Below are positions 1-64,000 of a stretch of DNA of 64,000 nucleotides, in pieces. Position 1 is the stretch's first letter, and each line of letters begins with the position of its first letter. A program made the translations under genes and the position numbers. The notes beneath the pieces were generated by a model. That model had not been told where the DNA came from and ran no database searches. It was given only the letters and a program-made list of their open reading frames with translations. Where the stretch lies: the NCBI GenBank assembly GCA_023539445.1, contig JAKCEW010000004.1, forward strand, positions 41,390-105,389. The letters run 5' to 3'. Source of the DNA: Candidatus Terraquivivens yellowstonensis (GTDB lineage: Archaea > Thermoproteota > Nitrososphaeria_A > Caldarchaeales > Wolframiiraptoraceae).

Positions 1-62
1 CATCAACATATATCTCGGCTTCAGTAGGCTCTTGAGTGCCTTGGTTTGTTTGCAAACAACAT

Positions 63-2450
63 TTACCCTAGAGTTCGGTTTTTGGACTTTGTCAGCTCGT
101 TAAGCTTTTCCAAGATTATCTTCTGCTCTATACTGGCGACAAGTTGCTTCGTTTTGATTACCACGTCTGGATTTACACTTATCGAATCGATGCCGCATCT
201 AACTAGGAATTCTGTGAACTCCGGATAAACGCTAGGTGCCTGTCCGCATATTGAAACCGTGACGTTATTTTCGTGTGCAACCTTTATCAGATGTTCTATA
301 GCTCTTAGGACTGCCGGGTCCCTCTCATCAAAGTATCTGGCGTCTATACTAGGAAGTATCGCAGAGTCTCTATCGGTTGCCAATATAAACTGAGTAAGGT
401 CGTTGGAACCTATGCTAAAACCATCACACAACTTGCTAAACTCGTCTGCCATGAGTATTGTACTCGGGACCTCTGCCATAAGCCATACCTTGAAGTCCCT
501 ACCTCTCTCGAGTCCCTCCTCTTTCATTATCTCCAAGACCCTATTTACCTCCCACACAGTTCTCGCCATAGGTATCATGACCCAAACGTTCTTCAGACCC
601 CACTCATCCCTAACTTTCTTAATGGCTTTACATTCAAGTCTAAACGCCTTTTCGTATCCTTTGCTTATGTACCTCGCCGCTCCCCTCCATCCCATCATCG
701 GATTTGCCTCTTCAACTTCGTACTTCTCTCCGCCCTTCAATTCTCTGTACTCATTCGTCTTAAAGTCCGAAAACCTGACCACAACTGGCCTAGGTTGTAT
801 TGCCCTAGCAACTTTCGCGATACCCTCCGCTAACTTCTCCACAAACTTTTCAGGCTGTCCTATTTCGATGAGGTAATTTGGATGCTCACCTATGTATGAG
901 GCCAGTATGAATTCTATGCGCATTAAACCTATTCCGTCAAAGGGCAAATCTGCATACTCATCTATCTTTTCTGGAACGCCAAGGTTCATCATTATCTTTG
1001 TGGCCGTGACCGGTACACTAACCAAGGATACCGGGGCACCAGAGGGAGCGGCTGTAGGAGTTGGCGGTTTAGCCAACAGTTCCTCTACAGCACCTTCATA
1101 TACTACGCCTGATTTAGCATCAACAGTATAAATCTGCCCATCCACCATGGTCTCGGTAGCATCACCAGTACCTACTATACAAGGTATGCCTAACTCTCTT
1201 GAAACTATGGCTGCATGACACGTCATTCCACCTTCTGAGGTTACTATTGCCGACGCTATCCTCATTGCGGGTACCCAGTCAGGCGACGTCATCCGTGTAA
1301 CCAGTATGTCACCCTTTCTCATCCGCCCTATCTCCTTAACGTCTAGGATCACCCTAGCTGTTCCGATAGCAATGCCAGGGCTTGCTGGCAAGCCTTTTGT
1401 GACAACTTTCTTAGCAACCGCTACAGTTTCCGATGATGTAGGGGATTCTGCAACAGCTTTCTGGGACCACACAGTCTCAGGTCTGGATTGGACTATGAAC
1501 ACATTGTATGGGAACGGGACGTCCATATCTATGCTCCATTCTATGTCCTGTGGTGTGCCGTAATGTTCTTCGATGCGGATGGCAAGCTCTGCAAGCCTGT
1601 ATATCTCCTCATCAGTTAAGCACGGTACGTTCTGCTTTGAAAGCGGAACCTCACGCTTCTCCGTACCGCCTCTTGGACTGTAAACAACCTCGATAGTTTT
1701 CCTCGCAACCTTCTTTTCAATTATCTTTAGCGTCTTTTTGTCAACTACGTATACATCGGGCGTGGCCTCCCCGCTCACTACAGATTCACCAAGCCCCCAA
1801 TTAGCTTCAATCAATATCCTTGATCTGTCGCCCGTGACTGGGTGCAACGTAAACATTACACCAGAAGCTTTTGCATTAACCATCTTCTGAACGACTACGC
1901 ATAGGTACACACTCATGTGATCGAATCCTTTCTCATGCCTATAAAAGGTCGCCCTAGACGTGAATAAGCTTGCCCAACATTTCTTAACGCTTTCCAATAA
2001 CTGCGCTTCGCCCCTAACGTTTAGGTAAGTCTCCTGCTGTCCAGCAAAGCTGGCCAACGATAAATCCTCAGCGGTCGCACTTGACCTCACAGCCACTGGG
2101 GGGTCAACCATACCTAATTTCTCGGCCAATCTCCTGTATGCTGCTACTATTTCCACCTCCAATTCTTTGGGGATTTCTTGTTTTAATATGAGCTCCCTTA
2201 TTTCCTTGGTTTTTTCTTCTATCGACTCGGGGTTTGAAAAATCTATTTCACTCACTATCTCGCGTATTTGCTCGGTAATACCAGCTTTCTCCATAAAATA
2301 CTTGTATGCGTATGCTGTTACTGTAAAGCCAGGGGGTACAGGTATTCCCAGTCTTAACATTTCACCTAAGTTTGCTCCCTTACCTCCAACAAGGGGCACA
2401 TCCTCCTTAGTTATCGACTCCAATTCGAGTATGAACGCTCTCTCTTTCAT
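63..2450 (-). CDS. ppsA: Phosphoenolpyruvate synthase
   Basis: This enzyme makes phosphoenolpyruvate from pyruvate and ATP for gluconeogenesis in the cytosol. The 795-residue protein has the full family layout. An ATP-grasp domain fills roughly the first 340 residues and carries the early GGKGANLGEM motif. A swivelling phosphohistidine domain follows, with GGMTCHAAIVSRELG. The C-terminal PEP-binding barrel ends with the catalytic-cysteine motif ICGQAPS. The length matches the usual 750-820 residues. The ATG start lies about 50 bases after the L10e stop, so it is probably the last gene of the minus-strand ribosomal/SRP cluster or has its own promoter. Pyruvate phosphate dikinase is the alternative, but PPDK is longer (about 880 residues). 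Confidence 0.95.
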   Translation of the reverse strand: MKERAFILELESITKEDVPLVGGKGANLGEMLRLGIPVPPGFTVTAYAYKYFMEKAGITEQIREIVSEIDFSNPESIEEKTKEIRELILKQEIPKELEVEIVAAYRRLAEKLGMVDPPVAVRSSATAEDLSLASFAGQQETYLNVRGEAQLLESVKKCWASLFTSRATFYRHEKGFDHMSVYLCVVVQKMVNAKASGVMFTLHPVTGDRSRILIEANWGLGESVVSGEATPDVYVVDKKTLKIIEKKVARKTIEVVYSPRGGTEKREVPLSKQNVPCLTDEEIYRLAELAIRIEEHYGTPQDIEWSIDMDVPFPYNVFIVQSRPETVWSQKAVAESPTSSETVAVAKKVVTKGLPASPGIAIGTARVILDVKEIGRMRKGDILVTRMTSPDWVPAMRIASAIVTSEGGMTCHAAIVSRELGIPCIVGTGDATETMVDGQIYTVDAKSGVVYEGAVEELLAKPPTPTAAPSGAPVSLVSVPVTATKIMMNLGVPEKIDEYADLPFDGIGLMRIEFILASYIGEHPNYLIEIGQPEKFVEKLAEGIAKVARAIQPRPVVVRFSDFKTNEYRELKGGEKYEVEEANPMMGWRGAARYISKGYEKAFRLECKAIKKVRDEWGLKNVWVMIPMARTVWEVNRVLEIMKEEGLERGRDFKVWLMAEVPSTILMADEFSKLCDGFSIGSNDLTQFILATDRDSAILPSIDARYFDERDPAVLRAIEHLIKVAHENNVTVSICGQAPSVYPEFTEFLVRCGIDSISVNPDVVIKTKQLVASIEQKIILEKLNELTKSKNRTLG

Positions 2451-2501
2451 TCTTCTTTTTCCCCATAACTATAGTAGAAAAATACAACCCCTAGATAACT
2501 T

Positions 2502-3026
2502 TTAAGCGTTTAGTTGAGAAGCTGTTTTTAGTTTTCCCAACTCGTTAATAACTATCCTATAGCTTTTAGGAAGCTTTTTTGAGGCAAGCTCTAGGGCCTC
2601 CTTGGCCGCATTAACGCCATTTTCGTATACGAGTACTCTGAAGACGGGTTTTCCGGGTTCCAGCCTTGCAGCCCTTCCTATCGGTTTCCCAAAAGCTCTC
2701 CTCATGCCCTCTTGTAATCTATCTGCATGCGCTCCGAAGATCATCTTGTTTTCTCTTAAAACGATGTGTGGATGGGCCTTAAGTTCTAGGAAATAATTCT
2801 CACCTAATTTGGCGCTAAGGGTCTTTCCTATAGCCACCCTAGCAGACTCTAGGGCCACATCCCTAACCTGAAGTTCTTCGAGCGCTACAAGTTCGAGTTC
2901 GTGTGTATAGTCTTCTCTATAAGTCCCCATCGTGTACTTGCTTATTTTTGGCTCGGGCGCACCGTGAATATATTCCTCCCTCGTGTAGGGCATACCTTCC
3001 GTTCTACGGTAGTTTCTAGCTTTCAT
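2502..3026 (-). CDS. rpl10e: 50S ribosomal protein L10e (uL16)
   Basis: This is the archaeal and eukaryotic L10e protein of the large ribosomal subunit, the counterpart of bacterial L16. It sits near the peptidyl-transferase centre and the A-site tRNA. The 174 residues begin with the conserved MKARNYR and YTREEYIHGAP segments. The central AHPHIVLRENKMIFGAHADRLQEGMR region is also present. Length and ATG start agree with the family. It lies between DUF655 upstream and ppsA downstream on the same strand, so it is probably co-transcribed with the RpoF-DUF655 cluster after an 82-base gap. Confidence 0.96.
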   Translation of the reverse strand: MKARNYRRTEGMPYTREEYIHGAPEPKISKYTMGTYREDYTHELELVALEELQVRDVALESARVAIGKTLSAKLGENYFLELKAHPHIVLRENKMIFGAHADRLQEGMRRAFGKPIGRAARLEPGKPVFRVLVYENGVNAAKEALELASKKLPKSYRIVINELGKLKTASQLNA

Positions 3027-3108
3027 TTATCTATCCCTTTGCCTATTATTGCGGGAATCAGTCGCTAATTAATCTTTACTAGAAAACGATTCGTTTTATA
3101 AATCTTAT

Positions 3109-3738
3109 TTAGTTTGACGTCATTCCTTTTCTGAAGAACCTTTCCGAAGTAAAGCTAGATGGTTCCCGAACCAGTAAGAAATAACCACCGCTCCGACTAG
3201 TCAACTCATCCATTATTCTTTTTGTAATTGCCTTTACGGGATCCGGAATCCCGCCTCTCTCATGTAGATCCTTAAAGGATTCAAAAGGTTTTTTCTCCCT
3301 TTCTTCCAAAATCTTTTGCATAGATTTCTTACCGATGCCGGGTATCAGCTCAAGCGCGTGAAGTCTTGGTGATACAGGCGTGCATGTATTAAAGAACTCT
3401 ACGAATCTTTTCTCATTACTCTGAACTATCTTTTGGATGGCGTTCTCTAATTCTATTTTGGCATTCTCGGTAAGCTCATCATAGCTTATACGACCAAGTA
3501 TCCTTAAGATGTTTCTCGGAACATCTTTACCTATGTAAAACCTTATGCCTACGCGTGGCCTATAGTTCTCGTTTATAGCCGCCTCTAGAAGGGTGAAGTA
3601 TTCTTCGCCTAACAATTGGACAAGTAACTCTCCCCTATGTATATTTACACGACGAGCTGAGCTCCTGAGAAGTGTCGCATCAATCACATCCAATACGTAA
3701 GCATAATCCTCGTATTTCTTCTGCTTTTGCAGATGCAA
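3109..3738 (-). CDS. DUF655 family RNA/DNA-binding protein
   Basis: This 209-residue protein belongs to the archaeal DUF655 family, whose exact role is unknown. It opens with a small beta domain (KKYEDYAYVLDVI). It carries helix-hairpin-helix sequence in its second half (ELIPGIGKKSMQKILEERE), which suggests nucleic-acid binding. The chosen start is a TTG. It follows RpoF on the same strand with about 30 bases between them. That L21e-RpoF-DUF655 order is widely conserved in archaea and hints at a role close to transcription or ribosome assembly. The KsgA/Dim1 methyltransferase that often follows DUF655 is absent here, and L10e takes that place. Confidence 0.88.
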   Translation of the reverse strand: MHLQKQKKYEDYAYVLDVIDATLLRSSARRVNIHRGELLVQLLGEEYFTLLEAAINENYRPRVGIRFYIGKDVPRNILRILGRISYDELTENAKIELENAIQKIVQSNEKRFVEFFNTCTPVSPRLHALELIPGIGKKSMQKILEEREKKPFESFKDLHERGGIPDPVKAITKRIMDELTSRSGGYFLLVREPSSFTSERFFRKGMTSN

Positions 3739-3768
3739 ATCCCCCTTTAACGTCTTAACCTTATAAAT

Positions 3769-4140
3769 TCAAATTTGTTGCTTACTTGCTTCTAAAGCTT
3801 GCTTAACAAGGCTCAGTATGCCGCTCATCTTTTCTTCAGAAAAGAGCAAAAACGATACGAGACGGCGGTAACCGCTCAAGATTGTTCTGAGCTCGTCAAT
3901 GGTCTCGGGGCATATGTCAGCAACTTGGACCGCCTCTTCTCTTTCGAGTCCATATTCGTTCATGAGCTTATTGATGAGTATCTCAGCCTGCTCGGGAGTT
4001 AATTTTGAATACTTTCTTGCGTAGCTTAGTGTTTTCAGTTGAAGGGGGTTTAAGTATTGCTCCCTCTCCTCTAAGATTCTCTTGACTTCAGCGATCGGTA
4101 TAGGTTTAGAATTCAATATTTTCCTCGGCAACTCAGCCAC
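3769..4140 (-). CDS. rpoF: DNA-directed RNA polymerase subunit F (Rpb4-like)
   Basis: This is the archaeal Rpb4 homologue. It forms the stalk of RNA polymerase with subunit E (Rpb7) and helps in open-complex formation and transcript binding. The 123-residue length is normal. The helical HRDC-like C-terminal half contains LTPEQAEILINKLMNEYGL and an ICPETIDELRTIL segment typical of the family. The GTG start overlaps the stop of L21e by eight bases, which implies translational coupling. Subunit E is not in this window. Confidence 0.93.
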   Translation of the reverse strand: MAELPRKILNSKPIPIAEVKRILEEREQYLNPLQLKTLSYARKYSKLTPEQAEILINKLMNEYGLEREEAVQVADICPETIDELRTILSGYRRLVSFLLFSEEKMSGILSLVKQALEASKQQI

Positions 4141-4429
4141 CTTCCCAAGGCCTGATGTGGTCTGGTAAGATAGTTAACTTCTTCAACTTATCTCCTAACA
4201 TAAGAGAGACCTCGTATGCATTGCCCTTTCTCGATATTATCGTGCCTACTTTACCGTAAAACCTTTTATGTGGCATCCCTTTCTGAACGGCCGGATCAAC
4301 AACTATCAACACTTTATCGCCAGGATTGTATTCCCTAAGGTATATGTCTGGCCTTGGACCGCTCCGCGAGCCATATTTCTTCCTAAGTAGCTGCCTAGTT
4401 CTAACCCTGTAACCGTGCGAATTGGGCAT
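4133..4429 (-). CDS. rpl21e: 50S ribosomal protein L21e
   Basis: This is a small large-subunit ribosomal protein found in archaea and eukaryotes. The 98 residues show the expected basic N terminus (SHGYRVRTRQLLRKKYGSR). The SH3-like core has GDKVLIVVDPAVQKGMPHKRFYGKVG. The ATG start lies just eight bases after the Pus10 stop, and the 3' end overlaps rpoF, so the gene is embedded in a tightly coupled operon. Confidence 0.95.
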   Translation of the reverse strand: MPNSHGYRVRTRQLLRKKYGSRSGPRPDIYLREYNPGDKVLIVVDPAVQKGMPHKRFYGKVGTIISRKGNAYEVSLMLGDKLKKLTILPDHIRPWEGG

Positions 4430-4437
4430 ACCAGCCT

Positions 4438-5766
4438 TTACCCCTCCACTTCTAGGACTGAAAGGGTAATATTTATCGGTGCGGTTCCTAGGGCGTCAGC
4501 TATATTAGGTACAGTCCTCCCACAATCCCCGTTTATCAATTCTTTTATGTAAAGACCTCCCTGTGCCTTTATCTTGAACTCGACGACCCTATCTCCCTTC
4601 TTTTCAGCCTCTATGAAATAAAGATACTTTTTCCTGATCTTATCGTTTCTACGGAGAATCCTGCTCGGTGTTCTTTGATGTATCAATATGTTCCTGAATT
4701 TCTCACAAACCTCTCTTAGCTTATTCTCATCCACACTAGAGTCAAATTCAACAAGTGCAACATATGTTTTTGATGCGATTGCCGATTTCGCTTTCATATC
4801 CCTCACATCTTTTTTTGTTGCATAAGATAGAGACATTACCTCAACCTTGCCCTTTGCATGTTCGTTTATGATATCCTGTAACTGGTTAAGTTGAACGAAC
4901 CTCTTTCTTGGTGATTTTAACTCAAGAATGAAAGGCCTTCCAGTCCCAAGGACCGTTACGTCCACATCTTCCCTTCCTGCTGCATGGAACTTGTAGTCGA
5001 GAGCTTCGAAGAGGCTTAAGGCTGGTTCCCCTATAAGCTCGCTAATAGAATCTGGGTATTCCCTCCCAGTATGGCCACAAGCATCGCACCCCCTGCCCCG
5101 ACATTTTCTGCATATCCATGGTGCTTGAGGTATGTTAGGTTGCAACTTTCTGTAATAACCCTTGACGAACAGAGGGTTTGATTTAATTGTGAACACTCCT
5201 GAAAAAATGTCTACGAGTACGGTGATATCTGGTGTAGCAAACTCAACGGGCTTTTTCATTGTTACTTCAATAATTTTTCCTATTTCCCTCGTTATGTCAC
5301 TCTTAATCTCCTCACCGAAGGTCAATGCAAACTCAGCCTTTATTTGATCATCCTTTTCCTTTACATGAGCTGGGACGGATGCGCCTATTAGAAAGTTCGA
5401 AAACTCGTATCCTTTTAAATCTTCCATTATCTCTTCGGCTATCCGACGAAAGTTATCGTCATTTAATTTACCTTCGCATATATAACATGTTTTGGTTTCG
5501 TCAATCTGGTAATTGAGCGCCTTAGCAAGCTTTCTAGCATGCCTGTTCATACCATTTTCAGCGATGACTTTTAAAACATCCGCTGCATCTTTATCATTCA
5601 TAAGTAACCTAAAGTTCGCCTCCATCGCCAACGCAACTTTAAGAGCTTCACCCCTTACCTTGTTGCCAACACCAGACAATAGCCTTGCAAACTGCCTTCC
5701 TAGGCAGTAATCACAAAGCGCATACTTTTGTAGCATCCTATAGGCTAAGTCGAGTATTCCTTCCAT
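4438..5766 (-). CDS. pus10: tRNA pseudouridine synthase Pus10
   Basis: Archaeal Pus10 converts U54 and U55 of the tRNA T-loop to pseudouridine. The 442-residue protein has an N-terminal cysteine-containing accessory region (CDYC near residue 18, CYIC near residue 95, plus a cysteine-rich CRKCRGRGCDACG stretch near 220). A THUMP-like region lies between these. The catalytic pseudouridine synthase domain carries REDVDVTVLGTGRPF, which holds the catalytic aspartate. The C-terminal IKAQGGLYIKELINGD block is also diagnostic. It sits between srp54 and rpl21e on the same strand, with 23- and 8-base gaps. Confidence 0.93.
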   Translation of the reverse strand: MEGILDLAYRMLQKYALCDYCLGRQFARLLSGVGNKVRGEALKVALAMEANFRLLMNDKDAADVLKVIAENGMNRHARKLAKALNYQIDETKTCYICEGKLNDDNFRRIAEEIMEDLKGYEFSNFLIGASVPAHVKEKDDQIKAEFALTFGEEIKSDITREIGKIIEVTMKKPVEFATPDITVLVDIFSGVFTIKSNPLFVKGYYRKLQPNIPQAPWICRKCRGRGCDACGHTGREYPDSISELIGEPALSLFEALDYKFHAAGREDVDVTVLGTGRPFILELKSPRKRFVQLNQLQDIINEHAKGKVEVMSLSYATKKDVRDMKAKSAIASKTYVALVEFDSSVDENKLREVCEKFRNILIHQRTPSRILRRNDKIRKKYLYFIEAEKKGDRVVEFKIKAQGGLYIKELINGDCGRTVPNIADALGTAPINITLSVLEVEG

Positions 5767-5789
5767 TTCTACTCACCAGCTTTGCGAAT

Positions 5790-7139
5790 TCATCCTTCCA
5801 GTTCTGCACCGAATATATGTTTTGGTAACTTCCAAGGCGACCTTTTCATGGATTTCATCATTCTCTTTGATAAATTGTATTGTTGAAGAAGGTGCTTAAC
5901 GTCTCTCTCTGTCACGCCCGATCCTCTAGCTATACGTCTTATCCTTGATGAATCTATGATGTGAGGGTTCTCTCTTTCCTCGGGTGTCATAGAGAGCAGA
6001 ATTGCCGACCATTTTTCGATTTGGTCCTCAACCTTTTCGAGCTCCTCCTCTGGCAAGTTGGGAATTCCGGGTAAAGGTAACTTTGATATTATTTTCTTCA
6101 AAGGACCCAACTTTTTCATTTCTTTAAATTGTTTTACAAAATCTTCTAAGGTAAACGTACCGCTTGTAAAGCTCTTGAGTTTCTCCTTGCTAAGCTCTAG
6201 CTCGGCGATCTTTATTCTTTCTATAAGACCCTCTATATCGCCTATTCCTAAGAGCCTACCAATAAAGCCCTGTGGGTTAAATACCTCTATATCTTCAAGC
6301 TTCTCACCAGTACCGATAAATTTTATCCGCGCTCCAGTAGCTACCACGGCCGATAGTGCACCGCCACCTTTCGCAGAGGTATCCATCTTAGTTATTATTA
6401 TGGAGCCTATTGGTGTTGCTTTGTGAAATGCCTCGGCGTGTGCACCAGCCTGCTGACCTATCGTTCCGTCCAAGACCAACATTATCTCATTAGGCTTAAT
6501 ACTCTCTTCCAACGCTTTCATCTCTTGCATTAGCGATTGTTGGTCTTTGTGTCTTCCAGCAGTGTCTACCAATATAACATTGCACCTTTGTTGCTTAGAT
6601 AGATATTCAACACCCTTTGTTGCTATAGTAACTGCATCACGTTCTTCGGGCAAACCATATACAGGAATATCCTTTCCATCAAGAAGTTGCCTTAATTGCT
6701 CATACGCTCCAGTCCTAAACGTGTCAGCACAGACTACACCAACGGAGTAGCCTAATTTCTTGAGATAGTTTGCCAGCTTCGCGACCGTAGTTGTCTTCCC
6801 GTGTCCCTGTATACCGACGACCATTATTATGTATTGTTTAGATTTATCTATGGTAATCTTATGGGGCCTCTCGCCTAGCAGTGAGACAAGTTCTTCATAC
6901 ACTATTTTTATAATCTGGTCTTTCTTGGAAATACCGGGCGGGACTTTTTCTGTTAATGCCCTCTCTCTTATCTTTTCAGACAGTTTCATTACAAGCTCGA
7001 CATTTACATCCGAGACCAAGAGGGCTCTTTGTATGCCCCTTATGAGTTCCTCGACTACATTTTTGTCTACTCCTGGAGACGATATAAACTTGCTTATGGC
7101 CTGTTTTAGGAGCTCTCCAAGCGAAGCTATCGGGTTCAA
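5790..7139 (-). CDS. srp54: Signal recognition particle 54 kDa protein
   Basis: SRP54 is the GTPase that binds signal sequences and SRP RNA and directs ribosomes to the membrane receptor. The 449 residues have a helical N domain, then the NG GTPase with GIQGHGKTTTVAKLA (G1), DTAGR (G3) and TKMD (G4). A C-terminal M domain follows from about residue 300. The start is a TTG, 86 bases from the divergent nucleotidyltransferase gene. The first glycine-rich loop reads GHGKTT rather than the more common GSGKTT, which should still be functional. It appears to lead the minus-strand operon down to L10e. Confidence 0.96.
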   Translation of the reverse strand: MNPIASLGELLKQAISKFISSPGVDKNVVEELIRGIQRALLVSDVNVELVMKLSEKIRERALTEKVPPGISKKDQIIKIVYEELVSLLGERPHKITIDKSKQYIIMVVGIQGHGKTTTVAKLANYLKKLGYSVGVVCADTFRTGAYEQLRQLLDGKDIPVYGLPEERDAVTIATKGVEYLSKQQRCNVILVDTAGRHKDQQSLMQEMKALEESIKPNEIMLVLDGTIGQQAGAHAEAFHKATPIGSIIITKMDTSAKGGGALSAVVATGARIKFIGTGEKLEDIEVFNPQGFIGRLLGIGDIEGLIERIKIAELELSKEKLKSFTSGTFTLEDFVKQFKEMKKLGPLKKIISKLPLPGIPNLPEEELEKVEDQIEKWSAILLSMTPEERENPHIIDSSRIRRIARGSGVTERDVKHLLQQYNLSKRMMKSMKRSPWKLPKHIFGAELEG

Positions 7140-7225
7140 GGCTGAAGTAAGGGTCTGGAGTCTAATAATAAAGGTTGCTCAATAAATATTTATCCTCAAT
7201 GGATGCGTACTAGAATTGGCCGCGT

Positions 7226-8203
7226 TTGAACGCTAAAAGACCAATCCTACTAGAGGGCAGCTATGTCGAGGTGGGAGACTATGTGGTATACGCAGTGAAA
7301 GGCGTATCGCATCCACCCAAGGGCGTCATAGCTGTGCCAAACTACATAAAATTTGGAGGCTCGGTTATTAAGCTGAAGAGTTTCAATTCATCAATGGATT
7401 TTATTAGAAGACATTCCCGTGATTTTTTGATATACGACGAATACTTAGGTCAGGAGGTGCCCTGCATACCTTTGGAGGAGATTACGCGAATTTACGACCC
7501 AATCTATGGAAAAAGCCATCTGAAAATAGATGCTGTATCGAGCACCGCACTTAGGATGGTGGACCTAATCGTTGAAAATTCTAGAGTAGAAAGCGACTTT
7601 GTTGGTATAACGGGTTCTGTACTTTTAGGTCTCCATAATGAATCCTCCGACATAGATATCGTAGTTTACGGCATAAATAATTGTCTGAAAGCTTACGAGG
7701 CCCTGAGGCTCATGCGTGAAAGCAACATGACCGGATACCTTTCTGGAAATGCCTTAGAAAAAATTTTGGAATCAAGGTCTGACACATTCATGGAGCCCAC
7801 CGTATGGGCGAGGCATGAAAGGAGAAAGTTCACAAACGGGGTATTCATGGGAAGGCCATATACGTTAAAGCTCGTTCCCTTTCCGGAAGAATTTTGGGAT
7901 AAATATGGAGAGCGTCGTTTTAAAGAAATCGGTAGAACCGTCATACGCTTTCAAGTGAGTGATGCATCAAAGGGTATATTCACGCCTTGTTGTTATGAGG
8001 TTAGGGTAGTCAGCGTGATCGAAGGGCCAGATATTTCGACCAAGATATCTTCGATCGTCTCATACAGGAGTAGGTTTGCTGAGCAACTTCGTGACGGTGA
8101 GGTTGGTGTAGCTTCAGGAAGGCTTGAGATGTCGAGCGATGGAGAGTTAAGATTATTCGTCGGAAACAGCTCAAAGGATTTTTTAATGGTTGATTCGTCT
8201 TGA
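7226..8203 (+). CDS. Predicted nucleotidyltransferase (DNA polymerase beta fold), paralogue 1
   Basis: The 325-residue protein has a nucleotidyltransferase signature near residues 127-149: an ITGSVL glycine-serine turn followed by SSDIDIVVYG, where the two aspartates would bind metal. About 120 residues precede it with no domain I can name. A C-terminal beta-rich part contains VSDASKGIFTPCCYEV. The next gene has the same three-part layout, so the two are tandem paralogues. Start is TTG, and the TGA stop overlaps the next TTG start as TTGA. It resembles an archaeal family of predicted nucleotidyltransferases (COG1665-like, from memory). Substrate unknown. Confidence 0.8.
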   Translation: MNAKRPILLEGSYVEVGDYVVYAVKGVSHPPKGVIAVPNYIKFGGSVIKLKSFNSSMDFIRRHSRDFLIYDEYLGQEVPCIPLEEITRIYDPIYGKSHLKIDAVSSTALRMVDLIVENSRVESDFVGITGSVLLGLHNESSDIDIVVYGINNCLKAYEALRLMRESNMTGYLSGNALEKILESRSDTFMEPTVWARHERRKFTNGVFMGRPYTLKLVPFPEEFWDKYGERRFKEIGRTVIRFQVSDASKGIFTPCCYEVRVVSVIEGPDISTKISSIVSYRSRFAEQLRDGEVGVASGRLEMSSDGELRLFVGNSSKDFLMVDSS

Positions 8204-9243
8204 GAAAGTTCAGGGACAAAGATTATGTTGAAACGTGTGAAGGATGGTTCTTTTGTGTAGTGGGCGAAAGTCACCCCCACGATAGACTCGTAGCATATTT
8301 GAAATACTTGCCTGGTGATGGGGCGTGGTCTAGACAAGGAAAGAGTTTCAAAAGAACGATATGCGCTTATTCAATGCAAGAATTGGTTAACACGATAGAT
8401 TTTCTCAAGAAGAATAAACCCGAATATGTTTTTTATGATGAAACGGTAGGTGCTGAGATGTCTTGTGTTCCATTAACCAGAATTTCAAAATACTACAGGT
8501 GCGACGAGAGACTACGTGAGATAGTAGAAAGTGATAGGTTGGATGAACTCGAGAGTAAAACTAAGGAATTAGTGGAGTCAATAAGCGAGGTTTCTGGTGT
8601 AGACATTAAAAACATGGGCATCACTGGTTCCATACTTTTAAAAATACATCACCCAAAGTCGGACATAGATCTTGTCGTGTACGGGAAAAACAATTTTTGG
8701 AAAGCTTTACAAAGTTTACACTCAATTAACGATGTTAAACCTCTTGATGAGTTAAGGTTAAATGAGTGGGTTAGTAAGGCAAGCGCGAAGTATCCACTTT
8801 CGACGAATACGTTATCAAAGCTGGCAAAGTTGTTGAGGAATAAATACATTTACAAAGGGACGCCTTTCTCGATTCACGGTATCAGATTGGATGAAGAAGT
8901 GATAAGAAGCTATGGTGAGGTTAAATATCGTAGTTTAGGTCTCGCCAAAATAAGAGCAGTAATTTCCGATGCATCAGAATCCTGTTTCACACCAGCTATT
9001 TACAGAGTATCTAACGTTGAGACTGAACAGAAACATGCTAAGGACGTGGAGGCGTTAGCAAGTTTTGACGGAACATTCACTGCGATGTTTGATGAAGGTA
9101 CGCGTATAGAGGCTTTTGGAAAAGTCGAGCTCGTTATAGACCTTAGAGGTGGACGTTCATTTAAGTGGTTACTAATCGGTACCTTTGAGGGGATGGGTAG
9201 AGAGTATGTTATTCCGACCGAAGGATTGTCTCTATCTCGCTAA
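8200..9243 (+). CDS. Predicted nucleotidyltransferase (DNA polymerase beta fold), paralogue 2
   Basis: This 347-residue protein is a diverged tandem copy of the gene before it. The nucleotidyltransferase signature lies near residues 140-162 (ITGSILLKIHHPKSDIDLVVYG split around the GS and DxD residues). The shared N-terminal segment reads VVGESHPHDRLVAYLKY against VKGVSHPPKGVIAVPNY in paralogue 1. The shared C-terminal motif is ISDASESCFTPAIYRV. Its TTG start overlaps the preceding stop by four bases, so translation is coupled. Its last 35 bases overlap the convergent nucleotidyltransferase-kinase gene. Function is unknown; AMP or UMP transfer to a protein or RNA is a guess from the fold. Confidence 0.8.
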   Translation: MRKFRDKDYVETCEGWFFCVVGESHPHDRLVAYLKYLPGDGAWSRQGKSFKRTICAYSMQELVNTIDFLKKNKPEYVFYDETVGAEMSCVPLTRISKYYRCDERLREIVESDRLDELESKTKELVESISEVSGVDIKNMGITGSILLKIHHPKSDIDLVVYGKNNFWKALQSLHSINDVKPLDELRLNEWVSKASAKYPLSTNTLSKLAKLLRNKYIYKGTPFSIHGIRLDEEVIRSYGEVKYRSLGLAKIRAVISDASESCFTPAIYRVSNVETEQKHAKDVEALASFDGTFTAMFDEGTRIEAFGKVELVIDLRGGRSFKWLLIGTFEGMGREYVIPTEGLSLSR

Positions 9244-10921
9244 GAACCCTTCTCTGTATCCATACTGGCGTCCAAGGTATTAGGAGTGATGCGTACTTGC
9301 CTTTAACAACATTTTCTAGAACACTCTTGTCCCCGATGGATAAGTATCCGGATAAAATAGCGCGTGCATACTCCACCGATTTATTTGCATCGAGATAATG
9401 CCCTATGTAAAGCACAACTTCTGTCAGGTCCCATGCCTTGTCACCGTTAAACGAAGCCTGTTCTAAGTCCGTTATGTAGACCTTATCCCCAGATATTATG
9501 AAGTTTTCAGGTTTGCAGTCTCCCAACGTTATATCGTATTGGTGAATTTTTGCCAATTCTCTCCCGGCCATAAATGCCGCCTTCTCTTGCATATTTTGTT
9601 CGTTTTTTGACATCCATATCTGCATGAGGTCTTGTCCCTCAATGAATTTCTGGAACAATAACTTTTTCTTCCAATTTATGTGGTATATGTCGGCTGTGTT
9701 AAAGCCAAGTTCCGCGAGTTTGTTAACGAAGTAAACTTCATTGGAAAGTCTGACCTCGGCCACGACTGAAAAGTTCTTCACACCAACAGTCCAAATCCTA
9801 GCCGCCACCCACTTTAGGTCCGTCCAGTTCAAGTATTTCTTCACGAAGATCTTCTCTTCTGTATCCTTTGTGTGGATCGTGACTATGTAAGTCGAGTTAA
9901 GCATACGGCCTATCTTCCTTATGGATATCTGGCTTCTATCGGCGTCATAAACTCGTTCAACAAAATCCAAGATGTCGAAACGTTCTTTTAATTGTTGTTT
10001 CCCTATGGCGGTTTTAATGAAGACGTATTCCTCTGGGTCAGGAAGGTCGTTTTCAGTCTTGTAAAAGAGTGACCGTTTGATCTTTGAGTATAGCTCCTCA
10101 GCTATGATGCGCGGATTAAAGCGTCCTGCATAACCGTGCACAAGATACATCTTAAACATTCTTTCGAAGTCGTAAAGTTTCTTAGCGAACGTACTTGTCT
10201 GGTTTAGGGTTGAAAGTACGAACTTGTTGGATAAGCGATAATACTCGCCATCCTTGACCAATAAACCCTCAGATTCCAGCTCCGTGAGAGCGGCGTAAAA
10301 TCCTTTCATGCAAATTTCTGTGTTGACCTTCTTATGGGGACCGGAAAATATCTTCGAATAACTGTAGCGCGCCGGCGGATATATCAGGGCCCTTCTTCTC
10401 AACTTCTCGAAAAGAAAGTACTCGGGCTGTATCAAAAGTTCACTCGCCGCCATCCTATGCTCTAGTATCAGATTATCGCATAGCTCCAGCACAACGTTCT
10501 TCTTGTAGGTCTTGTCGAATTCTTCCAAGAGCGCAGCACCTACAATAGGATAAAATGGTGTTAGGAGCCTTCCTGCCACGAATTCTCCTAAGGAGCCGTT
10601 TGTCACGTCACTCCTCATAGCATTTTCATCAACAGCTAAAACGGATACTGTAGGCTCAAAATTTCTTAGATAATAGTACTTTATATCTTCCTTGAAATCT
10701 TTCACGACGCATAACACATCTAAATCGCTACCCTTTGAAGAATAGCCAGAAAGTTGCGAGCCATAGATGCAGAGACACGATATGTCATCCTCCTTGAAGA
10801 TGCTTCTTGAGGCTTCTAGCGCTGTTTGCGTGAATAGCTTTAGCCTATCCTCTGGAATCGCATACATTCCCCTTATAAATCGGTTACGCTCAAGGTTTAA
10901 ACTTTTATTCTCGTTCAACAT
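9209..10921 (-). CDS. Nucleotidyltransferase-kinase fusion protein
   Basis: This 570-residue protein has a polymerase-beta-type nucleotidyltransferase signature near residues 54-70 (YGSQLSGYSSKGSDLDV). After a middle region that looks winged-helix-like comes a RIO/Bud32-like or aminoglycoside-phosphotransferase-like kinase domain. That domain has AGRELAKIHQYD, a catalytic GDCKPENF near residue 464 and a metal-binding DLEQ in place of DFG/DFE. The C terminus overlaps the neighbouring nucleotidyltransferase by 35 bases. A TTTAAA box 28 bases upstream of Met19 (position 10867) makes that ATG a good alternative start. The combination of both transferase types in one chain beside two more nucleotidyltransferases suggests one modification pathway, substrate unknown. 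Confidence 0.78.
   Translation of the reverse strand: MLNENKSLNLERNRFIRGMYAIPEDRLKLFTQTALEASRSIFKEDDISCLCIYGSQLSGYSSKGSDLDVLCVVKDFKEDIKYYYLRNFEPTVSVLAVDENAMRSDVTNGSLGEFVAGRLLTPFYPIVGAALLEEFDKTYKKNVVLELCDNLILEHRMAASELLIQPEYFLFEKLRRRALIYPPARYSYSKIFSGPHKKVNTEICMKGFYAALTELESEGLLVKDGEYYRLSNKFVLSTLNQTSTFAKKLYDFERMFKMYLVHGYAGRFNPRIIAEELYSKIKRSLFYKTENDLPDPEEYVFIKTAIGKQQLKERFDILDFVERVYDADRSQISIRKIGRMLNSTYIVTIHTKDTEEKIFVKKYLNWTDLKWVAARIWTVGVKNFSVVAEVRLSNEVYFVNKLAELGFNTADIYHINWKKKLLFQKFIEGQDLMQIWMSKNEQNMQEKAAFMAGRELAKIHQYDITLGDCKPENFIISGDKVYITDLEQASFNGDKAWDLTEVVLYIGHYLDANKSVEYARAILSGYLSIGDKSVLENVVKGKYASLLIPWTPVWIQRRVLSEIETILRSE
10895..10902. promoter_or_regulatory. Symmetric TATA box between divergent genes
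   Basis: The palindrome GTTTAAAC lies between the nucleotidyltransferase-kinase gene and the TldE-like gene. Its TTTAAA core is 32 bases from the plus-strand ATG at 10934 and 28 bases from the minus-strand internal ATG at 10867. Both spacings fit archaeal box A to start distances for short-leader or leaderless transcripts. One element may therefore serve both directions. The spacing is seen in the sequence; promoter use is inferred. Confidence 0.45.
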
Positions 10922-10933
10922 AATGGGATCAGC

Positions 10934-12277
10934 ATGTTGACCAGCTCAGAGATCCGAGAACTTCCGAGAAAGCTTGTTAGAAAAATTCTAAGGCTGGGCG
11001 CATCCGATGTAGCTGTAAGCTTAAACATATCAAATTCAACGATGATAAGGTTTTCGAATAACGATGTTACTATATCGAACTCTTTCGAGAATGTTGTACT
11101 AGAAATATATTTGGCGTTCAAAGAAAGAAGGGTTACGGGTACCATAACTGACTTCTCACAAGCTTCGATTGAACAAACGGTTGAGCGATTGATATCCACT
11201 GCTAAGACCGTTCAGCCCTCTGATGTTTATGCCCCACTTCCAAAAGGCCCGTTCAAGTATGATAAACGTCTCCTGAAAATTGGCAAAGTTGCTATGGAAC
11301 CGGATGTGCTCGTAGATCATGTGAGTGCTGCCGTAAACTCTGCTCTTTCTGCTGGTGCTAAAAGGGTTGCTGGTTCACTTAGGTCTATGAGGGGAAAGAG
11401 TATACTTTGCACAAGCGGCAACGTGGAGGCCTCATCCACAAAAGATACTGTTGCACTTTCTGTGAGAGCGTTCGCGGCAGACAATGCCACGGGACAATTT
11501 GCGACTGTTGCGGCCGATAGTTCAGAATTTAGGCCAGAAGAGGTTGGTTCAATTGCTGGCGAGATAGCAAGGATGGCTCTGAACCCTATAGAGGGTGAGC
11601 CGGGAAGGTACGACGCAGTTTTGGGTCCTATGACGTTTGCTCATATTGTTGATGAGTTCGGCTCGGCAACCTCGGCCTTTAACGTTGACATCGGCGTGTC
11701 CTTTTTGGTTGATATGCTAGGAAAACAGGTAGCTTCGCAAAAATTCACGTTGATTGATGATCCTACGTTGTACAACACTTACGGTGCCGAGCCCTTTGAT
11801 GATGAAGGACTACCAACAAGGAGGAACGTGATCGTAGAAAACGGTATCCTGAAAACCTATCTTCATAATAGCACGACGGCGAAGAGGCACGGTACGACAA
11901 GCACAGCGAATGCCGGGATAATAGTTCCTACACCGTTTAACTTGGTTGTTGGGGCGGGTGACAAGAGTTTCGAAAAGTTGATTTCTGATGTTGATAAGGG
12001 CATATATGTAACGAACGACTGGTACTTAAGATATTCAAACTACAGAGAGGGAGATTTTTCTACTGTACCGAGGGACGGTCTCTTCATGATAAAGAACGGC
12101 AGTATAGAAGCACCCCTTAAAGGTCTCAGACTCGTCGGCAACATGCTAAAACTCCTGAATTCTATAGTCGCTCTAAGTACAGAAAGGTACTGGATAGAGT
12201 GGTGGGAGGTAGAAACACCGGTCTATGCTCCTTGGGCGTTCGTTACAGACGTTGAATTCACAAAAAGCACTCTTTGA
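10934..12277 (+). CDS. pmbA: TldD/PmbA family protein (TldE/PmbA-like subunit)
   Basis: TldD and TldE (PmbA) form a two-subunit metalloprotease that trims unfolded or modified peptides. In bacteria TldD carries the zinc HExxxH motif and TldE lacks it. This 447-residue protein has the family layout: an N-terminal SNSTMIRFSNNDV segment, a central GRYDAVLGPMTFAHIVDEF region and a C-terminal GLFMIKNGSIEAPLKGLRLVGNML block. I see no HExxxH, so I call it TldE/PmbA-like. No TldD partner lies in the window. The ATG start is 12 bases from the annotated divergent start of the nucleotidyltransferase-kinase gene. Confidence 0.88.
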   Translation: MLTSSEIRELPRKLVRKILRLGASDVAVSLNISNSTMIRFSNNDVTISNSFENVVLEIYLAFKERRVTGTITDFSQASIEQTVERLISTAKTVQPSDVYAPLPKGPFKYDKRLLKIGKVAMEPDVLVDHVSAAVNSALSAGAKRVAGSLRSMRGKSILCTSGNVEASSTKDTVALSVRAFAADNATGQFATVAADSSEFRPEEVGSIAGEIARMALNPIEGEPGRYDAVLGPMTFAHIVDEFGSATSAFNVDIGVSFLVDMLGKQVASQKFTLIDDPTLYNTYGAEPFDDEGLPTRRNVIVENGILKTYLHNSTTAKRHGTTSTANAGIIVPTPFNLVVGAGDKSFEKLISDVDKGIYVTNDWYLRYSNYREGDFSTVPRDGLFMIKNGSIEAPLKGLRLVGNMLKLLNSIVALSTERYWIEWWEVETPVYAPWAFVTDVEFTKSTL

Positions 12278-12286
12278 ATGTTCTAA

Positions 12287-12769
12287 CTATAATTTGTATC
12301 CTATCTTCCTTAGAAATTCCTTCCTCTTCTTTATGTCCTCTTCCCCTTCTATTCCTTTTGATTTGTAACCATCGATTACACCAAGCACGCCCCTGCCCTG
12401 CTCCGATTCGACCACAACTATCTGAAGCGGGTTTGCTGTAGCTGCTAGAATTGTGCAGACCTCGGGCACTTCTTTCAACCTATTTAGCACGTTTATGGGA
12501 TACATGTCTTTTATGAAAACCAAAAACGTATGACCACAACCAATCTTGAGCAAGGTTTCGGCAGCAAGCTTCCTTAGTTCTTCGTCTGTACCTTCATGTC
12601 TGATGAGACATGGGCCGCTGGCCTCGGCAAACGCCAGACCAAACTTCGCCCCTGGTACGGAATTCATTATAGCCTCATAAATATCCTCCACACTCTTTAT
12701 GAAGTGCGTTATACCAAATATAACGTTACAACCTTCAGGTATCTTTACGTCCACTATCTCCATCTTCAA
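12287..12769 (-). CDS. Adenosine-specific kinase
   Basis: This is a 160-residue member of the archaeal adenosine-specific kinase family (formerly DUF355), which is thought to phosphorylate adenosine. It contains the characteristic [37 protein letters not shown] and [20 protein letters not shown] segments. The C terminus [20 protein letters not shown] is also typical. Length matches the family. It is convergent with the TldE-like gene, ten bases away. The activity assignment comes from family knowledge rather than from a visible kinase motif. Confidence 0.88.
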
Positions 12770-12868
12770 CTTACGTCACCAAAATAACCAAAAATTCACA
12801 GTTTGATAAAAACATTCATTTTCAGTCACGACTAAATTTATTATTGCCCAAGTTTTTAACTGATATAG

Positions 12869-14017
12869 ATGGTACCTGTCAAGACGGGTGTCGCTGAGCT
12901 ACCGCTGCATTCTGGCCATGCGCCGAGCTGGCTTATAGAGAGGATGAGAAAGCTTGCAGATGCTATAGTCACTGTTATCGTCGAGAGCTACGATACAGGA
13001 GAATTTCTCAGAAGAATTTCTGATCCATTCTGGTTCCAGTCATTTGGCTGTGTCCTTGGTTTTGACTGGCACTCAAGCGGCCTGACGACTGTTGTAACCG
13101 GAGTTCTCAGAGAGTGTTTAAACTTCGATAAACATGGCGTCATGGTAGCCGGTGGAAAAGGCTCAAAAAGCAAAAGAACACCTGAGGAGTTGAAGTCGGC
13201 GCTCGTTTCGCATGGATTTGATGAAGGAAAGGTAGAGTATTTGCTACGTGCGAGTAGATTATCCGCAAAAGTTGACAATGCGCTCGTCCAAGATGGCTAT
13301 AATCTTTACCATCATGCTATATTCGTGGATGAAAAAGGAAAGTGGGCTGTAGTCCAACAGGGTATGAATGTGTCGGATGGATATGCAAGAAGGTATCACT
13401 GGCTTGGCGAATCTGTGAAGAGCTTCGTTGTCGAACCACACTCTTCCATACTTAGCGACGGCGTTTCATCCATTGTTCTTAACATGACATCAAGAAAGTG
13501 TGAGGATGCTAGGAAAGTTTCCGTTGACCTTGTATGCGAATCGCCACCGAAACTGATACGTATGTTTAATGCTCTAAATAAACAGGAAAGTTTGACCAAA
13601 TGGTTGGGTGAAGAAACTGGCACTAGGATTGTGGAAAAAGTCCCAGCGTACCTTCATATGCCTAAGAGGGTGAATTGGGATTTGTTGAAAAAGGTGTACG
13701 AGTCCAAACCAAGAAATTACGAAGAACTTATTGAAATAAGAGGTGTTGGACCATCAACTGTCAGGGCACTGGCTCTCATCGCTTCGCTCATATTCGGCGC
13801 AGAAGTCGACTGGAGAGATCCTGTGAAGTATAGCTTCGCAGTAGGCGGAAAGGATGGTGTGCCATATCCCGTATCAAGAAGGACTATGGACGAGGTGACG
13901 AAGTTCTTAAGAGAAATGATCGAGGCTGCTGAGCTGGAGAAAGAGGCTAAGTTTGAGGCCCTTAAAAGGCTAGCGCGTGCTGAGCAAATAACGGTGCTAG
14001 AATTCGCGCGTGATTAG
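12869..14017 (+). CDS. DUF763 family protein, canonical copy
   Basis: This 382-residue protein belongs to DUF763, a family of unknown function found mainly in thermophiles. It begins TGVAELPLHSGHAPSWL. It has the conserved FDWHSSGLTT, QDGYNLYHHAIFV and ARRYHW blocks. Near residue 290 the helix-hairpin-helix-like IRGVGPSTVRALAL suggests DNA or RNA binding. The many invariant histidines, tryptophans and aspartates would suit a metal-dependent enzyme. A strongly diverged second copy lies at 45422-46519. Start is ATG, with an upstream AT-rich promoter-like region. The last 21 bases overlap the convergent prenyltransferase gene. Confidence 0.88.
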   Translation: MVPVKTGVAELPLHSGHAPSWLIERMRKLADAIVTVIVESYDTGEFLRRISDPFWFQSFGCVLGFDWHSSGLTTVVTGVLRECLNFDKHGVMVAGGKGSKSKRTPEELKSALVSHGFDEGKVEYLLRASRLSAKVDNALVQDGYNLYHHAIFVDEKGKWAVVQQGMNVSDGYARRYHWLGESVKSFVVEPHSSILSDGVSSIVLNMTSRKCEDARKVSVDLVCESPPKLIRMFNALNKQESLTKWLGEETGTRIVEKVPAYLHMPKRVNWDLLKKVYESKPRNYEELIEIRGVGPSTVRALALIASLIFGAEVDWRDPVKYSFAVGGKDGVPYPVSRRTMDEVTKFLREMIEAAELEKEAKFEALKRLARAEQITVLEFARD

Positions 14018-15070
14018 AAAATCTGTTAGTGCCTTGAGCTTTCTCTTTGCAAGCGTCTCTGGTAAAAGTTCATCCAATGCCTTCCAAGATTCGCTAACTA
14101 GCTCCTTGGCAACCTTGCTTGCATATTCTACCGCACCGCTCTTCCTTATCAGAGCAATTGCCTCTTTTATTAGCCCGGGCTCATTCGTATGTAACGAAAG
14201 GATTTCCTTAAGCCTTTTCGCCTCATTCTTCGGCAAATGCTTCAACGCGTAAATCACCATCAACGTCCTCTTGCCTTCCTTTATATCGCCTCCTATCTCC
14301 TTGCCGTACTTCGCCATATCGCCTACGATGTTTAGTATGTCATCCTGTATCTGGAAAGCTATGCTAAGGGATTCTGCAAAGTTTTTCAGACCCTCTAAAA
14401 GCCTGCGATCTGCACCGGCCATTATTCCGGCTATACCGACCGCCATACGCGACAATGAACCAGTTTTGAAGGCACACATTTGCATGTAGTGTTCTTCAGT
14501 GATTTCTTCGACAAGTCCTTTATGCCAAGCTATATCCATTGCCTGACCCAGACTCAACCTAAGCATTTCCTCGACATAGCACTGCATGATCGCCAGCGTC
14601 TTCTCGGGAGGTATTTTTTTATCGTTCAGTAAGCTTAGGAGTGGAAGGTAGTACATCAAGTTCCCAACGTTGACGGCTATGTCAACACCATAGATTTTAT
14701 GAATGCATTCCTTGCCACGTCTAAAATCTCCGTTATCTTCTACATCATCAATTATTAGCGTGCCGTTGTGGATGATTTCAGGTATTATAGCTATGTCCAC
14801 TATGTCCTCGACTTTTCCACCTAGCGCCTCGTACGTCAGCAAAAGCAAGGCTGGTCTCCATCTCTTTCCACCCCTATCTATCAAATCCCAAAACGGCTCA
14901 GATATTGCCTTGGTCAAAGATTCAGGTTCGTATGAAAACCTCGGCACCCCGAACAGCCTAACGGCTTCCTCTTCTGTAAACTTTCTCGGCATGTAACGCT
15001 CTATTGCCTTCTCGACAAGCTTAGAATATTCTTTCAACATATTCAATACTTGCTGTTCTATTTCCGTCAT
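13997..15070 (-). CDS. Polyprenyl (geranylgeranyl/farnesylgeranyl) diphosphate synthase
   Basis: This trans-prenyltransferase elongates isoprenoid diphosphates for archaeal ether lipids. The first aspartate-rich motif DDVED lies near residue 107 with the following FRRGK. The second, FQIQDDILNIVGD, is near residue 240. A GKRTLMVIYAL block follows. The length (357) is at the upper end of the family. Residues before the first motif set chain length, but I cannot predict the product with confidence. A geranylgeranyl-reductase-like flavoprotein lies at 54891-56012, another lipid gene but not linked. Start is ATG. Confidence 0.92.
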   Translation of the reverse strand: MTEIEQQVLNMLKEYSKLVEKAIERYMPRKFTEEEAVRLFGVPRFSYEPESLTKAISEPFWDLIDRGGKRWRPALLLLTYEALGGKVEDIVDIAIIPEIIHNGTLIIDDVEDNGDFRRGKECIHKIYGVDIAVNVGNLMYYLPLLSLLNDKKIPPEKTLAIMQCYVEEMLRLSLGQAMDIAWHKGLVEEITEEHYMQMCAFKTGSLSRMAVGIAGIMAGADRRLLEGLKNFAESLSIAFQIQDDILNIVGDMAKYGKEIGGDIKEGKRTLMVIYALKHLPKNEAKRLKEILSLHTNEPGLIKEAIALIRKSGAVEYASKVAKELVSESWKALDELLPETLAKRKLKALTDFLITREF

Positions 15071-15133
15071 GTTTTCGAATACGCTTTTCTATATCAATAG
15101 TATAAAAAGCTTAGGATCACCTAGTTAGCGTAA

Positions 15134-15901
15134 CTAGATTTTGAAACCTACCTTCCTGAGAAATTTTGATAATTTTTCGCAATTCTTTTCCGTGTCTTTC
15201 GTCCGCTCGACTTTCATCGTCAAATAATCTTTGTACTTCATAAGAATACCCTTATATTTAATTAAATGGTCTTCTTGATCGTACATTTCCGAGGATTCTT
15301 CGACATAGTTGGCAATCTCATAGGGATTTGGCTCCCGGTACTTGTTTTTATGAAAAACTATGTGTAACGGCCACCTAGGCCTCTTTGGTGGTATCTCATC
15401 CTTTTCGCCTATGCAAAGGAGAACTATGGGAATCACCCCCTTCGGGAGTTCTAACAAGGCTGCTACACGCTCTGCCTCGGAGAGCACGCAACGAAGTAGA
15501 GCGGTACCGAAGCCTAAAACCTCAGCAGCGATTATCATGTTTTGTGTTGCAAGCCCTGTCTCGAATATACTATGTATTATTTCGATAGGATATTCGTCAG
15601 AGGTCAAGATATGGTTGGGTGTGAGGTAACTAAACATCTTACTGACCCTATTAAGGTCACTACATATCACTATTATCGCAGAAGCATTTGATATGTACTT
15701 TGCCTCACAAATATCCTCAAGCGCTTTCCTTTTTTCCTTATCACTAACAAGTATGAATGAGTAAGCTTGGTAGTATGAGGGCGCCCTTTGACCCGCCTCC
15801 ACTATCATATTGAGTATTTCTTCCGGGATGTCAGCAGGCCTGAACTTTCTGATGGTTCTTCTGTTATATATGATATTTAGCAAACTCCTAGCCACGCTCA
15901 T
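15134..15901 (-). CDS. Nitroreductase family flavoprotein
   Basis: A 255-residue FMN-dependent oxidoreductase of the nitroreductase fold. The N terminus YNRRTIRKFRPADIPEEILNMIVEAGQRAPS is the typical FMN-phosphate-binding region. A central GLATQNMIIAAEVLGFGTALLR matches the second conserved helix. GVIPIVLLCIGEKDE is the usual third block. The C-terminal 55 residues are charged and not part of the common core. The substrate cannot be told from sequence; quinones, nitroaromatics and flavins are all possible. It stands alone, with no operon partner on its strand within 60 bases. Confidence 0.88.
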   Translation of the reverse strand: MSVARSLLNIIYNRRTIRKFRPADIPEEILNMIVEAGQRAPSYYQAYSFILVSDKEKRKALEDICEAKYISNASAIIVICSDLNRVSKMFSYLTPNHILTSDEYPIEIIHSIFETGLATQNMIIAAEVLGFGTALLRCVLSEAERVAALLELPKGVIPIVLLCIGEKDEIPPKRPRWPLHIVFHKNKYREPNPYEIANYVEESSEMYDQEDHLIKYKGILMKYKDYLTMKVERTKDTEKNCEKLSKFLRKVGFKI

Positions 15902-16097
15902 ACTTTGTTCTCGCTAAATTCTTAGCTTTTAGAATAAAAATTTTGTTATCATGGTATGCCTCCATGCTTTTGTTATGCAACTATGCTTATAGTACTCCCA
16001 CAGCAATGGCCAGAGATTAGCCAATCCATTCATTATTCGTGGCGGTTTTTTGATGTCTATCAAAAGTTTATTTTTATCTAACGTCTTGACGGTTTTG

Positions 16098-16745
16098 ATG
16101 AATAAGTTCGAAGAAGACTTAAAGAAAATAATTGCACTTATAGGCGATAGGTACGGCAAAGAAGTTGCGAGCAAGCTTGATGGTATGTATAAGAAACTAT
16201 GCAAACTCTACGAGGCCAACATAGTTAAGATAAATCATTCTGTGATGGAGGTCGTATGTGCTGCCGACTTGGTACTCAAGGGTTATGACGTTGACGTTGA
16301 GCATAAACTCAATGATATACTCACGTGTGATGTGTACGGATTAAAAGGTGACGGCAACATCATAATCGAGATAGAGACCGGATTCGTGCCTCCTGAACAT
16401 GCACTCGATCCCAATACCTATCTCTTAGCTAGAATCGTCAGTAAGATAGCAAGGTACAGTAGTTTCGCGAAAAAGTTCGGCATTGGAACACCGCCACACA
16501 ACATCGTCCAGATTCCGTATATATTCCTAAAACCACCAAGAGACAGAACTGAAGAAGAGGTGCTTCGTATTAAGAGAATTTGCGACATATACTACACGAA
16601 GCCGCCCATTACTATCGAAGAAATACTCAACGCAAGGCTTTGCATGATTTACGTGATAAATGTTGATGAAGCAACTATTAGCGAGCTATCGCCACAAGAA
16701 TACTACGAAAATGTCAAGCAATTGGTGAAGGTCATGAATGCATAA
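16098..16745 (+). CDS. Uncharacterised archaeal protein with possible PD-(D/E)XK-like core
   Basis: I do not recognise a named family. The start is set at the internal ATG giving MNKFEEDLKK (215 residues); an upstream ATG at 16050 would add 16 hydrophobic residues. The middle shows a beta-strand pattern with VEHKLNDILTCDVYG followed by NIIIEIETG. That is reminiscent of the acidic core of restriction-endonuclease-like folds (an E, then D, then ExE), but no lysine sits in the usual place. The second half is helical and charged. It stands alone between the divergent nitroreductase and the structured RNA region. Confidence 0.7.
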   Translation: MNKFEEDLKKIIALIGDRYGKEVASKLDGMYKKLCKLYEANIVKINHSVMEVVCAADLVLKGYDVDVEHKLNDILTCDVYGLKGDGNIIIEIETGFVPPEHALDPNTYLLARIVSKIARYSSFAKKFGIGTPPHNIVQIPYIFLKPPRDRTEEEVLRIKRICDIYYTKPPITIEEILNARLCMIYVINVDEATISELSPQEYYENVKQLVKVMNA

Positions 16746-16790
16746 TTCTTTGTACCTGATACCGTTCAGGCATTTTTATTTCGTAAAATT

Positions 16791-16999
16791 GCGTCGTCTT
16801 TCGGAGACGGCGGGCCTCCCTGCTAGGGCACCCTCCGCGGGTTTAACCCCTAGTGCCCTACGGGCACCTCCCACCCATACCCAGTTTGAGGGAACTGCCG
16901 AGGCAGCCCCCGGAGCACTGGGCATGGGTCGACGCTACAACGCCTGAGGCTTCCCCCAGACGTTGCTTAACGTCGGCCTCTCCTTTTCCGGACGACGCA
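16791..16999 (-). ncRNA. Candidate structured non-coding RNA of unknown family
   Basis: This 209-base segment is about two-thirds G+C, far above the AT-rich flanks, and is not explained by a coding gene. Its ends pair perfectly (GACGACGC with GCGTCGTC). Inside are an ACCCAT/CCCAGT two-part stem with its complement (16872-16884 with 16915-16927), a GACGTT-AACGTC hairpin enclosed by GAGGC/GCCTC, and a GTGCCC-GGGCAC hairpin. On the minus strand a TATA-like element at 17023-17030 sits about 26 bases before the 5' end, and a T-run follows the 3' end. I looked for RNase P and SRP RNA hallmarks (GGAAAGUC, ACAGAA, GGAAGCAG) and found none. Confidence 0.55.
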
Positions 17000-17022
17000 G
17001 AATAAAGTGATAACGTACCCTG

Positions 17023-17030
17023 ATTTATAC
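17023..17030 (-). promoter_or_regulatory. TATA box for the candidate ncRNA
   Basis: Read on the minus strand this is GTATAAAT. Its centre is about 26-27 bases upstream of position 17000, exactly where the terminal helix of the candidate RNA begins. The spacing matches archaeal box A to transcription-start distance. On the plus strand the only comparable element, a T-rich stretch near 16775, fits less well. Confidence 0.45.
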
Positions 17031-17204
17031 ATTTCACTCTAAAATAGTAAAAACATTACTTCATGATTGTAACGACAGAAAAATTTTGGAAATTTGTACA
17101 AAGATAACCGTCAAGAAAATCCTAAAGTTTGACATATCTTTTGCTTTTTGAAAAATACACTGGTGGCAATTCTGAATTGCCAATTTATATTAGAAATTGT
17201 AGGT

Positions 17205-18287
17205 TTATGCAGCTACTTTTATCATTTCAACCTTTATTTTTTCGTAGAGACGTTTTCTAAGCCAGAGCGCTACGTTTACCAGCGAAATCATCACAGGAAC
17301 CTCTATTAAGGGACCGATCACCGTAGCAAAAGCCTCCTTGGATGCCAAGCCAAAAACGGACACAGCTACAGCTATCGCGAGTTCAAAGTTGTTGCTTGCT
17401 GCCGTAAAAGCCAGAGAGGTCACCCTACTGTAGTCAAGGCCTGATTTATAGCCGATGAAGAAGGATATAAGGAACATTATAACAAAATAAGAAAGCAGAG
17501 GCATCGCTATCCTCGCAACGTCCATCGGAAGGGTAACTATGTACTCGCCTTTCAAGGAAAACATCACGACTATCGTGAACAAAAGGGCAAAAAGCGACGT
17601 TGGCCCGAGTTTCGGCATAAGGACCCTATCGTACCATTCCCTACCCTTCTTTTTAAGGAAATAGAAGCGCGTTAGCATCCCGCCAAAGAACGGTATGCCA
17701 AGGTATATGAGGACTGATGTAGCGACCTCTACGAAGGATATTTCAACTACCGTGCCGGTTCCAGCAATCCAAGAGCTTACGAGGGTAATATAGAAGTAGG
17801 CGTAAACAGAGTACAACGCTATCTGAAAGACCGAGTTCAGGGCAACGAGGATTGCGGCCCACTCCCTATCACCATCGGCAAGGTCGTTCCAGACAATAAC
17901 CATCGCTATACACCTTGCCAAACCCACTAGGATTATGCCATTTCTGAACTCAGGAAAGTCCGCAAGGAATATCCATGCAAGGATGAACATAAGAAACGGA
18001 CCTACCAAATAGTTGAGTATAAGCGACTCTGTAAGCATGATCTTCGACCCTCTAGCCGTGATTATCTTCCTAAGTTCCTCGTACCTTACTTTGGCAAGGG
18101 GCGGATACATCATCCAAATAAGGCCCAGCGCTATAGGAATAGAGGTCGTTCCTATGCTCAGCTGGCCCAGCACGTCGGCAATTCCTGGAAAGACATAACC
18201 TAAGCCTACGCCGATTACCATTGCTAAGAAAATCCAAAGTGTTAAAAATTTGCTTAAAATTGGTAGTCCAGCTTTTTGTTCGGCCAT
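17205..18287 (-). CDS. arsB: Arsenite efflux permease ACR3
   Basis: An integral membrane protein of the bile-acid/arsenite transporter superfamily that exports arsenite. The 360 residues form about ten hydrophobic segments. The family block [17 protein letters not shown], with the conserved cysteine near residue 123 needed for arsenite recognition, is present. So is [22 protein letters not shown], containing the second conserved inverted-repeat motif. Length is usual for ACR3. No arsenite repressor, arsenate reductase or ATPase lies next to it, so it is an orphan in this locus. Start is ATG. Confidence 0.92.
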
Positions 18288-18432
18288 ACCAGATGCACCG
18301 TCTGGATTTTATCGCGTTTTTATCCGAGGGGAAAATATAAACCTAATAATGTCGCATGGATGCCGCACTTCTTTCTATGCTCATCGTTGCCATAAATTAA
18401 AAGAGGAGAGTGCAATGAACCCGTTTGTGGAG

Positions 18433-18516
18433 TGCCGGGGCTGGGATTCGAACCCAGGATGGCCTACGCCAGTGGGTCTTGAGCCCACCCCCTTGACCAG
18501 GCTCGGGTACCCCGGC
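18433..18516 (-). tRNA. tRNA-Leu (anticodon CAA)
   Basis: The minus strand folds into a class II tRNA. The acceptor stem pairs GCCGGGG with CCCCGGC and has discriminator A. The D arm reads GAGCCTGGTCAAGG. The anticodon stem GTGGG/CCCAC closes the loop CTCAAGA, giving anticodon CAA for the leucine codon UUG. A long variable arm (TGGCGTAGGCCA) and the T arm CTGGG-TTCGAAT-CCCAG follow. The 84 bases contain no intron, and CCA is not encoded. UUG is also used heavily as a start codon here. Confidence 0.96.
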
Positions 18517-18566
18517 GACGTATAACAATAAATCAAAGAGGAATTATAAAATTTAGCTTGCGAACA

Positions 18567-19331
18567 CTATGTCTGCCGCGTATAAAGCTCGATAATCTTT
18601 ACTCTCTCTATGCCTTGAATATTCTCTTGAATTTCTTTAGCGATGAGTCTCTTGACTATCTGTAGATTTGGTAGAAGGTATGCCTCTTCTGGTATGGTAA
18701 TAGTTACCTCCGGTGGTGCGAGCTCAATAGCGAATTTTTGAATGTCCACATCCGGTAGCCTGTTATGTATTATCTGCTGAACCTTTTCCTTGTCGTCTGT
18801 TATGAGTTTCCTTACGATAACATTACATACGAGTGTCTTGCCCGCAAGATATGGGTTGAAATCCACCTGAACCCTTCCAGAACCTATAGAACGTATTATA
18901 CCCTCTTTTCCATCTATATTAATCCTAGCGCCTACGACTAGCGGTGTTTCAATATCCTTAAACTTCCTGATCGGATAGACCTTAACTTTTGTTGGATCCC
19001 TTTGGCCAAAGGCCTTTTCTGGTGAAATCTCAAACGTCTTGGATTCACCGACAGACATCGTAAGTAGTTCATCCTCGATTGCCTTGAGTAGCATGCCCTT
19101 ACCGAGTATCGCTAACCGGGGTTCGTAAAGCCTCGAGGCATCGTAGATGCCCGCCTCCCTCGCATCCTCCTCAGAGGTCGTATCAACAAGCTCACCGGTC
19201 TCCTTAATTTTTATCGTGTAATCTACCAAAAGGAAGCTACCTAAGGGTAGAGCAGATTTGGGGACTTCTGATGCCTGCTTCTCGTCGGCGCCCTCTTTTT
19301 CCTTGGGAGTTTCCAAACCTTCTGAGGACAT
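18567..19331 (-). CDS. Long FKBP-type peptidyl-prolyl isomerase (SlyD-like)
   Basis: An archaeal long FKBP, a cytosolic prolyl isomerase with chaperone activity. The 254 residues begin with a charged, low-complexity 30-residue leader. The FKBP core follows (LVDYTIKIKETGELVDTTSEEDA, ILGKGMLLKAIEDELLTMSVGES, EISPEKAFGQRD). The insert-in-flap domain carries NPYLAGKTLVCNV. A C-terminal domain of about 90 residues, typical of the 26-29 kDa archaeal type, ends the chain. Start is ATG. It is divergent from the proteasome beta gene. Confidence 0.93.
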   Translation of the reverse strand: MSSEGLETPKEKEGADEKQASEVPKSALPLGSFLLVDYTIKIKETGELVDTTSEEDAREAGIYDASRLYEPRLAILGKGMLLKAIEDELLTMSVGESKTFEISPEKAFGQRDPTKVKVYPIRKFKDIETPLVVGARINIDGKEGIIRSIGSGRVQVDFNPYLAGKTLVCNVIVRKLITDDKEKVQQIIHNRLPDVDIQKFAIELAPPEVTITIPEEAYLLPNLQIVKRLIAKEIQENIQGIERVKIIELYTRQT

Positions 19332-19456
19332 TTCTCAACCTTTTGCTTAATGGCTTTTATTAAAGTATTAGTGTGTAAACATTTTTATTTTGGCAGAATT
19401 ATAAATTTTATGGCTTTTGCATAAAGCCATGGATAAGTTGTTAAGACCGATAGTCG

Positions 19457-20134
19457 GTGTCAAAGACGATGTTTGGGTATGAGATGAATGGAAGTAGATT
19501 CCTAAAGACGGGGACCACAACGGTAGGTCTGGTCATAAAGGATGCTGTGGTGTTTGCCACGGACACTAGGGTTACGTCGGGTTATTTTATAGCCCATAAA
19601 AAAGGAAGAAAGCTCTTCCCGCTAGCGGATCATGTAGCTATAACGATCGCGGGCAGGGTTGCCGATGCGCAGAACATTATAGATACGCTCCGCGCCAACA
19701 TCAATTACTATCAAATACAATGGGCAAGGCGCATGGAAGTCGTATCCGTAGCCAGGCTCGCCTCGAACATCCTGTTCAGCAACAGGTACTTTCCGTTGAT
19801 AGCACAGCTGATAATAGGTGGTGTGGATAGTCAGGGACCTCATCTTTACAACTTAGACCCGACGGGTTCGATGACAGAAGAGCTTATGATCGCAACAGGC
19901 TCGGGCTCTCCTGTCGCGTACGGCATAATCGAGTCGAGCTATAGGCCGGACTTAGGGCTCGAGGAAGGAATTAGGTTGGCCTTTAAGAGCGTCGCATCAG
20001 CCATCAGGAGGGACATCGGTTCAGGAGACAGCATTGATGTAGCGTACATCACCGCTACCAAACCTTATACTGAGTTAACGCTAGAAGAGAAAGCACCACT
20101 TTATGAGGAATTCCTGAAAATCAACGTTAAATAA
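19457..20134 (+). CDS. psmB: Proteasome beta subunit
   Basis: The catalytic subunit of the 20S proteasome. The GTG start gives a 19-residue propeptide ending in KTG, followed by Thr20 of TTTVGL, which would become the N-terminal nucleophile after self-cleavage. Conserved DTRVTSG and GRKLF, and later GSGSPVAYG, match the family. At 225 residues it is of normal length. It lies 22 bases upstream of aCPSF1, a neighbour pair I associate with TACK archaea. The alpha subunit is not in the window. Confidence 0.94.
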   Translation: MSKTMFGYEMNGSRFLKTGTTTVGLVIKDAVVFATDTRVTSGYFIAHKKGRKLFPLADHVAITIAGRVADAQNIIDTLRANINYYQIQWARRMEVVSVARLASNILFSNRYFPLIAQLIIGGVDSQGPHLYNLDPTGSMTEELMIATGSGSPVAYGIIESSYRPDLGLEEGIRLAFKSVASAIRRDIGSGDSIDVAYITATKPYTELTLEEKAPLYEEFLKINVK

Positions 20135-20155
20135 AATGGTTTAAGGTGCATCAGA

Positions 20156-22057
20156 TTGAGCGCAGCGGATAGACTCCGGGCAGAGATATTGAGGTACTTT
20201 TCTGTGGTTAGTCCTAGGGAGGCGGCTATTACAAGAATTGAGTATGAGGGGACAAGGCTCGCCATATATACTAGGAATCCCGAGCTGTTCGTGGAAAGAG
20301 ACCAGATCGCAAAAGACCTTGTGAACATACTTAAGAAGCGTGTGGTCATAAGGTCCGATCCCACGATAAGACTGCCCCAAGAGGAGGCGGAGAAGGTTCT
20401 CAAATCAATCTTCGGCGATGATGCCACTGTGTTCTTCGATGAAACTCTGGGAGAGGCCATAGTTGAGGTTAAGAACTCTAACGTCAACAAAAACGGGGAA
20501 ACTATTAAGAACGCCTGTAAAGCGACAGGTTGGCACGTAAAGTTAGTTAGGAAAATGCTAATGCCTTCAAAGACCATTGAAAAGATTAACCAGTACATTT
20601 ACAAAGATTCGGATAAAAGGCTCAGCATACTACGGACAATAGGTGAAAGGGTATTTGGGTCACAAACTTTTGAAACGAGTGACATAACGCTCACAATACT
20701 TGGCTCCGGAAGACAGGTTGGAAGATCAGCCATACTGCTCCAGACCAACGAGAGCAAGATACTGTTAGATTGTGGTGTTGCCGTTGGTTCCACGAATAAG
20801 CTCGATATATTGCCCAGATTTGATGCATATCCCTCAATCTTTGACGAGCTTGATGCAGTGATTGCAACGCATGCCCATCTCGATCACACCGGAGCCATAC
20901 CTTATCTATTCAAGTATGGTTACAAAGGACCTGTATACTGTAGTGAGCCGACACTGCCCCTTATGACGATGGAACAGTTAGACTTTATTAACGTCGCAGA
21001 AAAAGAAGGGTTATTCCCATTATATAATGAGAACGACGTGAAAACGGCGGTCCAGCACACTATAACCCTTAAGTACGGCAGCGTTACAAGCATAACACCC
21101 GACGTAAGGATAACGATGTATAACGCGGGCCACATTCTTGGCTCTTCGGTTGTTCATATACATATAGGCGAAGGATTGTACAACATCGTATACACCAGTG
21201 ACTTCAAGTTTGAGAATACTAGGACGTTGGATGCATGCGCGCATAAATTCTTAAGAGCAGAGACGTTGATGATGGAGAGCACTTACGGTGCGACGCCGAT
21301 ACCTTTTACCAGGGAAGAAAGCGAGGCGTTGTTAGCCGAGTATATAAAGCAGACAATAGAGGCGGGCGGTAAGGTGTTAATACCCGTACCAGCTGTCGGT
21401 AGAGCTCAAGAGATAATGCTTGTCCTCAACGACCTTCTAAACTCAAAAAGCATACCAGAGGTACCGATTTACTTAGACGGTCTTGTTATAGAGGCGACCG
21501 CAATATACACAGCATTCCCTGAATATCTTTCAAAAGAGCTGCAAGACATGATGGAATCTCAAGGGAACGCGTTCATGTCAGACTACTTCACACCGGTAAA
21601 GAGCCATTCGCAAAGAGAAGAGGTACTAAATACTGAAGGCCCAGCTATCGTGATTTCCACATCGGGAATGTTAGAAGGCGGACCTGTGTTGAATTACTTA
21701 AAGGAATTTGCAAACGATGAAAAGAACATGCTAATATTCGTCAGCTATCAGGTAGAAGGGACTTTAGGCAGAAAGTTGCTTAAAGGCATAAGGGAAGTGT
21801 CATTTATAGATGAGAAGGGCAAGGCAGAAGTTTTAAATGTTAAGCTACGCATAGAGAAGGTAGATGGGTTTTCGGGTCATTCCAGCAGACAACAGCTGCT
21901 GAACTATCTGAAGAAATTCACACCGAAGCCTAAAAACGTAATCTTATTACATGGTGAAGTTAAAGCTATCGAGAGTCTAGCAGAGTCTGCCTCAAAAATT
22001 ATTACGGCAAACATCTACACGCCAAAGAACCTCGAAACAATATCACTTTTTAGTTAA
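20156..22057 (+). CDS. aCPSF1 beta-CASP ribonuclease
   Basis: The archaeal CPSF1 ribonuclease cleaves RNA at U-rich sites and is the general transcription-termination factor in archaea. The 633 residues start with two KH-type RNA-binding domains over about the first 175 residues. A metallo-beta-lactamase domain follows with the zinc motif HAHLDHTG near residue 239 and GHILGSS. A beta-CASP insertion comes next, and the final GFSGHSSRQQLLNYL and LLHGE motifs complete the active site. Start is TTG. It probably shares a transcript with psmB. Confidence 0.95.
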   Translation: MSAADRLRAEILRYFSVVSPREAAITRIEYEGTRLAIYTRNPELFVERDQIAKDLVNILKKRVVIRSDPTIRLPQEEAEKVLKSIFGDDATVFFDETLGEAIVEVKNSNVNKNGETIKNACKATGWHVKLVRKMLMPSKTIEKINQYIYKDSDKRLSILRTIGERVFGSQTFETSDITLTILGSGRQVGRSAILLQTNESKILLDCGVAVGSTNKLDILPRFDAYPSIFDELDAVIATHAHLDHTGAIPYLFKYGYKGPVYCSEPTLPLMTMEQLDFINVAEKEGLFPLYNENDVKTAVQHTITLKYGSVTSITPDVRITMYNAGHILGSSVVHIHIGEGLYNIVYTSDFKFENTRTLDACAHKFLRAETLMMESTYGATPIPFTREESEALLAEYIKQTIEAGGKVLIPVPAVGRAQEIMLVLNDLLNSKSIPEVPIYLDGLVIEATAIYTAFPEYLSKELQDMMESQGNAFMSDYFTPVKSHSQREEVLNTEGPAIVISTSGMLEGGPVLNYLKEFANDEKNMLIFVSYQVEGTLGRKLLKGIREVSFIDEKGKAEVLNVKLRIEKVDGFSGHSSRQQLLNYLKKFTPKPKNVILLHGEVKAIESLAESASKIITANIYTPKNLETISLFS

Positions 22058-22114
22058 ATAAACGATAGATTTAATTATTAAAAGAAACAATAGAGGCAAG
22101 AGGTTGCGTGAGGT

Positions 22115-22348
22115 ATGTCCGGCGATATATCGTTAAAGATCCTTTCCAAAAGCTTGGGCGAGAAAGTCCTCGTAAAGCTCAGGAACGGTAAGCTGATCAG
22201 GGGCCTTCTTCAGGGCTACGATCAGCATCTAAACCTAGTCCTAGAGAATGCCGAGGAGGTCATAGACCAGAACAATAGCAATCAGATCGGAACAATAGTC
22301 GTAAGAGGGGATAATATAATAATGATAAGTACCAGCCCAAAAGAGTAG
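22115..22348 (+). CDS. LSm/Sm-like archaeal RNA-binding protein
   Basis: A 77-residue SmAP protein that should form a heptameric ring on U-rich RNA. Sm1 (KVLVKLRNGKLIRGLLQGYDQHLNLVLENAEEV, not quoted in full) and Sm2 (IGTIVVRGDNIIMIS) are both clear. The ATG start is preceded by an aggtatg context and lies 57 bases downstream of aCPSF1. The L37e gene follows 47 bases later. LSm-L37e pairing is conserved in many archaea. Confidence 0.95.
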   Translation: MSGDISLKILSKSLGEKVLVKLRNGKLIRGLLQGYDQHLNLVLENAEEVIDQNNSNQIGTIVVRGDNIIMISTSPKE

Positions 22349-22395
22349 CATGATAAGCTTATTAGAAGGACTTTGAAGGACTTGTTGAGTATAGT

Positions 22396-22572
22396 ATGGT
22401 GAAGGGCACACCTTCTTTCGGAAAGCGAAACAAGCCAGTACACATACGCTGCAGAAGGTGCGGACGTAGATCGTTCCATGTTTCCAAGAAGCGGTGCGCC
22501 GCCTGCGGCTTCGGTGCTTCAAAGAAGCTAAGGTCATATAGGTGGTTAAAGCCGCTAAAAATGAAAACCTGA
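22396..22572 (+). CDS. rpl37e: 50S ribosomal protein L37e
   Basis: A 58-residue zinc-ribbon protein of the large subunit. It begins [19 protein letters not shown]. Four cysteines (19, 22, 34 and 37) form the CxxC...CxxC zinc site, and the rest is highly basic. Length and sequence match the family closely, and the start ATG and stop TGA are in frame. It lies between the LSm gene and tRNA-Ala. Confidence 0.95.
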
Positions 22573-22613
22573 AGAAAAGCTTTAAACGTTGCGGACGAAT
22601 ACATCTAAAACCG

Positions 22614-22702
22614 GGGCCGGTAGATCAGCGGAAGATCGCGCGCCTGGCGATCTCTCGCGACTAGATTGCGCGAGGTCCGGGGTTCGAATCCCCGCCGGTC
22701 CA
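22614..22702 (+). tRNA. tRNA-Ala (anticodon GGC) with a 17-base intron
   Basis: The acceptor stem pairs GGGCCGG with CCGGTCC and contains the G3-U70 pair that identifies alanine tRNA. The D arm is GATC-AGCGGAA-GATC. The anticodon stem CGCGC/GCGCG flanks CTGGCG, giving anticodon GGC. A 17-base intron follows position 37 (about 22652-22668), the usual archaeal site. The T arm CGGGG-TTCGAAT-CCCCG and discriminator A complete it. Spliced length is 72 bases and CCA is not encoded. A TTTAAA box near 22581 could be its promoter. Confidence 0.92.
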
Positions 22703-22760
22703 CTTAATCTTCTAATCGAGTCTGCAGAAGGGATATTTCAGATAACTGAAAGCTGGAATT

Positions 22761-23381
22761 TCACGTTATCCCGAGCCACCAACCAAGCTGAACGCCAAGG
22801 TATGATAGGAGAGTGAATACCACTAGGCGCGGTATGAAGCTTAGGATGAGGAAGTGACTAAAACGTGCTTTAATCAGCCCGCAGAACAGCGCTAAAAATT
22901 CTACAGGAAGCACAGGTATAATCCCAAATATCACATATATGATCCAGCCCCACCGACTCCATAATGCCGATATTTCTTCGAGTCGTTCCATCCCCAACTT
23001 TTTTACTACGAAAGGTCTTCCGAGACCGTAAGCCAACACGTAGTTTATCACCATGCCTACTGTGAAACCAACCGTTGCGACAATTGTTAAAAGCATGGGA
23101 TGGATGCCGAGAGATGCCGCTATTACGACGAGCGCAGGGCTACCGACTGGTATAATTGTGCCGGCTAGTATCGTGGCTACGAATATGCCTGCGAGCCCAT
23201 ATTCTATGACGAGGTTTTTTGTGTCAACGAATATGGGGGAGGCTCCCAGTTCCAAAAACTTAAAGATCAAAATTAGTGTCACACCTATAGCCGCGAGTAT
23301 CCCACCCAAAATTAGGGAAGACCTTACCCACGGGACGTTTAATATTTCCGAGAGCTTGTTTTGTGTGCATGTTTTGTCCAA
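22761..23381 (-). CDS. VTT-domain (DedA/YqaA-like) membrane protein
   Basis: A 206-residue integral membrane protein with about five hydrophobic segments. The VTT/SNARE-associated core contains the TIIPVGSPALVVIAASLG segment and a later GRPFVVKKLG and GIIPVLPVEFLALFCGLIK. Such proteins are tied to lipid scrambling or small-molecule export, but the exact role here is unknown. The listed start is a TTG giving MDKTCTQNK. It is divergent from the winged-helix-CCC1 gene. Confidence 0.82.
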   Translation of the reverse strand: MDKTCTQNKLSEILNVPWVRSSLILGGILAAIGVTLILIFKFLELGASPIFVDTKNLVIEYGLAGIFVATILAGTIIPVGSPALVVIAASLGIHPMLLTIVATVGFTVGMVINYVLAYGLGRPFVVKKLGMERLEEISALWSRWGWIIYVIFGIIPVLPVEFLALFCGLIKARFSHFLILSFIPRLVVFTLLSYLGVQLGWWLGIT

Positions 23382-23498
23382 TCCGCATCAACCTTCTTGT
23401 GCCTTAAGCTTAAAGCAGTAATTTTGAAGGAACTTAAAACTGTTGTCACGTTAAGCCCGTTCTAGAGCCTTGGTTGCTTTCAGTGCACCTTTAAATAG

Positions 23499-23514
23499 CC
23501 ATATTTATATATGG
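23499..23514. promoter_or_regulatory. AT-rich inverted repeat in a divergent promoter
   Basis: CCATAT and ATATGG are separated by TTAT and form a near-perfect palindrome over a TATA-like core. It lies 65 bases upstream of the winged-helix-CCC1 start. It could be a box A with an overlapping repressor site. Only the symmetry is directly seen. Confidence 0.3.
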
Positions 23515-23578
23515 ATGGGCAGAAGGGTTAATAAATCGATAGAAATATTTACTAAAACACGAGCGGTGAAACACTGAA

Positions 23579-24418
23579 GTGTCCTTTGAAGTCCAAGAAC
23601 TGTCAGACGTTATAAAAGTGCTTATTTTGTTGAACTTGAAACGAAAGACGGGCATGCATAAGGCTTTCCTCAAAAAACACCTCGAGAAAGTTTGTGCTAA
23701 TGACGTTTGTGTAGAAGCAAGTGATTTGGATAAGGCCCTAAAGGAGATGGTTTCTGAGGGGTTAATAATAGAAGATGGTGATTATATCCGGCCAACACCT
23801 CAAGGTCTAAGGTTAAGCAAAGAGTGGAGAAACCTTTTGCTGAAAAGAGAGCCCATACTCGAAGTCGTAGCTGGTCTTGTAGATGGCTCCATAGCAGGAC
23901 TTGTCGTGGTCCTTTCCGTTTTCATGTCCGGCTTAATTGCTAAAGTCGTAACATTTACAGCTCTTTTAACACTAGTAGCTGTAGCTATAACGAACTTTTC
24001 GAGTTTCCTTTTGGGCGGAATAACTGAGGATTTAGCAGACATAAGATCTCTTCAAATTTTGATGAAGTTCAGCTTGAGTGACATTCCTGACAAAAACGAG
24101 CGCAATAAATCCCTCATGCTGGTTAAAAGGCTATTCATGTTGCTTCACAAAGAAGTAAGACTGTCCAATCTTTATGCCGCGTTCATATGCAGTATAACGA
24201 CCTTTTTAGCGGGAGGCATCCCCGTTCTCATATACATTGTTTTGCCGGAGCCGATAAACCTCATAATGGCATTGATGATAGTCGGTGCGATGAATACTTA
24301 CCTAATTCGATACCGCTCCAAAAAATCCCGCATAAGTTGGAAGAAAATATTGCTAGAAACCTTGCTCATACTCGTAGCGGCTACTGCTGCATCACTACTA
24401 CTCGGCAACCTAGGTTAA
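23579..24418 (+). CDS. Winged-helix domain fused to a CCC1/VIT1-like membrane transporter
   Basis: The first 85 or so residues look like a winged helix (DLDKALKEMVSEGLIIEDGDYIRPTPQGLRL ends in a typical wing, not quoted whole elsewhere). From about residue 95 the chain becomes a CCC1/VIT1-like membrane domain: GLVDGSIAGLVVVLSVF, then ITNFSSFLLGG, and three further hydrophobic segments. Family members move iron or manganese out of the cytosol. The fusion places a DNA-binding-like fold on the cytosolic side, which may act as a regulatory or dimerising domain. Start is GTG, with an AT-rich promoter region upstream. Confidence 0.75.
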   Translation: MSFEVQELSDVIKVLILLNLKRKTGMHKAFLKKHLEKVCANDVCVEASDLDKALKEMVSEGLIIEDGDYIRPTPQGLRLSKEWRNLLLKREPILEVVAGLVDGSIAGLVVVLSVFMSGLIAKVVTFTALLTLVAVAITNFSSFLLGGITEDLADIRSLQILMKFSLSDIPDKNERNKSLMLVKRLFMLLHKEVRLSNLYAAFICSITTFLAGGIPVLIYIVLPEPINLIMALMIVGAMNTYLIRYRSKKSRISWKKILLETLLILVAATAASLLLGNLG

Positions 24419-24433
24419 TCTGCATAACATATC

Positions 24434-25156
24434 TCAATCGTATTCTTCTAATTTTACTTCCCTCGTGATGACATCCTTAGCATTCTTTATAACAACCTCC
24501 GGAGGCTTTCTACCCAAAAACTTGGCCACCTCATCCCTCAGGAGTTCGACAGGCTTCGAGGCTAACGAGTCGAACACGTTCTTCACGGAGCCATAGGCCT
24601 TGAGGAGGGCCTTGGCTAAGCTAGGCCCGACCCTTGGAAGCCCCTCCACGATGTAGAGCGCCTGTTGTTCCGGCGTCATAGAAACGGAACTTACACGAAG
24701 CCTTATATCTCTTGGTTCCGGTTTCTCCAAGAGGCTCTTGTATTTTGCTATCACATAAGCTCCGGTCCCTTTCCAATCTGGTGTATGAACGACAACGACC
24801 TCGTAACCTCGCTGAATGCTTTCTATTGCTCTGTAGATGCTAGCTTCATTCCATTCCGTCATCCTTCTTATCGCGCCAAGCCATCCCTCAATTACCAGAA
24901 TCTTCTCGAAGGAGTTCATCTCCGAGAATCTATCTAACTGAGACCATAACCTCCCACGGCCCGACTCATCGGGTTTCAGAGAATTCAACAGGTCGGTTAT
25001 GGTCTTCCTCTCGATAACAGCCATTCCTTCAGTACCGTCAAGGAGATAGTCCCCGACCTCTAAGTTCTTTATGCCGACCTGCTGGCCCAACACACTTGTC
25101 AGCATGTCAAGTATTCTCTTGCATTTTGATGCTTCTTTACTATCCACGAAGATCAT
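24434..25156 (-). CDS. xpf: XPF/ERCC4-type structure-specific endonuclease
   Basis: A 240-residue short-form XPF, lacking the helicase part found in euryarchaeal Hef. The nuclease motif VIERKT follows GDYLLDGTEGM near residues 45-57, with an upstream IFVDSKEA. The C terminus holds tandem helix-hairpin-helix sequence (VEGLPRVGPSLAKALLKAYGS). This form cuts branched DNA together with PCNA in TACK archaea. I see no clear PCNA-binding box at the C terminus, which ends KLEEYD. Start is ATG. Confidence 0.93.
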   Translation of the reverse strand: MIFVDSKEASKCKRILDMLTSVLGQQVGIKNLEVGDYLLDGTEGMAVIERKTITDLLNSLKPDESGRGRLWSQLDRFSEMNSFEKILVIEGWLGAIRRMTEWNEASIYRAIESIQRGYEVVVVHTPDWKGTGAYVIAKYKSLLEKPEPRDIRLRVSSVSMTPEQQALYIVEGLPRVGPSLAKALLKAYGSVKNVFDSLASKPVELLRDEVAKFLGRKPPEVVIKNAKDVITREVKLEEYD

Positions 25157-25262
25157 ACGGGCTTTACATCCACATCGTTAAAATTAAGCGTTTAATTGTA
25201 ACAACTTGTTGATGCTCACATTAAATATATTAGGGCGTTTTAAGTATTTTTGATGAGTCAAC

Positions 25263-25640
25263 ATGGTTTCTAAGCCTCAGAAAAAAGCTGAGCCTAAGAA
25301 GAGCGCAACCTCGAAGAGTCTCATGCCTATGGAAAAAATCGATTATGTAGAGGGGTTCAACATAAGGATAAAGAATGCGAGGGAGCGTATGGGTCTCTCG
25401 CAAGAAGAACTCGCCGCACAGCTAAACGAGAAAGCAACACTCATTAAGAAAATCGAGCAGGGAGAGGTCAAGCCTCCCATAGAGCTTGCTAGAAAGCTCG
25501 AGAAATTTTTGAAGATACAAATAATAGAGGAGATTACGGAGGATTATCAGTACGGACCGTTCCTCAGCAAAACACAACCCAGCGGGTATACACTAGGCGA
25601 TGTTATGAGGAAGCTCGAAGAGGATAAGAGGGAAAGTTGA
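25263..25640 (+). CDS. MBF1-like helix-turn-helix protein lacking the zinc ribbon
   Basis: Multiprotein bridging factor 1 homologues in archaea are helix-turn-helix proteins linked to the ribosome and transcription. This 125-residue protein has the HTH core IKNARERMGLSQEELAAQLN with KIEQGEVKPPIELARKLEKFL. The usual N-terminal zinc ribbon is replaced by a short lysine-rich leader (SKPQKKAEPKKS). The C-terminal tail ends in FLSKTQPSGYTLGDVMRKL. It is 31 bases upstream of HflX and likely in the same operon. The truncated form could also be a plain XRE-type regulator. Confidence 0.8.
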   Translation: MVSKPQKKAEPKKSATSKSLMPMEKIDYVEGFNIRIKNARERMGLSQEELAAQLNEKATLIKKIEQGEVKPPIELARKLEKFLKIQIIEEITEDYQYGPFLSKTQPSGYTLGDVMRKLEEDKRES

Positions 25641-25671
25641 TATAACTCGTAAAAGTACTACATATAAGCCT

Positions 25672-26925
25672 TTGAGGGTAGCAATAGTTCATCGCGTACA
25701 ACCTGGAGAAAAGCCGAACCTAGACGAGCTTAGGGAGTTGTGTCTAACTGCGGGCTACGAGGTAGTATACGAGCTCGTTCAACGCCGCTACCCGCATCCA
25801 AAGTACAACATCGGACCTGGAAAGTTGGCGGAACTAAAGGATGCCGTCAAGAAATTGAACATAGAGAAGATAATTTTCGAGAACGACATAAAGACTGTCC
25901 AAGAATACAACTTGGCGAAAGCCCTAGGTATTCCTGTCATGTCGAGAGTTCAACTAATACTGGAGATATTTTCCCTCCATGCCTCTTCGAAGGAGGCTAA
26001 GCTACAAATCAAGTTAGCGGAGCTGAAGTATGAGCTCTCAAGGGCTAGGGAAAAAGTTCGGCTCGCGAAGATGGGCGAGCAACCAGGTTTCCACGGTCTC
26101 GGCGCTTATGAGGCCGACGTTTACTACAACGAGATCAACAGGAGGATACATACGCTAACCAGGAAGCTTGCCAGTATAAAGAAAAGACGCGATTTATTCA
26201 GGCTTCGAAGGGAGAAATATGGAATTCCTACAATATCGCTCGTTGGCTATACTAATGCGGGCAAGTCAACACTCTTTAACGCATTAGCATCAGAAAACGT
26301 GCCCGTTGATAACAGACTATTCACGACGCTATCCACCACGATAAGGCTAGTTAAGATAAAAGGTAGGAGAGCATTCTTATCCGACACTGTTGGTTTCATA
26401 AAAAACCTACCATCAATGCTCATCGATGCATTCCATTCTACGTTAAGTGAGATATTGTTCTCAGACCTGATACTTTTGGTCGCAGATTTTTCAGAGCCTG
26501 TGGACATTATTAAAGAAAAGCTTGTCTATTCGCTAGAGACTTTAGGCTCGATAGGAGCCCACTCCATACCGACTCTTGTCGTTTTAAACAAGATAGACCT
26601 TGTAAGCGATGCTGAGAGAAAGGTTGAGAAGCTCGGCCTGACCCTACCATATGTGATGATATCGGCCTTGTACCGTACTAACCTAGACCTCTTAGAGCAA
26701 ACCATAGCATCTATGATGGGAGATTACGTAGTCGCAACAGCAAAGATAGACGGAAGCGATGAAAGTTCTGCGAAAGTTTTGTCTGAGATATGCAAGAGAT
26801 CGAACGTTTTAGAATTAAAATACGAAGACGGTTTCATAAATCTGAAGGTCGAGACACCTAACTACCTAGCCGAAAAACTGAAGAGACTCAGCTTGGTCAA
26901 ATCGTTCAGAGTGGAGGGTAGCTGA
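25672..26925 (+). CDS. hflX: GTPase HflX
   Basis: HflX is a ribosome-associated GTPase that splits stalled ribosomes. The 417 residues include the N-terminal HflX domain (RRYPHPKYNIGPGKLAEL), a coiled-coil linker and a GTPase domain with GYTNAGKST near residue 190, DTVGFI and NKID. Start is TTG (TTGAGGGTAGC context). It is followed after one base by the PUA-domain gene. Confidence 0.95.
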   Translation: MRVAIVHRVQPGEKPNLDELRELCLTAGYEVVYELVQRRYPHPKYNIGPGKLAELKDAVKKLNIEKIIFENDIKTVQEYNLAKALGIPVMSRVQLILEIFSLHASSKEAKLQIKLAELKYELSRAREKVRLAKMGEQPGFHGLGAYEADVYYNEINRRIHTLTRKLASIKKRRDLFRLRREKYGIPTISLVGYTNAGKSTLFNALASENVPVDNRLFTTLSTTIRLVKIKGRRAFLSDTVGFIKNLPSMLIDAFHSTLSEILFSDLILLVADFSEPVDIIKEKLVYSLETLGSIGAHSIPTLVVLNKIDLVSDAERKVEKLGLTLPYVMISALYRTNLDLLEQTIASMMGDYVVATAKIDGSDESSAKVLSEICKRSNVLELKYEDGFINLKVETPNYLAEKLKRLSLVKSFRVEGS

Positions 26926-26926
26926 G

Positions 26927-27397
26927 TTGTTGGATGTTGTAAGGGCAATTTCGAACTACCAGTTTAGGTTAGACGTGGGCGAGAAGTTATTCCCAGACGG
27001 TACCACGATCGAAGTATCAAAACGTACTGGCAAACCTAAGAGGATCTACTTGGATGGAAAGCTTTTAGCGACCGTGAGAAGTAACGATGGTCTGATAGCA
27101 CTAACATTTGAGGGGGCCATGAAATTGAGAACGCTGCTGCCATCTGGTAGTTTTAGGGTTATTGTATCGGACGACGCTGCTAGATTCATTCTCAAGGGGA
27201 AATCCTTATTTTCTAAACATGTATTAGAGGCCGACCCAAAAATACTGCCCGGGGATGAAGTTCTCATAGAAAATAGTAAAGGCGAATTGTTGGCCGTGGG
27301 TAAGGCGGTACTTAGCGGTTGTGAGATGGGAAAGTTTAGGAGGGGTTTGGCAGTAAAGATTAGAAAGGTCGGGGGTGGAGCTTTACGAGAAAGCTGA
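26927..27397 (+). CDS. PUA-domain RNA-binding protein
   Basis: A 156-residue protein with a pre-PUA region of about 75 residues and a C-terminal PUA domain (FRVIVSDDAARFILKGKSLF, then ILPGDEVLIENSKGELLAVGKA). It resembles the stand-alone archaeal PUA proteins related to MCT-1 and the tail of archaeosine transglycosylase. It should bind tRNA or rRNA. Start is TTG immediately after the HflX stop. The TGA stop may overlap a CTG start of NAC. Confidence 0.85.
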   Translation: MLDVVRAISNYQFRLDVGEKLFPDGTTIEVSKRTGKPKRIYLDGKLLATVRSNDGLIALTFEGAMKLRTLLPSGSFRVIVSDDAARFILKGKSLFSKHVLEADPKILPGDEVLIENSKGELLAVGKAVLSGCEMGKFRRGLAVKIRKVGGGALRES

Positions 27398-27417
27398 GCT
27401 CGCGTGAACTTAGAAGG

Positions 27418-27759
27418 ATGCAATCAAAGCTACTTGGTAGTTTGGGTCTTGATGTGAAGGAGCAGAATGTAGCTAAAGAGGTGCTAATCCGTCTGCCAGA
27501 TAAGGATGTGGTAATAAAAGAGCCGACCGTCGTGGTTTTACAAGTTGGTGATGAAAAAGTCTATCAAATCATAGGTGGCGAAATTTCTGAACAGAAAGTT
27601 ATAGAAAGCGAAACTGGAGCCCCAACCTATGAGCCGACAGCAGATGACATAACAATCGTGGCACTCCAAGCAGGCGTATCTGAGGAGGAGGCAAGGAGGG
27701 CACTTATAGAGGCGGGCGGAGATTTGGCAAAGGCCATCCTCTTATTAAAGTCTAAATGA
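27418..27759 (+). CDS. nac: Nascent polypeptide-associated complex protein (NAC alpha)
   Basis: The archaeal homodimeric NAC binds nascent chains at the ribosome exit. The 113 residues contain the NAC core (VVIKEPTVVVLQVGDEKVYQI) and a C-terminal UBA domain from about residue 75 (DITIVALQAGVSEEEARRAL). The ATG start is conventional. However, the conserved family N terminus RELRRM continues upstream in frame to a CTG at 27394 that overlaps the previous TGA stop as CTGA. The true protein may be 121 residues. It overlaps the convergent gene by eight bases. Confidence 0.93.
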   Translation: MQSKLLGSLGLDVKEQNVAKEVLIRLPDKDVVIKEPTVVVLQVGDEKVYQIIGGEISEQKVIESETGAPTYEPTADDITIVALQAGVSEEEARRALIEAGGDLAKAILLLKSK

Positions 27760-29560
27760 ATTTTAAGGAATCGCAACCGGACTCTAAGTACTTCTTGGCA
27801 AGGTCAACAGATTCTTGAATTTCCTTATCTTTTGAGGGGCTAGATAGCATCACCATATAACCCCCGTTCAAAACTTTTGCTACTTTTGCCTCAAACTGTA
27901 ATCTATCTTCTTGTGGCATTTTTATATCATAAGGCACTATGGTAGTCGAATATGCAAAATTAGACGTAACGGGATAGAAAGATAATCCCGATATGGTCTT
28001 AAAGCCGAACCTGTCTATATCGGACTTGGCCATCCTCTTAGAGGATTGTGGTGGACATACGTTAGCGATCCCTATTTGAAAGTCCTTTTTGGAGCCCTTT
28101 AGCGCCAGCTTGACCATCTCCCTCAGCACATTCAACAAAATATCTGGGGAGCTTGATGTCGGATACTCTCCAGTTAAACACTTTATTGCCTCGAATAAAC
28201 CACACGGTGATACGATGAAATGATGCTTAATACTTACGTTCCCATGAAGCATGTTCGTTAGGTTCATCTTCTTTGTGAAGGCGGTTATAATGAGTTGCAT
28301 CGTCCTTCTCACAGATTCCATGAATTCTTCCTCGTTTCCCGCAGACTGAAGTGCCAACCTTGGTACATTCATCGCTGCAACACCGCACAGAAAGCTTTCG
28401 GCATTTTCTGGATTCTTAATGGAGATCTTGTATCCGTTGCTTGCTAAGACCTCCGATTTTGAACCAGTTGTGAATATTAACTCAAGGCCTTCCTTGGAAA
28501 TGTAATGTGGGGGCGCTTTCTCGATCAAATCTTTGCCTACCACGATGGATATGTTATTCCTCTGGTGCTCGTTAAATGCATCTATCAAGTCTTCTGCATG
28601 TTCTAAGTTATTAGCAGCATTAAGGACAAACTTGTGTTCTTCAAATGTACTTATGGAGGAGATTTTCATGAGTGTTGATGCAAACTGCTTTGATAATTTT
28701 TTATTCGAAATAATGTCGCTAAGATTGTACAAAAGAAACTCCTTTTCTACAATAAACATGTCCTCCATGAGATTTGCTACAAGTGCCTCGCATGTACCTA
28801 AACCTTCAACTTTATTTAGTAGGTCAGCATCGTACGCCTTACCATAAACCGACACAACCCATGATTCCAGAAAACAGATGTCTATTAGTCCGGAAAGGTA
28901 TGCGTCGGCTACGTTTCTTGGCAAAACGTTGAGTAACATGTATTCCTTCAAAACAGAGTTTGCCGCTGCCTTCATGACGGCATTTGTCCCACCTTGCTTT
29001 GAGGCATTCTTGATTGTCTGGGTAACATCGTAGATCGGCATACCAACTCTCGTCAGTTTGTGCCTATACTTCTCTAAACCCTGATCTATTAAAACGGAAT
29101 TTACAAGCTCCCTAATCAAGGGTGCGGAGAGGTACTCTATTTTAAGATCGAGAAGTTTTTCTTCCACGCTGGATGCAACTTTATGGGCGAGTTTTGCTGG
29201 CATGCCTGCCTCCTTAACCAGAGCGTTCACTATCTTGTTCTTATCAAAAGCCTCTATCGAACATTCACTACGTCTGACGATCAGTAAATCGGAGCCTGCT
29301 AGCATCTTTTTCGCTTGCTCGATCACTTCCAACATTGTCCTGCCGCTATGTGAAAGCTCGTACAGTTTTGTCTTCTCGTTAATTTTTATGAGCTTCGAGT
29401 TGAGTAGCTTCTTTAGGTGATAGGAAAACTTTCCTGCATCTTTCTGGGGATTCATACCCACCGAGCGTATCAATTCTGTGTAGTTCATGTCGTGCTTTGA
29501 AAGTTGCTTCAACATCTCAATCCTTATAGGTGACGCTAACGCATCCAATATCCTATCCAA
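27752..29560 (-). CDS. Winged-helix/ATP-cone protein with a degenerate anaerobic ribonucleotide reductase (NrdD-like) body
   Basis: The 602-residue protein starts with an ArsR-type winged helix (ILDALASPIRIEMLKQLS). An ATP-cone domain follows at about residues 95-190 (VRRSECSIEAFDKNKIVNAL). The rest is NrdD-like: LPRNVADAYLSGLIDICFLE, AAMNVPRLALQSAGNEEEF, CGLFEAIKCLTGEYP and FYPVTSNFAYSTTIVPYDI. It lacks the C-terminal zinc cysteines and the RVCGYxG glycyl-radical motif, so it cannot be a class III reductase. I set the start at TTG 29560 because frames upstream run through the promoter of argF. A dNTP-sensing repressor, analogous to bacterial NrdR, is my inference. Confidence 0.75.
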   Translation of the reverse strand: MDRILDALASPIRIEMLKQLSKHDMNYTELIRSVGMNPQKDAGKFSYHLKKLLNSKLIKINEKTKLYELSHSGRTMLEVIEQAKKMLAGSDLLIVRRSECSIEAFDKNKIVNALVKEAGMPAKLAHKVASSVEEKLLDLKIEYLSAPLIRELVNSVLIDQGLEKYRHKLTRVGMPIYDVTQTIKNASKQGGTNAVMKAAANSVLKEYMLLNVLPRNVADAYLSGLIDICFLESWVVSVYGKAYDADLLNKVEGLGTCEALVANLMEDMFIVEKEFLLYNLSDIISNKKLSKQFASTLMKISSISTFEEHKFVLNAANNLEHAEDLIDAFNEHQRNNISIVVGKDLIEKAPPHYISKEGLELIFTTGSKSEVLASNGYKISIKNPENAESFLCGVAAMNVPRLALQSAGNEEEFMESVRRTMQLIITAFTKKMNLTNMLHGNVSIKHHFIVSPCGLFEAIKCLTGEYPTSSSPDILLNVLREMVKLALKGSKKDFQIGIANVCPPQSSKRMAKSDIDRFGFKTISGLSFYPVTSNFAYSTTIVPYDIKMPQEDRLQFEAKVAKVLNGGYMVMLSSPSKDKEIQESVDLAKKYLESGCDSLKFI

Positions 29561-29666
29561 CGTCCGTCCTTCTTCGTCAACGAATATGAGAACCGCCCCC
29601 TTAAGCTGCGTTACATTGTAGGCGATAATTAAGATAAAGGTTATCGGTGCCTCATACGTTAGTACG

Positions 29667-29678
29667 TTTAAATATTTA
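29667..29678 (+). promoter_or_regulatory. TATA box for ornithine carbamoyltransferase
   Basis: TTTAAATATTTA is a strong archaeal box A. Its centre is about 26 bases upstream of the ATG at 29699, which implies a leaderless or nearly leaderless mRNA. Confidence 0.6.
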
Positions 29679-29698
29679 TTTGTAATACGATTTTGGGC

Positions 29699-30649
29699 AT
29701 GGTTAGACATTTCTTGGATTTTGAAGGGTACGCTGCGGAAGAGGTCCTTTACATACTGGATATGGCTATAAATTTTAAGAAAAAAGGGTATCCAGATAGC
29801 AAACCATTGTCCGGCAAATCTATAGCTTTGATTTTTGAGAAGCCATCTACAAGAACTAGGGTATCCTTCCAAGTAGCTATAGCAAAGCTTGGTGGTGAGA
29901 GCATACCGCTAAGCGTCAGCGAGATGCAGTTGAGTAGAGGAGAGCCTATAAGCGATACCATGCGCGTTCTATCGGATTACGTGAATGCTGTCGTCGCAAG
30001 GGTCTATAAACATGAGATGCTCTCCGAGATGGTAAAGTATAGTTCAGTTCCGGTAATCAACGCATTAAGCGACAAATTCCATCCTTGTCAAGCACTTGCT
30101 GATATGATGACTATCAAGGAGCTAAAGGGCAACATCTATGGGGTGAAGGTGGCTTACGTCGGCGATGGAAATAACGTTTGTAATTCTCTTATCCAAGCAT
30201 GCTCGCTGCTCGGTGCCAGAATATCTGTAGCATCCCCTAAGGAGTATCAGCCACCAGAAGATGTTGTAGCACAGGCGAAGGAGTGGGGAAAGAGGTCCGG
30301 AGGTACGATAGAACTAACGGAGAATCCTGAGGATGCTGTAAGGGATGCTGATGTTGTCTATACTGACGTATTCGTTTCCATGGGTCAGGAAGATGAAAGG
30401 GAAAGAAGGTTGAAGGTTTTTTATCCGAAGTACAAAGTGACAGAGAGGTTAATGTCCTTAGCAAAGCCGGATGCGATCTTCATGCATTGTTTGCCAGCGC
30501 ATAGAGGTGAAGAGGTAGAAGCATCCGTGATTGATGGAAAAAGGTCTGCGGTTTGGCAACAGGCCGCTAATAGGTTACATACTGAGGCAGCATTGTTATT
30601 GTATCTACTTCAAGATGGAAAAAAGTTTAATCCAAGCCTTTCCGTTTAG
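29699..30649 (+). CDS. argF: Ornithine carbamoyltransferase
   Basis: This enzyme makes citrulline from ornithine and carbamoyl phosphate in arginine synthesis. The carbamoyl-phosphate motif STRTR (FEKPSTRTRVSF) lies near residue 46 and HPCQALADM near 127. The ornithine-side motif is HCLPAHRGEE near 263. Length is 316 residues from the ATG. A TTG two codons upstream is less likely given the TATA spacing. No other arginine gene is nearby. Confidence 0.94.
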   Translation: MVRHFLDFEGYAAEEVLYILDMAINFKKKGYPDSKPLSGKSIALIFEKPSTRTRVSFQVAIAKLGGESIPLSVSEMQLSRGEPISDTMRVLSDYVNAVVARVYKHEMLSEMVKYSSVPVINALSDKFHPCQALADMMTIKELKGNIYGVKVAYVGDGNNVCNSLIQACSLLGARISVASPKEYQPPEDVVAQAKEWGKRSGGTIELTENPEDAVRDADVVYTDVFVSMGQEDERERRLKVFYPKYKVTERLMSLAKPDAIFMHCLPAHRGEEVEASVIDGKRSAVWQQAANRLHTEAALLLYLLQDGKKFNPSLSV

Positions 30650-30660
30650 CTATACGGATC

Positions 30661-31275
30661 ATGTCGTATTCATACATTTCAAGAAAGAGAGTTCCTCCGA
30701 AGATACCATTCTATCCATCACCGGTTGACATAGTTAAGTTAATGCTGGATCTTGCAGAGCCAAGAGAGGGGCAGACGCTTGTTGACTTAGGTTGTGGTGA
30801 TGGAAGGATATTGGTGGAGGCGGCCAGCAACTATGAGTGTTCCGTCATAGGTGTTGATTCTAACCCCGTGCTAGTAAGCTATGCTCGCAACAAGCTACTA
30901 GAGAAAGGTATCAAAAATTTCAGAATAATAAGAGGAGATTTGTTCAATTTTGATTTTAGCACGGCAGACATCATAACCTTGTATTTGACGCATGATGCTT
31001 TAAAAATCCTAAAACCAAGGCTTGAGCTTTACGCTAAACCTGGGGCAAAAATCATAGCCCATGACTTTCCGGTTCCGGGATGGCGGCCGTTGCTCTTCGT
31101 GAGCAAGGTTTCTGCGGAGGATGGGAGGCTGCATAAGGTTTATCTTTATGAGGTGGGAAAATCTTTAGAAAAAAAGGATATATTATACACGAGAGACGAA
31201 TTCGGTGAAAGGTATGAAGCTTATCGAGTTCTTAAAATCCGTAAAGACGCTCATGAAGGTGGCGAAGAAACCTAG
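30661..31275 (+). CDS. SAM-dependent methyltransferase, aKMT-like
   Basis: A 204-residue class I methyltransferase. IPFYPSPVDIVKLMLDLAEP precedes motif I VDLGCGDGRILVEAA, with a later YLTHDALKILKPRLE. The layout matches the crenarchaeal protein-lysine methyltransferase aKMT, which methylates many proteins including Cren7, so protein lysine is the likely substrate. Start is ATG eleven bases after argF. Its last 62 bases are shared with secE in another frame. Confidence 0.82.
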   Translation: MSYSYISRKRVPPKIPFYPSPVDIVKLMLDLAEPREGQTLVDLGCGDGRILVEAASNYECSVIGVDSNPVLVSYARNKLLEKGIKNFRIIRGDLFNFDFSTADIITLYLTHDALKILKPRLELYAKPGAKIIAHDFPVPGWRPLLFVSKVSAEDGRLHKVYLYEVGKSLEKKDILYTRDEFGERYEAYRVLKIRKDAHEGGEET

Positions 31276-31384
31276 TAGGGAGGAATTTACGGTAATTTTA
31301 AAAATAACGTTTCTGGGCATACTTGTGCTGGGAGCAATCGCTTTTATAGTAAGGTTCGTGGCTCTGGCCCTTCAGTCGATTTAA
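31214..31384 (+). CDS. secE: Protein translocase subunit SecE (Sec61 gamma)
   Basis: A 56-residue single-span membrane protein of the Sec translocon. It begins MKLIEFLKSVKTLMKVAKKP, followed by SREEF, the conserved amphipathic helix. One transmembrane helix (ITFLGILVLGAIAFIVRFVA) follows. It heads the SecE-Spt5-L11-L1-L10 cluster seen throughout archaea. The ATG lies inside the preceding methyltransferase gene in the +1 frame, an overlap of 62 bases. Confidence 0.92.
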   Translation: MKLIEFLKSVKTLMKVAKKPSREEFTVILKITFLGILVLGAIAFIVRFVALALQSI

Positions 31385-31485
31385 GTCGTAGGCTCTGAGC
31401 GGACAAAAATAGATATTTAAGGACGGCTTGGTTAAAGGGGGTAGTTAAAGGTCCGACAGTCAATGGGGCTCGGTGACGCTAAGGT

Positions 31486-31953
31486 TTGAGCACGGAGAAG
31501 TATAAGCTGTTTGCGATAAAGACGACAGTAGGGCAAGAGAGGAACGTGGCCAGGATACTGGAGAGTAGGATAAGGGGCGAGAACGCTGAAGTAGCCTCTA
31601 TCCTAACGCTCCCGGACGTCAAAGGTTACATCTTCGTTGAGGCGAAGAACAAGGAAGTTATAAACACACTCATACAGGGAATCAGGCACATAAAGAGCAG
31701 GCCTGTAATACCGATCGATATAAAAGAGATATCTAACCATTTAGTTGAGAAGCCCATAATAGACATGCTCTCAGAAGGGGATACTGTAGAGGTGACTGCG
31801 GGTCCGTTGAAAGGAATAACCGGCAAAGTCGTAAGAATAGATAGGGCTAAAAGGGAGGTTACTGTCGAGTTGTCCGAAGCAGCGTTCCCCTTGCCGATAT
31901 CGGTATCTGCTGATCAGATAAGAATCGTCTCTTCTCAGAAAGGAGGTGCGTAA
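31486..31953 (+). CDS. spt5: Transcription elongation factor Spt5 (NusG)
   Basis: A processivity factor that binds the RNA polymerase clamp with Spt4. The 155-residue protein has an NGN domain (LFAIKTTVGQERNVARIL; LPDVKGYIFVEA) and a KOW domain (EGDTVEVTAGPLKGITGKVVRID). Start is TTG. The 102 bases between secE and this gene carry an AT-rich stretch, so an internal promoter is possible. The last codons overlap the Shine-Dalgarno of L11. Confidence 0.95.
   Translation: MSTEKYKLFAIKTTVGQERNVARILESRIRGENAEVASILTLPDVKGYIFVEAKNKEVINTLIQGIRHIKSRPVIPIDIKEISNHLVEKPIIDMLSEGDTVEVTAGPLKGITGKVVRIDRAKREVTVELSEAAFPLPISVSADQIRIVSSQKGGA
31941..31948 (+). promoter_or_regulatory. Strong Shine-Dalgarno for L11
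   Basis: AGGAGGTG ends 12 bases before the ATG at 31961. It decides in favour of that ATG over a GTG at 31946 that would overlap the site itself. The site lies inside the 3' end of spt5. Confidence 0.6.
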
Positions 31954-31960
31954 ATTAGGG

Positions 31961-32443
31961 ATGCCCGAGAAACAATTCAAGTTCATTATAGAGGGAGGTA
32001 AGGCTACAGCAGGGCCACCTATAGGTTCTTCCTTGGGACCACTTGGGTTAAACGTACCCATGGTTGTGGAGAAGATAAACGAGGTTACGGCTGAGTTCAT
32101 GGGTATGCGTGTTCCGGTCGAGATAACCGTTAATACGGATACGAAAGAGTTTTCGGTTAAGGTGGGAACGCCAACGGTTGCGGCCTTAATAGTAAAAGAG
32201 GCGGCGGTCGAGAAGGGCTCAGGCAGTCCTGGTAAAGATTACGTCGGTAACATATCGATAGACTCTGCCATTAAGATAGCGAAGATAAAAATGCCCGACC
32301 TACGCGCCAAGACTTTAAAAGCCGCCTTGAAGCAAGTCGTTGGTACGTGTGTGAGTATGGGAATAAAGGTTGACGGTAAAGAGCCTAAGCAGGTAATTAA
32401 AGATATAGACTCAGGTCTTTATGATAACATGCTGGGTGGTTAG
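31961..32443 (+). CDS. rpl11: 50S ribosomal protein L11
   Basis: L11 forms the base of the L12 stalk with L10. From the ATG the protein has 160 residues and begins MPEKQFKFIIEGGKATAGPP, followed by the universal IGSSLGPLGLNV block. The C-terminal rRNA-binding half has KTLKAALKQVVGTCVSMGIKVDG. It is coupled to spt5 upstream and L1 downstream. Confidence 0.95.
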   Translation: MPEKQFKFIIEGGKATAGPPIGSSLGPLGLNVPMVVEKINEVTAEFMGMRVPVEITVNTDTKEFSVKVGTPTVAALIVKEAAVEKGSGSPGKDYVGNISIDSAIKIAKIKMPDLRAKTLKAALKQVVGTCVSMGIKVDGKEPKQVIKDIDSGLYDNMLGG

Positions 32444-32444
32444 T

Positions 32445-33110
32445 TTGTTGAGAACCTTATCTTCCAAGCTATTGGATGCTATAGAGACTGCGAAAAAATC
32501 ATCAAATAGAAATTTCGTTCAATCTATTGATCTCATCGTAAACGTGAAAGACGTGGACCTTTCAAAACCTGAGAACAGGTTTACGGAAACAATCGAGCTC
32601 CCACACGGTCTTGGAAAAAAGAGGAGAAAGATCTGCGTGATAGCATCTGGCGATTTGGCTCTTAGGGCAGGAAGGATTCCTCTCGTAGACAGGGTTCTAG
32701 GGAAGGAGGACTTAGAGGCTTTGGTAGGTAACAAGAGGATGGCGAAGAAGCTTGCAAGAGAGTACGATTACTTCCTCGTCGATCCGTCTATGATGGGCAT
32801 AGCGGCGAAGGCACTTGGTGCTGCGCTCGGTGCTAAGGGTAAAGCCCCCGTACCCATACCCCCAGGCACAGAGCTCGAGAAGTTCGTAGAAAAATATTCA
32901 AGGAGTGTGACTGTCAGGTTGCGAAAAGGTCCGACGCTCAGCTGCATGATTGGAACAGAAGACATGGATTCTGGGGCTCTGGCCGAAAATGCGGAAGCTG
33001 TGATCAGCAGAATCGTGGAAAAATTGGAGAAAAGGTTTAGGAACGTGGCATCCATATACGTCAAAAAAACCATGGGCGAACCCGTAAAGGTTGAAATCGA
33101 GGAAAAGTAG
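32445..33110 (+). CDS. rpl1: 50S ribosomal protein L1
   Basis: L1 forms the mobile stalk near the E site. In archaea it can repress its own operon by binding mRNA. I choose the TTG at 32445, right after the L11 stop, giving MLRTLSSKLLDAIETAKK (221 residues). Conserved ELPHGLGKKRRKICVIASGD, FLVDPSMMGIAAKALG and GKAPVPIPPGT confirm it. A GGGTGG element in the L11 tail can serve as its Shine-Dalgarno. Confidence 0.95.
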   Translation: MLRTLSSKLLDAIETAKKSSNRNFVQSIDLIVNVKDVDLSKPENRFTETIELPHGLGKKRRKICVIASGDLALRAGRIPLVDRVLGKEDLEALVGNKRMAKKLAREYDYFLVDPSMMGIAAKALGAALGAKGKAPVPIPPGTELEKFVEKYSRSVTVRLRKGPTLSCMIGTEDMDSGALAENAEAVISRIVEKLEKRFRNVASIYVKKTMGEPVKVEIEEK

Positions 33111-33154
33111 GTTGAATGGTGTATTAAACCTGGTGCGGGGTTCGGTGAGCTAAC

Positions 33155-34018
33155 TTGGCAACGGTTCTAAAGAGAAGGGCTGGCAAGGCTTGGAAAGAAC
33201 GTATATTGGCGGAGCTCGTAGAGTACATAAAAAAGTACCCAACGATTGCCGTGTTCGAGCTTACGGGCACAAGGGCAAACGTACTGCATGAATTGAGGGC
33301 GAAGCTCAGGCAAGATAGCGTGCTTAAGGTAACCAAGAAAACGCTCTTCATGAAGGCAGCTGAGAAGGCGGGTATGCCCCAGCTAAAGAGTCTCGTGGAG
33401 AACAGGCCCAAGCCTATTGGCCTTCTATTCAGCAACCTGTCGGCATTCAAGCTCGCACTCATACTGCAAAAGAACAGAGTGCTCATGCATGCAAAGGCAG
33501 GCGAGAAGGCTGACGTGGATGTTGTGATCCCAGAATGCAACACGGGCATACCTCCAGGCCCTATCCTGAGCGAGCTAGGTAAGATGAGGATACCAACGAG
33601 GATAGATGGTGGCAGCATATGGATAGCTAAGGACACCCTCGTGGCGAAAAAGGGCGACGTAATATCACCATCCTTGGCTAGCCTTCTCATGAAGCTAGAC
33701 ATAAAGGCCGTTTTGAAGGGAATAAGAATTGATGCGGCTTATGAGGGAGGCAGGATTTACTCCGGCGATGAGCTAATCATAGACGTGGATAAGATGAAGG
33801 AAGAGATAAGGTCCGCGTTAAGTTACGCATTCAACTTTGCCATAAACATCGGCTACATGAGTAAGGAGACGTCGGCGCAGGCTATAGCGCTAGCCTACAT
33901 GAAGGCGCTTGCCGTTGCCATACAAGCATCTTACGTAACGAAAGAGACGCTTCCTTATCTCCTCAATAAAGCCCATGCAGAGGCCCTTTTGCTACAATCC
34001 GTCGCTAAGATCCAGTAG
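33155..34018 (+). CDS. rpl10: 50S ribosomal protein L10 (P0)
   Basis: P0 anchors the L12 dimers of the GTPase-associated stalk. The 287 residues contain the rRNA-binding domain (FELTGTRANVLHELRAKLRQ) and the archaeal insertion. C-terminal helices for L12 dimers follow (ALSYAFNFAINIGYM, AIALAYMKALAVAIQ). The protein stops at AKIQ without the acidic, glycine-rich tail that many archaeal P0 proteins share with L12. The L12 gene usually found next is missing. Start is TTG. Confidence 0.94.
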   Translation: MATVLKRRAGKAWKERILAELVEYIKKYPTIAVFELTGTRANVLHELRAKLRQDSVLKVTKKTLFMKAAEKAGMPQLKSLVENRPKPIGLLFSNLSAFKLALILQKNRVLMHAKAGEKADVDVVIPECNTGIPPGPILSELGKMRIPTRIDGGSIWIAKDTLVAKKGDVISPSLASLLMKLDIKAVLKGIRIDAAYEGGRIYSGDELIIDVDKMKEEIRSALSYAFNFAINIGYMSKETSAQAIALAYMKALAVAIQASYVTKETLPYLLNKAHAEALLLQSVAKIQ

Positions 34019-34063
34019 AACGATACGACGTTAGTACTAGGGGTGAGGCGTACTACTTCAATC

Positions 34064-34105
34064 AGTTTAGCACCGCGGAAAAAATTTTTCCACAGATGCT
34101 GAACT
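34064..34105 (+). terminator. Long inverted repeat after L10, possible terminator or regulatory hairpin
   Basis: AGTTTAGCA (34064-34072) pairs with TGCTGAACT (34097-34105) with one G-U pair. The loop holds a second inner repeat, GGAAAAA-A-TTTTTCC (34077-34091). It lies 45 bases after the L10 stop and ends 41 bases before the aldo-keto reductase start. The nested symmetry could end the ribosomal-protein transcript or bind a regulator. Confidence 0.45.
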
Positions 34106-34146
34106 AATTCGGAAATCTAAAATCCTACTTTACCCAGCATATTGGC

Positions 34147-35004
34147 GTGGAGTACAGGGAGCTTGGTAGGACAGGCTGGAAAGTCCCGGTCTTAGGCCAG
34201 GGCACTTGGGGGATAGGAGGATTTCACAGTAGAGACGACAGCAGGGATTCTGAAGCCATAGCAGCCCTTAGGCTTGGAATAGAGTTGGGCATGACGTTGA
34301 TCGATACGGCTGAGGCATACGGGGCAGGACATTCTGAGGAGGTTGTGGGCAAGGCCATAGCAGGTTTGAAGGCCGAGGTCTTCGTGGCGACCAAAGTATC
34401 CCCAGAGCACCTATCATACGAGTCCGTGATAAAGTCAGCAAAGGCCAGCTTGAGTAGGCTCAACATTAAGACCATAGACCTATACCAAGTTCACTGGCCA
34501 AACCCGAGAATACCCATCAAGGAGACCATGAGGGCTATGGAAAGGCTTGTCAAGGACGGTCTTGTTAGGTTCATAGGTGTCAGCAATTTTTCAGTAAGCG
34601 AGATGGAGGAGGCCATGGCATCGCTCGCTAGAGAGGAAATCGTATCGAATCAGGTCGAGTACAGCTTACTGGAAAGGAGCATAGAGCACGACCTGCTACC
34701 TTTTTGCGAAAGAGAAAAGATAACCGTGATCGCATACAGCCCACTCGCACGTGGCAAGCTCTCAGAGCCTAAGAAGTATTTAGAGAAACATAAGGCAGAT
34801 GTTCTGCAAACTTTAGCGGACAAGTACGGAAAGACGCCGTCGCAAATAGCCCTAAATTGGGTCGTAAGAAGACCGAGCGTGATTGCAATACCAAAGGCTG
34901 TGAAACTCGAGCATGTTAAAGAAAATGCGGGATCTGTAGGTTGGTCAATGGATTCAGATGACTACGATGTACTAAGTAGGGCATTTTCTCGCAGTTATTG
35001 GTGA
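34147..35004 (+). CDS. Aldo/keto reductase
   Basis: An NADPH-dependent (beta/alpha)8 oxidoreductase of 285 residues. The tetrad is visible: Asp in LIDTAEAYGAGHSEE, Tyr in that same motif, Lys in VATKVSPEH and His in YQVHWPN. The cofactor region SNQVEYSLLERSIE and the C-terminal IPKAVKLEHVKENAG are standard. The substrate cannot be told. The GTG start leads directly into MEYRELGRTGWKVP. Confidence 0.93.
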   Translation: MEYRELGRTGWKVPVLGQGTWGIGGFHSRDDSRDSEAIAALRLGIELGMTLIDTAEAYGAGHSEEVVGKAIAGLKAEVFVATKVSPEHLSYESVIKSAKASLSRLNIKTIDLYQVHWPNPRIPIKETMRAMERLVKDGLVRFIGVSNFSVSEMEEAMASLAREEIVSNQVEYSLLERSIEHDLLPFCEREKITVIAYSPLARGKLSEPKKYLEKHKADVLQTLADKYGKTPSQIALNWVVRRPSVIAIPKAVKLEHVKENAGSVGWSMDSDDYDVLSRAFSRSYW

Positions 35005-35006
35005 GA

Positions 35007-35642
35007 TTACTGCTTCGGCTCGGTCGAAGTTTCCTCTAAATGTTTGTAACCTTCTGGCAAGTCGGGGAATGTACTCTTCATGCGCTGGGCTGCTATCTCG
35101 GCAGCTTCTTCGAGTATCCTTTGTGCCTCGCTGTCGCTCACCATCACTTGGACGGAAGCACCTGTTACGCTTCCAGCCTCGACGATTATACTCTCGAGCA
35201 TATCGTCGACTTGCCTTAAGTTGTAGGCAACCTCCGGGACTAGACCAGAAATCTCCGACTGAACCTGTCTTATTATGCTCGTTGCTGGACCTAGGACGTT
35301 CATGACGTCTCCGAATTCCTTCACAGTCTCGAGCCTTAGGATTACCTTCTCTAAGGAAAGCTGACTCTTCAGTATTGTACGGGAGATCTTCCTAAGCTGG
35401 GCTATCTCGTTGGCATATATCGTCGCCCTGCCCTTGTCCCTCTCCTGCTCGGCCCTGACACACATCTCGAACAGTTCTTTGCCCCTTGCCGCAAGCCTTT
35501 GGGACGTTCTATTCAGCTTCTCCGCTTGGATCTTAAGTTGCGTGATAACATCCATGAGCCTATCCCTAGCAAAGCCCATACTGGTTACGCCTAATACCCT
35601 TACCTCTTCATCCCTTTTTCTCGTTATTCCTGGAATTTTCAT
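35007..35642 (-). CDS. cdvB: CdvB/ESCRT-III (Snf7 family) protein
   Basis: ESCRT-III proteins polymerise on membranes and drive cell division in TACK archaea. The 211 residues are almost wholly helical. A basic alpha-1/2 region (LMDVITQLKIQAEKLNRTSQRL) and an alpha-3/4 region (MNVLGPATSIIRQVQSEISG) match archaeal CdvB proteins. The C-terminal tail ends LEETSTEPKQ and has no winged helix, so it may be a paralogue rather than the main CdvB. CdvA and CdvC (Vps4) are not in the window. Convergent with the aldo-keto reductase two bases away. Confidence 0.85.
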   Translation of the reverse strand: MKIPGITRKRDEEVRVLGVTSMGFARDRLMDVITQLKIQAEKLNRTSQRLAARGKELFEMCVRAEQERDKGRATIYANEIAQLRKISRTILKSQLSLEKVILRLETVKEFGDVMNVLGPATSIIRQVQSEISGLVPEVAYNLRQVDDMLESIIVEAGSVTGASVQVMVSDSEAQRILEEAAEIAAQRMKSTFPDLPEGYKHLEETSTEPKQ

Positions 35643-35824
35643 TCACTATCTACCTTCGAGAGTCAACCCCTTCAGCGAAGTATTTAGCTCTTCTCAGAAT
35701 CTCGATGAAGGATATCACAGCAAGAGTATCCGTTTATCAAATTTCATAATATCTTGTCCGTGCATTCCACCATTTTGCGTAACGTAAATATAACTCTTGT
35801 TACTAACAGGTTAGGCGAGAAGAC

Positions 35825-36013
35825 ATGAGCACCCTCAAATCCTACTTGGTTAAGATATGGACAAAAATTCTTGGAGTTGTTGTGCTTGCTTTTGGCATAC
35901 TCTTCCTCTACTGGCTTACGACACCTTCTTTCGTCTTTTCGATTGCAAGCGGGCTAATCGCATTTATGGTGATATTGCTGATACTTGCAGGTATTATCCT
36001 GCTCTTGTTTTAA
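35825..36013 (+). CDS. Small two-span membrane protein
   Basis: A 62-residue protein with two hydrophobic helices (ILGVVVLAFGILFLYWL and IASGLIAFMVILLILAGIIL). The short N terminus STLKSYLVKIWTK is basic and should face the cytosol. The function is unknown. An ATG start follows a short AT-rich upstream region with a TAACTC context. Its last 20 bases overlap the convergent RibL gene. Although short, the composition is typical of a real membrane protein. Confidence 0.55.
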   Translation: MSTLKSYLVKIWTKILGVVVLAFGILFLYWLTTPSFVFSIASGLIAFMVILLILAGIILLLF

Positions 36014-36461
36014 GTGCTTGAATCTTCTTTATTACATCCGAGCTACTATTAAGGCCTCCAAGGTTGTATTTCTTCAAAACCTTGACCCTAATTTTCCACT
36101 TCTTTCTTCGGCATAACTCCTTGAATCTCTTCATGAGCCATTCTTGGTCATAACCAAAGACTACGATGTCCGGCCTATACTTTTTTATCACTTTTTCGAA
36201 AGAGAATGGTCTGTATCCTAAGACCGCTTTGTCAACGGGCTTCAGGGCTTGGACCATAGTGAGTCTAGCCTTCTCACCGAAGACCGCATCCCTTCCCTTA
36301 TTTTCTTTGACAGTCCTATCCCTAGCAACGATCACTATGAGTCTTGAATTTTTACCGCCTAACCGCTTAGCTTCTTCCAAGAACTTTATGTGGCCTGGAT
36401 GTAGTATATCAAAGGCGCCAGAAGCTAAGACTGTTCTCTTCTGCGCAACGCCGACCCTCAA
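35994..36461 (-). CDS. ribL: FAD synthetase RibL (cytidylyltransferase family)
   Basis: Archaeal RibL adenylates FMN to make FAD. The 155-residue protein has the nucleotidyltransferase motif SGAFDILHPGHIKFL with the HxGH signature. KYRPDIVVFGYDQEW and a C-terminal SSSDVIKKI match the ISSTxI-type motif of the family. Start is TTG. Glycerol-3-phosphate cytidylyltransferase is an alternative, but archaeal members of this size are usually FAD synthetases. Confidence 0.88.
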   Translation of the reverse strand: MRVGVAQKRTVLASGAFDILHPGHIKFLEEAKRLGGKNSRLIVIVARDRTVKENKGRDAVFGEKARLTMVQALKPVDKAVLGYRPFSFEKVIKKYRPDIVVFGYDQEWLMKRFKELCRRKKWKIRVKVLKKYNLGGLNSSSDVIKKIQALKTRAG

Positions 36462-36511
36462 CGAGATCGCCCGTTATTTTGTAAAGGAGGCATGGCATTC
36501 TTTTTAACATT

Positions 36512-36889
36512 TTATTTTCTTAAATACTGGTCGGCATCTTTTTTCCAATCTTCTCTCGGAGGGCTGAAGATGTCAATAACGACCGAGTCCTCTAACGCTA
36601 AAGCAGCGTGCTCAACTTCGGGTGGAAAATGTATCACCATGCCTTGTGACACCACATGCTCATTTCCATCAGTCAGAACGAACCTAACAGCACCCGAAAG
36701 GACGCAGCTAATCTGTTCATTAACGTGCTTGTGCGAGTCGACTTTTGCCCCTTTCTTGAGGGAGAACATAGCGACTGTTATGTTCTCTCCATGTATTACC
36801 TTCCTGCTTATGTCTGGTTTTAGTTTATCCTCTGGGATGTCTGCCCATTTATAACATGATACACTCCTTTTACTCATGGACGATGCCAT
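36512..36889 (-). CDS. Cupin-domain protein
   Basis: A single-cupin protein of 125 residues. Motif 1 is KGAKVDSHKHVNEQISCVLSG with two metal-binding histidines and a glutamate. Motif 2 contains VIHFPPEVEHAALALED. This is a beta-barrel metal-binding fold with many roles; the substrate is unknown. Start ATG. Separated by about 95 bases from the divergent topoisomerase gene. Confidence 0.88.
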   Translation of the reverse strand: MASSMSKRSVSCYKWADIPEDKLKPDISRKVIHGENITVAMFSLKKGAKVDSHKHVNEQISCVLSGAVRFVLTDGNEHVVSQGMVIHFPPEVEHAALALEDSVVIDIFSPPREDWKKDADQYLRK

Positions 36890-36985
36890 AGATCTTCCAT
36901 GTATTTATTTCTTGTTCAAGCCTAATGTGCATAAACGTAATAAAGTAAAGGTTTCATGCCTTCATCTCGATAGGGTAGAGGGCGC

Positions 36986-38773
36986 GTGCACAAGGGCGAG
37001 GCCCAAACATACATCGTCGTGGCGGAGAAGCCAAGCGTCGCGAGGAGCATAGCAAAGTTGCTGAAGAGCAAAGGCGTGGATGCTTACGTCACTTCTGTCA
37101 GAGGGCATGTGTTGAACGCAGACTTCCCCGAAGGGTATGAGTGGAACAGCATAGATCCGTCCAAGCTCTTTTCGGTTAGAGAATTCAGAAGCATCATCTC
37201 CGATGAGAGATCATATAAAGAGCTTGAGGGGGTTTTCAAAAAGGACGGGGCACTCATCATAGCGACGGATAACGACTCGGAAGGCGAGCTGATAGGCTAT
37301 GAGATACTCTCAATATACAGGGCCATTAAGGGCAACCAAGCGCCATACAAGAGGATGAGGTTCAACTCGACAAATCCGGGCGAGCTTTGGAGGGCATGGA
37401 ACAACCTTGAAGATTCCTTAAACATGAACTGGGTCATGAAGGCCATGCTCAGGCAACATTTCGACCTCGTGACTGGCGCGGCCTTTACGAGACTACTTAC
37501 AAAAGAGACGAGAAAGCACAAAAACGTCAGGCTCATATCATGGGGCTCCTGTCAATCACCAACTCTGGGCTTCATCGTTAAGCGGGAGAAAGAGATAATG
37601 TCATTTAAGCCGGAGCCGTTCTGGTACATCCGGGTAAGGTTCAGGACAGAAGATGGCGAAGAATTTGAGGCTAAAAGCGAAAACATGAAAGACCTTGAAA
37701 GGGCCAAGGCTCTTTGGAAAAGTGTTGAAGGACAAAAGACTGGACGTGTACTATCCTATGACGAGGGGAAAAAGACGATTCGCAGACCTCTGCCCCTCGA
37801 TACAGACACTCTCCTCAAGGACCTGACAAGGATAACCGGCGTCTCAGCGGCCACATTACTCTCAGTTGCAGAGGAGCTTTATGCCGAAGGTTATTGCTCG
37901 TATCCAAGAACCGAGACGAATAGATTCAGGTACGACTTTGACTTCAGAGAGCCAATCGAGGCTCTGGTAAATTCCGATCTATCCAAACTACTTGGAGATC
38001 TGAACAAGGTGAGAATTGAGCCGCTCAACGGAAGAAAGGACGACGGTGCCCATCCTCCGATATATCCTATAAAGCCGTACCCTAAAGATGGTTCGCTTAA
38101 GCGGAATGTCTGGGAATACATAGCCAGAAGATTCGCCGCGAACGTGCTGTTCTCTGATGCAGAATTGGGTGAGAGCGAGACGGAGATAAGAGTAGGTGAT
38201 GTTGTCGTAAGGGCGTCAGGTTCTGTCATTACCCAAGAGGGATTCTTCAAGATGTTCGAATACTTCATACCCAAGGAAACCCCCATACCCAAGCTATCAC
38301 CTGGAGACGTACTTGAGGTGGTTAAGTCGGAGCTGAAGGAAGAAAAGACCAGACCCCCACCAAGACTCACGGAGGCGGCTCTGCTGGAACTCATGGAAAA
38401 GAACGGTATAGGAACGGATGCCACACGTGCCGAGTATCCCAAGATAGTGGTGGAGAGGGGATATGCCGTAAAAAGGGGCAGGAGCTTCTACCCGACGGAG
38501 CTGGGCATGAGGCTCGTCGATGCTTTATCTGGTGTAGACGAGAGGCTAGTTACTCCCGATACGAGGAAATTCGTGGAGGATTTCATGGAGATGGTAAACA
38601 GAGGCACTAAGACCTATGATGAATGTCTCGAGCAAGCCCTGAGAGTCTATGAGGAGTTGTACAAAGCATGTGAGGCGAACATAAAGCGCATATCCGAGGC
38701 GTTAGCCGGAGCGATTAGTCCGACAAAATATAAGAGATCGGCGAACTACGACTTCCAATCAAACTCGACGTAA
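36986..38773 (+). CDS. topA: DNA topoisomerase III-like type IA enzyme
   Basis: A 595-residue type IA topoisomerase that relaxes and decatenates DNA through a 5'-phosphotyrosine. The Toprim domain has EKPSVARSIAK and DNDSEGELIGYE. The catalytic tyrosine is in CSYPRTETNRF near residue 305. The SWGSCQSPTLGF motif is of the eukaryotic/archaeal topo III kind. EKNGIGTDATRAEYP is also diagnostic. No zinc fingers are seen at the C terminus. Start is GTG. The last 28 bases overlap dph5. Confidence 0.94.
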   Translation: MHKGEAQTYIVVAEKPSVARSIAKLLKSKGVDAYVTSVRGHVLNADFPEGYEWNSIDPSKLFSVREFRSIISDERSYKELEGVFKKDGALIIATDNDSEGELIGYEILSIYRAIKGNQAPYKRMRFNSTNPGELWRAWNNLEDSLNMNWVMKAMLRQHFDLVTGAAFTRLLTKETRKHKNVRLISWGSCQSPTLGFIVKREKEIMSFKPEPFWYIRVRFRTEDGEEFEAKSENMKDLERAKALWKSVEGQKTGRVLSYDEGKKTIRRPLPLDTDTLLKDLTRITGVSAATLLSVAEELYAEGYCSYPRTETNRFRYDFDFREPIEALVNSDLSKLLGDLNKVRIEPLNGRKDDGAHPPIYPIKPYPKDGSLKRNVWEYIARRFAANVLFSDAELGESETEIRVGDVVVRASGSVITQEGFFKMFEYFIPKETPIPKLSPGDVLEVVKSELKEEKTRPPPRLTEAALLELMEKNGIGTDATRAEYPKIVVERGYAVKRGRSFYPTELGMRLVDALSGVDERLVTPDTRKFVEDFMEMVNRGTKTYDECLEQALRVYEELYKACEANIKRISEALAGAISPTKYKRSANYDFQSNST

Positions 38774-39783
38774 CCCATCATCCTCAGAGCATCCAGTAGC
38801 CCTTCACAGTACGAAATCGCGGATAATGAGTCGAAAAGGTCTCCTGACTTCAAGAAAAATTTTGAGTCGTCTAGGTAGCTTTTAGCAACGTTCAGCACAT
38901 CGTTAACTTTTGTATCTCCAGCTGAGGTACCCAACTTGGATAAAACCCTCTCGCATGCATCTATGTAGCGCTTGACTCTATCCACTTCGTAGTTTATTGG
39001 TTCGTAAGCCTCCACGCATTCTCGGGGAGCGCCAAGAAGCCTCACGAGCGCCTCACGTTCCAAAAAGTGCAGCTTGCCGGGAAATATCAACATATGCGGA
39101 GGTTTTGGAAAATCCATCTTAGCGAGGTCCGCAATCCTTCCAGCCTTTATGAGTTCATCATCGTATCCTAGCCTTGCAAGGGCTATGACGAGCCTATCGT
39201 CCGAAGCTACACCCTTCCCCAACAAGCCTTCCAATTCCTTCAAACGGCTGAGAGCGACAGGTATAGTTAATCCACCATTCTTGGTATCGAGAAAGACGAG
39301 CGTGTGCAAACCTCTGGACATGTTCTCCACGATACATTCGTAGACGGACTTTGCATGCGCGATCTCTTTCTCCATCGGCAACGTAACGGCCCTGCCAAAT
39401 TTGTAAGCTTGAAGGCCCGATAGGCTTGCCGCTACTGAGTATGAAGATATTCCGCTAACTATCTTATAGGCTATTCCACGCTTGTGTGCCTCAAGAATCA
39501 CTGATGTATGCGTCGTGGCTATGAGCGGATCACCCTGAGCCGCTATGACCACATTTTTTCTGGCGGCCTCCGCGAAAATTGCCTCGACACCATCCTCCAG
39601 TAGGTAGCGGTCAGCTATGACCAGATGCTTGCTGATTGTGCGCAGAAAATCTATCGTTTCATCTGGAAGAATACCGGTGTAAACGTCAAGGAACACAACG
39701 TCCGCTGCTCTGATGCTTTCGAGCGCCGCATTTGTAATGTAACGCTTCGGGCCGAGACCGAGACCCACGAAAGTTATTCCCAT
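38746..39783 (-). CDS. dph5: Diphthine synthase fused to a DUF357 domain
   Basis: Dph5 methylates the modified histidine of elongation factor 2 on the path to diphthamide. Residues 1 to about 250 are a complete Dph5 (ITFVGLGLGPKRYITNAALE, AAQGDPLIATTHTSV). The normal protein is about 255-265 residues. The extra 90 residues contain a helical DUF357-like segment (YLDDSKFFLKSGDLFDSLSA followed by SYCEGLLDALR). DUF357 is a small archaeal family of unknown function that I know mostly as a stand-alone protein. Start is ATG. Convergent with topA. Confidence 0.9.
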   Translation of the reverse strand: MGITFVGLGLGPKRYITNAALESIRAADVVFLDVYTGILPDETIDFLRTISKHLVIADRYLLEDGVEAIFAEAARKNVVIAAQGDPLIATTHTSVILEAHKRGIAYKIVSGISSYSVAASLSGLQAYKFGRAVTLPMEKEIAHAKSVYECIVENMSRGLHTLVFLDTKNGGLTIPVALSRLKELEGLLGKGVASDDRLVIALARLGYDDELIKAGRIADLAKMDFPKPPHMLIFPGKLHFLEREALVRLLGAPRECVEAYEPINYEVDRVKRYIDACERVLSKLGTSAGDTKVNDVLNVAKSYLDDSKFFLKSGDLFDSLSAISYCEGLLDALRMMGYVEFDWKS

Positions 39784-39846
39784 TCCGGTAAACGTTCAGA
39801 CTAAAGCTTAATATCCTTTAAAACGACGTAGGTTTGGTAAAGCCGG

Positions 39847-41019
39847 TTGAAGGCCGTAGTTTTTGCCGCAGGCCTAGGCAAGCGGCTAAGGCCTCTCACG
39901 AGCTTTAGACCTAAGCACCTCTTGCCGCTCGTTGACAAGCCAGTGCTACTCAGGGTGCTTGAGGCCCTTCTTAGCAACGGTATAAGGGATGTTGGCATAA
40001 CCGTCGCTTACATGGATGAATCGATTAGGCATGCGGTCGGACGTGAGCAGCTACAGATGAACATAACGTACATTCCACAAAAAGAGCTGCTGGGTACGGC
40101 CCATGCGCTTTATGCGTGCAAGGATTTCCTCGAAGGCGAGGATGCCTTCCTTACCATCTACGGCGACATAACCATAACGGAAGACATCGTGGGAGAACTG
40201 ATTTCTTCCTTCAGTAAAGGTAGCTGGGATGGTGTCATGTTGGCCGTTAAGGTTAAGGACGCAAGTAGCTTTGGTATGCTGAAAGAAAAGGACGGAGCGT
40301 TGGAGCGCATAATAGAGAAACCAGCAGAGGTTCTTCCTGAGGCTTACGTAAACGCCGGCGCATACATACTCCCATCGGAATCCCTCAGGTACTTTTCTAG
40401 GATTAAACTGTCATCGAGGGGAGAATATGAGTTGACAGATATACTGAACCTACTCGTCGATGATGGCTACAAAATACACGTAGTAAAAATGAGAGAGGGT
40501 CTATGGTTTGATATAGGCAGGGCTTGGGATCTGTTGGACGCTAACGCCGCTTTCCTAGAATACCTATCATCCAAACAAAACTATTTACCAGCGAGTGGCA
40601 GGCTTCTGCGCTCTGGCACGTATGTCGAAACCGAGAACGGTGCTAAGCTCTTTGGTCCTTGCTTCTTGGGCGATGGTGTAAGGCTGGGCAAGGGTTCCTC
40701 AGTCCTACCTTACACCGTCGTGTTGGACGGCACACATGTAGGCGATGGCGCCATATTGGGTAACTCGCTCATCTTGGAAAATGTCATAATCGGCGAGGGC
40801 TCTGCAATATTTCACTCGGTCGTGGGTGAGGGCGCTGTGCTCGGCGCCGGATGCACGACACGGTACAGGAAACTCGGACAAGAGACCATCAAGGTTATGG
40901 TTGCAGGCGGACTAATCGATACAGGTAGGAAGGAGTTCGGCGCGGTCATCTCACCCTATAGCAAGGTTCCTGCCGGAGCGGTCTTAGAGCCCGGCGAGGT
41001 CTACTGGCAGGAGGGATAG
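39847..41019 (+). CDS. Sugar-1-phosphate nucleotidylyltransferase with hexapeptide-repeat C terminus (GlmU-like)
   Basis: A 390-residue enzyme that makes an NDP-sugar. The N-terminal domain has AAGLGKRLRPLTSFRPKHLL and later IYGDI. The C-terminal third is a left-handed beta helix with hexapeptide repeats (GPCFLGDGVRLGKGSSVLP; VGDGAILGNSLILENVIIG). Archaeal members usually act on glucosamine-1-P or glucose-1-P and may also acetylate. Start TTG. It abuts DUF99 without a gap. Confidence 0.92.
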   Translation: MKAVVFAAGLGKRLRPLTSFRPKHLLPLVDKPVLLRVLEALLSNGIRDVGITVAYMDESIRHAVGREQLQMNITYIPQKELLGTAHALYACKDFLEGEDAFLTIYGDITITEDIVGELISSFSKGSWDGVMLAVKVKDASSFGMLKEKDGALERIIEKPAEVLPEAYVNAGAYILPSESLRYFSRIKLSSRGEYELTDILNLLVDDGYKIHVVKMREGLWFDIGRAWDLLDANAAFLEYLSSKQNYLPASGRLLRSGTYVETENGAKLFGPCFLGDGVRLGKGSSVLPYTVVLDGTHVGDGAILGNSLILENVIIGEGSAIFHSVVGEGAVLGAGCTTRYRKLGQETIKVMVAGGLIDTGRKEFGAVISPYSKVPAGAVLEPGEVYWQEG

Positions 41020-41601
41020 TTGCTGAAGCTAAGTTTGGACAAGCCCGCCATCCGTGTCCTTGGCATAGCCGAGAGTTTCGACAGGTCACTTAACAAAAAC
41101 TCGATAATGGCAGGTGTCGTAATGAGGAGCGACTTTGTAGTGGACGGCCTAGCGATGGCTAAATGTACTGTAGGGGGCATGGATGCGACGGATGCTGTCA
41201 TATCGCTGTACAGGAAGCTCGGTAGGACGGACATAAACGCCATCATTCTGAGCGGTTGTGTGATAAGCTGGTACAACGTAGTGGATCTCAATGCGGTGTA
41301 CGAGAGCATTGGTTTGCCGCTTGTCTGCATCACATACGAGGAGTCCAAGGGCATAAGGGACTTTTTTATAAAAAATTTTCCCGATGACTGGCAATTCAGG
41401 GTTGAAGTTTACGAGAAGAACGGTGCAAGACACGAGGTAAAGCTCCGGACTGGCTACAAGGTGTTCATCAGGTGCTTGGGTATTGAGCTGGATGCCGGTA
41501 GAAGGTTGCTGGATAAGTTCACGCTACATGGCCGCATACCGGAGCCCATAAGACTCTCCAAGCTGATAGCCAGACAGACTATGAGGTTCATGTTTAGTTA
41601 A
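41020..41601 (+). CDS. DUF99 family protein (endonuclease V-like fold)
   Basis: A 193-residue archaeal DUF99 protein. IRVLGIAESFD at the N terminus, GLAMAKCTVGGMDATDAVISL and IILSGCVISWYNVVDLNAVYE are characteristic. The family is distantly related to endonuclease V, but its activity is unknown to me. The TTG start directly follows the previous TAG stop. It overlaps the convergent deacetylase-like gene by four bases. Confidence 0.9.
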   Translation: MLKLSLDKPAIRVLGIAESFDRSLNKNSIMAGVVMRSDFVVDGLAMAKCTVGGMDATDAVISLYRKLGRTDINAIILSGCVISWYNVVDLNAVYESIGLPLVCITYEESKGIRDFFIKNFPDDWQFRVEVYEKNGARHEVKLRTGYKVFIRCLGIELDAGRRLLDKFTLHGRIPEPIRLSKLIARQTMRFMFS

Positions 41602-42554
41602 GGCTTTTCGATGAAAACCTTCACGACGTTCGTCCAAGCTTCTGCTGTGTTTTCTGGGTTGTAGCCGCCACCACCCATCGCGAGTATTCTACCATTGCAT
41701 TTCTTGTTTGCAATGTCGCACAAAACCTCGGCCGCGAACCTATGCGAGGCCGCAGTGTAGTTCAGATCGGTAATCGGATCACCCATTATGCCGTCAGCGC
41801 CGCACTGAAAGAGCATAAAGTCGAAATCATGTTCCATAAGAAAGTCCTTTACCTCAAGCATAGCGGCTTTGAACTCCTCGTCACCTGAACCGGGTGGCAA
41901 AGGTATGTTCAGTTTCAAGCCTTCACCCTCACCCCTTCCCCTTTCATGCCTAAAACCAGTACCTGGATAGAGCGTCCTACCATCTTGGTGTATGTCTGCG
42001 AACACGACCCTTTTATCATCGTAGAACTCGTAACAAACACCATCCCCATGATGGGCATCTATATCTACGTACGCAACAGCATCAAGGCCTGCGACCTTGA
42101 GTAGGTACATTATGGCCGTAGCGGGATCGTTAAAGACACAAAAGCCTGAGGCCGATGCTCTCCTCGCATGGTGGAGCCCGCCCATAGGGTTGAAACCTCT
42201 CTTTATACTCCCTGAAAGAATAATCCTGCATAACTCGAGCGTCGAGCCCACAACATAACAAGCCGCCTCAAATATTCCGGGGAAGGACGGCGTATCGCCA
42301 GAGTCCAAGTAACCCCTTCCTTTTGCAGACTTTTTCTTTACAAACTCTATGTAGTTGATGTCGTGAAATAGCGCTATCTCCTCTGTAGTGGCCATTTTGG
42401 GTGGGATGATTTTTAACGCGTCCTGCATCTCTTTGGGCAAGGTATCTATCTTTTTATAGAAGCTCTCGATTCTCCGAAAGTTCATCGGATGTGGTTCTGG
42501 GAAGCTATATTTCAGAAGCTCAGGACCCTTAACCAAAGCGACTGTTGTCAACAT
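41598..42554 (-). CDS. Histone deacetylase superfamily protein (AcuC-like)
   Basis: A zinc-dependent deacetylase or amidohydrolase of the HDAC class. From the ATG at 42554 it has 318 residues. Motifs are GGLHHARRASASGFCVFND, DIDAHHGDGVCYEF, ADIHQDGRTLYPGTG and GGGGYNPENTA, which together give the zinc and catalytic His-Asp residues. Substrates could be acetylated proteins, acetyl-polyamines or others. An open frame continues upstream to 42869, but it would swallow the divergent Lrp start, so I chose this ATG. Confidence 0.9.
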   Translation of the reverse strand: MLTTVALVKGPELLKYSFPEPHPMNFRRIESFYKKIDTLPKEMQDALKIIPPKMATTEEIALFHDINYIEFVKKKSAKGRGYLDSGDTPSFPGIFEAACYVVGSTLELCRIILSGSIKRGFNPMGGLHHARRASASGFCVFNDPATAIMYLLKVAGLDAVAYVDIDAHHGDGVCYEFYDDKRVVFADIHQDGRTLYPGTGFRHERGRGEGEGLKLNIPLPPGSGDEEFKAAMLEVKDFLMEHDFDFMLFQCGADGIMGDPITDLNYTAASHRFAAEVLCDIANKKCNGRILAMGGGGYNPENTAEAWTNVVKVFIEKP

Positions 42555-42635
42555 GGCAATCAATATTTTCGGACGTGGACGATTATTTATAACCATAATC
42601 TTAATATTCCCTAAAACGCTCATTCTGGGGTGATT

Positions 42636-43106
42636 ATGAAAGCTGGATTGGATGAAAAAGACCTGATGATCCTTAACATACTTCAAGAGAATGGCAGGGC
42701 TTCTTATTCTGAGATAGCTAAAAAGCTGGGCATAAGCGAGGCTGCGGTCTACGGCAGGATAAAGAAACTGATCAAGCAAGGCTATATCAAAAAGTTCCAA
42801 GCAGTAATTGATGAAAACAAGATAGGAAAAATGATGACTGCCTTCATTGCGGTAAAGGCCCAACCGCACTTGTATGATAAAGTGTTAGAGGCCTTGGTAT
42901 CTTTCCCTGAGGTGCAAGAGGTCCACGATGTGACGGGTGATTATTATTGCCTGCTCAAGCTAAAAGTAAAGGACCGAGAGGCTCTTGCGAAGATACTTGA
43001 TGAGATAGGTAAAATGGATGGTGTAGTGTCAACCGAGACGAGAATCGTCCTGCGAACTTTGAAGGAAAGTCCAAATGTGTATATATTCAATACATCATCT
43101 TCTTGA
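42636..43106 (+). CDS. Lrp/AsnC family transcriptional regulator
   Basis: A 156-residue feast/famine regulator. The winged helix contains LDEKDLMILNILQENGRASYSEIAKKLG, quoted here only as its first part LDEKDLMILNILQENGR. The RAM ligand-binding domain follows (AFIAVKAQPHLYDKVLEAL; HDVTGDYYCLLKLKV). The ATG is preceded by a GGGGTGA Shine-Dalgarno-like element. It is divergent from the deacetylase gene with an 81-base gap, so it may regulate that gene. Its 3' end overlaps the phosphatase gene by 12 bases. Confidence 0.93.
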   Translation: MKAGLDEKDLMILNILQENGRASYSEIAKKLGISEAAVYGRIKKLIKQGYIKKFQAVIDENKIGKMMTAFIAVKAQPHLYDKVLEALVSFPEVQEVHDVTGDYYCLLKLKVKDREALAKILDEIGKMDGVVSTETRIVLRTLKESPNVYIFNTSSS

Positions 43107-43877
43107 CAGGAGCTTTGGCAACAAAGCTATACTACTTATCACGAAATCTGGTTTTGGGTGTCCGACAGGTTCTGTGTTTGAAATGAGGACGCTAAGCATG
43201 CCCGCAGATTCCGCTGTCTTTATATCGGTCTCCACCTTATCACCGACGAGTATTACCTCATAGCTCTTGACGTTTAACATTTCGAGCGCTATGTTTGCTA
43301 TAATTTTGGAAGGTTTTCCTATAACTGTAGGCTCGACACCTGTCGTGACTTTGATCGCTGCCACAATCGCACCGGCACCTGGGTCTGGACCTGTCTCCGT
43401 TGGAAGCGTTCTGTCCTCGTTCGTCGCGATAAACTTCGCACCGGACATTATCGCCCTAGCGGCTGCCCTTAACTTTTGATAGTTAAATTTGCGGTCAAGT
43501 CCAGCCACGACTATGTCCGCTTCGTGGAAGCGCTCAAAGGGCAACACGACATGACCCATCTGGATAGCTTCCTTAACAAAACCCTCCTCAGTCACAGCAA
43601 GTATTTTGGATCGTCCATAAACGTCGTAAATGTACCTTGCGGTCGCCATACCTGAAGTCAGTATCTCTTCCTCTTTGGTTCGTATTCCCATCCTGTTAAG
43701 CTTGTTAACGTAGTCTGCCGTCGAAAGTGTCGAGTTATTTGTCAAGAAGAGTATGCGGTAGCCCATCTGCCTTAGCTTTTCGATAGCATCAACCGCACCC
43801 TCAATCGGCCTTTCACCTATGTACACGCAACCGTCCAAGTCTAAGATAATCGCCTTTACATTGCTAACCTCTACCAA
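43095..43877 (-). CDS. HAD-superfamily phosphatase, NagD/AraL-like
   Basis: A 260-residue HAD IIA hydrolase. It has the nucleophile motif AIILDLDGCVYIGERPI, LFLTNNSTLS as motif II, and a C-terminal GKPSKIIANIALE with VILVGDKVETDIKTAESAG (motifs III and IV). Possible substrates are sugar or glycolate phosphates and nucleotides. The DxDxC change (DLDGCVY against DxDGT/VL) still keeps both aspartates. Start ATG. Confidence 0.92.
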   Translation of the reverse strand: MVEVSNVKAIILDLDGCVYIGERPIEGAVDAIEKLRQMGYRILFLTNNSTLSTADYVNKLNRMGIRTKEEEILTSGMATARYIYDVYGRSKILAVTEEGFVKEAIQMGHVVLPFERFHEADIVVAGLDRKFNYQKLRAAARAIMSGAKFIATNEDRTLPTETGPDPGAGAIVAAIKVTTGVEPTVIGKPSKIIANIALEMLNVKSYEVILVGDKVETDIKTAESAGMLSVLISNTEPVGHPKPDFVISSIALLPKLLSRR

Positions 43878-43919
43878 GTTCGCATCGTAACTAAGCTTTG
43901 GCGGTGGTTTGATATTAAC

Positions 43920-44306
43920 ATGTTCGACAAAACGTTCTTATCCGAAAAAGCCAATATGTCATACGATTCAGTTATGGCATTCCAGCGCCTCGTTCGAAAG
44001 CTGACGAAAGAAAACCTTTGGCTTTACATACTCAGCCTGCTAAAGGAGGGGCCCTTATACGGCTACGAGGTCGAGAAGATGATAGAGAAAAGGTTTGGGT
44101 TTAGGCCGGGAAAGGTCACTTGCTACGTCGTGATTTACATGTTGCAAAAGGAGGGGCTTATAGCAGTATCCCAAACCATTCCGAGCGATGCGGGGCCGCC
44201 TAGGACGTATTACAAGATAACAAAAAAAGGCGAGGAGCTTCTCGAAAAAGCCAAAGAATTCTTGGATAATCTCCGTGCCCAACTTTTTGCCAAGGAAAAA
44301 GATTAA
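43920..44306 (+). CDS. PadR family transcriptional regulator
   Basis: A 128-residue winged-helix protein. The PadR core is present (LWLYILSLLKEGPLYGYEV; RTYYKITKKGEELLEKAKE). The first ATG at 43920 gives a longer leader than usual; the ATG at 43956 (MSYDSVMAF) is an alternative. It precedes inositol-phosphate synthase by about 39 bases on the same strand and may regulate it. No effector site can be named. Confidence 0.9.
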   Translation: MFDKTFLSEKANMSYDSVMAFQRLVRKLTKENLWLYILSLLKEGPLYGYEVEKMIEKRFGFRPGKVTCYVVIYMLQKEGLIAVSQTIPSDAGPPRTYYKITKKGEELLEKAKEFLDNLRAQLFAKEKD

Positions 44307-44344
44307 TACAGTAGTTTATGACCATAAAATTCTGGTGAAGCGGT

Positions 44345-45415
44345 GTGGGTAAGATTAGGGTAGGCATAATTGGTGTGGGTAACTGCGCATCCGCGCTTGT
44401 ACAAGGTGTGGAGTTTTATAAAAACGCGGACGATGACGAGTTCGTGCCCGGCCTTATGCACGTAAGGCTCGGAAATTATCATGTCTCAGATATCGAGTTT
44501 GCGGCGGCTTTTGATATAGATAAAAACAAGGTAGGCAAAGACCTCTCCGAGGCGATATTCGCCCCGCCGAACAACACTCTAAAGTTTGCCGACGTACCGA
44601 AGCTTGGTGTTGAAGTAATGAGGGGCATGACGCACGACGGTTTGGGAAAATACCTATCCGAGATCATCGAAAAACACCCGTCGCCTACGGTTGATGTTGC
44701 TGACGTCCTGAAAAGCAACAAGGTAGATGTTGTAGTAAACTTCCTACCGGTTGGGAGTGAGTTCGCCACAAAGTGGTACGTTGAGCAGGTACTTGCGGCA
44801 GGTTGCGGCTTTGTAAATGGCATACCAGTCTTCATAGCCAGAGAGCCCCGTTGGCAGAAGATATTCGAGAAGAGGGGCGTACCTATAATAGGTGACGATG
44901 TTAAATCCCAAGTAGGCGCTACGATCGTCAACAGAGTTCTAGTAAAGCTACTCGTTGATAGGGGCGTAAAGGTAGAGAGGATAATGCAACTCAACGTGGG
45001 CGGGAACACGGACTTTTTGAACATGCTCGAGAGGGAGAGGTTAACCTCCAAGAAGATCTCGAAAACTCAGGCTGTTACCTCGCTCATACCTTATGACATA
45101 GGCGAACAAAACGTCCATATCGGACCCAGCGATTATGTCCCATGGCTTTTGGATAGGAAGTGGGCTTACATCAGGATAGAAGGGAAGGCTTTCGGCAACG
45201 CGCCTCTCAATATAGAATTGAAGCTTGAGGTGTGGGACTCGCCCAATTCGGCGGGTGTCGTCATAGATGCTATACGCTGCGTAAAGATAGCGATGGACAG
45301 GGGCATAGCTGGTGTGTTGATAGGCCCTTCGGCATACTTCATGAAATCACCACCGGTTCAGTACCCGGACGAGGTCGCGAGGGCGATGGTAGAAGAATTC
45401 ATAAGGGGAGCATAG
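44345..45415 (+). CDS. ino1: Myo-inositol-1-phosphate synthase
   Basis: Converts glucose-6-phosphate to inositol-1-phosphate for archaeal inositol ether lipids and compatible solutes. The 356 residues begin with the NAD fold [18 protein letters not shown] and include [16 protein letters not shown]. The active-site block is [17 protein letters not shown] with [11 protein letters not shown], and the later [20 protein letters not shown] is also diagnostic. Length matches short archaeal forms. Start is GTG. Confidence 0.95.
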
Positions 45416-45421
45416 ACCGCT

Positions 45422-46519
45422 TTAAGCATTAAACTCCTTTTGGGCTAGCCATGCATTTACCTTGTGGAGCACCCGATTTTTCAATTCAGCCGGGAGATTG
45501 GATAACTCTATAGCCGAGATAATGTCGAAAACCATCTTTTCTTCTTCTTTGCTTGGGGTATAGGCGGCACATTCGTCCAAAATCACGGCAGGGTCGTTCA
45601 TGCTCGGCACTATACCGTACAACCACCTACACCCAAAGGCGAGGAACCTTACAGTCTCCGGTCCTATGCCCCTTATCGCCAATAACCCCTCGTAGTTTGA
45701 TGGCGGGTTTGAGCCGATGCTCTTGATCAGCTTCCAGTTTATCCTAAGCGGCAGGTCAATGAAGCTCTCGACCTTTGGTGAATCAAACCACAGGGAAAGA
45801 TTTGTTTGTGTCCTTTGCTGAGCGGCGCTGTACACATGCTTTAATTTTTTGAAGTCGTACACTATAAGCTCGATTGAAGCACGCCTCGCCTCATCGCTCT
45901 CCTTTGCGGTCATATCCAAGACAAACTTCGACTTTTCTTGGCTGACTATGCCCTCATGCGGTTCTTCTACGAAGCTCTTGACCTTGCCAGAGAACCAGTG
46001 GTACCTCCTAGCCTTGCAGGTTATTGGGTTGATTCCCTGTTGAACGACTGCCCAAAAACCGTCGTACGATACTGCCATCATGTGATGATATAAATGGAAA
46101 CCATCCTGTATGGCAGCTTCATCCACCTTCGCCACCATTCGGCTACAGTACTTTAAGCGTTCAACCTCATCGCTTGTGAGGCCAAGCTCGACTGCAACAG
46201 TGTCGAGTTCGTTGGGAACGTCAAACCTAGCAAGACTCTTTCCACCCAATATCACTACACCATCTGTGGGCGTGAGTGCGTCTTTTAGTATGGCACCCAT
46301 GATCGTGGTAGACCCACTACCTAATTCTTCCAGCCCAGTGGCGACTATTAAAAGATCAAAACATAAAGGGCTGGCCAAAATTCGCGTAAACTTGGATGGG
46401 CTGTAATTATCTATAAATGCCCTTGTAATGCCATAAATGACGGACTTTGCAACCTTGTAGTACCAGGATGAGAGCTTTTTGTAGGATGCCTCAAGCTCTC
46501 TTATCCCTGCTCGGTACAT
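45422..46519 (-). CDS. DUF763 family protein, divergent copy
   Basis: A 365-residue paralogue of the DUF763 gene at 12869. Shared blocks are STTIMGAIL (TTVVTGVL in the other), AKVDEAAIQDGFHLYHH, FWAVVQQGI, ARRYHWF and KSFVEEPHEGI, and the helix-hairpin-helix IRGIGPETVRFLAF. The conserved FDWHSSG of the canonical copy is not matched; the region reads ATGLEELGSG. Some active-site residues may therefore be lost. The start is ATG. It is convergent with ino1, six bases away. Confidence 0.82.
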   Translation of the reverse strand: MYRAGIRELEASYKKLSSWYYKVAKSVIYGITRAFIDNYSPSKFTRILASPLCFDLLIVATGLEELGSGSTTIMGAILKDALTPTDGVVILGGKSLARFDVPNELDTVAVELGLTSDEVERLKYCSRMVAKVDEAAIQDGFHLYHHMMAVSYDGFWAVVQQGINPITCKARRYHWFSGKVKSFVEEPHEGIVSQEKSKFVLDMTAKESDEARRASIELIVYDFKKLKHVYSAAQQRTQTNLSLWFDSPKVESFIDLPLRINWKLIKSIGSNPPSNYEGLLAIRGIGPETVRFLAFGCRWLYGIVPSMNDPAVILDECAAYTPSKEEEKMVFDIISAIELSNLPAELKNRVLHKVNAWLAQKEFNA

Positions 46520-46645
46520 TTTTCAAGCATCACCTAGATATTCTTCATGTAGTGTAACGGAGATGCGATTATCTTCTTATAAGGGTTGATGTCAAAAACA
46601 TTTGAGTAACATATTTCAAGATTTTAAAATGAACACAATAAAGAA

Positions 46646-46906
46646 TTAAACGGTTTGTTTTTCGAGCAACTCTTGAAGCGGAATGTCAACGTAAGAGCCG
46701 TCAGGTCTTTTTCGTCTAATTATGATCGGTAGAACACCTGCCTCAAGTTCTCGTTTGGCGATGTCTATCACGGTATCGCCAGGCTTCGTCTCCACGAGCG
46801 GGAAAGCACCGAGCGAAAGTTGGAGTGCCCTCCCACCGATTATCCTCGCTTTCTCGTACCTCGTCAATCCTTTGTAATCAATCGAAGGACCCTTCTCCTT
46901 CTCCAA
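46646..46906 (-). CDS. rpoK: DNA-directed RNA polymerase subunit K (Rpb6-like)
   Basis: Subunit K stabilises the largest subunits of RNA polymerase. The 86 residues contain the family core [20 protein letters not shown] and [20 protein letters not shown]. The TTG start lies within the thermosome gene and overlaps it by 29 bases in another frame, so translation may be coupled. Length is usual. Confidence 0.92.
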
Positions 46907-48536
46907 CTTTTCCTTCTTCCTTTCCAGTCTTTGGAGTCTTTTCTTCTAATCTTGAGGCGGCAATTATATCATCTATCTTGAGTATCATCGACGCAGCCTC
47001 GACCGCGGACTTTATCGTCTGCTTCTTCACGAGTAACGGCTCAATGACGTCACGCTTGAACATATCCGCTATCTTGGCGTTAAACACGTCAACGCCAGCC
47101 CACTTGTTGCCCTTCTTGTGTTCGCTCGTTAAGTTAACTATGGTTTCTATTGGATCCATACCTGCATTCTCAGCAAGCTGCGACGGCACTATCTCCAATG
47201 CCTCGGCAAACTTGTTCACGGCCAGCTGCTCCTTGCCGGCCAAAGTGTTAGCATAGTCGCGGAGCCTCATGGCCACCTCTATCTCAGGAGCGCCACCGCC
47301 CGCCACCACCTTACCCTCGACTATAACGTCCTTGACCACATTTATCGCGTCCTTCAGCGAACGCTCGGCCTCATCAACTATCCTCTGCGTACCTCCTCTG
47401 ATGAGTATCGTTATAGACTTCGGATTCTCACATCCTTCAATGAAAACCATCTTATCTTCGCCTACACGCCTCTCCTCGACGAGGGCTGCCCTTCCTAAGT
47501 CTTCAGGAGTTAGGTCGTCGATCCTCGAAATGACCCTTCCGTTTGTGGCCTTAGCAAGCTTGTCCATGTCGGACTTCTTAACCCTACGTACCGCCAAAAT
47601 GCCCGCCTTTGCGAGGAAGTACTGGGCTAGGTCGTCAATACCCTTCTGACATATTACGACGTTTGCACCGACGGATATGACCTTGTTGACCATCTCCCTT
47701 AACATATCCTCCTCCTGTTTCATGAAAGCCTTCATCTGCTCTGGAGTTTCTATGTGGAGCTTAGCATCAAACTCTGTCTTCTCTATTTCAAGGGGTGCGT
47801 CAAGTATTGCTATCTTCGCATTCCTAACTATTTTCGGCATATCTGGGTGGACCACTTCCTTATCCAAGACGATTCCTTCGATGAGTTTCGTGTCGCGTAA
47901 CGACTGGCCACTCTTCTTAACAAGCAAGATGTTATCTAGGTCGACCTCCCATTTCCCATCAACCTTCTCGGCAATCTTTAGCACAGCATCTACCGCCAAG
48001 TTCGAGAGGTAATCTGCCTCCTCGGATACAAGTTTGCTTGCTATCGAGGTCTTAGCGACCTTGATTAGCATATCCCTGTCATTCGGGCTTACCGGGTGAC
48101 TTATCTCGTCGAGTATTTCAAGGGCCTTTACCGCTGCCTTGCGGTACCCGTCAATTATTACAGTCGGATGGACTTCTTTCTCGATCAACTCCTCAGCTTT
48201 GGCGAGGAGTTCTCCTGCTAGGACGACGGCCGTAGTTGTACCATCGCCAACCTCCGAGTCCTGCGCCTTGGCAACCTCAACGAGCATTTTGGCCACGGGG
48301 TGCTCCACATCCATCTCCTTAAGTATTGTGGCACCATCGTTCGTTATGACGACGTCTCCGAAGCTGTCAACTAACATCTTGTCCATTCCTCTTGGTCCAA
48401 GCGATGTCCTCATACTTTCTGCTATAATTTTTGCAACCATGATGTTTGATGACTGTGCATCCCTACCCCTAGACCTCTGCGTTCCTTCTTTCAGAATTAT
48501 GACTGGTTGTGCTACGCCTACTTCAGCTGCTGACAT
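46878..48536 (-). CDS. thsA: Thermosome subunit (group II chaperonin)
   Basis: A subunit of the archaeal group II chaperonin. The ATG at 48536 gives 552 residues, beginning [20 protein letters not shown]. The ATP-binding motifs [21 protein letters not shown] and DSEVGDGTT and the later [11 protein letters not shown] are present. The C-terminal tail is glutamate- and glycine-rich ([11 protein letters not shown]) and lacks GGM repeats. A palindrome at 48562-48574 lies between the likely TATA and start. Confidence 0.96.
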
Positions 48537-48561
48537 ACAATACTCACACTCCAGAAACAAC

Positions 48562-48574
48562 GGCTAAATCAGCC
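48562..48574. promoter_or_regulatory. Palindrome in the thermosome promoter
   Basis: GGCT and AGCC are separated by AAATC. The element lies between an AT-rich TATA-like region (48577-48590) and the thermosome start at 48536. That is the usual location of an archaeal repressor site; the regulator is not known. Confidence 0.3.
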
Positions 48575-48722
48575 ATCTAATAAATTTTAACACAATATTG
48601 GGCTAAAATTCCAAAATTTGCGTATTTTTGCCCCTAATTCGCTCTTTAACAATAAAATTGTGCGATAAGTGCATGAAAGTGTGAAGTTACATTCGCCAAG
48701 AAGCTGGAGGTTCGTAAGGAAA

Positions 48723-49457
48723 TTATCTACGACCGCCTAAACTCGGGCCGGTAAAGAATGGCATCGACTTAACGTTTACTATCCTGCCATAGAAGTACTT
48801 CATATCACTTATGTAAGGTACGTAAGAAATTTCCTCTCCGGTTTTGAGCGAGATGTATCTTATGAATGGTGCTGGAGGTTTGACATCGCTTTCTATGTAG
48901 AAGAAAACCGGTAAGGCGTTGGCATCATAATAGTCAAAGAATGGGGCTATAAGACCTAGCACATGTTTGCCCTTAAACTCAAAGCACCATAAAGGCGGCG
49001 AGGAATTCGTATCCGATAGTATGATTAGCATTCTGATTAGAGAGTTTAAGTTTCCTGCCTTTATGAGTACTGGCTTATCTTTCAGCCTATACGGTCTGGA
49101 AAGGTTTTCTGTTATGAAAGGAGGCTCGTCCTCGGTTTCAATGACTGCGCCATACATGTACCTACTGTCGTCGTTGCTGTCTGTCAGCACGACCTCCTCT
49201 TTCTCGACGCTCATGTAAGCTATGTAGCTTTTCAATTCACAATTGAGTTTTGTGTAAGCAAAGATTGGTAAGTTCCCGTACCAGTACGGTATAGACGAAA
49301 GATAACCTAGTATCGGCTGATTCTTCCACTTGAAGTGCCAAAATAACGGCTGAACGTCGACCCTACTCATGGCTAATCTGGCTAAGTTTAGGATGTCCGA
49401 GACCTCTATCGTGACCGGTGGTTTAACCTTCTTCATACGCGTGCTTTTCTTTCTCAT
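48723..49457 (-). CDS. Uncharacterised protein with internal tandem duplication
   Basis: A 244-residue protein I cannot name. Its two halves (about residues 15-115 and 130-238) are clear repeats of one unit: PLFWHFKWKNQPILGYLSSI matches PLWCFEFKGKHVLGLIAPF, NLPIFAYTKL matches ALPVFFYIES, SYIAYMSVEKEEV matches PFIRYISLKTGEE, and SRYMYGAVIETEDEPPF matches KYFYGRIVNVKSMPFF. The pattern of short strands and aromatic residues suggests a beta-rich binding fold. No membrane segment or catalytic motif is seen. It is divergent from the COG1709-like regulator. Start ATG. Confidence 0.65.
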   Translation of the reverse strand: MRKKSTRMKKVKPPVTIEVSDILNLARLAMSRVDVQPLFWHFKWKNQPILGYLSSIPYWYGNLPIFAYTKLNCELKSYIAYMSVEKEEVVLTDSNDDSRYMYGAVIETEDEPPFITENLSRPYRLKDKPVLIKAGNLNSLIRMLIILSDTNSSPPLWCFEFKGKHVLGLIAPFFDYYDANALPVFFYIESDVKPPAPFIRYISLKTGEEISYVPYISDMKYFYGRIVNVKSMPFFTGPSLGGRR

Positions 49458-49523
49458 TCTACATCACTTTATTTCAGCGCTAGAATATTAATATATTCAG
49501 GCCTTAGAGCAATATTACAGGAA

Positions 49524-50258
49524 ATGGATAGTTCTACTGGTTCGTACGGAGCGGCGGAAGAGGCCCTAATGAACAGGATAGCTGGCGAGATAATACTTTC
49601 TAAAACTCCTGGCGATGTGATGAAGAAGTGGAGGCTTCTATTCGAGCTCGGCCAGAGTGAGCTGGCAAGACATATGGGCATAGCACCATCGGTTTTGAAC
49701 GACTACGAAAAGAATCGACGAAAATCTCCAGGAACGCTCTTTCTTAGAAAGTTCGTCATGGCATTGATAGAGATCGATTCCAAGAAGGGCGGGGCCCATA
49801 TAAAGAAGTTTACGGCCATGACAAAAGACCTCAGCAACGTTATCTTAGACATAGCGGAGTTTCCTGAGGCAAGGTCCGTTAAAGATATTGTAGAGGCGGT
49901 AGACGGCATAGTATTGGCGGGTAAGGGAGGGCAAAACCTACCAGTGTACGGATATACAGTCGTGGATAGTCTGAATGCCATAAAGCTCATGGATGCAACA
50001 GATTTTCTAAGATTGTTCGGTACGAATTCTATGAGAGCGTTAGTCTTCGTCGGCGTTAGCAAAGGTCGATCACCGATAATAGCTGTGAAGATATATCCGA
50101 TAAAGCCTAGGATGATCGTTATTCATGGACCTACAAAACCTGAAGACGTAGACGAGTTAGCCGTTGCGCTGGCAGAGCAGGAGGCCATACCGTTCGTCCT
50201 TTCACTCAAACAGGACGTGCCATCTCTCATAAGTTCACTACGCAACATTTACCGCTAA
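49524..50258 (+). CDS. Helix-turn-helix regulator, COG1709-like
   Basis: A 244-residue archaeal transcriptional regulator. The XRE-type helix-turn-helix reads LFELGQSELARHMGIAPSVLND. The C-terminal domain includes ARSVKDIVEAVDGIVLAGKGG and VKIYPIKPRMIVIHGPTKPED, a pattern I associate with the archaeal COG1709 predicted regulators. The ligand is unknown. It is the last gene before the change in character at about 50.4 kb. Confidence 0.82.
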   Translation: MDSSTGSYGAAEEALMNRIAGEIILSKTPGDVMKKWRLLFELGQSELARHMGIAPSVLNDYEKNRRKSPGTLFLRKFVMALIEIDSKKGGAHIKKFTAMTKDLSNVILDIAEFPEARSVKDIVEAVDGIVLAGKGGQNLPVYGYTVVDSLNAIKLMDATDFLRLFGTNSMRALVFVGVSKGRSPIIAVKIYPIKPRMIVIHGPTKPEDVDELAVALAEQEAIPFVLSLKQDVPSLISSLRNIYR

Positions 50259-50412
50259 TCATCCATACTTTCAGTTTATCACAGGGCATTAGAGTAACAC
50301 AAAGGCCAGATATAGAACTCACAAGGGTGTTTTGTCGCCAGACATGATTGAGGACTTATGTAAAACCTAAAAAGAGTGCGAGTCCTTCCTACAAACTCTT
50401 TTATATACAAAT

Positions 50413-50667
50413 ATGACAAACGAAGAGAAGAAGGAACCTAAAATACTTGAGGACTGCTATAAATCTGCTGAACATGAAAACGTTATTTGGGTTTGTGATG
50501 GAGCTGCAAATGTTGGACAGATTGGGCAGGCAGTAGGTGTTTTGCTAACAAATTTAGATAAGGGACGTATGTGTTGCACAGTAGCGGTTGCAGCAGGCTC
50601 TAAGCGCCATTTAGATATAGCTGAAAGGGCGAAAAGAAACATAGTTATAAACGGGGTGCGACCATAG
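50413..50667 (+). pseudogene. Truncated putative zinc-binding protein (COG4273-like)
   Basis: The 84-residue frame starts well, with CDGAANVGQIGQAVGVLLTN and CTVAVAAGSKRH, and is preceded by a TATA-like TTTTATATA. It ends NIVINGVRP where the family continues with NGC and more cysteines. Removing one G of the run near 50653-50656 restores NGC, so a one-base insertion followed by loss of the 3' half is likely. Sequence from 50664 onwards belongs to an ABC ATPase. Confidence 0.6.
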
Positions 50668-50957
50668 ATACTCCTGAAAATCTCAGAGTTCAAAGCATGG
50701 AACTCCAATACATCGAAGTAGCCTTCAACAAAATTGTTAATACGCAAGAATTTTTAGAAAGCCCAAGCGTCACCAAGGTTGTATCTGCAGGCAATAAGAT
50801 GCGCATCTACACGGCTGATCCATTCACAGTAATTGAGTTTCTAGTGGAGTACGCAAAAAAGAATAACCTGCGCATTTTAAGTTTGAATACTATGATGCCA
50901 TCTCTAGAGGACATTTTCCTAAAGCTCATAGGGAGAAGGGGGTCATCTAATGAGTAG
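50664..50957 (+). pseudogene. C-terminal remnant of an ABC transporter ATPase
   Basis: The frame encodes IDTPENLR followed by a region ending MMPSLEDIFLKLIGRRG. Those are the tail motifs of drug- and lipid-type ABC-2 ATPases (normally ...GTPEEL... and ...PSLEDVFL). The Walker A, signature and Walker B parts are missing. An ATG at 50697 could start a short protein. Its end overlaps the permease start by eight bases, the arrangement of an intact ATPase-permease operon that lost its 5' part. Confidence 0.7.
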
Positions 50958-51702
50958 CCTTATAGAACAGCTTAAGCGTTCCTTCGTGATAACTAGAAAG
51001 AACATTAAAATCTACTACTTAAAGGGGCCCGTCATAACCTTTGGGCTCGTTTTTCCGCTTTTCCTAGCTTTAGCCTACGTTATTGGACGAAACATATCAC
51101 TTGAGGAAGTTTTACCCGGATTGATTGGTATGACGACATTCTTTACAGCCACATCTGTTGGGCCTTCAATCGTGCCTTGGGAAAACCGCTCAAAAACCCT
51201 TGAGAGGCTTTTGTGCTGTCCAGTAACCATATCAACAATTATAATTGGAGATATGCTTTCGTCCTTCATTTTCGGCTTTATCATATCGGTTATTCCGCTA
51301 GCCTTAACATTAGTCTTGGGTATTCAGCCACTAAACTTCATAACGCTCATTTTCGGCCTTATCATTGCTAACCTGTGCTTCGCAGCCCTAAGCATGTTGC
51401 TCTCAGCTTACCCCCCAACAGACGTACCAGCTACAACAATGATGCTATCGTCCCTCGTCAAGTTTCCACTAGTCTTCATAAGCGGAGTTTTCATACCAGT
51501 AGAACAGCTTCCTCAATGGGGGATAGCCATAGCTTCAATTTCTCCATTAACATACTTCACAGACATTGTTAGACAGCTTTTCCTAAACAGAGGTTTTTAT
51601 TCATTGGCATTAGACTTCTTAGTACTCATAGCATTCACCGCAGCATTTGCGTTTACAGCAATAAAGTTGCATGAAAGAACCATTGTAAAGCGTTTAAGTT
51701 AA
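50950..51702 (+). CDS. ABC-2 type transporter permease
   Basis: A 250-residue membrane protein with about six hydrophobic segments. Family signs are the SVGPSIVPWENRSKTLERLL loop, KFPLVFISGVFIPVEQLP and ISPLTYFTDIVRQLFLN. Such permeases export drugs, lipids or antibiotics. Its ATPase partner exists only as a remnant, so the transporter is probably inactive or uses another ATPase. Start ATG. Confidence 0.85.
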   Translation: MSSLIEQLKRSFVITRKNIKIYYLKGPVITFGLVFPLFLALAYVIGRNISLEEVLPGLIGMTTFFTATSVGPSIVPWENRSKTLERLLCCPVTISTIIIGDMLSSFIFGFIISVIPLALTLVLGIQPLNFITLIFGLIIANLCFAALSMLLSAYPPTDVPATTMMLSSLVKFPLVFISGVFIPVEQLPQWGIAIASISPLTYFTDIVRQLFLNRGFYSLALDFLVLIAFTAAFAFTAIKLHERTIVKRLS

Positions 51703-51753
51703 AACATCAAATTTGGTTGCGTTATACATCCAGTATATTTTGCAGCGTTAATT

Positions 51754-53703
51754 TTAATGTCCTAAAGCAAATATTTGGATTAGGATTCTATACGCTATTC
51801 CACCTATTGTTATTGCAAAGAGTATCTCGAAGATTGTTATGATCAGTGCTTTTTTCCAACCGATTTCTTTTATTAAAGCTGCAATTGTTGATATGCAGGG
51901 TATGTAGAACATCGTTACTATTGTGAAAACTATCATTTGAATGGGACCGAATCCTGGGACTTCTGCGAAATTTGTCGTTCCAAAAAGTGTTGCAAGCATG
52001 ATGAGTGTTAGCTCCTTCCTTAAAACTCCAAAGATTAAGGCTATTCCCGTGATTAGCGGCAACCCTAACCATGTAACTGTTACAGGACTTAAAGCTAATG
52101 CTATTGGTTCAAGCAAGCCAAAAACCTCTATGAGTTTAATTGTAAAGCTTCCAAGAATTATGAGGGGAAAGGCTATTTTGATGAATTCAAGCAACCTAAA
52201 CCACGTTTGCTTCAAGACAGTTTTTAGATGGGGCCATCTATAATCATGCATTTCCATGATTAAGGCGGTGGGTTCGCCTGGCAGAACCTTAAATGCCAAT
52301 CTTCCAAGAGCGAAGATTATTGCTAGGTTAAAGATGTAGAGTGCTAACGCGTATTCAATACCTAAGTATTTGCCAACTAAACCAAGAATTATTACTGTAC
52401 GGGCTGCGCATGGCACAAGTGTTGTTACAAAAACGGCGAGAAGTCTCTCCCTTTCGGTTTCCATGATTCTGCATCCCAAGCAGGCTGGAACATTGCATCC
52501 ATAGCCAAGAATTAACGGAATGATGGCCTTCCCATGCAGTCCGATTTTGTGCATGATGTTACCCATTAGAAATGCAATCCTGCTCAAGTAGCCGGAATCT
52601 TCGAGGAAATAGAGGACAATATAGAATGGAACGATATACGGCAATGCAATTGTGATGCCAGCGATAACTCCTTCCATTACGCTCCACATCAAATTTCCGA
52701 TGGCCCCTGTTCCAAAAAGTTCGTAGAAAAGCGGTTCTGTGATATAAAACAGCTCATTTAAAAACTCTGAAAGGTACCCTCCTGCAGTAAAGATTGAATA
52801 AAATATTGCAAGGAGTGAGAGAATCATTATAACGTATCCGGCAATTTTATGGGTTGTAAGGTTATGGAGGCGTTCTTCAAGCCTAGGTTTTGTAGAGGAG
52901 GAGAGCTTTTGTACTTCTCTAGCTATACGGCCAGCGATTTCGTATCGCTCAGCCATTATTACCGTTGAACAACTGTGTCCATGGAGCTCCTCAAGCTCCT
53001 TTGAAATTTTCTTGGCTGTAGCAACCACCTCGGGATTAAGCCTTTCAATTTCCTTTTCTAGTTCCTCGTCCCCCTCTAGCAGCCTGATCGCCACGTACCT
53101 CGGTGGATATCGGCAATGAACTCCCTCCAGCATTTTTACAAGTTTGGCTATTCCATCTTCAACTTCTTTTCCAAACTTTACTACCATCTTTGGGGTTTCT
53201 CTTTTTTCTGCAATCTCAACAGCTCTTTCTAAAAGTTTGAAAATCCCTATCCCCTTTATCGCGACTGTTGGAACAACAGGTATGCCCAAAAGCTTCTCCA
53301 ATTTCTCCACATCAATCTCAATGCCTTTCTTTTTGGCCATATCAACCTGGTTTAGCGCCAAAACAAGCGGGACGTTCAACCCCATAAGCTGCAACGTGAA
53401 GTAAAGGTTTCTTTCAAGAACAGAAGCGTCCACAACATTTATCACAACATCAGGTTTCTCAACAGTAATGTACTCCCTTGAAATTTGTTCTTCAATGGAA
53501 TATGTGGAAAGAGAATAAATTCCGGGTAAATCGATGATGTCAATTGTATAACCTTTGAAATGGAGGGTTCCTTCGGCTTTTTCCACGGTTTTTCCAGGCC
53601 AGTTGCCAATATGCTGATGTAAACCGGTTAGATAATTAAATATGACCGATTTCCCAACATTTGTATTTCCAGCCAAAGCTATGCGAAGCCTTTTTTCGGC
53701 CAT
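51754..53703 (-). CDS. feoB: Ferrous iron transport protein B
   Basis: FeoB imports Fe(II) across the membrane. The 649 residues contain the N-terminal G domain ([37 protein letters not shown]) followed by a helical linker. The membrane core has the gate motifs [11 protein letters not shown] and [14 protein letters not shown]. Length matches archaeal FeoB. Its start overlaps the end of feoA. It is the last gene of a DtxR-FeoA-FeoB operon read from the palindrome at 54662. Confidence 0.95.
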
Positions 53704-53978
53704 TAATCTTCAACCTCAACCAGGATCCTGTCGGCAATGCCTCTGCCGAGCGCAAGTCTCGAGCCCCTGACAAGGATTTCAACAGGCCCATGGAATGGGG
53801 CAGACTTTACAACAGTAACTTTCGTACCAGGTGTTAAACCCATATCCATAAGCCTCTTCTCAAACCCCCATCTTTTTCCGCATCCCTTGCAAAAAACAGC
53901 ATCTATAGAAACAACCGTCGCTGTCTCTCCAGCTTTCAATGCGGTTAGTGGAATCGTTCTTTTACCCATCCAGATCAC
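53703..53978 (-). CDS. feoA: Ferrous iron transport protein A with a CxxC insertion
   Basis: FeoA is a small SH3-like partner of FeoB. The 91 residues include LTALKAGETATVVSI and MDMGLTPGTKVTVVKSAPFHGP, both standard. Between them FCKGCGKRWG adds a cysteine pair that ordinary FeoA lacks; it may bind metal or act in redox sensing. A second possible start is the ATG at 53969 (MGKRT). The stop overlaps the feoB start. Confidence 0.9.
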   Translation of the reverse strand: MIWMGKRTIPLTALKAGETATVVSIDAVFCKGCGKRWGFEKRLMDMGLTPGTKVTVVKSAPFHGPVEILVRGSRLALGRGIADRILVEVED

Positions 53979-53983
53979 TATTT

Positions 53984-54658
53984 TTAACGTGGTTGCTTAA
54001 CATACACGACGGACGCGATTCGACGACTCAGCACATGGCGAGTATCCTCTATCATTAACGTGATTGAATCGTCTATGAGGTTCTTCTCCAAAATTTTTAT
54101 GGAGGTTCCGGGGAAAACACCTAATCTACCCAAGTACTGTAGTACATCTCTATGCTCATCCACTATCTTTGCAACAACGCCCTGGGCACCAACCGCGAGT
54201 TCTGTTAAAGGAACCGATTCTTCCTCGAATATCCCTCCACATTTTGTTGGAATGGGATTTCCGTGAGGGCACCTTTTTGGATGATTCAAAACCTTTTCCA
54301 AATGCTTAATAATTTCCTCGGTCAGGCTGTGCTCAAGATCGCAAGCAAGTTCGTGAACTTTTTCCCAATCTATGTGAAGAATGTCTGCAAGCAAACATTC
54401 AGAAAGCCTATGTCTCCTTACCACCTGAATGGCTAACCTGCGACCCTTATCCGTAAGCTTAACACCACGGTAAGGCTGATGCATAACAAGTCCTTTTTTC
54501 TTCAGGAACCTGACAGTATTTGTTACAGTGCCCGGAGCCACTTTCATCATAATAACAATGTCTTTGGTTTTGGCCACACCGTATTTTTCCTCAAGCCTAT
54601 AAATGCATTCAAGATATTCCTCAATCACAGGTGTGACCTTTTCATCGGGCAACGACAT
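53984..54658 (-). CDS. DtxR/MntR family metal-dependent repressor
   Basis: A 224-residue iron- or manganese-responsive repressor. The winged helix is YGVAKTKDIVIMMKVAPGTV with RFLKKKGLV. The dimerisation/metal domain has RRHRLSECLLADILHIDW and CDLEHSLTEEI, with the metal-binding His and Glu positions. A C-terminal FeoA-like SH3 domain follows RCPHGNPIPTKCGG. It precedes feoA by five bases and should control the operon through the palindrome just upstream of its start. Confidence 0.93.
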   Translation of the reverse strand: MSLPDEKVTPVIEEYLECIYRLEEKYGVAKTKDIVIMMKVAPGTVTNTVRFLKKKGLVMHQPYRGVKLTDKGRRLAIQVVRRHRLSECLLADILHIDWEKVHELACDLEHSLTEEIIKHLEKVLNHPKRCPHGNPIPTKCGGIFEEESVPLTELAVGAQGVVAKIVDEHRDVLQYLGRLGVFPGTSIKILEKNLIDDSITLMIEDTRHVLSRRIASVVYVKQPR

Positions 54659-54661
54659 TCT

Positions 54662-54699
54662 ATACGAGCACCAAAAAATATTTTTACGATGACTCGTAT
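54662..54699 (-). promoter_or_regulatory. Nested palindrome operator upstream of dtxR-feoAB
   Basis: ATACGAG (54662-54668) and CTCGTAT (54693-54699) form a seven-base inverted repeat. Concentric inside it is the 12-base palindrome AAAAATATTTTT (54674-54685), which is also the best TATA-like element. The block ends three bases from the dtxR ATG. Repressor half-sites flanking the TATA box are a common archaeal design, so metal-dependent autoregulation is likely. Confidence 0.5.
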
Positions 54700-54890
54700 T
54701 TTAGTTTTTTGGAGAACGAACTCATAAAACAAAACTCAGAGCGTGTTGGATTGATGAAAACTTTAAGGAGATAAGTTTTTAATGTTACCGCGCAATCACA
54801 GAGCATTTTCTTTTATGTCTCCTAACAGAAAGTATAAGCGACTATTAATAAGGTTAAGAGAGGAGATGAAGCGGGCTGGGGGCGATTGAT

Positions 54891-56012
54891 GTGGAAGAGT
54901 ATGATGTGGTTGTTGTGGGTGGTGGAGTGGCTGGTTCTCTTGCTGCAAGGTTTGCCGCTAAAGGTGGTTTTAAGACTTTGTTGGTTGAGAAGTTTAAGAC
55001 TCCAAGGAATAAGCCGTGTTCAGGAATCCAGTTTCAATATTTTGAGAAGCTTATTGGTGAAAAGATACCGCGTGAAAAACTTTGCAGAAACGAACTCTTC
55101 AAAGTCGAGATGATAACCCCAAAGGGTAAGGTTTTGAAAGGCAAAATGAAAATGCTAAAATTTTGGAGATCCACATTTGACAGTTGGCTAAACTCGTTGG
55201 CGGCGGATGCTGGCGCAGATTTTCGCGACAACACCTCACTAATTGATTTTGTTGAAGGCAAAGACAAAATTATCGTTAAATTAGCTACAGAAAATATGCG
55301 ATATGAAGTTAAAGCCCGCTATCTTATTGGAGCTGACGGAATGCTTTCAAGGGTTAGAAAGAAACTGCGGCCACAAGATTTTGACAAGAAAACTTCAGGG
55401 GCGACAGTTAACTATTATTTTGTTGGAGAGACAAAGCTGGACCCTAACACGCTTTACATGTTCTACAACCGAGAATTTTGTCCCCTAATGTTTGCATGGG
55501 TTTATTTGAAGGACGACAAGTGGGTGATTGGCACCGGCGCCAACGAAAACCCCCTAGAATACGCAAACAGATTCTTCAACTATGTTAAGGAAAATTATGA
55601 GCTTCGTGGAGAAATCGTCAAAAAAGAAGGCTTCTCTTCGACATTAAAAAGCACAATATATTTAGGCGAAGGGAGGATGTTGATGGTTGGGGATGCCGCG
55701 GGCTTAGTTGATTTATACCGAGGCGCGGGGATGGATAACGCTGCCCTCAGCGGACGCTTGGCAGTAAAAGCCATAACAAAAGCTGAAGAAGAAGGCTTAG
55801 AAGCTGCAAAAGCATACGAAAAACTAATGAAAAAAGTTGTCAAGAAAATAAAGGCAAATGCTAAAAGGCAGATAAAAAGGCTATCATCAAACAATGAACT
55901 CGAAAAAAGCTTGTCACCACTAAACATGCTTAAAGGAGGACTACACATGCTTATAGCTAATCAAATAAACAAGATACTGCCACCAGAAAAACTCATATTT
56001 TTCCCACCGTAA
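54891..56012 (+). CDS. FAD-dependent geranylgeranyl reductase-like protein
   Basis: A 373-residue flavoprotein of the geranylgeranyl reductase family, which saturates isoprenoid chains of archaeal lipids or reduces other polyprenyl groups. The FAD fold is DVVVVGGGVAGSLAARFAAKG, given here only in part as VVVGGGVAGSLAARF. The PCSGIQF motif fits the family's PxSG signature. LIGADGMLSRVRK and VGDAAGLVDLYRGAGMDNA complete it. Start is GTG; an ATG two bases earlier is out of frame. Confidence 0.9.
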   Translation: MEEYDVVVVGGGVAGSLAARFAAKGGFKTLLVEKFKTPRNKPCSGIQFQYFEKLIGEKIPREKLCRNELFKVEMITPKGKVLKGKMKMLKFWRSTFDSWLNSLAADAGADFRDNTSLIDFVEGKDKIIVKLATENMRYEVKARYLIGADGMLSRVRKKLRPQDFDKKTSGATVNYYFVGETKLDPNTLYMFYNREFCPLMFAWVYLKDDKWVIGTGANENPLEYANRFFNYVKENYELRGEIVKKEGFSSTLKSTIYLGEGRMLMVGDAAGLVDLYRGAGMDNAALSGRLAVKAITKAEEEGLEAAKAYEKLMKKVVKKIKANAKRQIKRLSSNNELEKSLSPLNMLKGGLHMLIANQINKILPPEKLIFFPP

Positions 56013-56162
56013 ACCAAATAATCATTACTTCCATTAGTCATCGTTAATAGCATGTTGGAGCGGTAAAATTGGAGAATACGCTCAAAATATGCACTTGATT
56101 GATAAAGGTCTACGGTTTTCTGTTGCAGACGAAAGTTTATCTTTTTAGTGCAACACGATTGA

Positions 56163-56444
56163 TTGATGGGAAATTTGACAAAATCCAGAATCGCAAGATC
56201 CTCAACTGTGTTGCTATATGTTATTAGTTCGATTATGCTGATTCTTGCGGCTGTCTTCATTGTTTGGCACTGGTTCACTACAGAATTTCCCACACATTCG
56301 GATGTTTTTTGGACAGGCGTTCAAAGTGGCGCACTTGGAATCTTATCCTTCATCTTCCTTGCATTCGGACTGCTTTCCCTATATCGTGTAGCCGCACGAT
56401 TACGTAATGAGTCCATATATGGACCCATGCTTTCCTTTTGTTGA
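56163..56444 (+). CDS. Possible small membrane protein
   Basis: A 93-residue frame with two hydrophobic segments (VLLYVISSIMLILAAVFIVW and SGALGILSFIFLAFGLLSLY). The ATG has an upstream TATA-like TTTTTAG context. Its last 124 bases overlap the 3' end of the convergent GH130 gene, which is far more than usual here. Either this gene or the GH130 tail has lost an original stop. The hydrophobic pattern favours a real gene. Confidence 0.45.
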   Translation: MMGNLTKSRIARSSTVLLYVISSIMLILAAVFIVWHWFTTEFPTHSDVFWTGVQSGALGILSFIFLAFGLLSLYRVAARLRNESIYGPMLSFC

Positions 56445-57406
56445 TTGATTTCCTTTCCTTCCTTTAATGCGGAAAGGAATTCGTCTAACCACATGTGAGC
56501 GGCGCATACGTAGTTGTCTGCCGCACCGTAGTACAAGATTAGCCTTCCATTTCTTACGATGGCGCCGCATGTGTAAACGACTCCTGGTTTGTAGCCGCTG
56601 TTTTCGTACCATTGGTCTGGTTCAATAACAGGCATTTTCGATCTATAGAGCACTTTTTCAGGATTTTCCAGATCCAGTAGCATTGCCCCAATCTTGTATT
56701 TCCAAGGTTCTCTCTTGTCTATTGCGTGATAGAATATCAGCCAGCCCTCTTCCGTTTTTATTGGGGGAGGACCGCATCCCTTCAGTTCTGCCTCCCACCC
56801 TCCATCAACCATTGTCGGATGGTAGTGGCTTCTTATCCATTCACCTTCCTTAAATTCGAGATCCTCAAAATACGCTATTGATATTTTTGGAGAAATGCTG
56901 TGCAAGATTGCGATTCTGCCGTATATCCTTTCTGGAAAGATTGCGAAGTTCTTATGGACCTCTTCTGGAGGGGTGATGAGTTTCTCGCCGCTCCACCTCC
57001 ACCTTTTGTTTAGAAAATCTTCAACGCTGATGGATGTTAAACCAACCCTCAGTTCCTGTGGGCCGAATGCGTTGTAAGTCATGTAGATCCTCCCCTCAAG
57101 TTCTACAAGCCTAGGATCTTCACAACCATAGTAACCACCACCTGAAGGTGAGAAATACATGAACGGTCCCACGGCAGAAGCTCTTTCGTAAACAGGCGTT
57201 GGAAGTCTCTCATCTATCCTAAACCCGTCTTCTGAGGAGGCATACCCAAACCTTGAAACCCAATCCTCGCCAACCGCCCTGTACAATAGGTGAACCTTGC
57301 CGTTTAGTAAGATTGCCCCAGCATTAAATGTTTGGAAGGATTCCCAAGGATGGCTAGGTTTAGGAGAAACGATTGGGTTACCCCAATACTTCTCAAGCAA
57401 AGCCAT
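56321..57406 (-). CDS. GH130 family glycoside phosphorylase (single domain)
   Basis: A five-bladed beta-propeller enzyme that phosphorolyses beta-mannosides or similar sugars. It contains NPIVSPKPSHPWESFQTFNAG, the GCEDPRLVELEGRIYMTYNA motif with the catalytic aspartate, and ALLEDL-type C-terminal YYGAADNYVC. The 361 residues are slightly longer than the usual ~330 because of an odd basic tail (SSPNARKMKDKIPS) that overlaps another gene. It is divergent from the double-domain GH130 gene. Start ATG. Confidence 0.88.
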   Translation of the reverse strand: MALLEKYWGNPIVSPKPSHPWESFQTFNAGAILLNGKVHLLYRAVGEDWVSRFGYASSEDGFRIDERLPTPVYERASAVGPFMYFSPSGGGYYGCEDPRLVELEGRIYMTYNAFGPQELRVGLTSISVEDFLNKRWRWSGEKLITPPEEVHKNFAIFPERIYGRIAILHSISPKISIAYFEDLEFKEGEWIRSHYHPTMVDGGWEAELKGCGPPPIKTEEGWLIFYHAIDKREPWKYKIGAMLLDLENPEKVLYRSKMPVIEPDQWYENSGYKPGVVYTCGAIVRNGRLILYYGAADNYVCAAHMWLDEFLSALKEGKEINQQKESMGPYMDSLRNRAATRYRESSPNARKMKDKIPSAPL

Positions 57407-57529
57407 GTAACTCTAATAAAAAAAGAAAATATGAAGGCTACATAATAAATGTTTTAGCTGACCTTGTTTTGCTTAGGAGCCATTTATATTTATTTATACC
57501 TAGAATGATTGTTAGAGCGTGTAAAGATT

Positions 57530-59437
57530 ATGGAAAGGTATGGACATAATCCTGTCCTGTCACCCACCCGCGAAAGGGCTTGGGAAGCTTACGCCGTTTT
57601 CAATCCAAGCGTAATTAAGAGGGGAAAAACCTACTACATGCTTTATAGGGCCATATCCTCCTCGGACCTGCTTAGAAAACAGGGATCAAGCTTCAGTTCT
57701 ATAGGCATAGCAAAGAGCAAGGATGGTGTGAATTTTTCAGATAGGAGGAGGTTCATATTCCCAGAAGAGGATTGGGAAAGGTTTGGATGCGAGGATCCTA
57801 GGGTAACATACATTGACGGAAAATACTACATTTTCTACACGGCAATATCCACCATGCCTCCTCGGGCTGAGGGGATTAGGGTTGGTGTTGCCGTCAGCAG
57901 AGATTTGAGAACCATTGAGGGAAAATACTTGGTCACACCCTTTAACGCTAAGGCCATGGCGCTCTTTCCAGAGCGCATAGGTGGAAAGCTCACCGCCGTC
58001 TTAACTGTTAATACAGATCAGCCTCCGGCCTATATTGGGATAGCGCAGCTTGGAGATGATCCCGCCCTCTGGTATAGCGAAATGGAGGATTGGTACAAAA
58101 ACCTTAAAGAACATGTTTTGACCCCTGACCCGAGAAGGAGTTCGCTAGACCACATAGAGGTTGGAGCCCCGCCGATAAAGCTGAAGGATGGCTGGCTACT
58201 CATATATTCTTACATTCAAAACTACTTCTTACAGGACGTTGAAAGCCGCGTATTCGGTGTTGAAGCACTTCTGCTTGACCTAAAAGATCCAAGAAAGGTC
58301 TTAGCCAAAACGGACTATCCCTTCATGGTGGCTGAGGAGTTCTATGAATGGTATGGGCATGTGCCAAGGGTTGTCTTCCCGACATCAGCGCTACTTGAAG
58401 ACGGAAAACTGAAAATATACTATGGTGCGGCCGATACCATATGCTGCCTAGCAACAGTTAAAGTGAGGGAGATTATGGATGTTATGAAGGCTAAGGCTAT
58501 GCCGGCATTTACCAGATATCCTCAAAATCCGATAATTAAGCCCAATCCAGCACATGACTGGGAAAGTCTCGCAACCTTCAACCCCGCAGCCATAGAGCTT
58601 GAAGGGAAAATATACATTCTCTATAGGGCTCTGTCTGCTGATAAAACTTCAACTATAGGTTTAGCCGTCACAAAGGACGGTTTCAATATCGTTGAAAGGT
58701 TGGACAAACCGGTATACGTTCCAAGGGAGCACTATGAAATGAAGCTTACACCAGGCCATTCAGGTTGCGAGGACCCGAGGATCGTAAGAGTTGGGGATAG
58801 GCTTTACATGTTCTATACAGCTTACGACAACGTAAATCCGCCAAGGGTGGCCCTTACATCCATCAAGGTAGACGACTTCCTAGCCTACAACTGGGACTGG
58901 GAAAAACCCAGGATAATTTCGCCCCCAGGTATCGACGACAAGAACGCCTGCATAATTCCAGAACGGATAAATGACAAGTACATATTCATTCACAGGACAG
59001 GGGGCATAAACATAGTGTATGATTACATAAACTCCTTGGATTCAATAGATCCTAGCAAGCTTTTGAGTTTCAAACTTATAAGACCAAGAATCGGTATGTG
59101 GGATAGCAAAAAAGTCGGATTGGCAACGCCACCCATCAAAACAGAGCATGGTTGGCTTCTGTTTTACCATGGAGTTTCAGCAGATAATGTGTACAGGGTT
59201 GGGGCAGCTCTGCTTGACGCAAAAAATCCTGAAAACGTCATCGCTAGAACTACCGGCTACCTGCTCGAACCCCTTACAAGTTATGAAAAGGAAGGTTACG
59301 TAAGAAACGTGGTGTTCCCATGCGGTGCGGTGGTTAGAGACGATACGATACACATTTACTATGGCGCCGCAGATACCTACGTTTGTACGGCAACCGCCTC
59401 CCTAAAACACATTTTGACACAACTGATAGCAAAGTAA
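57530..59437 (+). CDS. Tandem GH130 protein with two complete phosphorylase/hydrolase domains
   Basis: This 635-residue protein carries two full GH130 beta-propellers. The first (residues 1 to about 315) has RFGCEDPRVTYIDGKYYIFY and ends in KIYYGAADTICCL. The second (about 325 to the end) has NPIIKPNPAHDWESLATFNP, SGCEDPRIVRVGDRLYMFYT and HIYYGAADTYVCTA. The second copy resembles the divergent single-domain gene. I choose the ATG at 57530; an upstream TTG at 57509 is weaker. Fusing two domains could let one chain act on branched mannans or N-glycans. Confidence 0.88.
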   Translation: MERYGHNPVLSPTRERAWEAYAVFNPSVIKRGKTYYMLYRAISSSDLLRKQGSSFSSIGIAKSKDGVNFSDRRRFIFPEEDWERFGCEDPRVTYIDGKYYIFYTAISTMPPRAEGIRVGVAVSRDLRTIEGKYLVTPFNAKAMALFPERIGGKLTAVLTVNTDQPPAYIGIAQLGDDPALWYSEMEDWYKNLKEHVLTPDPRRSSLDHIEVGAPPIKLKDGWLLIYSYIQNYFLQDVESRVFGVEALLLDLKDPRKVLAKTDYPFMVAEEFYEWYGHVPRVVFPTSALLEDGKLKIYYGAADTICCLATVKVREIMDVMKAKAMPAFTRYPQNPIIKPNPAHDWESLATFNPAAIELEGKIYILYRALSADKTSTIGLAVTKDGFNIVERLDKPVYVPREHYEMKLTPGHSGCEDPRIVRVGDRLYMFYTAYDNVNPPRVALTSIKVDDFLAYNWDWEKPRIISPPGIDDKNACIIPERINDKYIFIHRTGGINIVYDYINSLDSIDPSKLLSFKLIRPRIGMWDSKKVGLATPPIKTEHGWLLFYHGVSADNVYRVGAALLDAKNPENVIARTTGYLLEPLTSYEKEGYVRNVVFPCGAVVRDDTIHIYYGAADTYVCTATASLKHILTQLIAK

Positions 59438-59453
59438 CCAACGTAGCTTGGAC

Positions 59454-60116
59454 ATGAGTCAGGTTTTTGATGCTTTCGTTGAAAGGTATGATGCGTGGTT
59501 TGACTCGCCTTTTGGAAAATCAGCTTTTGAACTTGAAAAATCCTGTATAGCATCTTTATCTCAAGATTTGAGAGGGCCATCTCTTGAAATAGGCGTGGGC
59601 ACAGGACGTTTTGCAGAAGCTTTAGGAATAGAGTACGGTGTTGACGTCTCTGGAAGAGTGTTGGAGTTTGCTAAAAGGCGTGGAATAACCGTTGTGAGGG
59701 GCTCAGGGGAGGAATTACCATTTCGAGATGAATCGTTCGGCTCCGTATTTATTATAGTAACCCTCTGCTTTGTTGAAAGGCCAGAAAAAGTCCTTCAGGA
59801 AGCATCAAGAGTCTTGACAAAGGATGGGAAACTTATAATAGGCTTAATATTAAGGGAAAGTCCATGGGCACGCTTTTACATTAAGAAGGGCAAAACAGGC
59901 AATGTTTTTTACAAAAATGCAACATTTTACAGCTTTGATGAGCTAAAGTTAATGATGGAGAAAAGTGGGTTGAATGTCATAGATGTATGTTCAACGATTT
60001 TTCAAAAGCCAACCGAAAAGCCACTACGCTTTGAAGTTCCAAGAAGAGGGTATTATAAAAAAGCCGGGTTTGTGGCTGTTAAAGCTGGAAAGAAACTCCC
60101 TGTGGCCGACATTTAA
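59454..60116 (+). CDS. SAM-dependent methyltransferase
   Basis: A 220-residue class I methyltransferase of the UbiE/Methyltransf_11 type. It has SLEIGVGTGRFAEALG (motif I), FRDESFGSVFIIVTLCFVER and LQEASRVLTKDGKLIIGLIL. The substrate is unknown. The ATG is chosen over a TTG six bases upstream. It lies 16 bases after the tandem GH130 gene and may be in the same transcript. Confidence 0.88.
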   Translation: MSQVFDAFVERYDAWFDSPFGKSAFELEKSCIASLSQDLRGPSLEIGVGTGRFAEALGIEYGVDVSGRVLEFAKRRGITVVRGSGEELPFRDESFGSVFIIVTLCFVERPEKVLQEASRVLTKDGKLIIGLILRESPWARFYIKKGKTGNVFYKNATFYSFDELKLMMEKSGLNVIDVCSTIFQKPTEKPLRFEVPRRGYYKKAGFVAVKAGKKLPVADI

Positions 60117-60285
60117 AATTGAGACCGTACAGTCAGCAAAGCATTTTTGTATGTTTTAGGATAAAGATTAAAAATCTTTTTTTCTGTACCGTGTAGTGGC
60201 AAGAACTTAAGAACAAATGTAGCAATTTATTATCAAAAATTAAGGGGCAACATTTTTATTAGATAATCGAGACGTACCATAGAAG

Positions 60286-61158
60286 ATGTTGGACAAAGAA
60301 ATTGAAAAGGTCATACTAAATGCTCAAAGGAACGAGATCACAGAACATTTTATCTATGAACGCTTGGCACGATCGATAAAGGACCCGCAAAATAGAGAAG
60401 TTTTAAAACGCATATCAGACGATGAACTAAGACATTATAGTTTCTGGAGAGAATATACCCGTAAGGATGTAAAGCCGGATAACCTGAAAGTATGGAAGTA
60501 TTTTCTGATTTCAAAAATTTTTGGGATAACTTTTGGAATAAAGCTTATGGAAAAGGATGAAGAGAAAGCTCAAGCAATTTATGAAGAAATATCTGAGTTT
60601 GTGCCTGACGCCAAAGCTATCGTAGAAGACGAGGATGAGCATGAGAGTCGGCTTACGAATTTAATTGATGAAGAAAAGCTGAGATATGTTGGATCAATGG
60701 TTTTAGGCTTGAACGACGCGCTTGTGGAGCTTACTGGTGCCCTAGCAGGTTACACTTTTGCCCTTCAAGACGCACGCATTGTTGCAATGATTGGGCTGAT
60801 TACAGGGGTTGCAGCGTCGTTGTCGATGGCTACGTCAGAATACTTATCGACCAAATCGGAGGGAGGTAACAAAAATCCTTTTAAGGCTTCATTATACACT
60901 GGCGTTGCTTACATTCTTGCGGTTCTATTTTTGATAGCACCTTACCTGATTCTTACAAATGTGTATGCTTGCCTAAGCTTGACAATAGTGAACGCAATCA
61001 TCGTTATTTTCTTGTTCACCTTCTATGTATCAGTTGCAAAGGGCTTACCCTTCAGAAGAAGGTTTCTAGAAATGACGGTAATCAGCTTGGGAATAGCGGG
61101 TTTGACGTTCACCATAGGATTTTTCGTAAGAACATTCTTAAACGTGGAAATAGATTAG
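60286..61158 (+). CDS. Ferritin-like/CCC1 fusion (MbfA-like iron exporter)
   Basis: Membrane-bound ferritin A proteins export iron or manganese. The N-terminal 130 residues are a diiron ferritin-like bundle with NEITEHFIYERLA, SDDELRHYSFW and VEDEDEHESRL as the carboxylate/histidine ligands. From about residue 145 comes a VIT1/CCC1 membrane domain (GSMVLGLNDALVELTGAL; ASLSMATSEYLSTKSEG). A TATA-like TTTTTATTAGAT lies upstream of the ATG. Its role fits the nearby Feo uptake operon. Confidence 0.9.
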   Translation: MLDKEIEKVILNAQRNEITEHFIYERLARSIKDPQNREVLKRISDDELRHYSFWREYTRKDVKPDNLKVWKYFLISKIFGITFGIKLMEKDEEKAQAIYEEISEFVPDAKAIVEDEDEHESRLTNLIDEEKLRYVGSMVLGLNDALVELTGALAGYTFALQDARIVAMIGLITGVAASLSMATSEYLSTKSEGGNKNPFKASLYTGVAYILAVLFLIAPYLILTNVYACLSLTIVNAIIVIFLFTFYVSVAKGLPFRRRFLEMTVISLGIAGLTFTIGFFVRTFLNVEID

Positions 61159-61366
61159 GTAAACTGAGATGTTTAAGTGCTGAAAAGCCTAGGAGTCACG
61201 CTCTTATGGAATCGCCAGCTTTAGAGAGCGGCTATCTCTCCCGGTCAATTCTGAAAATCTTTTGGGACAAGAATGGACGTAAAAATTGTATTAAACCATA
61301 TTATGTTTCTTCCAGAAACTTAAATACCCGAACTCATTTTTTATATAATTAAGGGGGATAGCTGTC

Positions 61367-61540
61367 ATGGTGAAAGAGGTAGAAAAAGAGGGGCTCACCT
61401 TCTATATTTGTGAAGAATGCGGTCTTGCCTATAAAGAGAAGACATGGGCCGAAAAATGCGAAAAATTCTGCTCCGAACATCATGCTTGTTCACTTGAAAT
61501 AACAAGCCATGCTGTTAAAATGGACACTCTCAACTTCTGA
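61367..61540 (+). CDS. Small four-cysteine zinc-finger-like protein
   Basis: A 57-residue protein with FYICEECGLAYKEKTWAEKC and later FCSEHHACSLEIT. Four or five cysteines (CEEC and CxxxFC/HHAC) could bind zinc. It resembles small archaeal zinc-finger-like proteins of the ECEECG...C..C type, function unknown. The ATG is preceded by an AGGGGGAT Shine-Dalgarno-like element and a TTTATATAA box. It is too short for most gene finders. Confidence 0.65.
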   Translation: MVKEVEKEGLTFYICEECGLAYKEKTWAEKCEKFCSEHHACSLEITSHAVKMDTLNF

Positions 61541-61846
61541 AAAACTTCTCCTACTAAACCCAATCATATCGGAAAGCTGATAGGTGAATACTCGTAGATG
61601 ATTCGCTTAAAGAATTGGGACACACGTGCAACTTAGATTTTAGACATGAAGTCGCACAAGGTAATTTAGTTAAAGTTTAGACCACATAATTCCTCTCAAA
61701 GGAGAACAATGTATCAAATTGCAACTGTACCTACCTAAACTCTTACGTCCAAAATAACTCAGCGAAGGCACGGGCAGCGTTTATTCACCTCTTCATAATT
61801 CAATTTGTTGTTTTAGAGCATTCTATGGTGAAAACGTATGATGATT
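61541..61846. other. Intergenic gap with no recognised feature
   Basis: About 306 bases between the zinc-finger-like gene and the convergent E1-like gene. I see no open frame above background, no tRNA and no long repeat. One short TCCT-AGGA inverted repeat near 61690 is the only symmetry. Possibly decayed sequence. Confidence 0.4.
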
Positions 61847-62986
61847 TCACTTTTTTGATTCTTGTCCAACATCGCGCATTCCAAACATGTCCTCTTCTTT
61901 ATTGATCTTTGAAGTGGGAATCTTCAATCTATCGACTATCAACTTGGTATAGAAATCGTAGGCTTCCTTTTCGCTTTTTGTTCCCTCAATAATCATTATG
62001 CCGCTTTTTAAAATAGTTACTTTTTCTATCATGTGTCCATTAAATGTAATGCCGAGACTAGCCCTAACCTTAATTTTAAACCCGTCTTCTTTGAGAATCG
62101 AATATAATTCATCCATGTCTATTTTGAGGTTTTCTCTTGGAGTAATGATGAAGACTCTTTTCCCTTCTCTCCCACAAATTTCAGTGACGATCCTCCGCTT
62201 TAGTGGCAATGGGGGACTAATTGGTTCAGAACCACATACAGGGCAACTTTTAGATTTCAAAATTTCTACTTCCATAAAATCCATACTCCCAATGTCGAAA
62301 TGAAGCAACTTGTTTGCTAAATGCGGCTTCTTTCCAAGAATTATCCGTAGAGCTTCGGAAACTTCAATACTGGCTATAATATTTAGAATGGACGGGTGAA
62401 CACCTACTACAGCGCACTTCGGCAATGTTTCATCTTCAAGATTCCCTTGGAAGCACTCTAAACAGGGGGTTTCGCCCGGTATTATCGTGGACACTGCTCC
62501 AAAGGTCATGATGGCTGCGCCAAAAACATATGGGACCCTTAGCTTTTGACAGGCCCTATTCAAAGCATAGCGGGGCGTCATAGAATCTAATCCGTCTACT
62601 ACAACATCCACGCCATCGATTATTTCTTCAGCAGTATCACTATTTAAGGACAAGGGGAGCGGTTCCACTTCTATATTTGGATTCAGGTCTCGCAGCCTTT
62701 TGGCTGCAGCCTCAACCTTCGGGTAATCCAACAGATTTGTATCGTAAAGGTATTGTCTTTGAAGGTTTGAAATTTCAACAATGTCATGGTCAACCAGTCG
62801 AAGGTGGCCAACTCCAACACCTGCTAATTGAAATGCTATCGGACAACCAAGCCCTCCAAGGCCGACTATGCAAACCTTTGAGTTCTTGAGTTTCACCTGA
62901 CCACTATAGCCTATTTCCTTAAGGACTATTTGTCTCGAATAAAATTCCAACTCTCTATCTGAAAGTTCCTTTACCATGACCATCAA
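61847..62986 (-). CDS. E1-like enzyme of the ThiF/MoeB/UbaA family
   Basis: Adenylates the C terminus of a ubiquitin-like or sulfur-carrier protein. The 379 residues have ERQIVLKEIG-like LEFYSRQIVLKEIGYSG, the nucleotide loop VGLGGLGCPIAFQLAGVGVG (in part) and the DIVEISNLQRQYLY metal/arginine motif. Zinc cysteines are CLEC and CPVCG, and the likely catalytic cysteine lies in LPKCAVVGVHPS. A C-terminal 120-residue extension is not a rhodanese and is unassigned. No carrier protein is in the window. An alternative start at 62974 gives MVKELSD. Confidence 0.88.
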   Translation of the reverse strand: MMVMVKELSDRELEFYSRQIVLKEIGYSGQVKLKNSKVCIVGLGGLGCPIAFQLAGVGVGHLRLVDHDIVEISNLQRQYLYDTNLLDYPKVEAAAKRLRDLNPNIEVEPLPLSLNSDTAEEIIDGVDVVVDGLDSMTPRYALNRACQKLRVPYVFGAAIMTFGAVSTIIPGETPCLECFQGNLEDETLPKCAVVGVHPSILNIIASIEVSEALRIILGKKPHLANKLLHFDIGSMDFMEVEILKSKSCPVCGSEPISPPLPLKRRIVTEICGREGKRVFIITPRENLKIDMDELYSILKEDGFKIKVRASLGITFNGHMIEKVTILKSGIMIIEGTKSEKEAYDFYTKLIVDRLKIPTSKINKEEDMFGMRDVGQESKK

Positions 62987-63173
62987 TTATTCAATAACAA
63001 CGTTATATTTTATTGATATAAACATTGCTTTTAATACTCACTGTATCATAACGTTGTGTTGTATAAAGGATACATAATACAGTTTTGGGACAATTTAAAA
63101 GAACGAATTCTCAGAAAAGTAGTGCAGAACAGTTTATAAACAGCAACGATGTTAATAAAAGTGTGAACAAAAA

Positions 63174-63548
63174 ATGAGAACACCTTGTGAGGGGGTTGTA
63201 AAGTTTATACTCCCTGGATTCCGTTCCTTAATAGCCAAGAATTTAATAGAAAAATATAATTTCTCACAAGTAACCGCGGCCAAAAAATTGGGCATAACCC
63301 AAGCGACAATAAGCCATTATCTTTACTCCAAAAGGGGGGTAAAAATACTAAAACAGCTAGAGTCAATAGACTATGTTCGTTCCCTAGCTGATCAAATTGC
63401 AGCACGCATTGCAACCCAGAATCTTTCACCGGCTGAGTCCATGCTAAAATTTTGCGAACTGTGTAAGACGTTAAGAACAGGGAACATTATATGCAAAATA
63501 CATAAACGGTTTATCGCATTACCGGAAAAATGTGAATTATGCCAATAG
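63174..63548 (+). CDS. Helix-turn-helix transcriptional regulator (COG2522-like)
   Basis: A 124-residue regulator. The helix-turn-helix is FSQVTAAKKLGITQATISHY with basic flanks. The C-terminal part has four cysteines (CELCKTLRTGNIICKIH and CELC) that could bind metal or a cofactor. It resembles the predicted archaeal regulators of COG2522. Ten bases at its end overlap the start of the P-type ATPase remnant, so it may have regulated that metal pump. Confidence 0.85.
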   Translation: MRTPCEGVVKFILPGFRSLIAKNLIEKYNFSQVTAAKKLGITQATISHYLYSKRGVKILKQLESIDYVRSLADQIAARIATQNLSPAESMLKFCELCKTLRTGNIICKIHKRFIALPEKCELCQ

Positions 63549-64000
63549 CTAATTTTTATAACAAAGAAAAAGAGATTAGCTTGACACAAGAAGACATTTG
63601 GCATGCACTGTCTGTTGAAGAAGTATTCAAGAAACTTAAAAACCAGCATATATGGATTAACAACCGCTGAAGCGGAAAAGACTGAAAGAATATGGGCCGA
63701 ACGAGTTAGAGGAAGAACGGAGATTAGGAAAGCTGGCTCTACTGCTTGATCAGCTTAAGAGCCCTCTGCTTTTTGTGCTTTATGCGGCGGCACTCATCGC
63801 TATCTCGCCGGCAAATTACTCGACGTCATCGTGATAATCGCTGTAATAACCATAAACATAACTGTAGGATTTATTCAAGGATATAAGGCCGAAGCGCCCT
63901 CCAAGCCCTAAAATCATTGAACTCCTCTAACATCAGATGTTCCGCCATTCCTATAGGTGTAGGTGAATATGAGGACTAAGTACGCTTATTTGCTTGAGGA
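63539..64000 (+). pseudogene. Cation-transporting P-type ATPase pseudogene (N-terminal part)
   Basis: From the ATG at 63539 the frame reads IWHALSVEEVFKKL, then fails. In successive other frames the family sequence continues: GLTTAEAEK, LKEYGPNELEEERRLGKLAL, LLDQLKSPLLFVLYAAALI, GKLLDVIVIIAVITINITVG, and ALQALKSL. I count at least four frame changes (near 63650, 63681, 63806 and 63894) plus further stops. This is the cation-ATPase N terminus and first membrane helices. It runs off the right edge. Confidence 0.88.

Follow-up and report, generated by a model that had tools for sequence, protein, structure and literature searches.

Introduction

NrdR (TIGR00244) is a bacterial protein of about 150 amino acids in which an N-terminal C4 zinc ribbon is followed by an ATP-cone. 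It binds operators upstream of ribonucleotide reductase (RNR) genes, senses ATP and dATP, and represses the genes that it binds. NrdR has been called rare in archaea (PMC9110341, PMC12176259).

Here we analyse a protein encoded in a stretch of 64,000 nucleotides from Candidatus Terraquivivens yellowstonensis (contig JAKCEW010000004.1, positions 41,390 to 105,389; the window), which belongs to an assembly of 1.16 Mb that is 95.8% complete. On our best reading this regulator works like NrdR without being a member of that family, its DNA binding and its sensing of ATP and dATP both being inferred. Like NrdR, it couples an ATP-cone to a DNA-binding domain and its gene is often found beside RNR genes; unlike NrdR, it carries an ArsR-type winged helix instead of a zinc ribbon, has an additional 400-residue dead NrdD, and is of other origin. 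With NrdD (TIGR02487; PDB 9d3x, 8p27, 4con and 1h7b) it shares the fold over residues 190-602, an ATP-cone placed before the body, the NLPR motif and, in many homologues, a zinc ribbon. It differs from NrdD in having neither the radical glycine nor the active-site cysteines and in its N-terminal winged helix, and the window protein also lacks the zinc ribbon. The winged helix is, by profile, that of the ArsR-type regulators NolR, NmtR and HlyU; however, the window protein has no metal-site cysteine and is fused to a large enzyme-derived sensor.

Results

Domain order and reading frame

The regulator gene and its surroundings in the window are as follows.

27752..29560, minus strand: whole regulator gene, encoding a winged helix, an ATP-cone and a catalytically dead NrdD body
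29321..29560, minus strand: ArsR-type winged-helix DNA-binding domain, residues 1-80 (DUF7347)
29399..29437, minus strand: presumed recognition-helix stretch DAGKFSYHLKKL, helix 42-54 in the structure model
29066..29278, minus strand: ATP-cone, residues 95-165
27752..28993, minus strand: body with NrdD fold, residues 190-602, lacking the radical Gly, the active-site Cys and the zinc ribbon
29561..29692, minus strand: intergenic region up to the divergent ornithine carbamoyltransferase gene, holding a GGGGG and the likely ATA start
29693-30649, plus strand: ornithine carbamoyltransferase (OTC, argF), divergent from the regulator gene and identified because a homologous neighbour from its ORF cluster has a Pfam match

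The frame delimited by the earlier note (27752-29560, minus strand) is indeed open, over 602 amino acids and a stop codon, but its 5' limit, the TTG at 29560, is unlikely to be the start codon. This codon is CTG or CTT in two of the six Terraquivivens genomes, and no in-frame ATG, GTG or TTG near the start of the regulator is conserved among the six. An ATA at 29585-29587 on the minus strand, nine codons upstream of the TTG, is invariant in all six and is preceded by a few bases by a Shine-Dalgarno-like GGGGG. Judged from sequence conservation alone, the true start is probably this ATA; it would be a rare, non-canonical start and may possibly be regulatory itself.

Pfam searches placed three domains, each above its cut-off, in the order that had been read from the letters (winged helix, ATP-cone, NrdD-like body): DUF7347 at residues 5-80 (38.0 bits, cut-off 27.6), the ATP-cone (PF03477) at residues 95-165 (34.0 bits, cut-off 25.8) and NRDD at residues 378-593 (56.7 bits, cut-off 26.2). 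Such scores greatly exceed what chance would give. Through the winged helix, the family profile matched ArsR-type regulators in the PDB, namely NolR (2e-4), NmtR and HlyU. The window protein has no cysteine in residues 1-89, and its HTH_metalloreg score stayed below threshold (29.9 bits, cut-off 55). The presumed recognition-helix stretch is almost invariant phylum-wide, G43, F45, Y47, H48 and L49 being invariant in 20 diverse members. Identity with Csa3 was rejected: the PADLOC matches were weak and covered the winged helix only.

In the ATP-cone of Streptomyces coelicolor NrdR, the nucleotide is contacted by V48, K50, R51, E56 and K62 (PMC9110341). V95, E103 and K109 of the window protein stand at the positions of V48, E56 and K62, and the first two are invariant in the 20 diverse members. 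The inner-site Lys-Arg pair of NrdR, K50-R51, is replaced by R97-S98 in the window protein and by Thr-Ser in most other members, which counts against the proposed regulator, although Arg-Ser at this position was also seen in intact archaeal NrdDs.

The NrdD body has kept its fold and lost its catalytic residues

Structure prediction aligned with NrdD had been set by the earlier note as the check on its reading of the C-terminal body, and the NrdD fold was found there. In an AlphaFold model (mean pLDDT 81.8, 23 aligned sequences), residues 190-602 matched NrdD structures with Z scores of 26-28 and an rmsd of about 3 Å over about 390-403 residues, and Foldseek again returned class III RNR structures (1e-13 to 1e-9). 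The family profile also reached NrdD chains in the PDB (9d3x, 5e-28), unlike a single-sequence phmmer search of the PDB, which gave no match. The window protein missed the TIGR02487 equivalog cut-off (64.8 bits versus 326.35).

To follow the loss of catalytic residues, 118 regulators were aligned with nine intact NrdDs of the same phylum. The glycyl-radical motif RxxGY, present in 9/9 intact NrdDs, was found in 0/118 aligned homologues and 0/30 Nitrosopumilaceae copies; it is missing from the window protein, as had been claimed, and no close homologue has it intact. Four homologues retain a remnant of the radical loop in which the glycine is replaced, for example RVSAKH compared with RVTGYY. 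The first active-site Cys, again present in all nine intact NrdDs, occurs in none of the 118 regulators, and at the two finger-loop columns a Cys survives in only 2/118 and 4/118 of them. Residues that serve the fold persist: the Asn of the NLPR motif is kept in 117/118, and two glycines in 118/118 and 117/118. The zinc cysteines, also said to be missing, are indeed lost in the window protein but not family-wide, with the ribbon kept in about 72 of the 118 homologues and in 30/30 Nitrosopumilaceae copies. The window protein is an NrdD by fold, not by function.

Spread, origin and selection

Using a profile of the winged helix and cone, we detected the family in 268 of 397 Thermoproteota genomes and 118 of 171 genera (E <= 1e-12); the weakest of these matches may be cones of other proteins. 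Named matches include Aigarchaeota, Bathyarchaeota, Hecatellales, Culexmicrobium and Nitrososphaeria. Literature searches turned up no account of this family, most subscription papers being outside the search.

In a maximum likelihood tree of the cone and body, regulators and intact NrdDs fell on the two sides of one branch (100/99 support, 200/200 bootstrap trees); six long branches make the inner placements unsure. A single duplication, followed by a single fusion to a winged helix, should leave such a split. The tree thus shows a single origin, in which one dead NrdD copy was fused to a winged helix and gave rise to a clade beside NrdD.

Within Terraquivivens, where dS is near saturation, dN/dS was 0.01-0.05 for the winged helix, 0.005-0.03 for the cone and 0.08-0.15 for the body. 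All parts are thus under purifying selection, most of all the winged helix and cone, which evolve several-fold more slowly than the body.

Regulator genes beside RNR genes

Across 98 loci, an intact nrdD was found directly downstream of the regulator, on the same strand, in eight (all Bathyarchaeota), nrdJ occupied this position in four, and the regulator was convergent with nrdJ in one. In Nitrosopumilaceae, the regulator lies immediately upstream of nrdJ in 29/29 testable loci; in N. maritimus this class II RNR is Nmar_1627 (PMC4303638). A follow-up sample of 16 genomes from 13 further families, picked on taxonomy alone and with the outcome not known beforehand, had the regulator beside nrdJ in 8/16 genomes and 5/13 families. 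The chance of this adjacency is about 3e-20 at about 2 in 1800 per genome, a rough figure in which genomes were treated as independent. Since the regulator gene stands beside a working RNR gene in many lineages, it probably controls DNA-precursor supply.

No RNR gene adjoins the regulator in the window's family, nor in 8/13 of the follow-up families. In the window lineage it is flanked by NAC and OTC, with nrdJ on the same contig at a distance of about 56 kb. This single class II nrdJ, which has its own ATP-cone, is the only recognised RNR target in the window genome, and no second NrdD was found there. TIGR00244 had no match in the window genome or genus, nor in an NCBIfam scan of the window protein; the contrast that the earlier note drew with NrdR was therefore right, both in architecture and in the lack of any NrdR match in the genus. 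True NrdR also occurs in many Bathyarchaeota (family f5), and the idea of a clean replacement of NrdR by the regulator was dropped because f5 carries both; the regulator's task there may overlap with that of NrdR or differ from it.

Some further features of these loci were read from the sequences. Five of the eight Bathyarchaeota loci have a glutaredoxin- or NrdH-like gene between regulator and nrdD, and a truncated remnant of such a gene occupies this place in another (L094). The intact nrdD at L073:3253-6177 (974 amino acids) has an apparent intein-like insert. In four Thermoproteota families without the regulator (f15, f24, f38 and f61), short open frames of about 95-115 amino acids match only the ATP-cone part of NrdR and are possible stand-alone ATP-cone proteins.

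RNR neighbours and a preserved NrdD fold could also be explained by protein contact, the dead NrdD entering mixed oligomers that inhibit or tune a working RNR, with the winged helix serving oligomerisation or localisation. We find this very unlikely: the presumed DNA-reading helix is among the most conserved parts whereas the body diverges fast, the paired reductase gene is class III nrdD or class II nrdJ depending on the lineage, and no NrdD partner exists in the window genome.

OTC, for its part, adjoins the regulator in about 47 of the 98 loci, divergently in Caldarchaeales and convergently in many Bathyarchaeota. Control of another pathway, such as arginine and carbamoyl-phosphate use, would account for this neighbour and for the divergent promoter region that OTC and regulator have in common in the window. 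This proposal seems to us highly improbable, however: the convergent OTC of Bathyarchaeota has no promoter in common with the regulator, unrelated lineages have RNR genes downstream of it in the same orientation, and the OTC adjacency may be old synteny. The kept fold, NLPR Asn and glycines might suggest an enzyme whose chemistry has changed so as to dispense with the glycyl radical. This is barely credible: the radical Gly and the Cys of both active-site positions are gone, no conserved residue set replaces them, and the body is the fastest-evolving part of the protein.

Candidate operator and promoter elements

Between regulator and nrdJ, different genera of Nitrosopumilaceae share a conserved block of about 40 bases, placed upstream of the TATA region of nrdJ. 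In 11/29 loci, this block holds the exact palindrome TATGAANTTCATA, 112-127 bases upstream of nrdJ (shuffle rate 0.2%). In the complete genomes searched, it occurs at most two or three times genome-wide, and the other copies inspected were mostly inside reading frames. The palindrome is only a candidate operator: there are no binding data, and it could be the site of a different factor. The Nitrosopumilaceae regulator promoters do not contain the motif.

No operator common to the whole phylum was found. A matrix derived from the Nitrosopumilaceae motif gave no significant score in Terraquivivens, nor did the GAACTTCATA resemblance between that motif and the conserved block upstream of Terraquivivens nrdJ reach significance. 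A de novo search of Bathyarchaeota regulator promoters returned the TATA-like AGTTTAAACT and tRNA sequence, and was rejected as a source of a phylum-wide operator. The TTTAAACT extension is enriched in the Bathyarchaeota regulator promoters (Fisher p 2e-15, uncorrected for relatedness) and may be a core promoter element.

Three other observations were made on upstream regions. In the Bathyarchaeota loci (L072-L133), TTTAAACT or AGTTTAAACT often stands at the TATA position of the regulator, where it is far commoner than at other TTTAAA sites of these loci. A tRNA-like sequence often lies just upstream of Bathyarchaeota regulator promoters. Six Terraquivivens genomes have a conserved block, GATATAGAACTTCATACTTCGCTCAGTAAGACG, after the upstream gene and before the nrdJ TATA-like element (for example at about 10550-10600 of locus L134); it too is a candidate operator, for which no binding data exist.

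Discussion

We consider it probable that the window protein is a one-component transcription regulator of RNR genes, in which an ArsR-type winged helix was fused to a duplicated NrdD that then lost catalysis. The earlier note had already suggested that an inactive reductase could serve as the sensor of a regulator. That reading is supported here, and neither of the outcomes that would have refuted it, an intact glycyl-radical motif in close homologues or a C-terminal body without a predicted NrdD fold, was met. Further support, of which that note had no knowledge, comes from the repeated adjacency to intact nrdD or nrdJ and from the strong purifying selection that acts on the winged helix and the cone.

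On the best reading it regulates RNR genes in response to dNTPs and is convergent with NrdR; its ligand, sign and operator are inferred, and no binding or expression data exist. The regulator would bind DNA near RNR promoters, and its ATP-cone, by analogy with NrdR (PMC9110341), would read ATP versus dATP. The NrdD body may form a dimer or oligomer that couples nucleotide state to DNA binding. This inference rests on an analogy with the NrdD of P. copri, which, going by the structure titles, was solved with dATP bound as dimer and tetramer. High dATP would lead to repression, which is the most likely sign, although activation is not excluded. An additional proposal is that the former specificity site of the body still recognises a second dNTP while the cone responds to ATP/dATP, so that one repressor would follow both the size and the balance of the pool; this is possible but in our view unlikely.

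The regulator occurs in nearly all sampled Nitrosopumilaceae, a family with cultured ammonia oxidisers, and the proposal is therefore testable. The literature searched gives no account of how RNR transcription is controlled in most archaea. With a dead reductase as its apparent sensor, this widespread family would form a convergent counterpart to NrdR and a clear case of an enzyme turned regulator.
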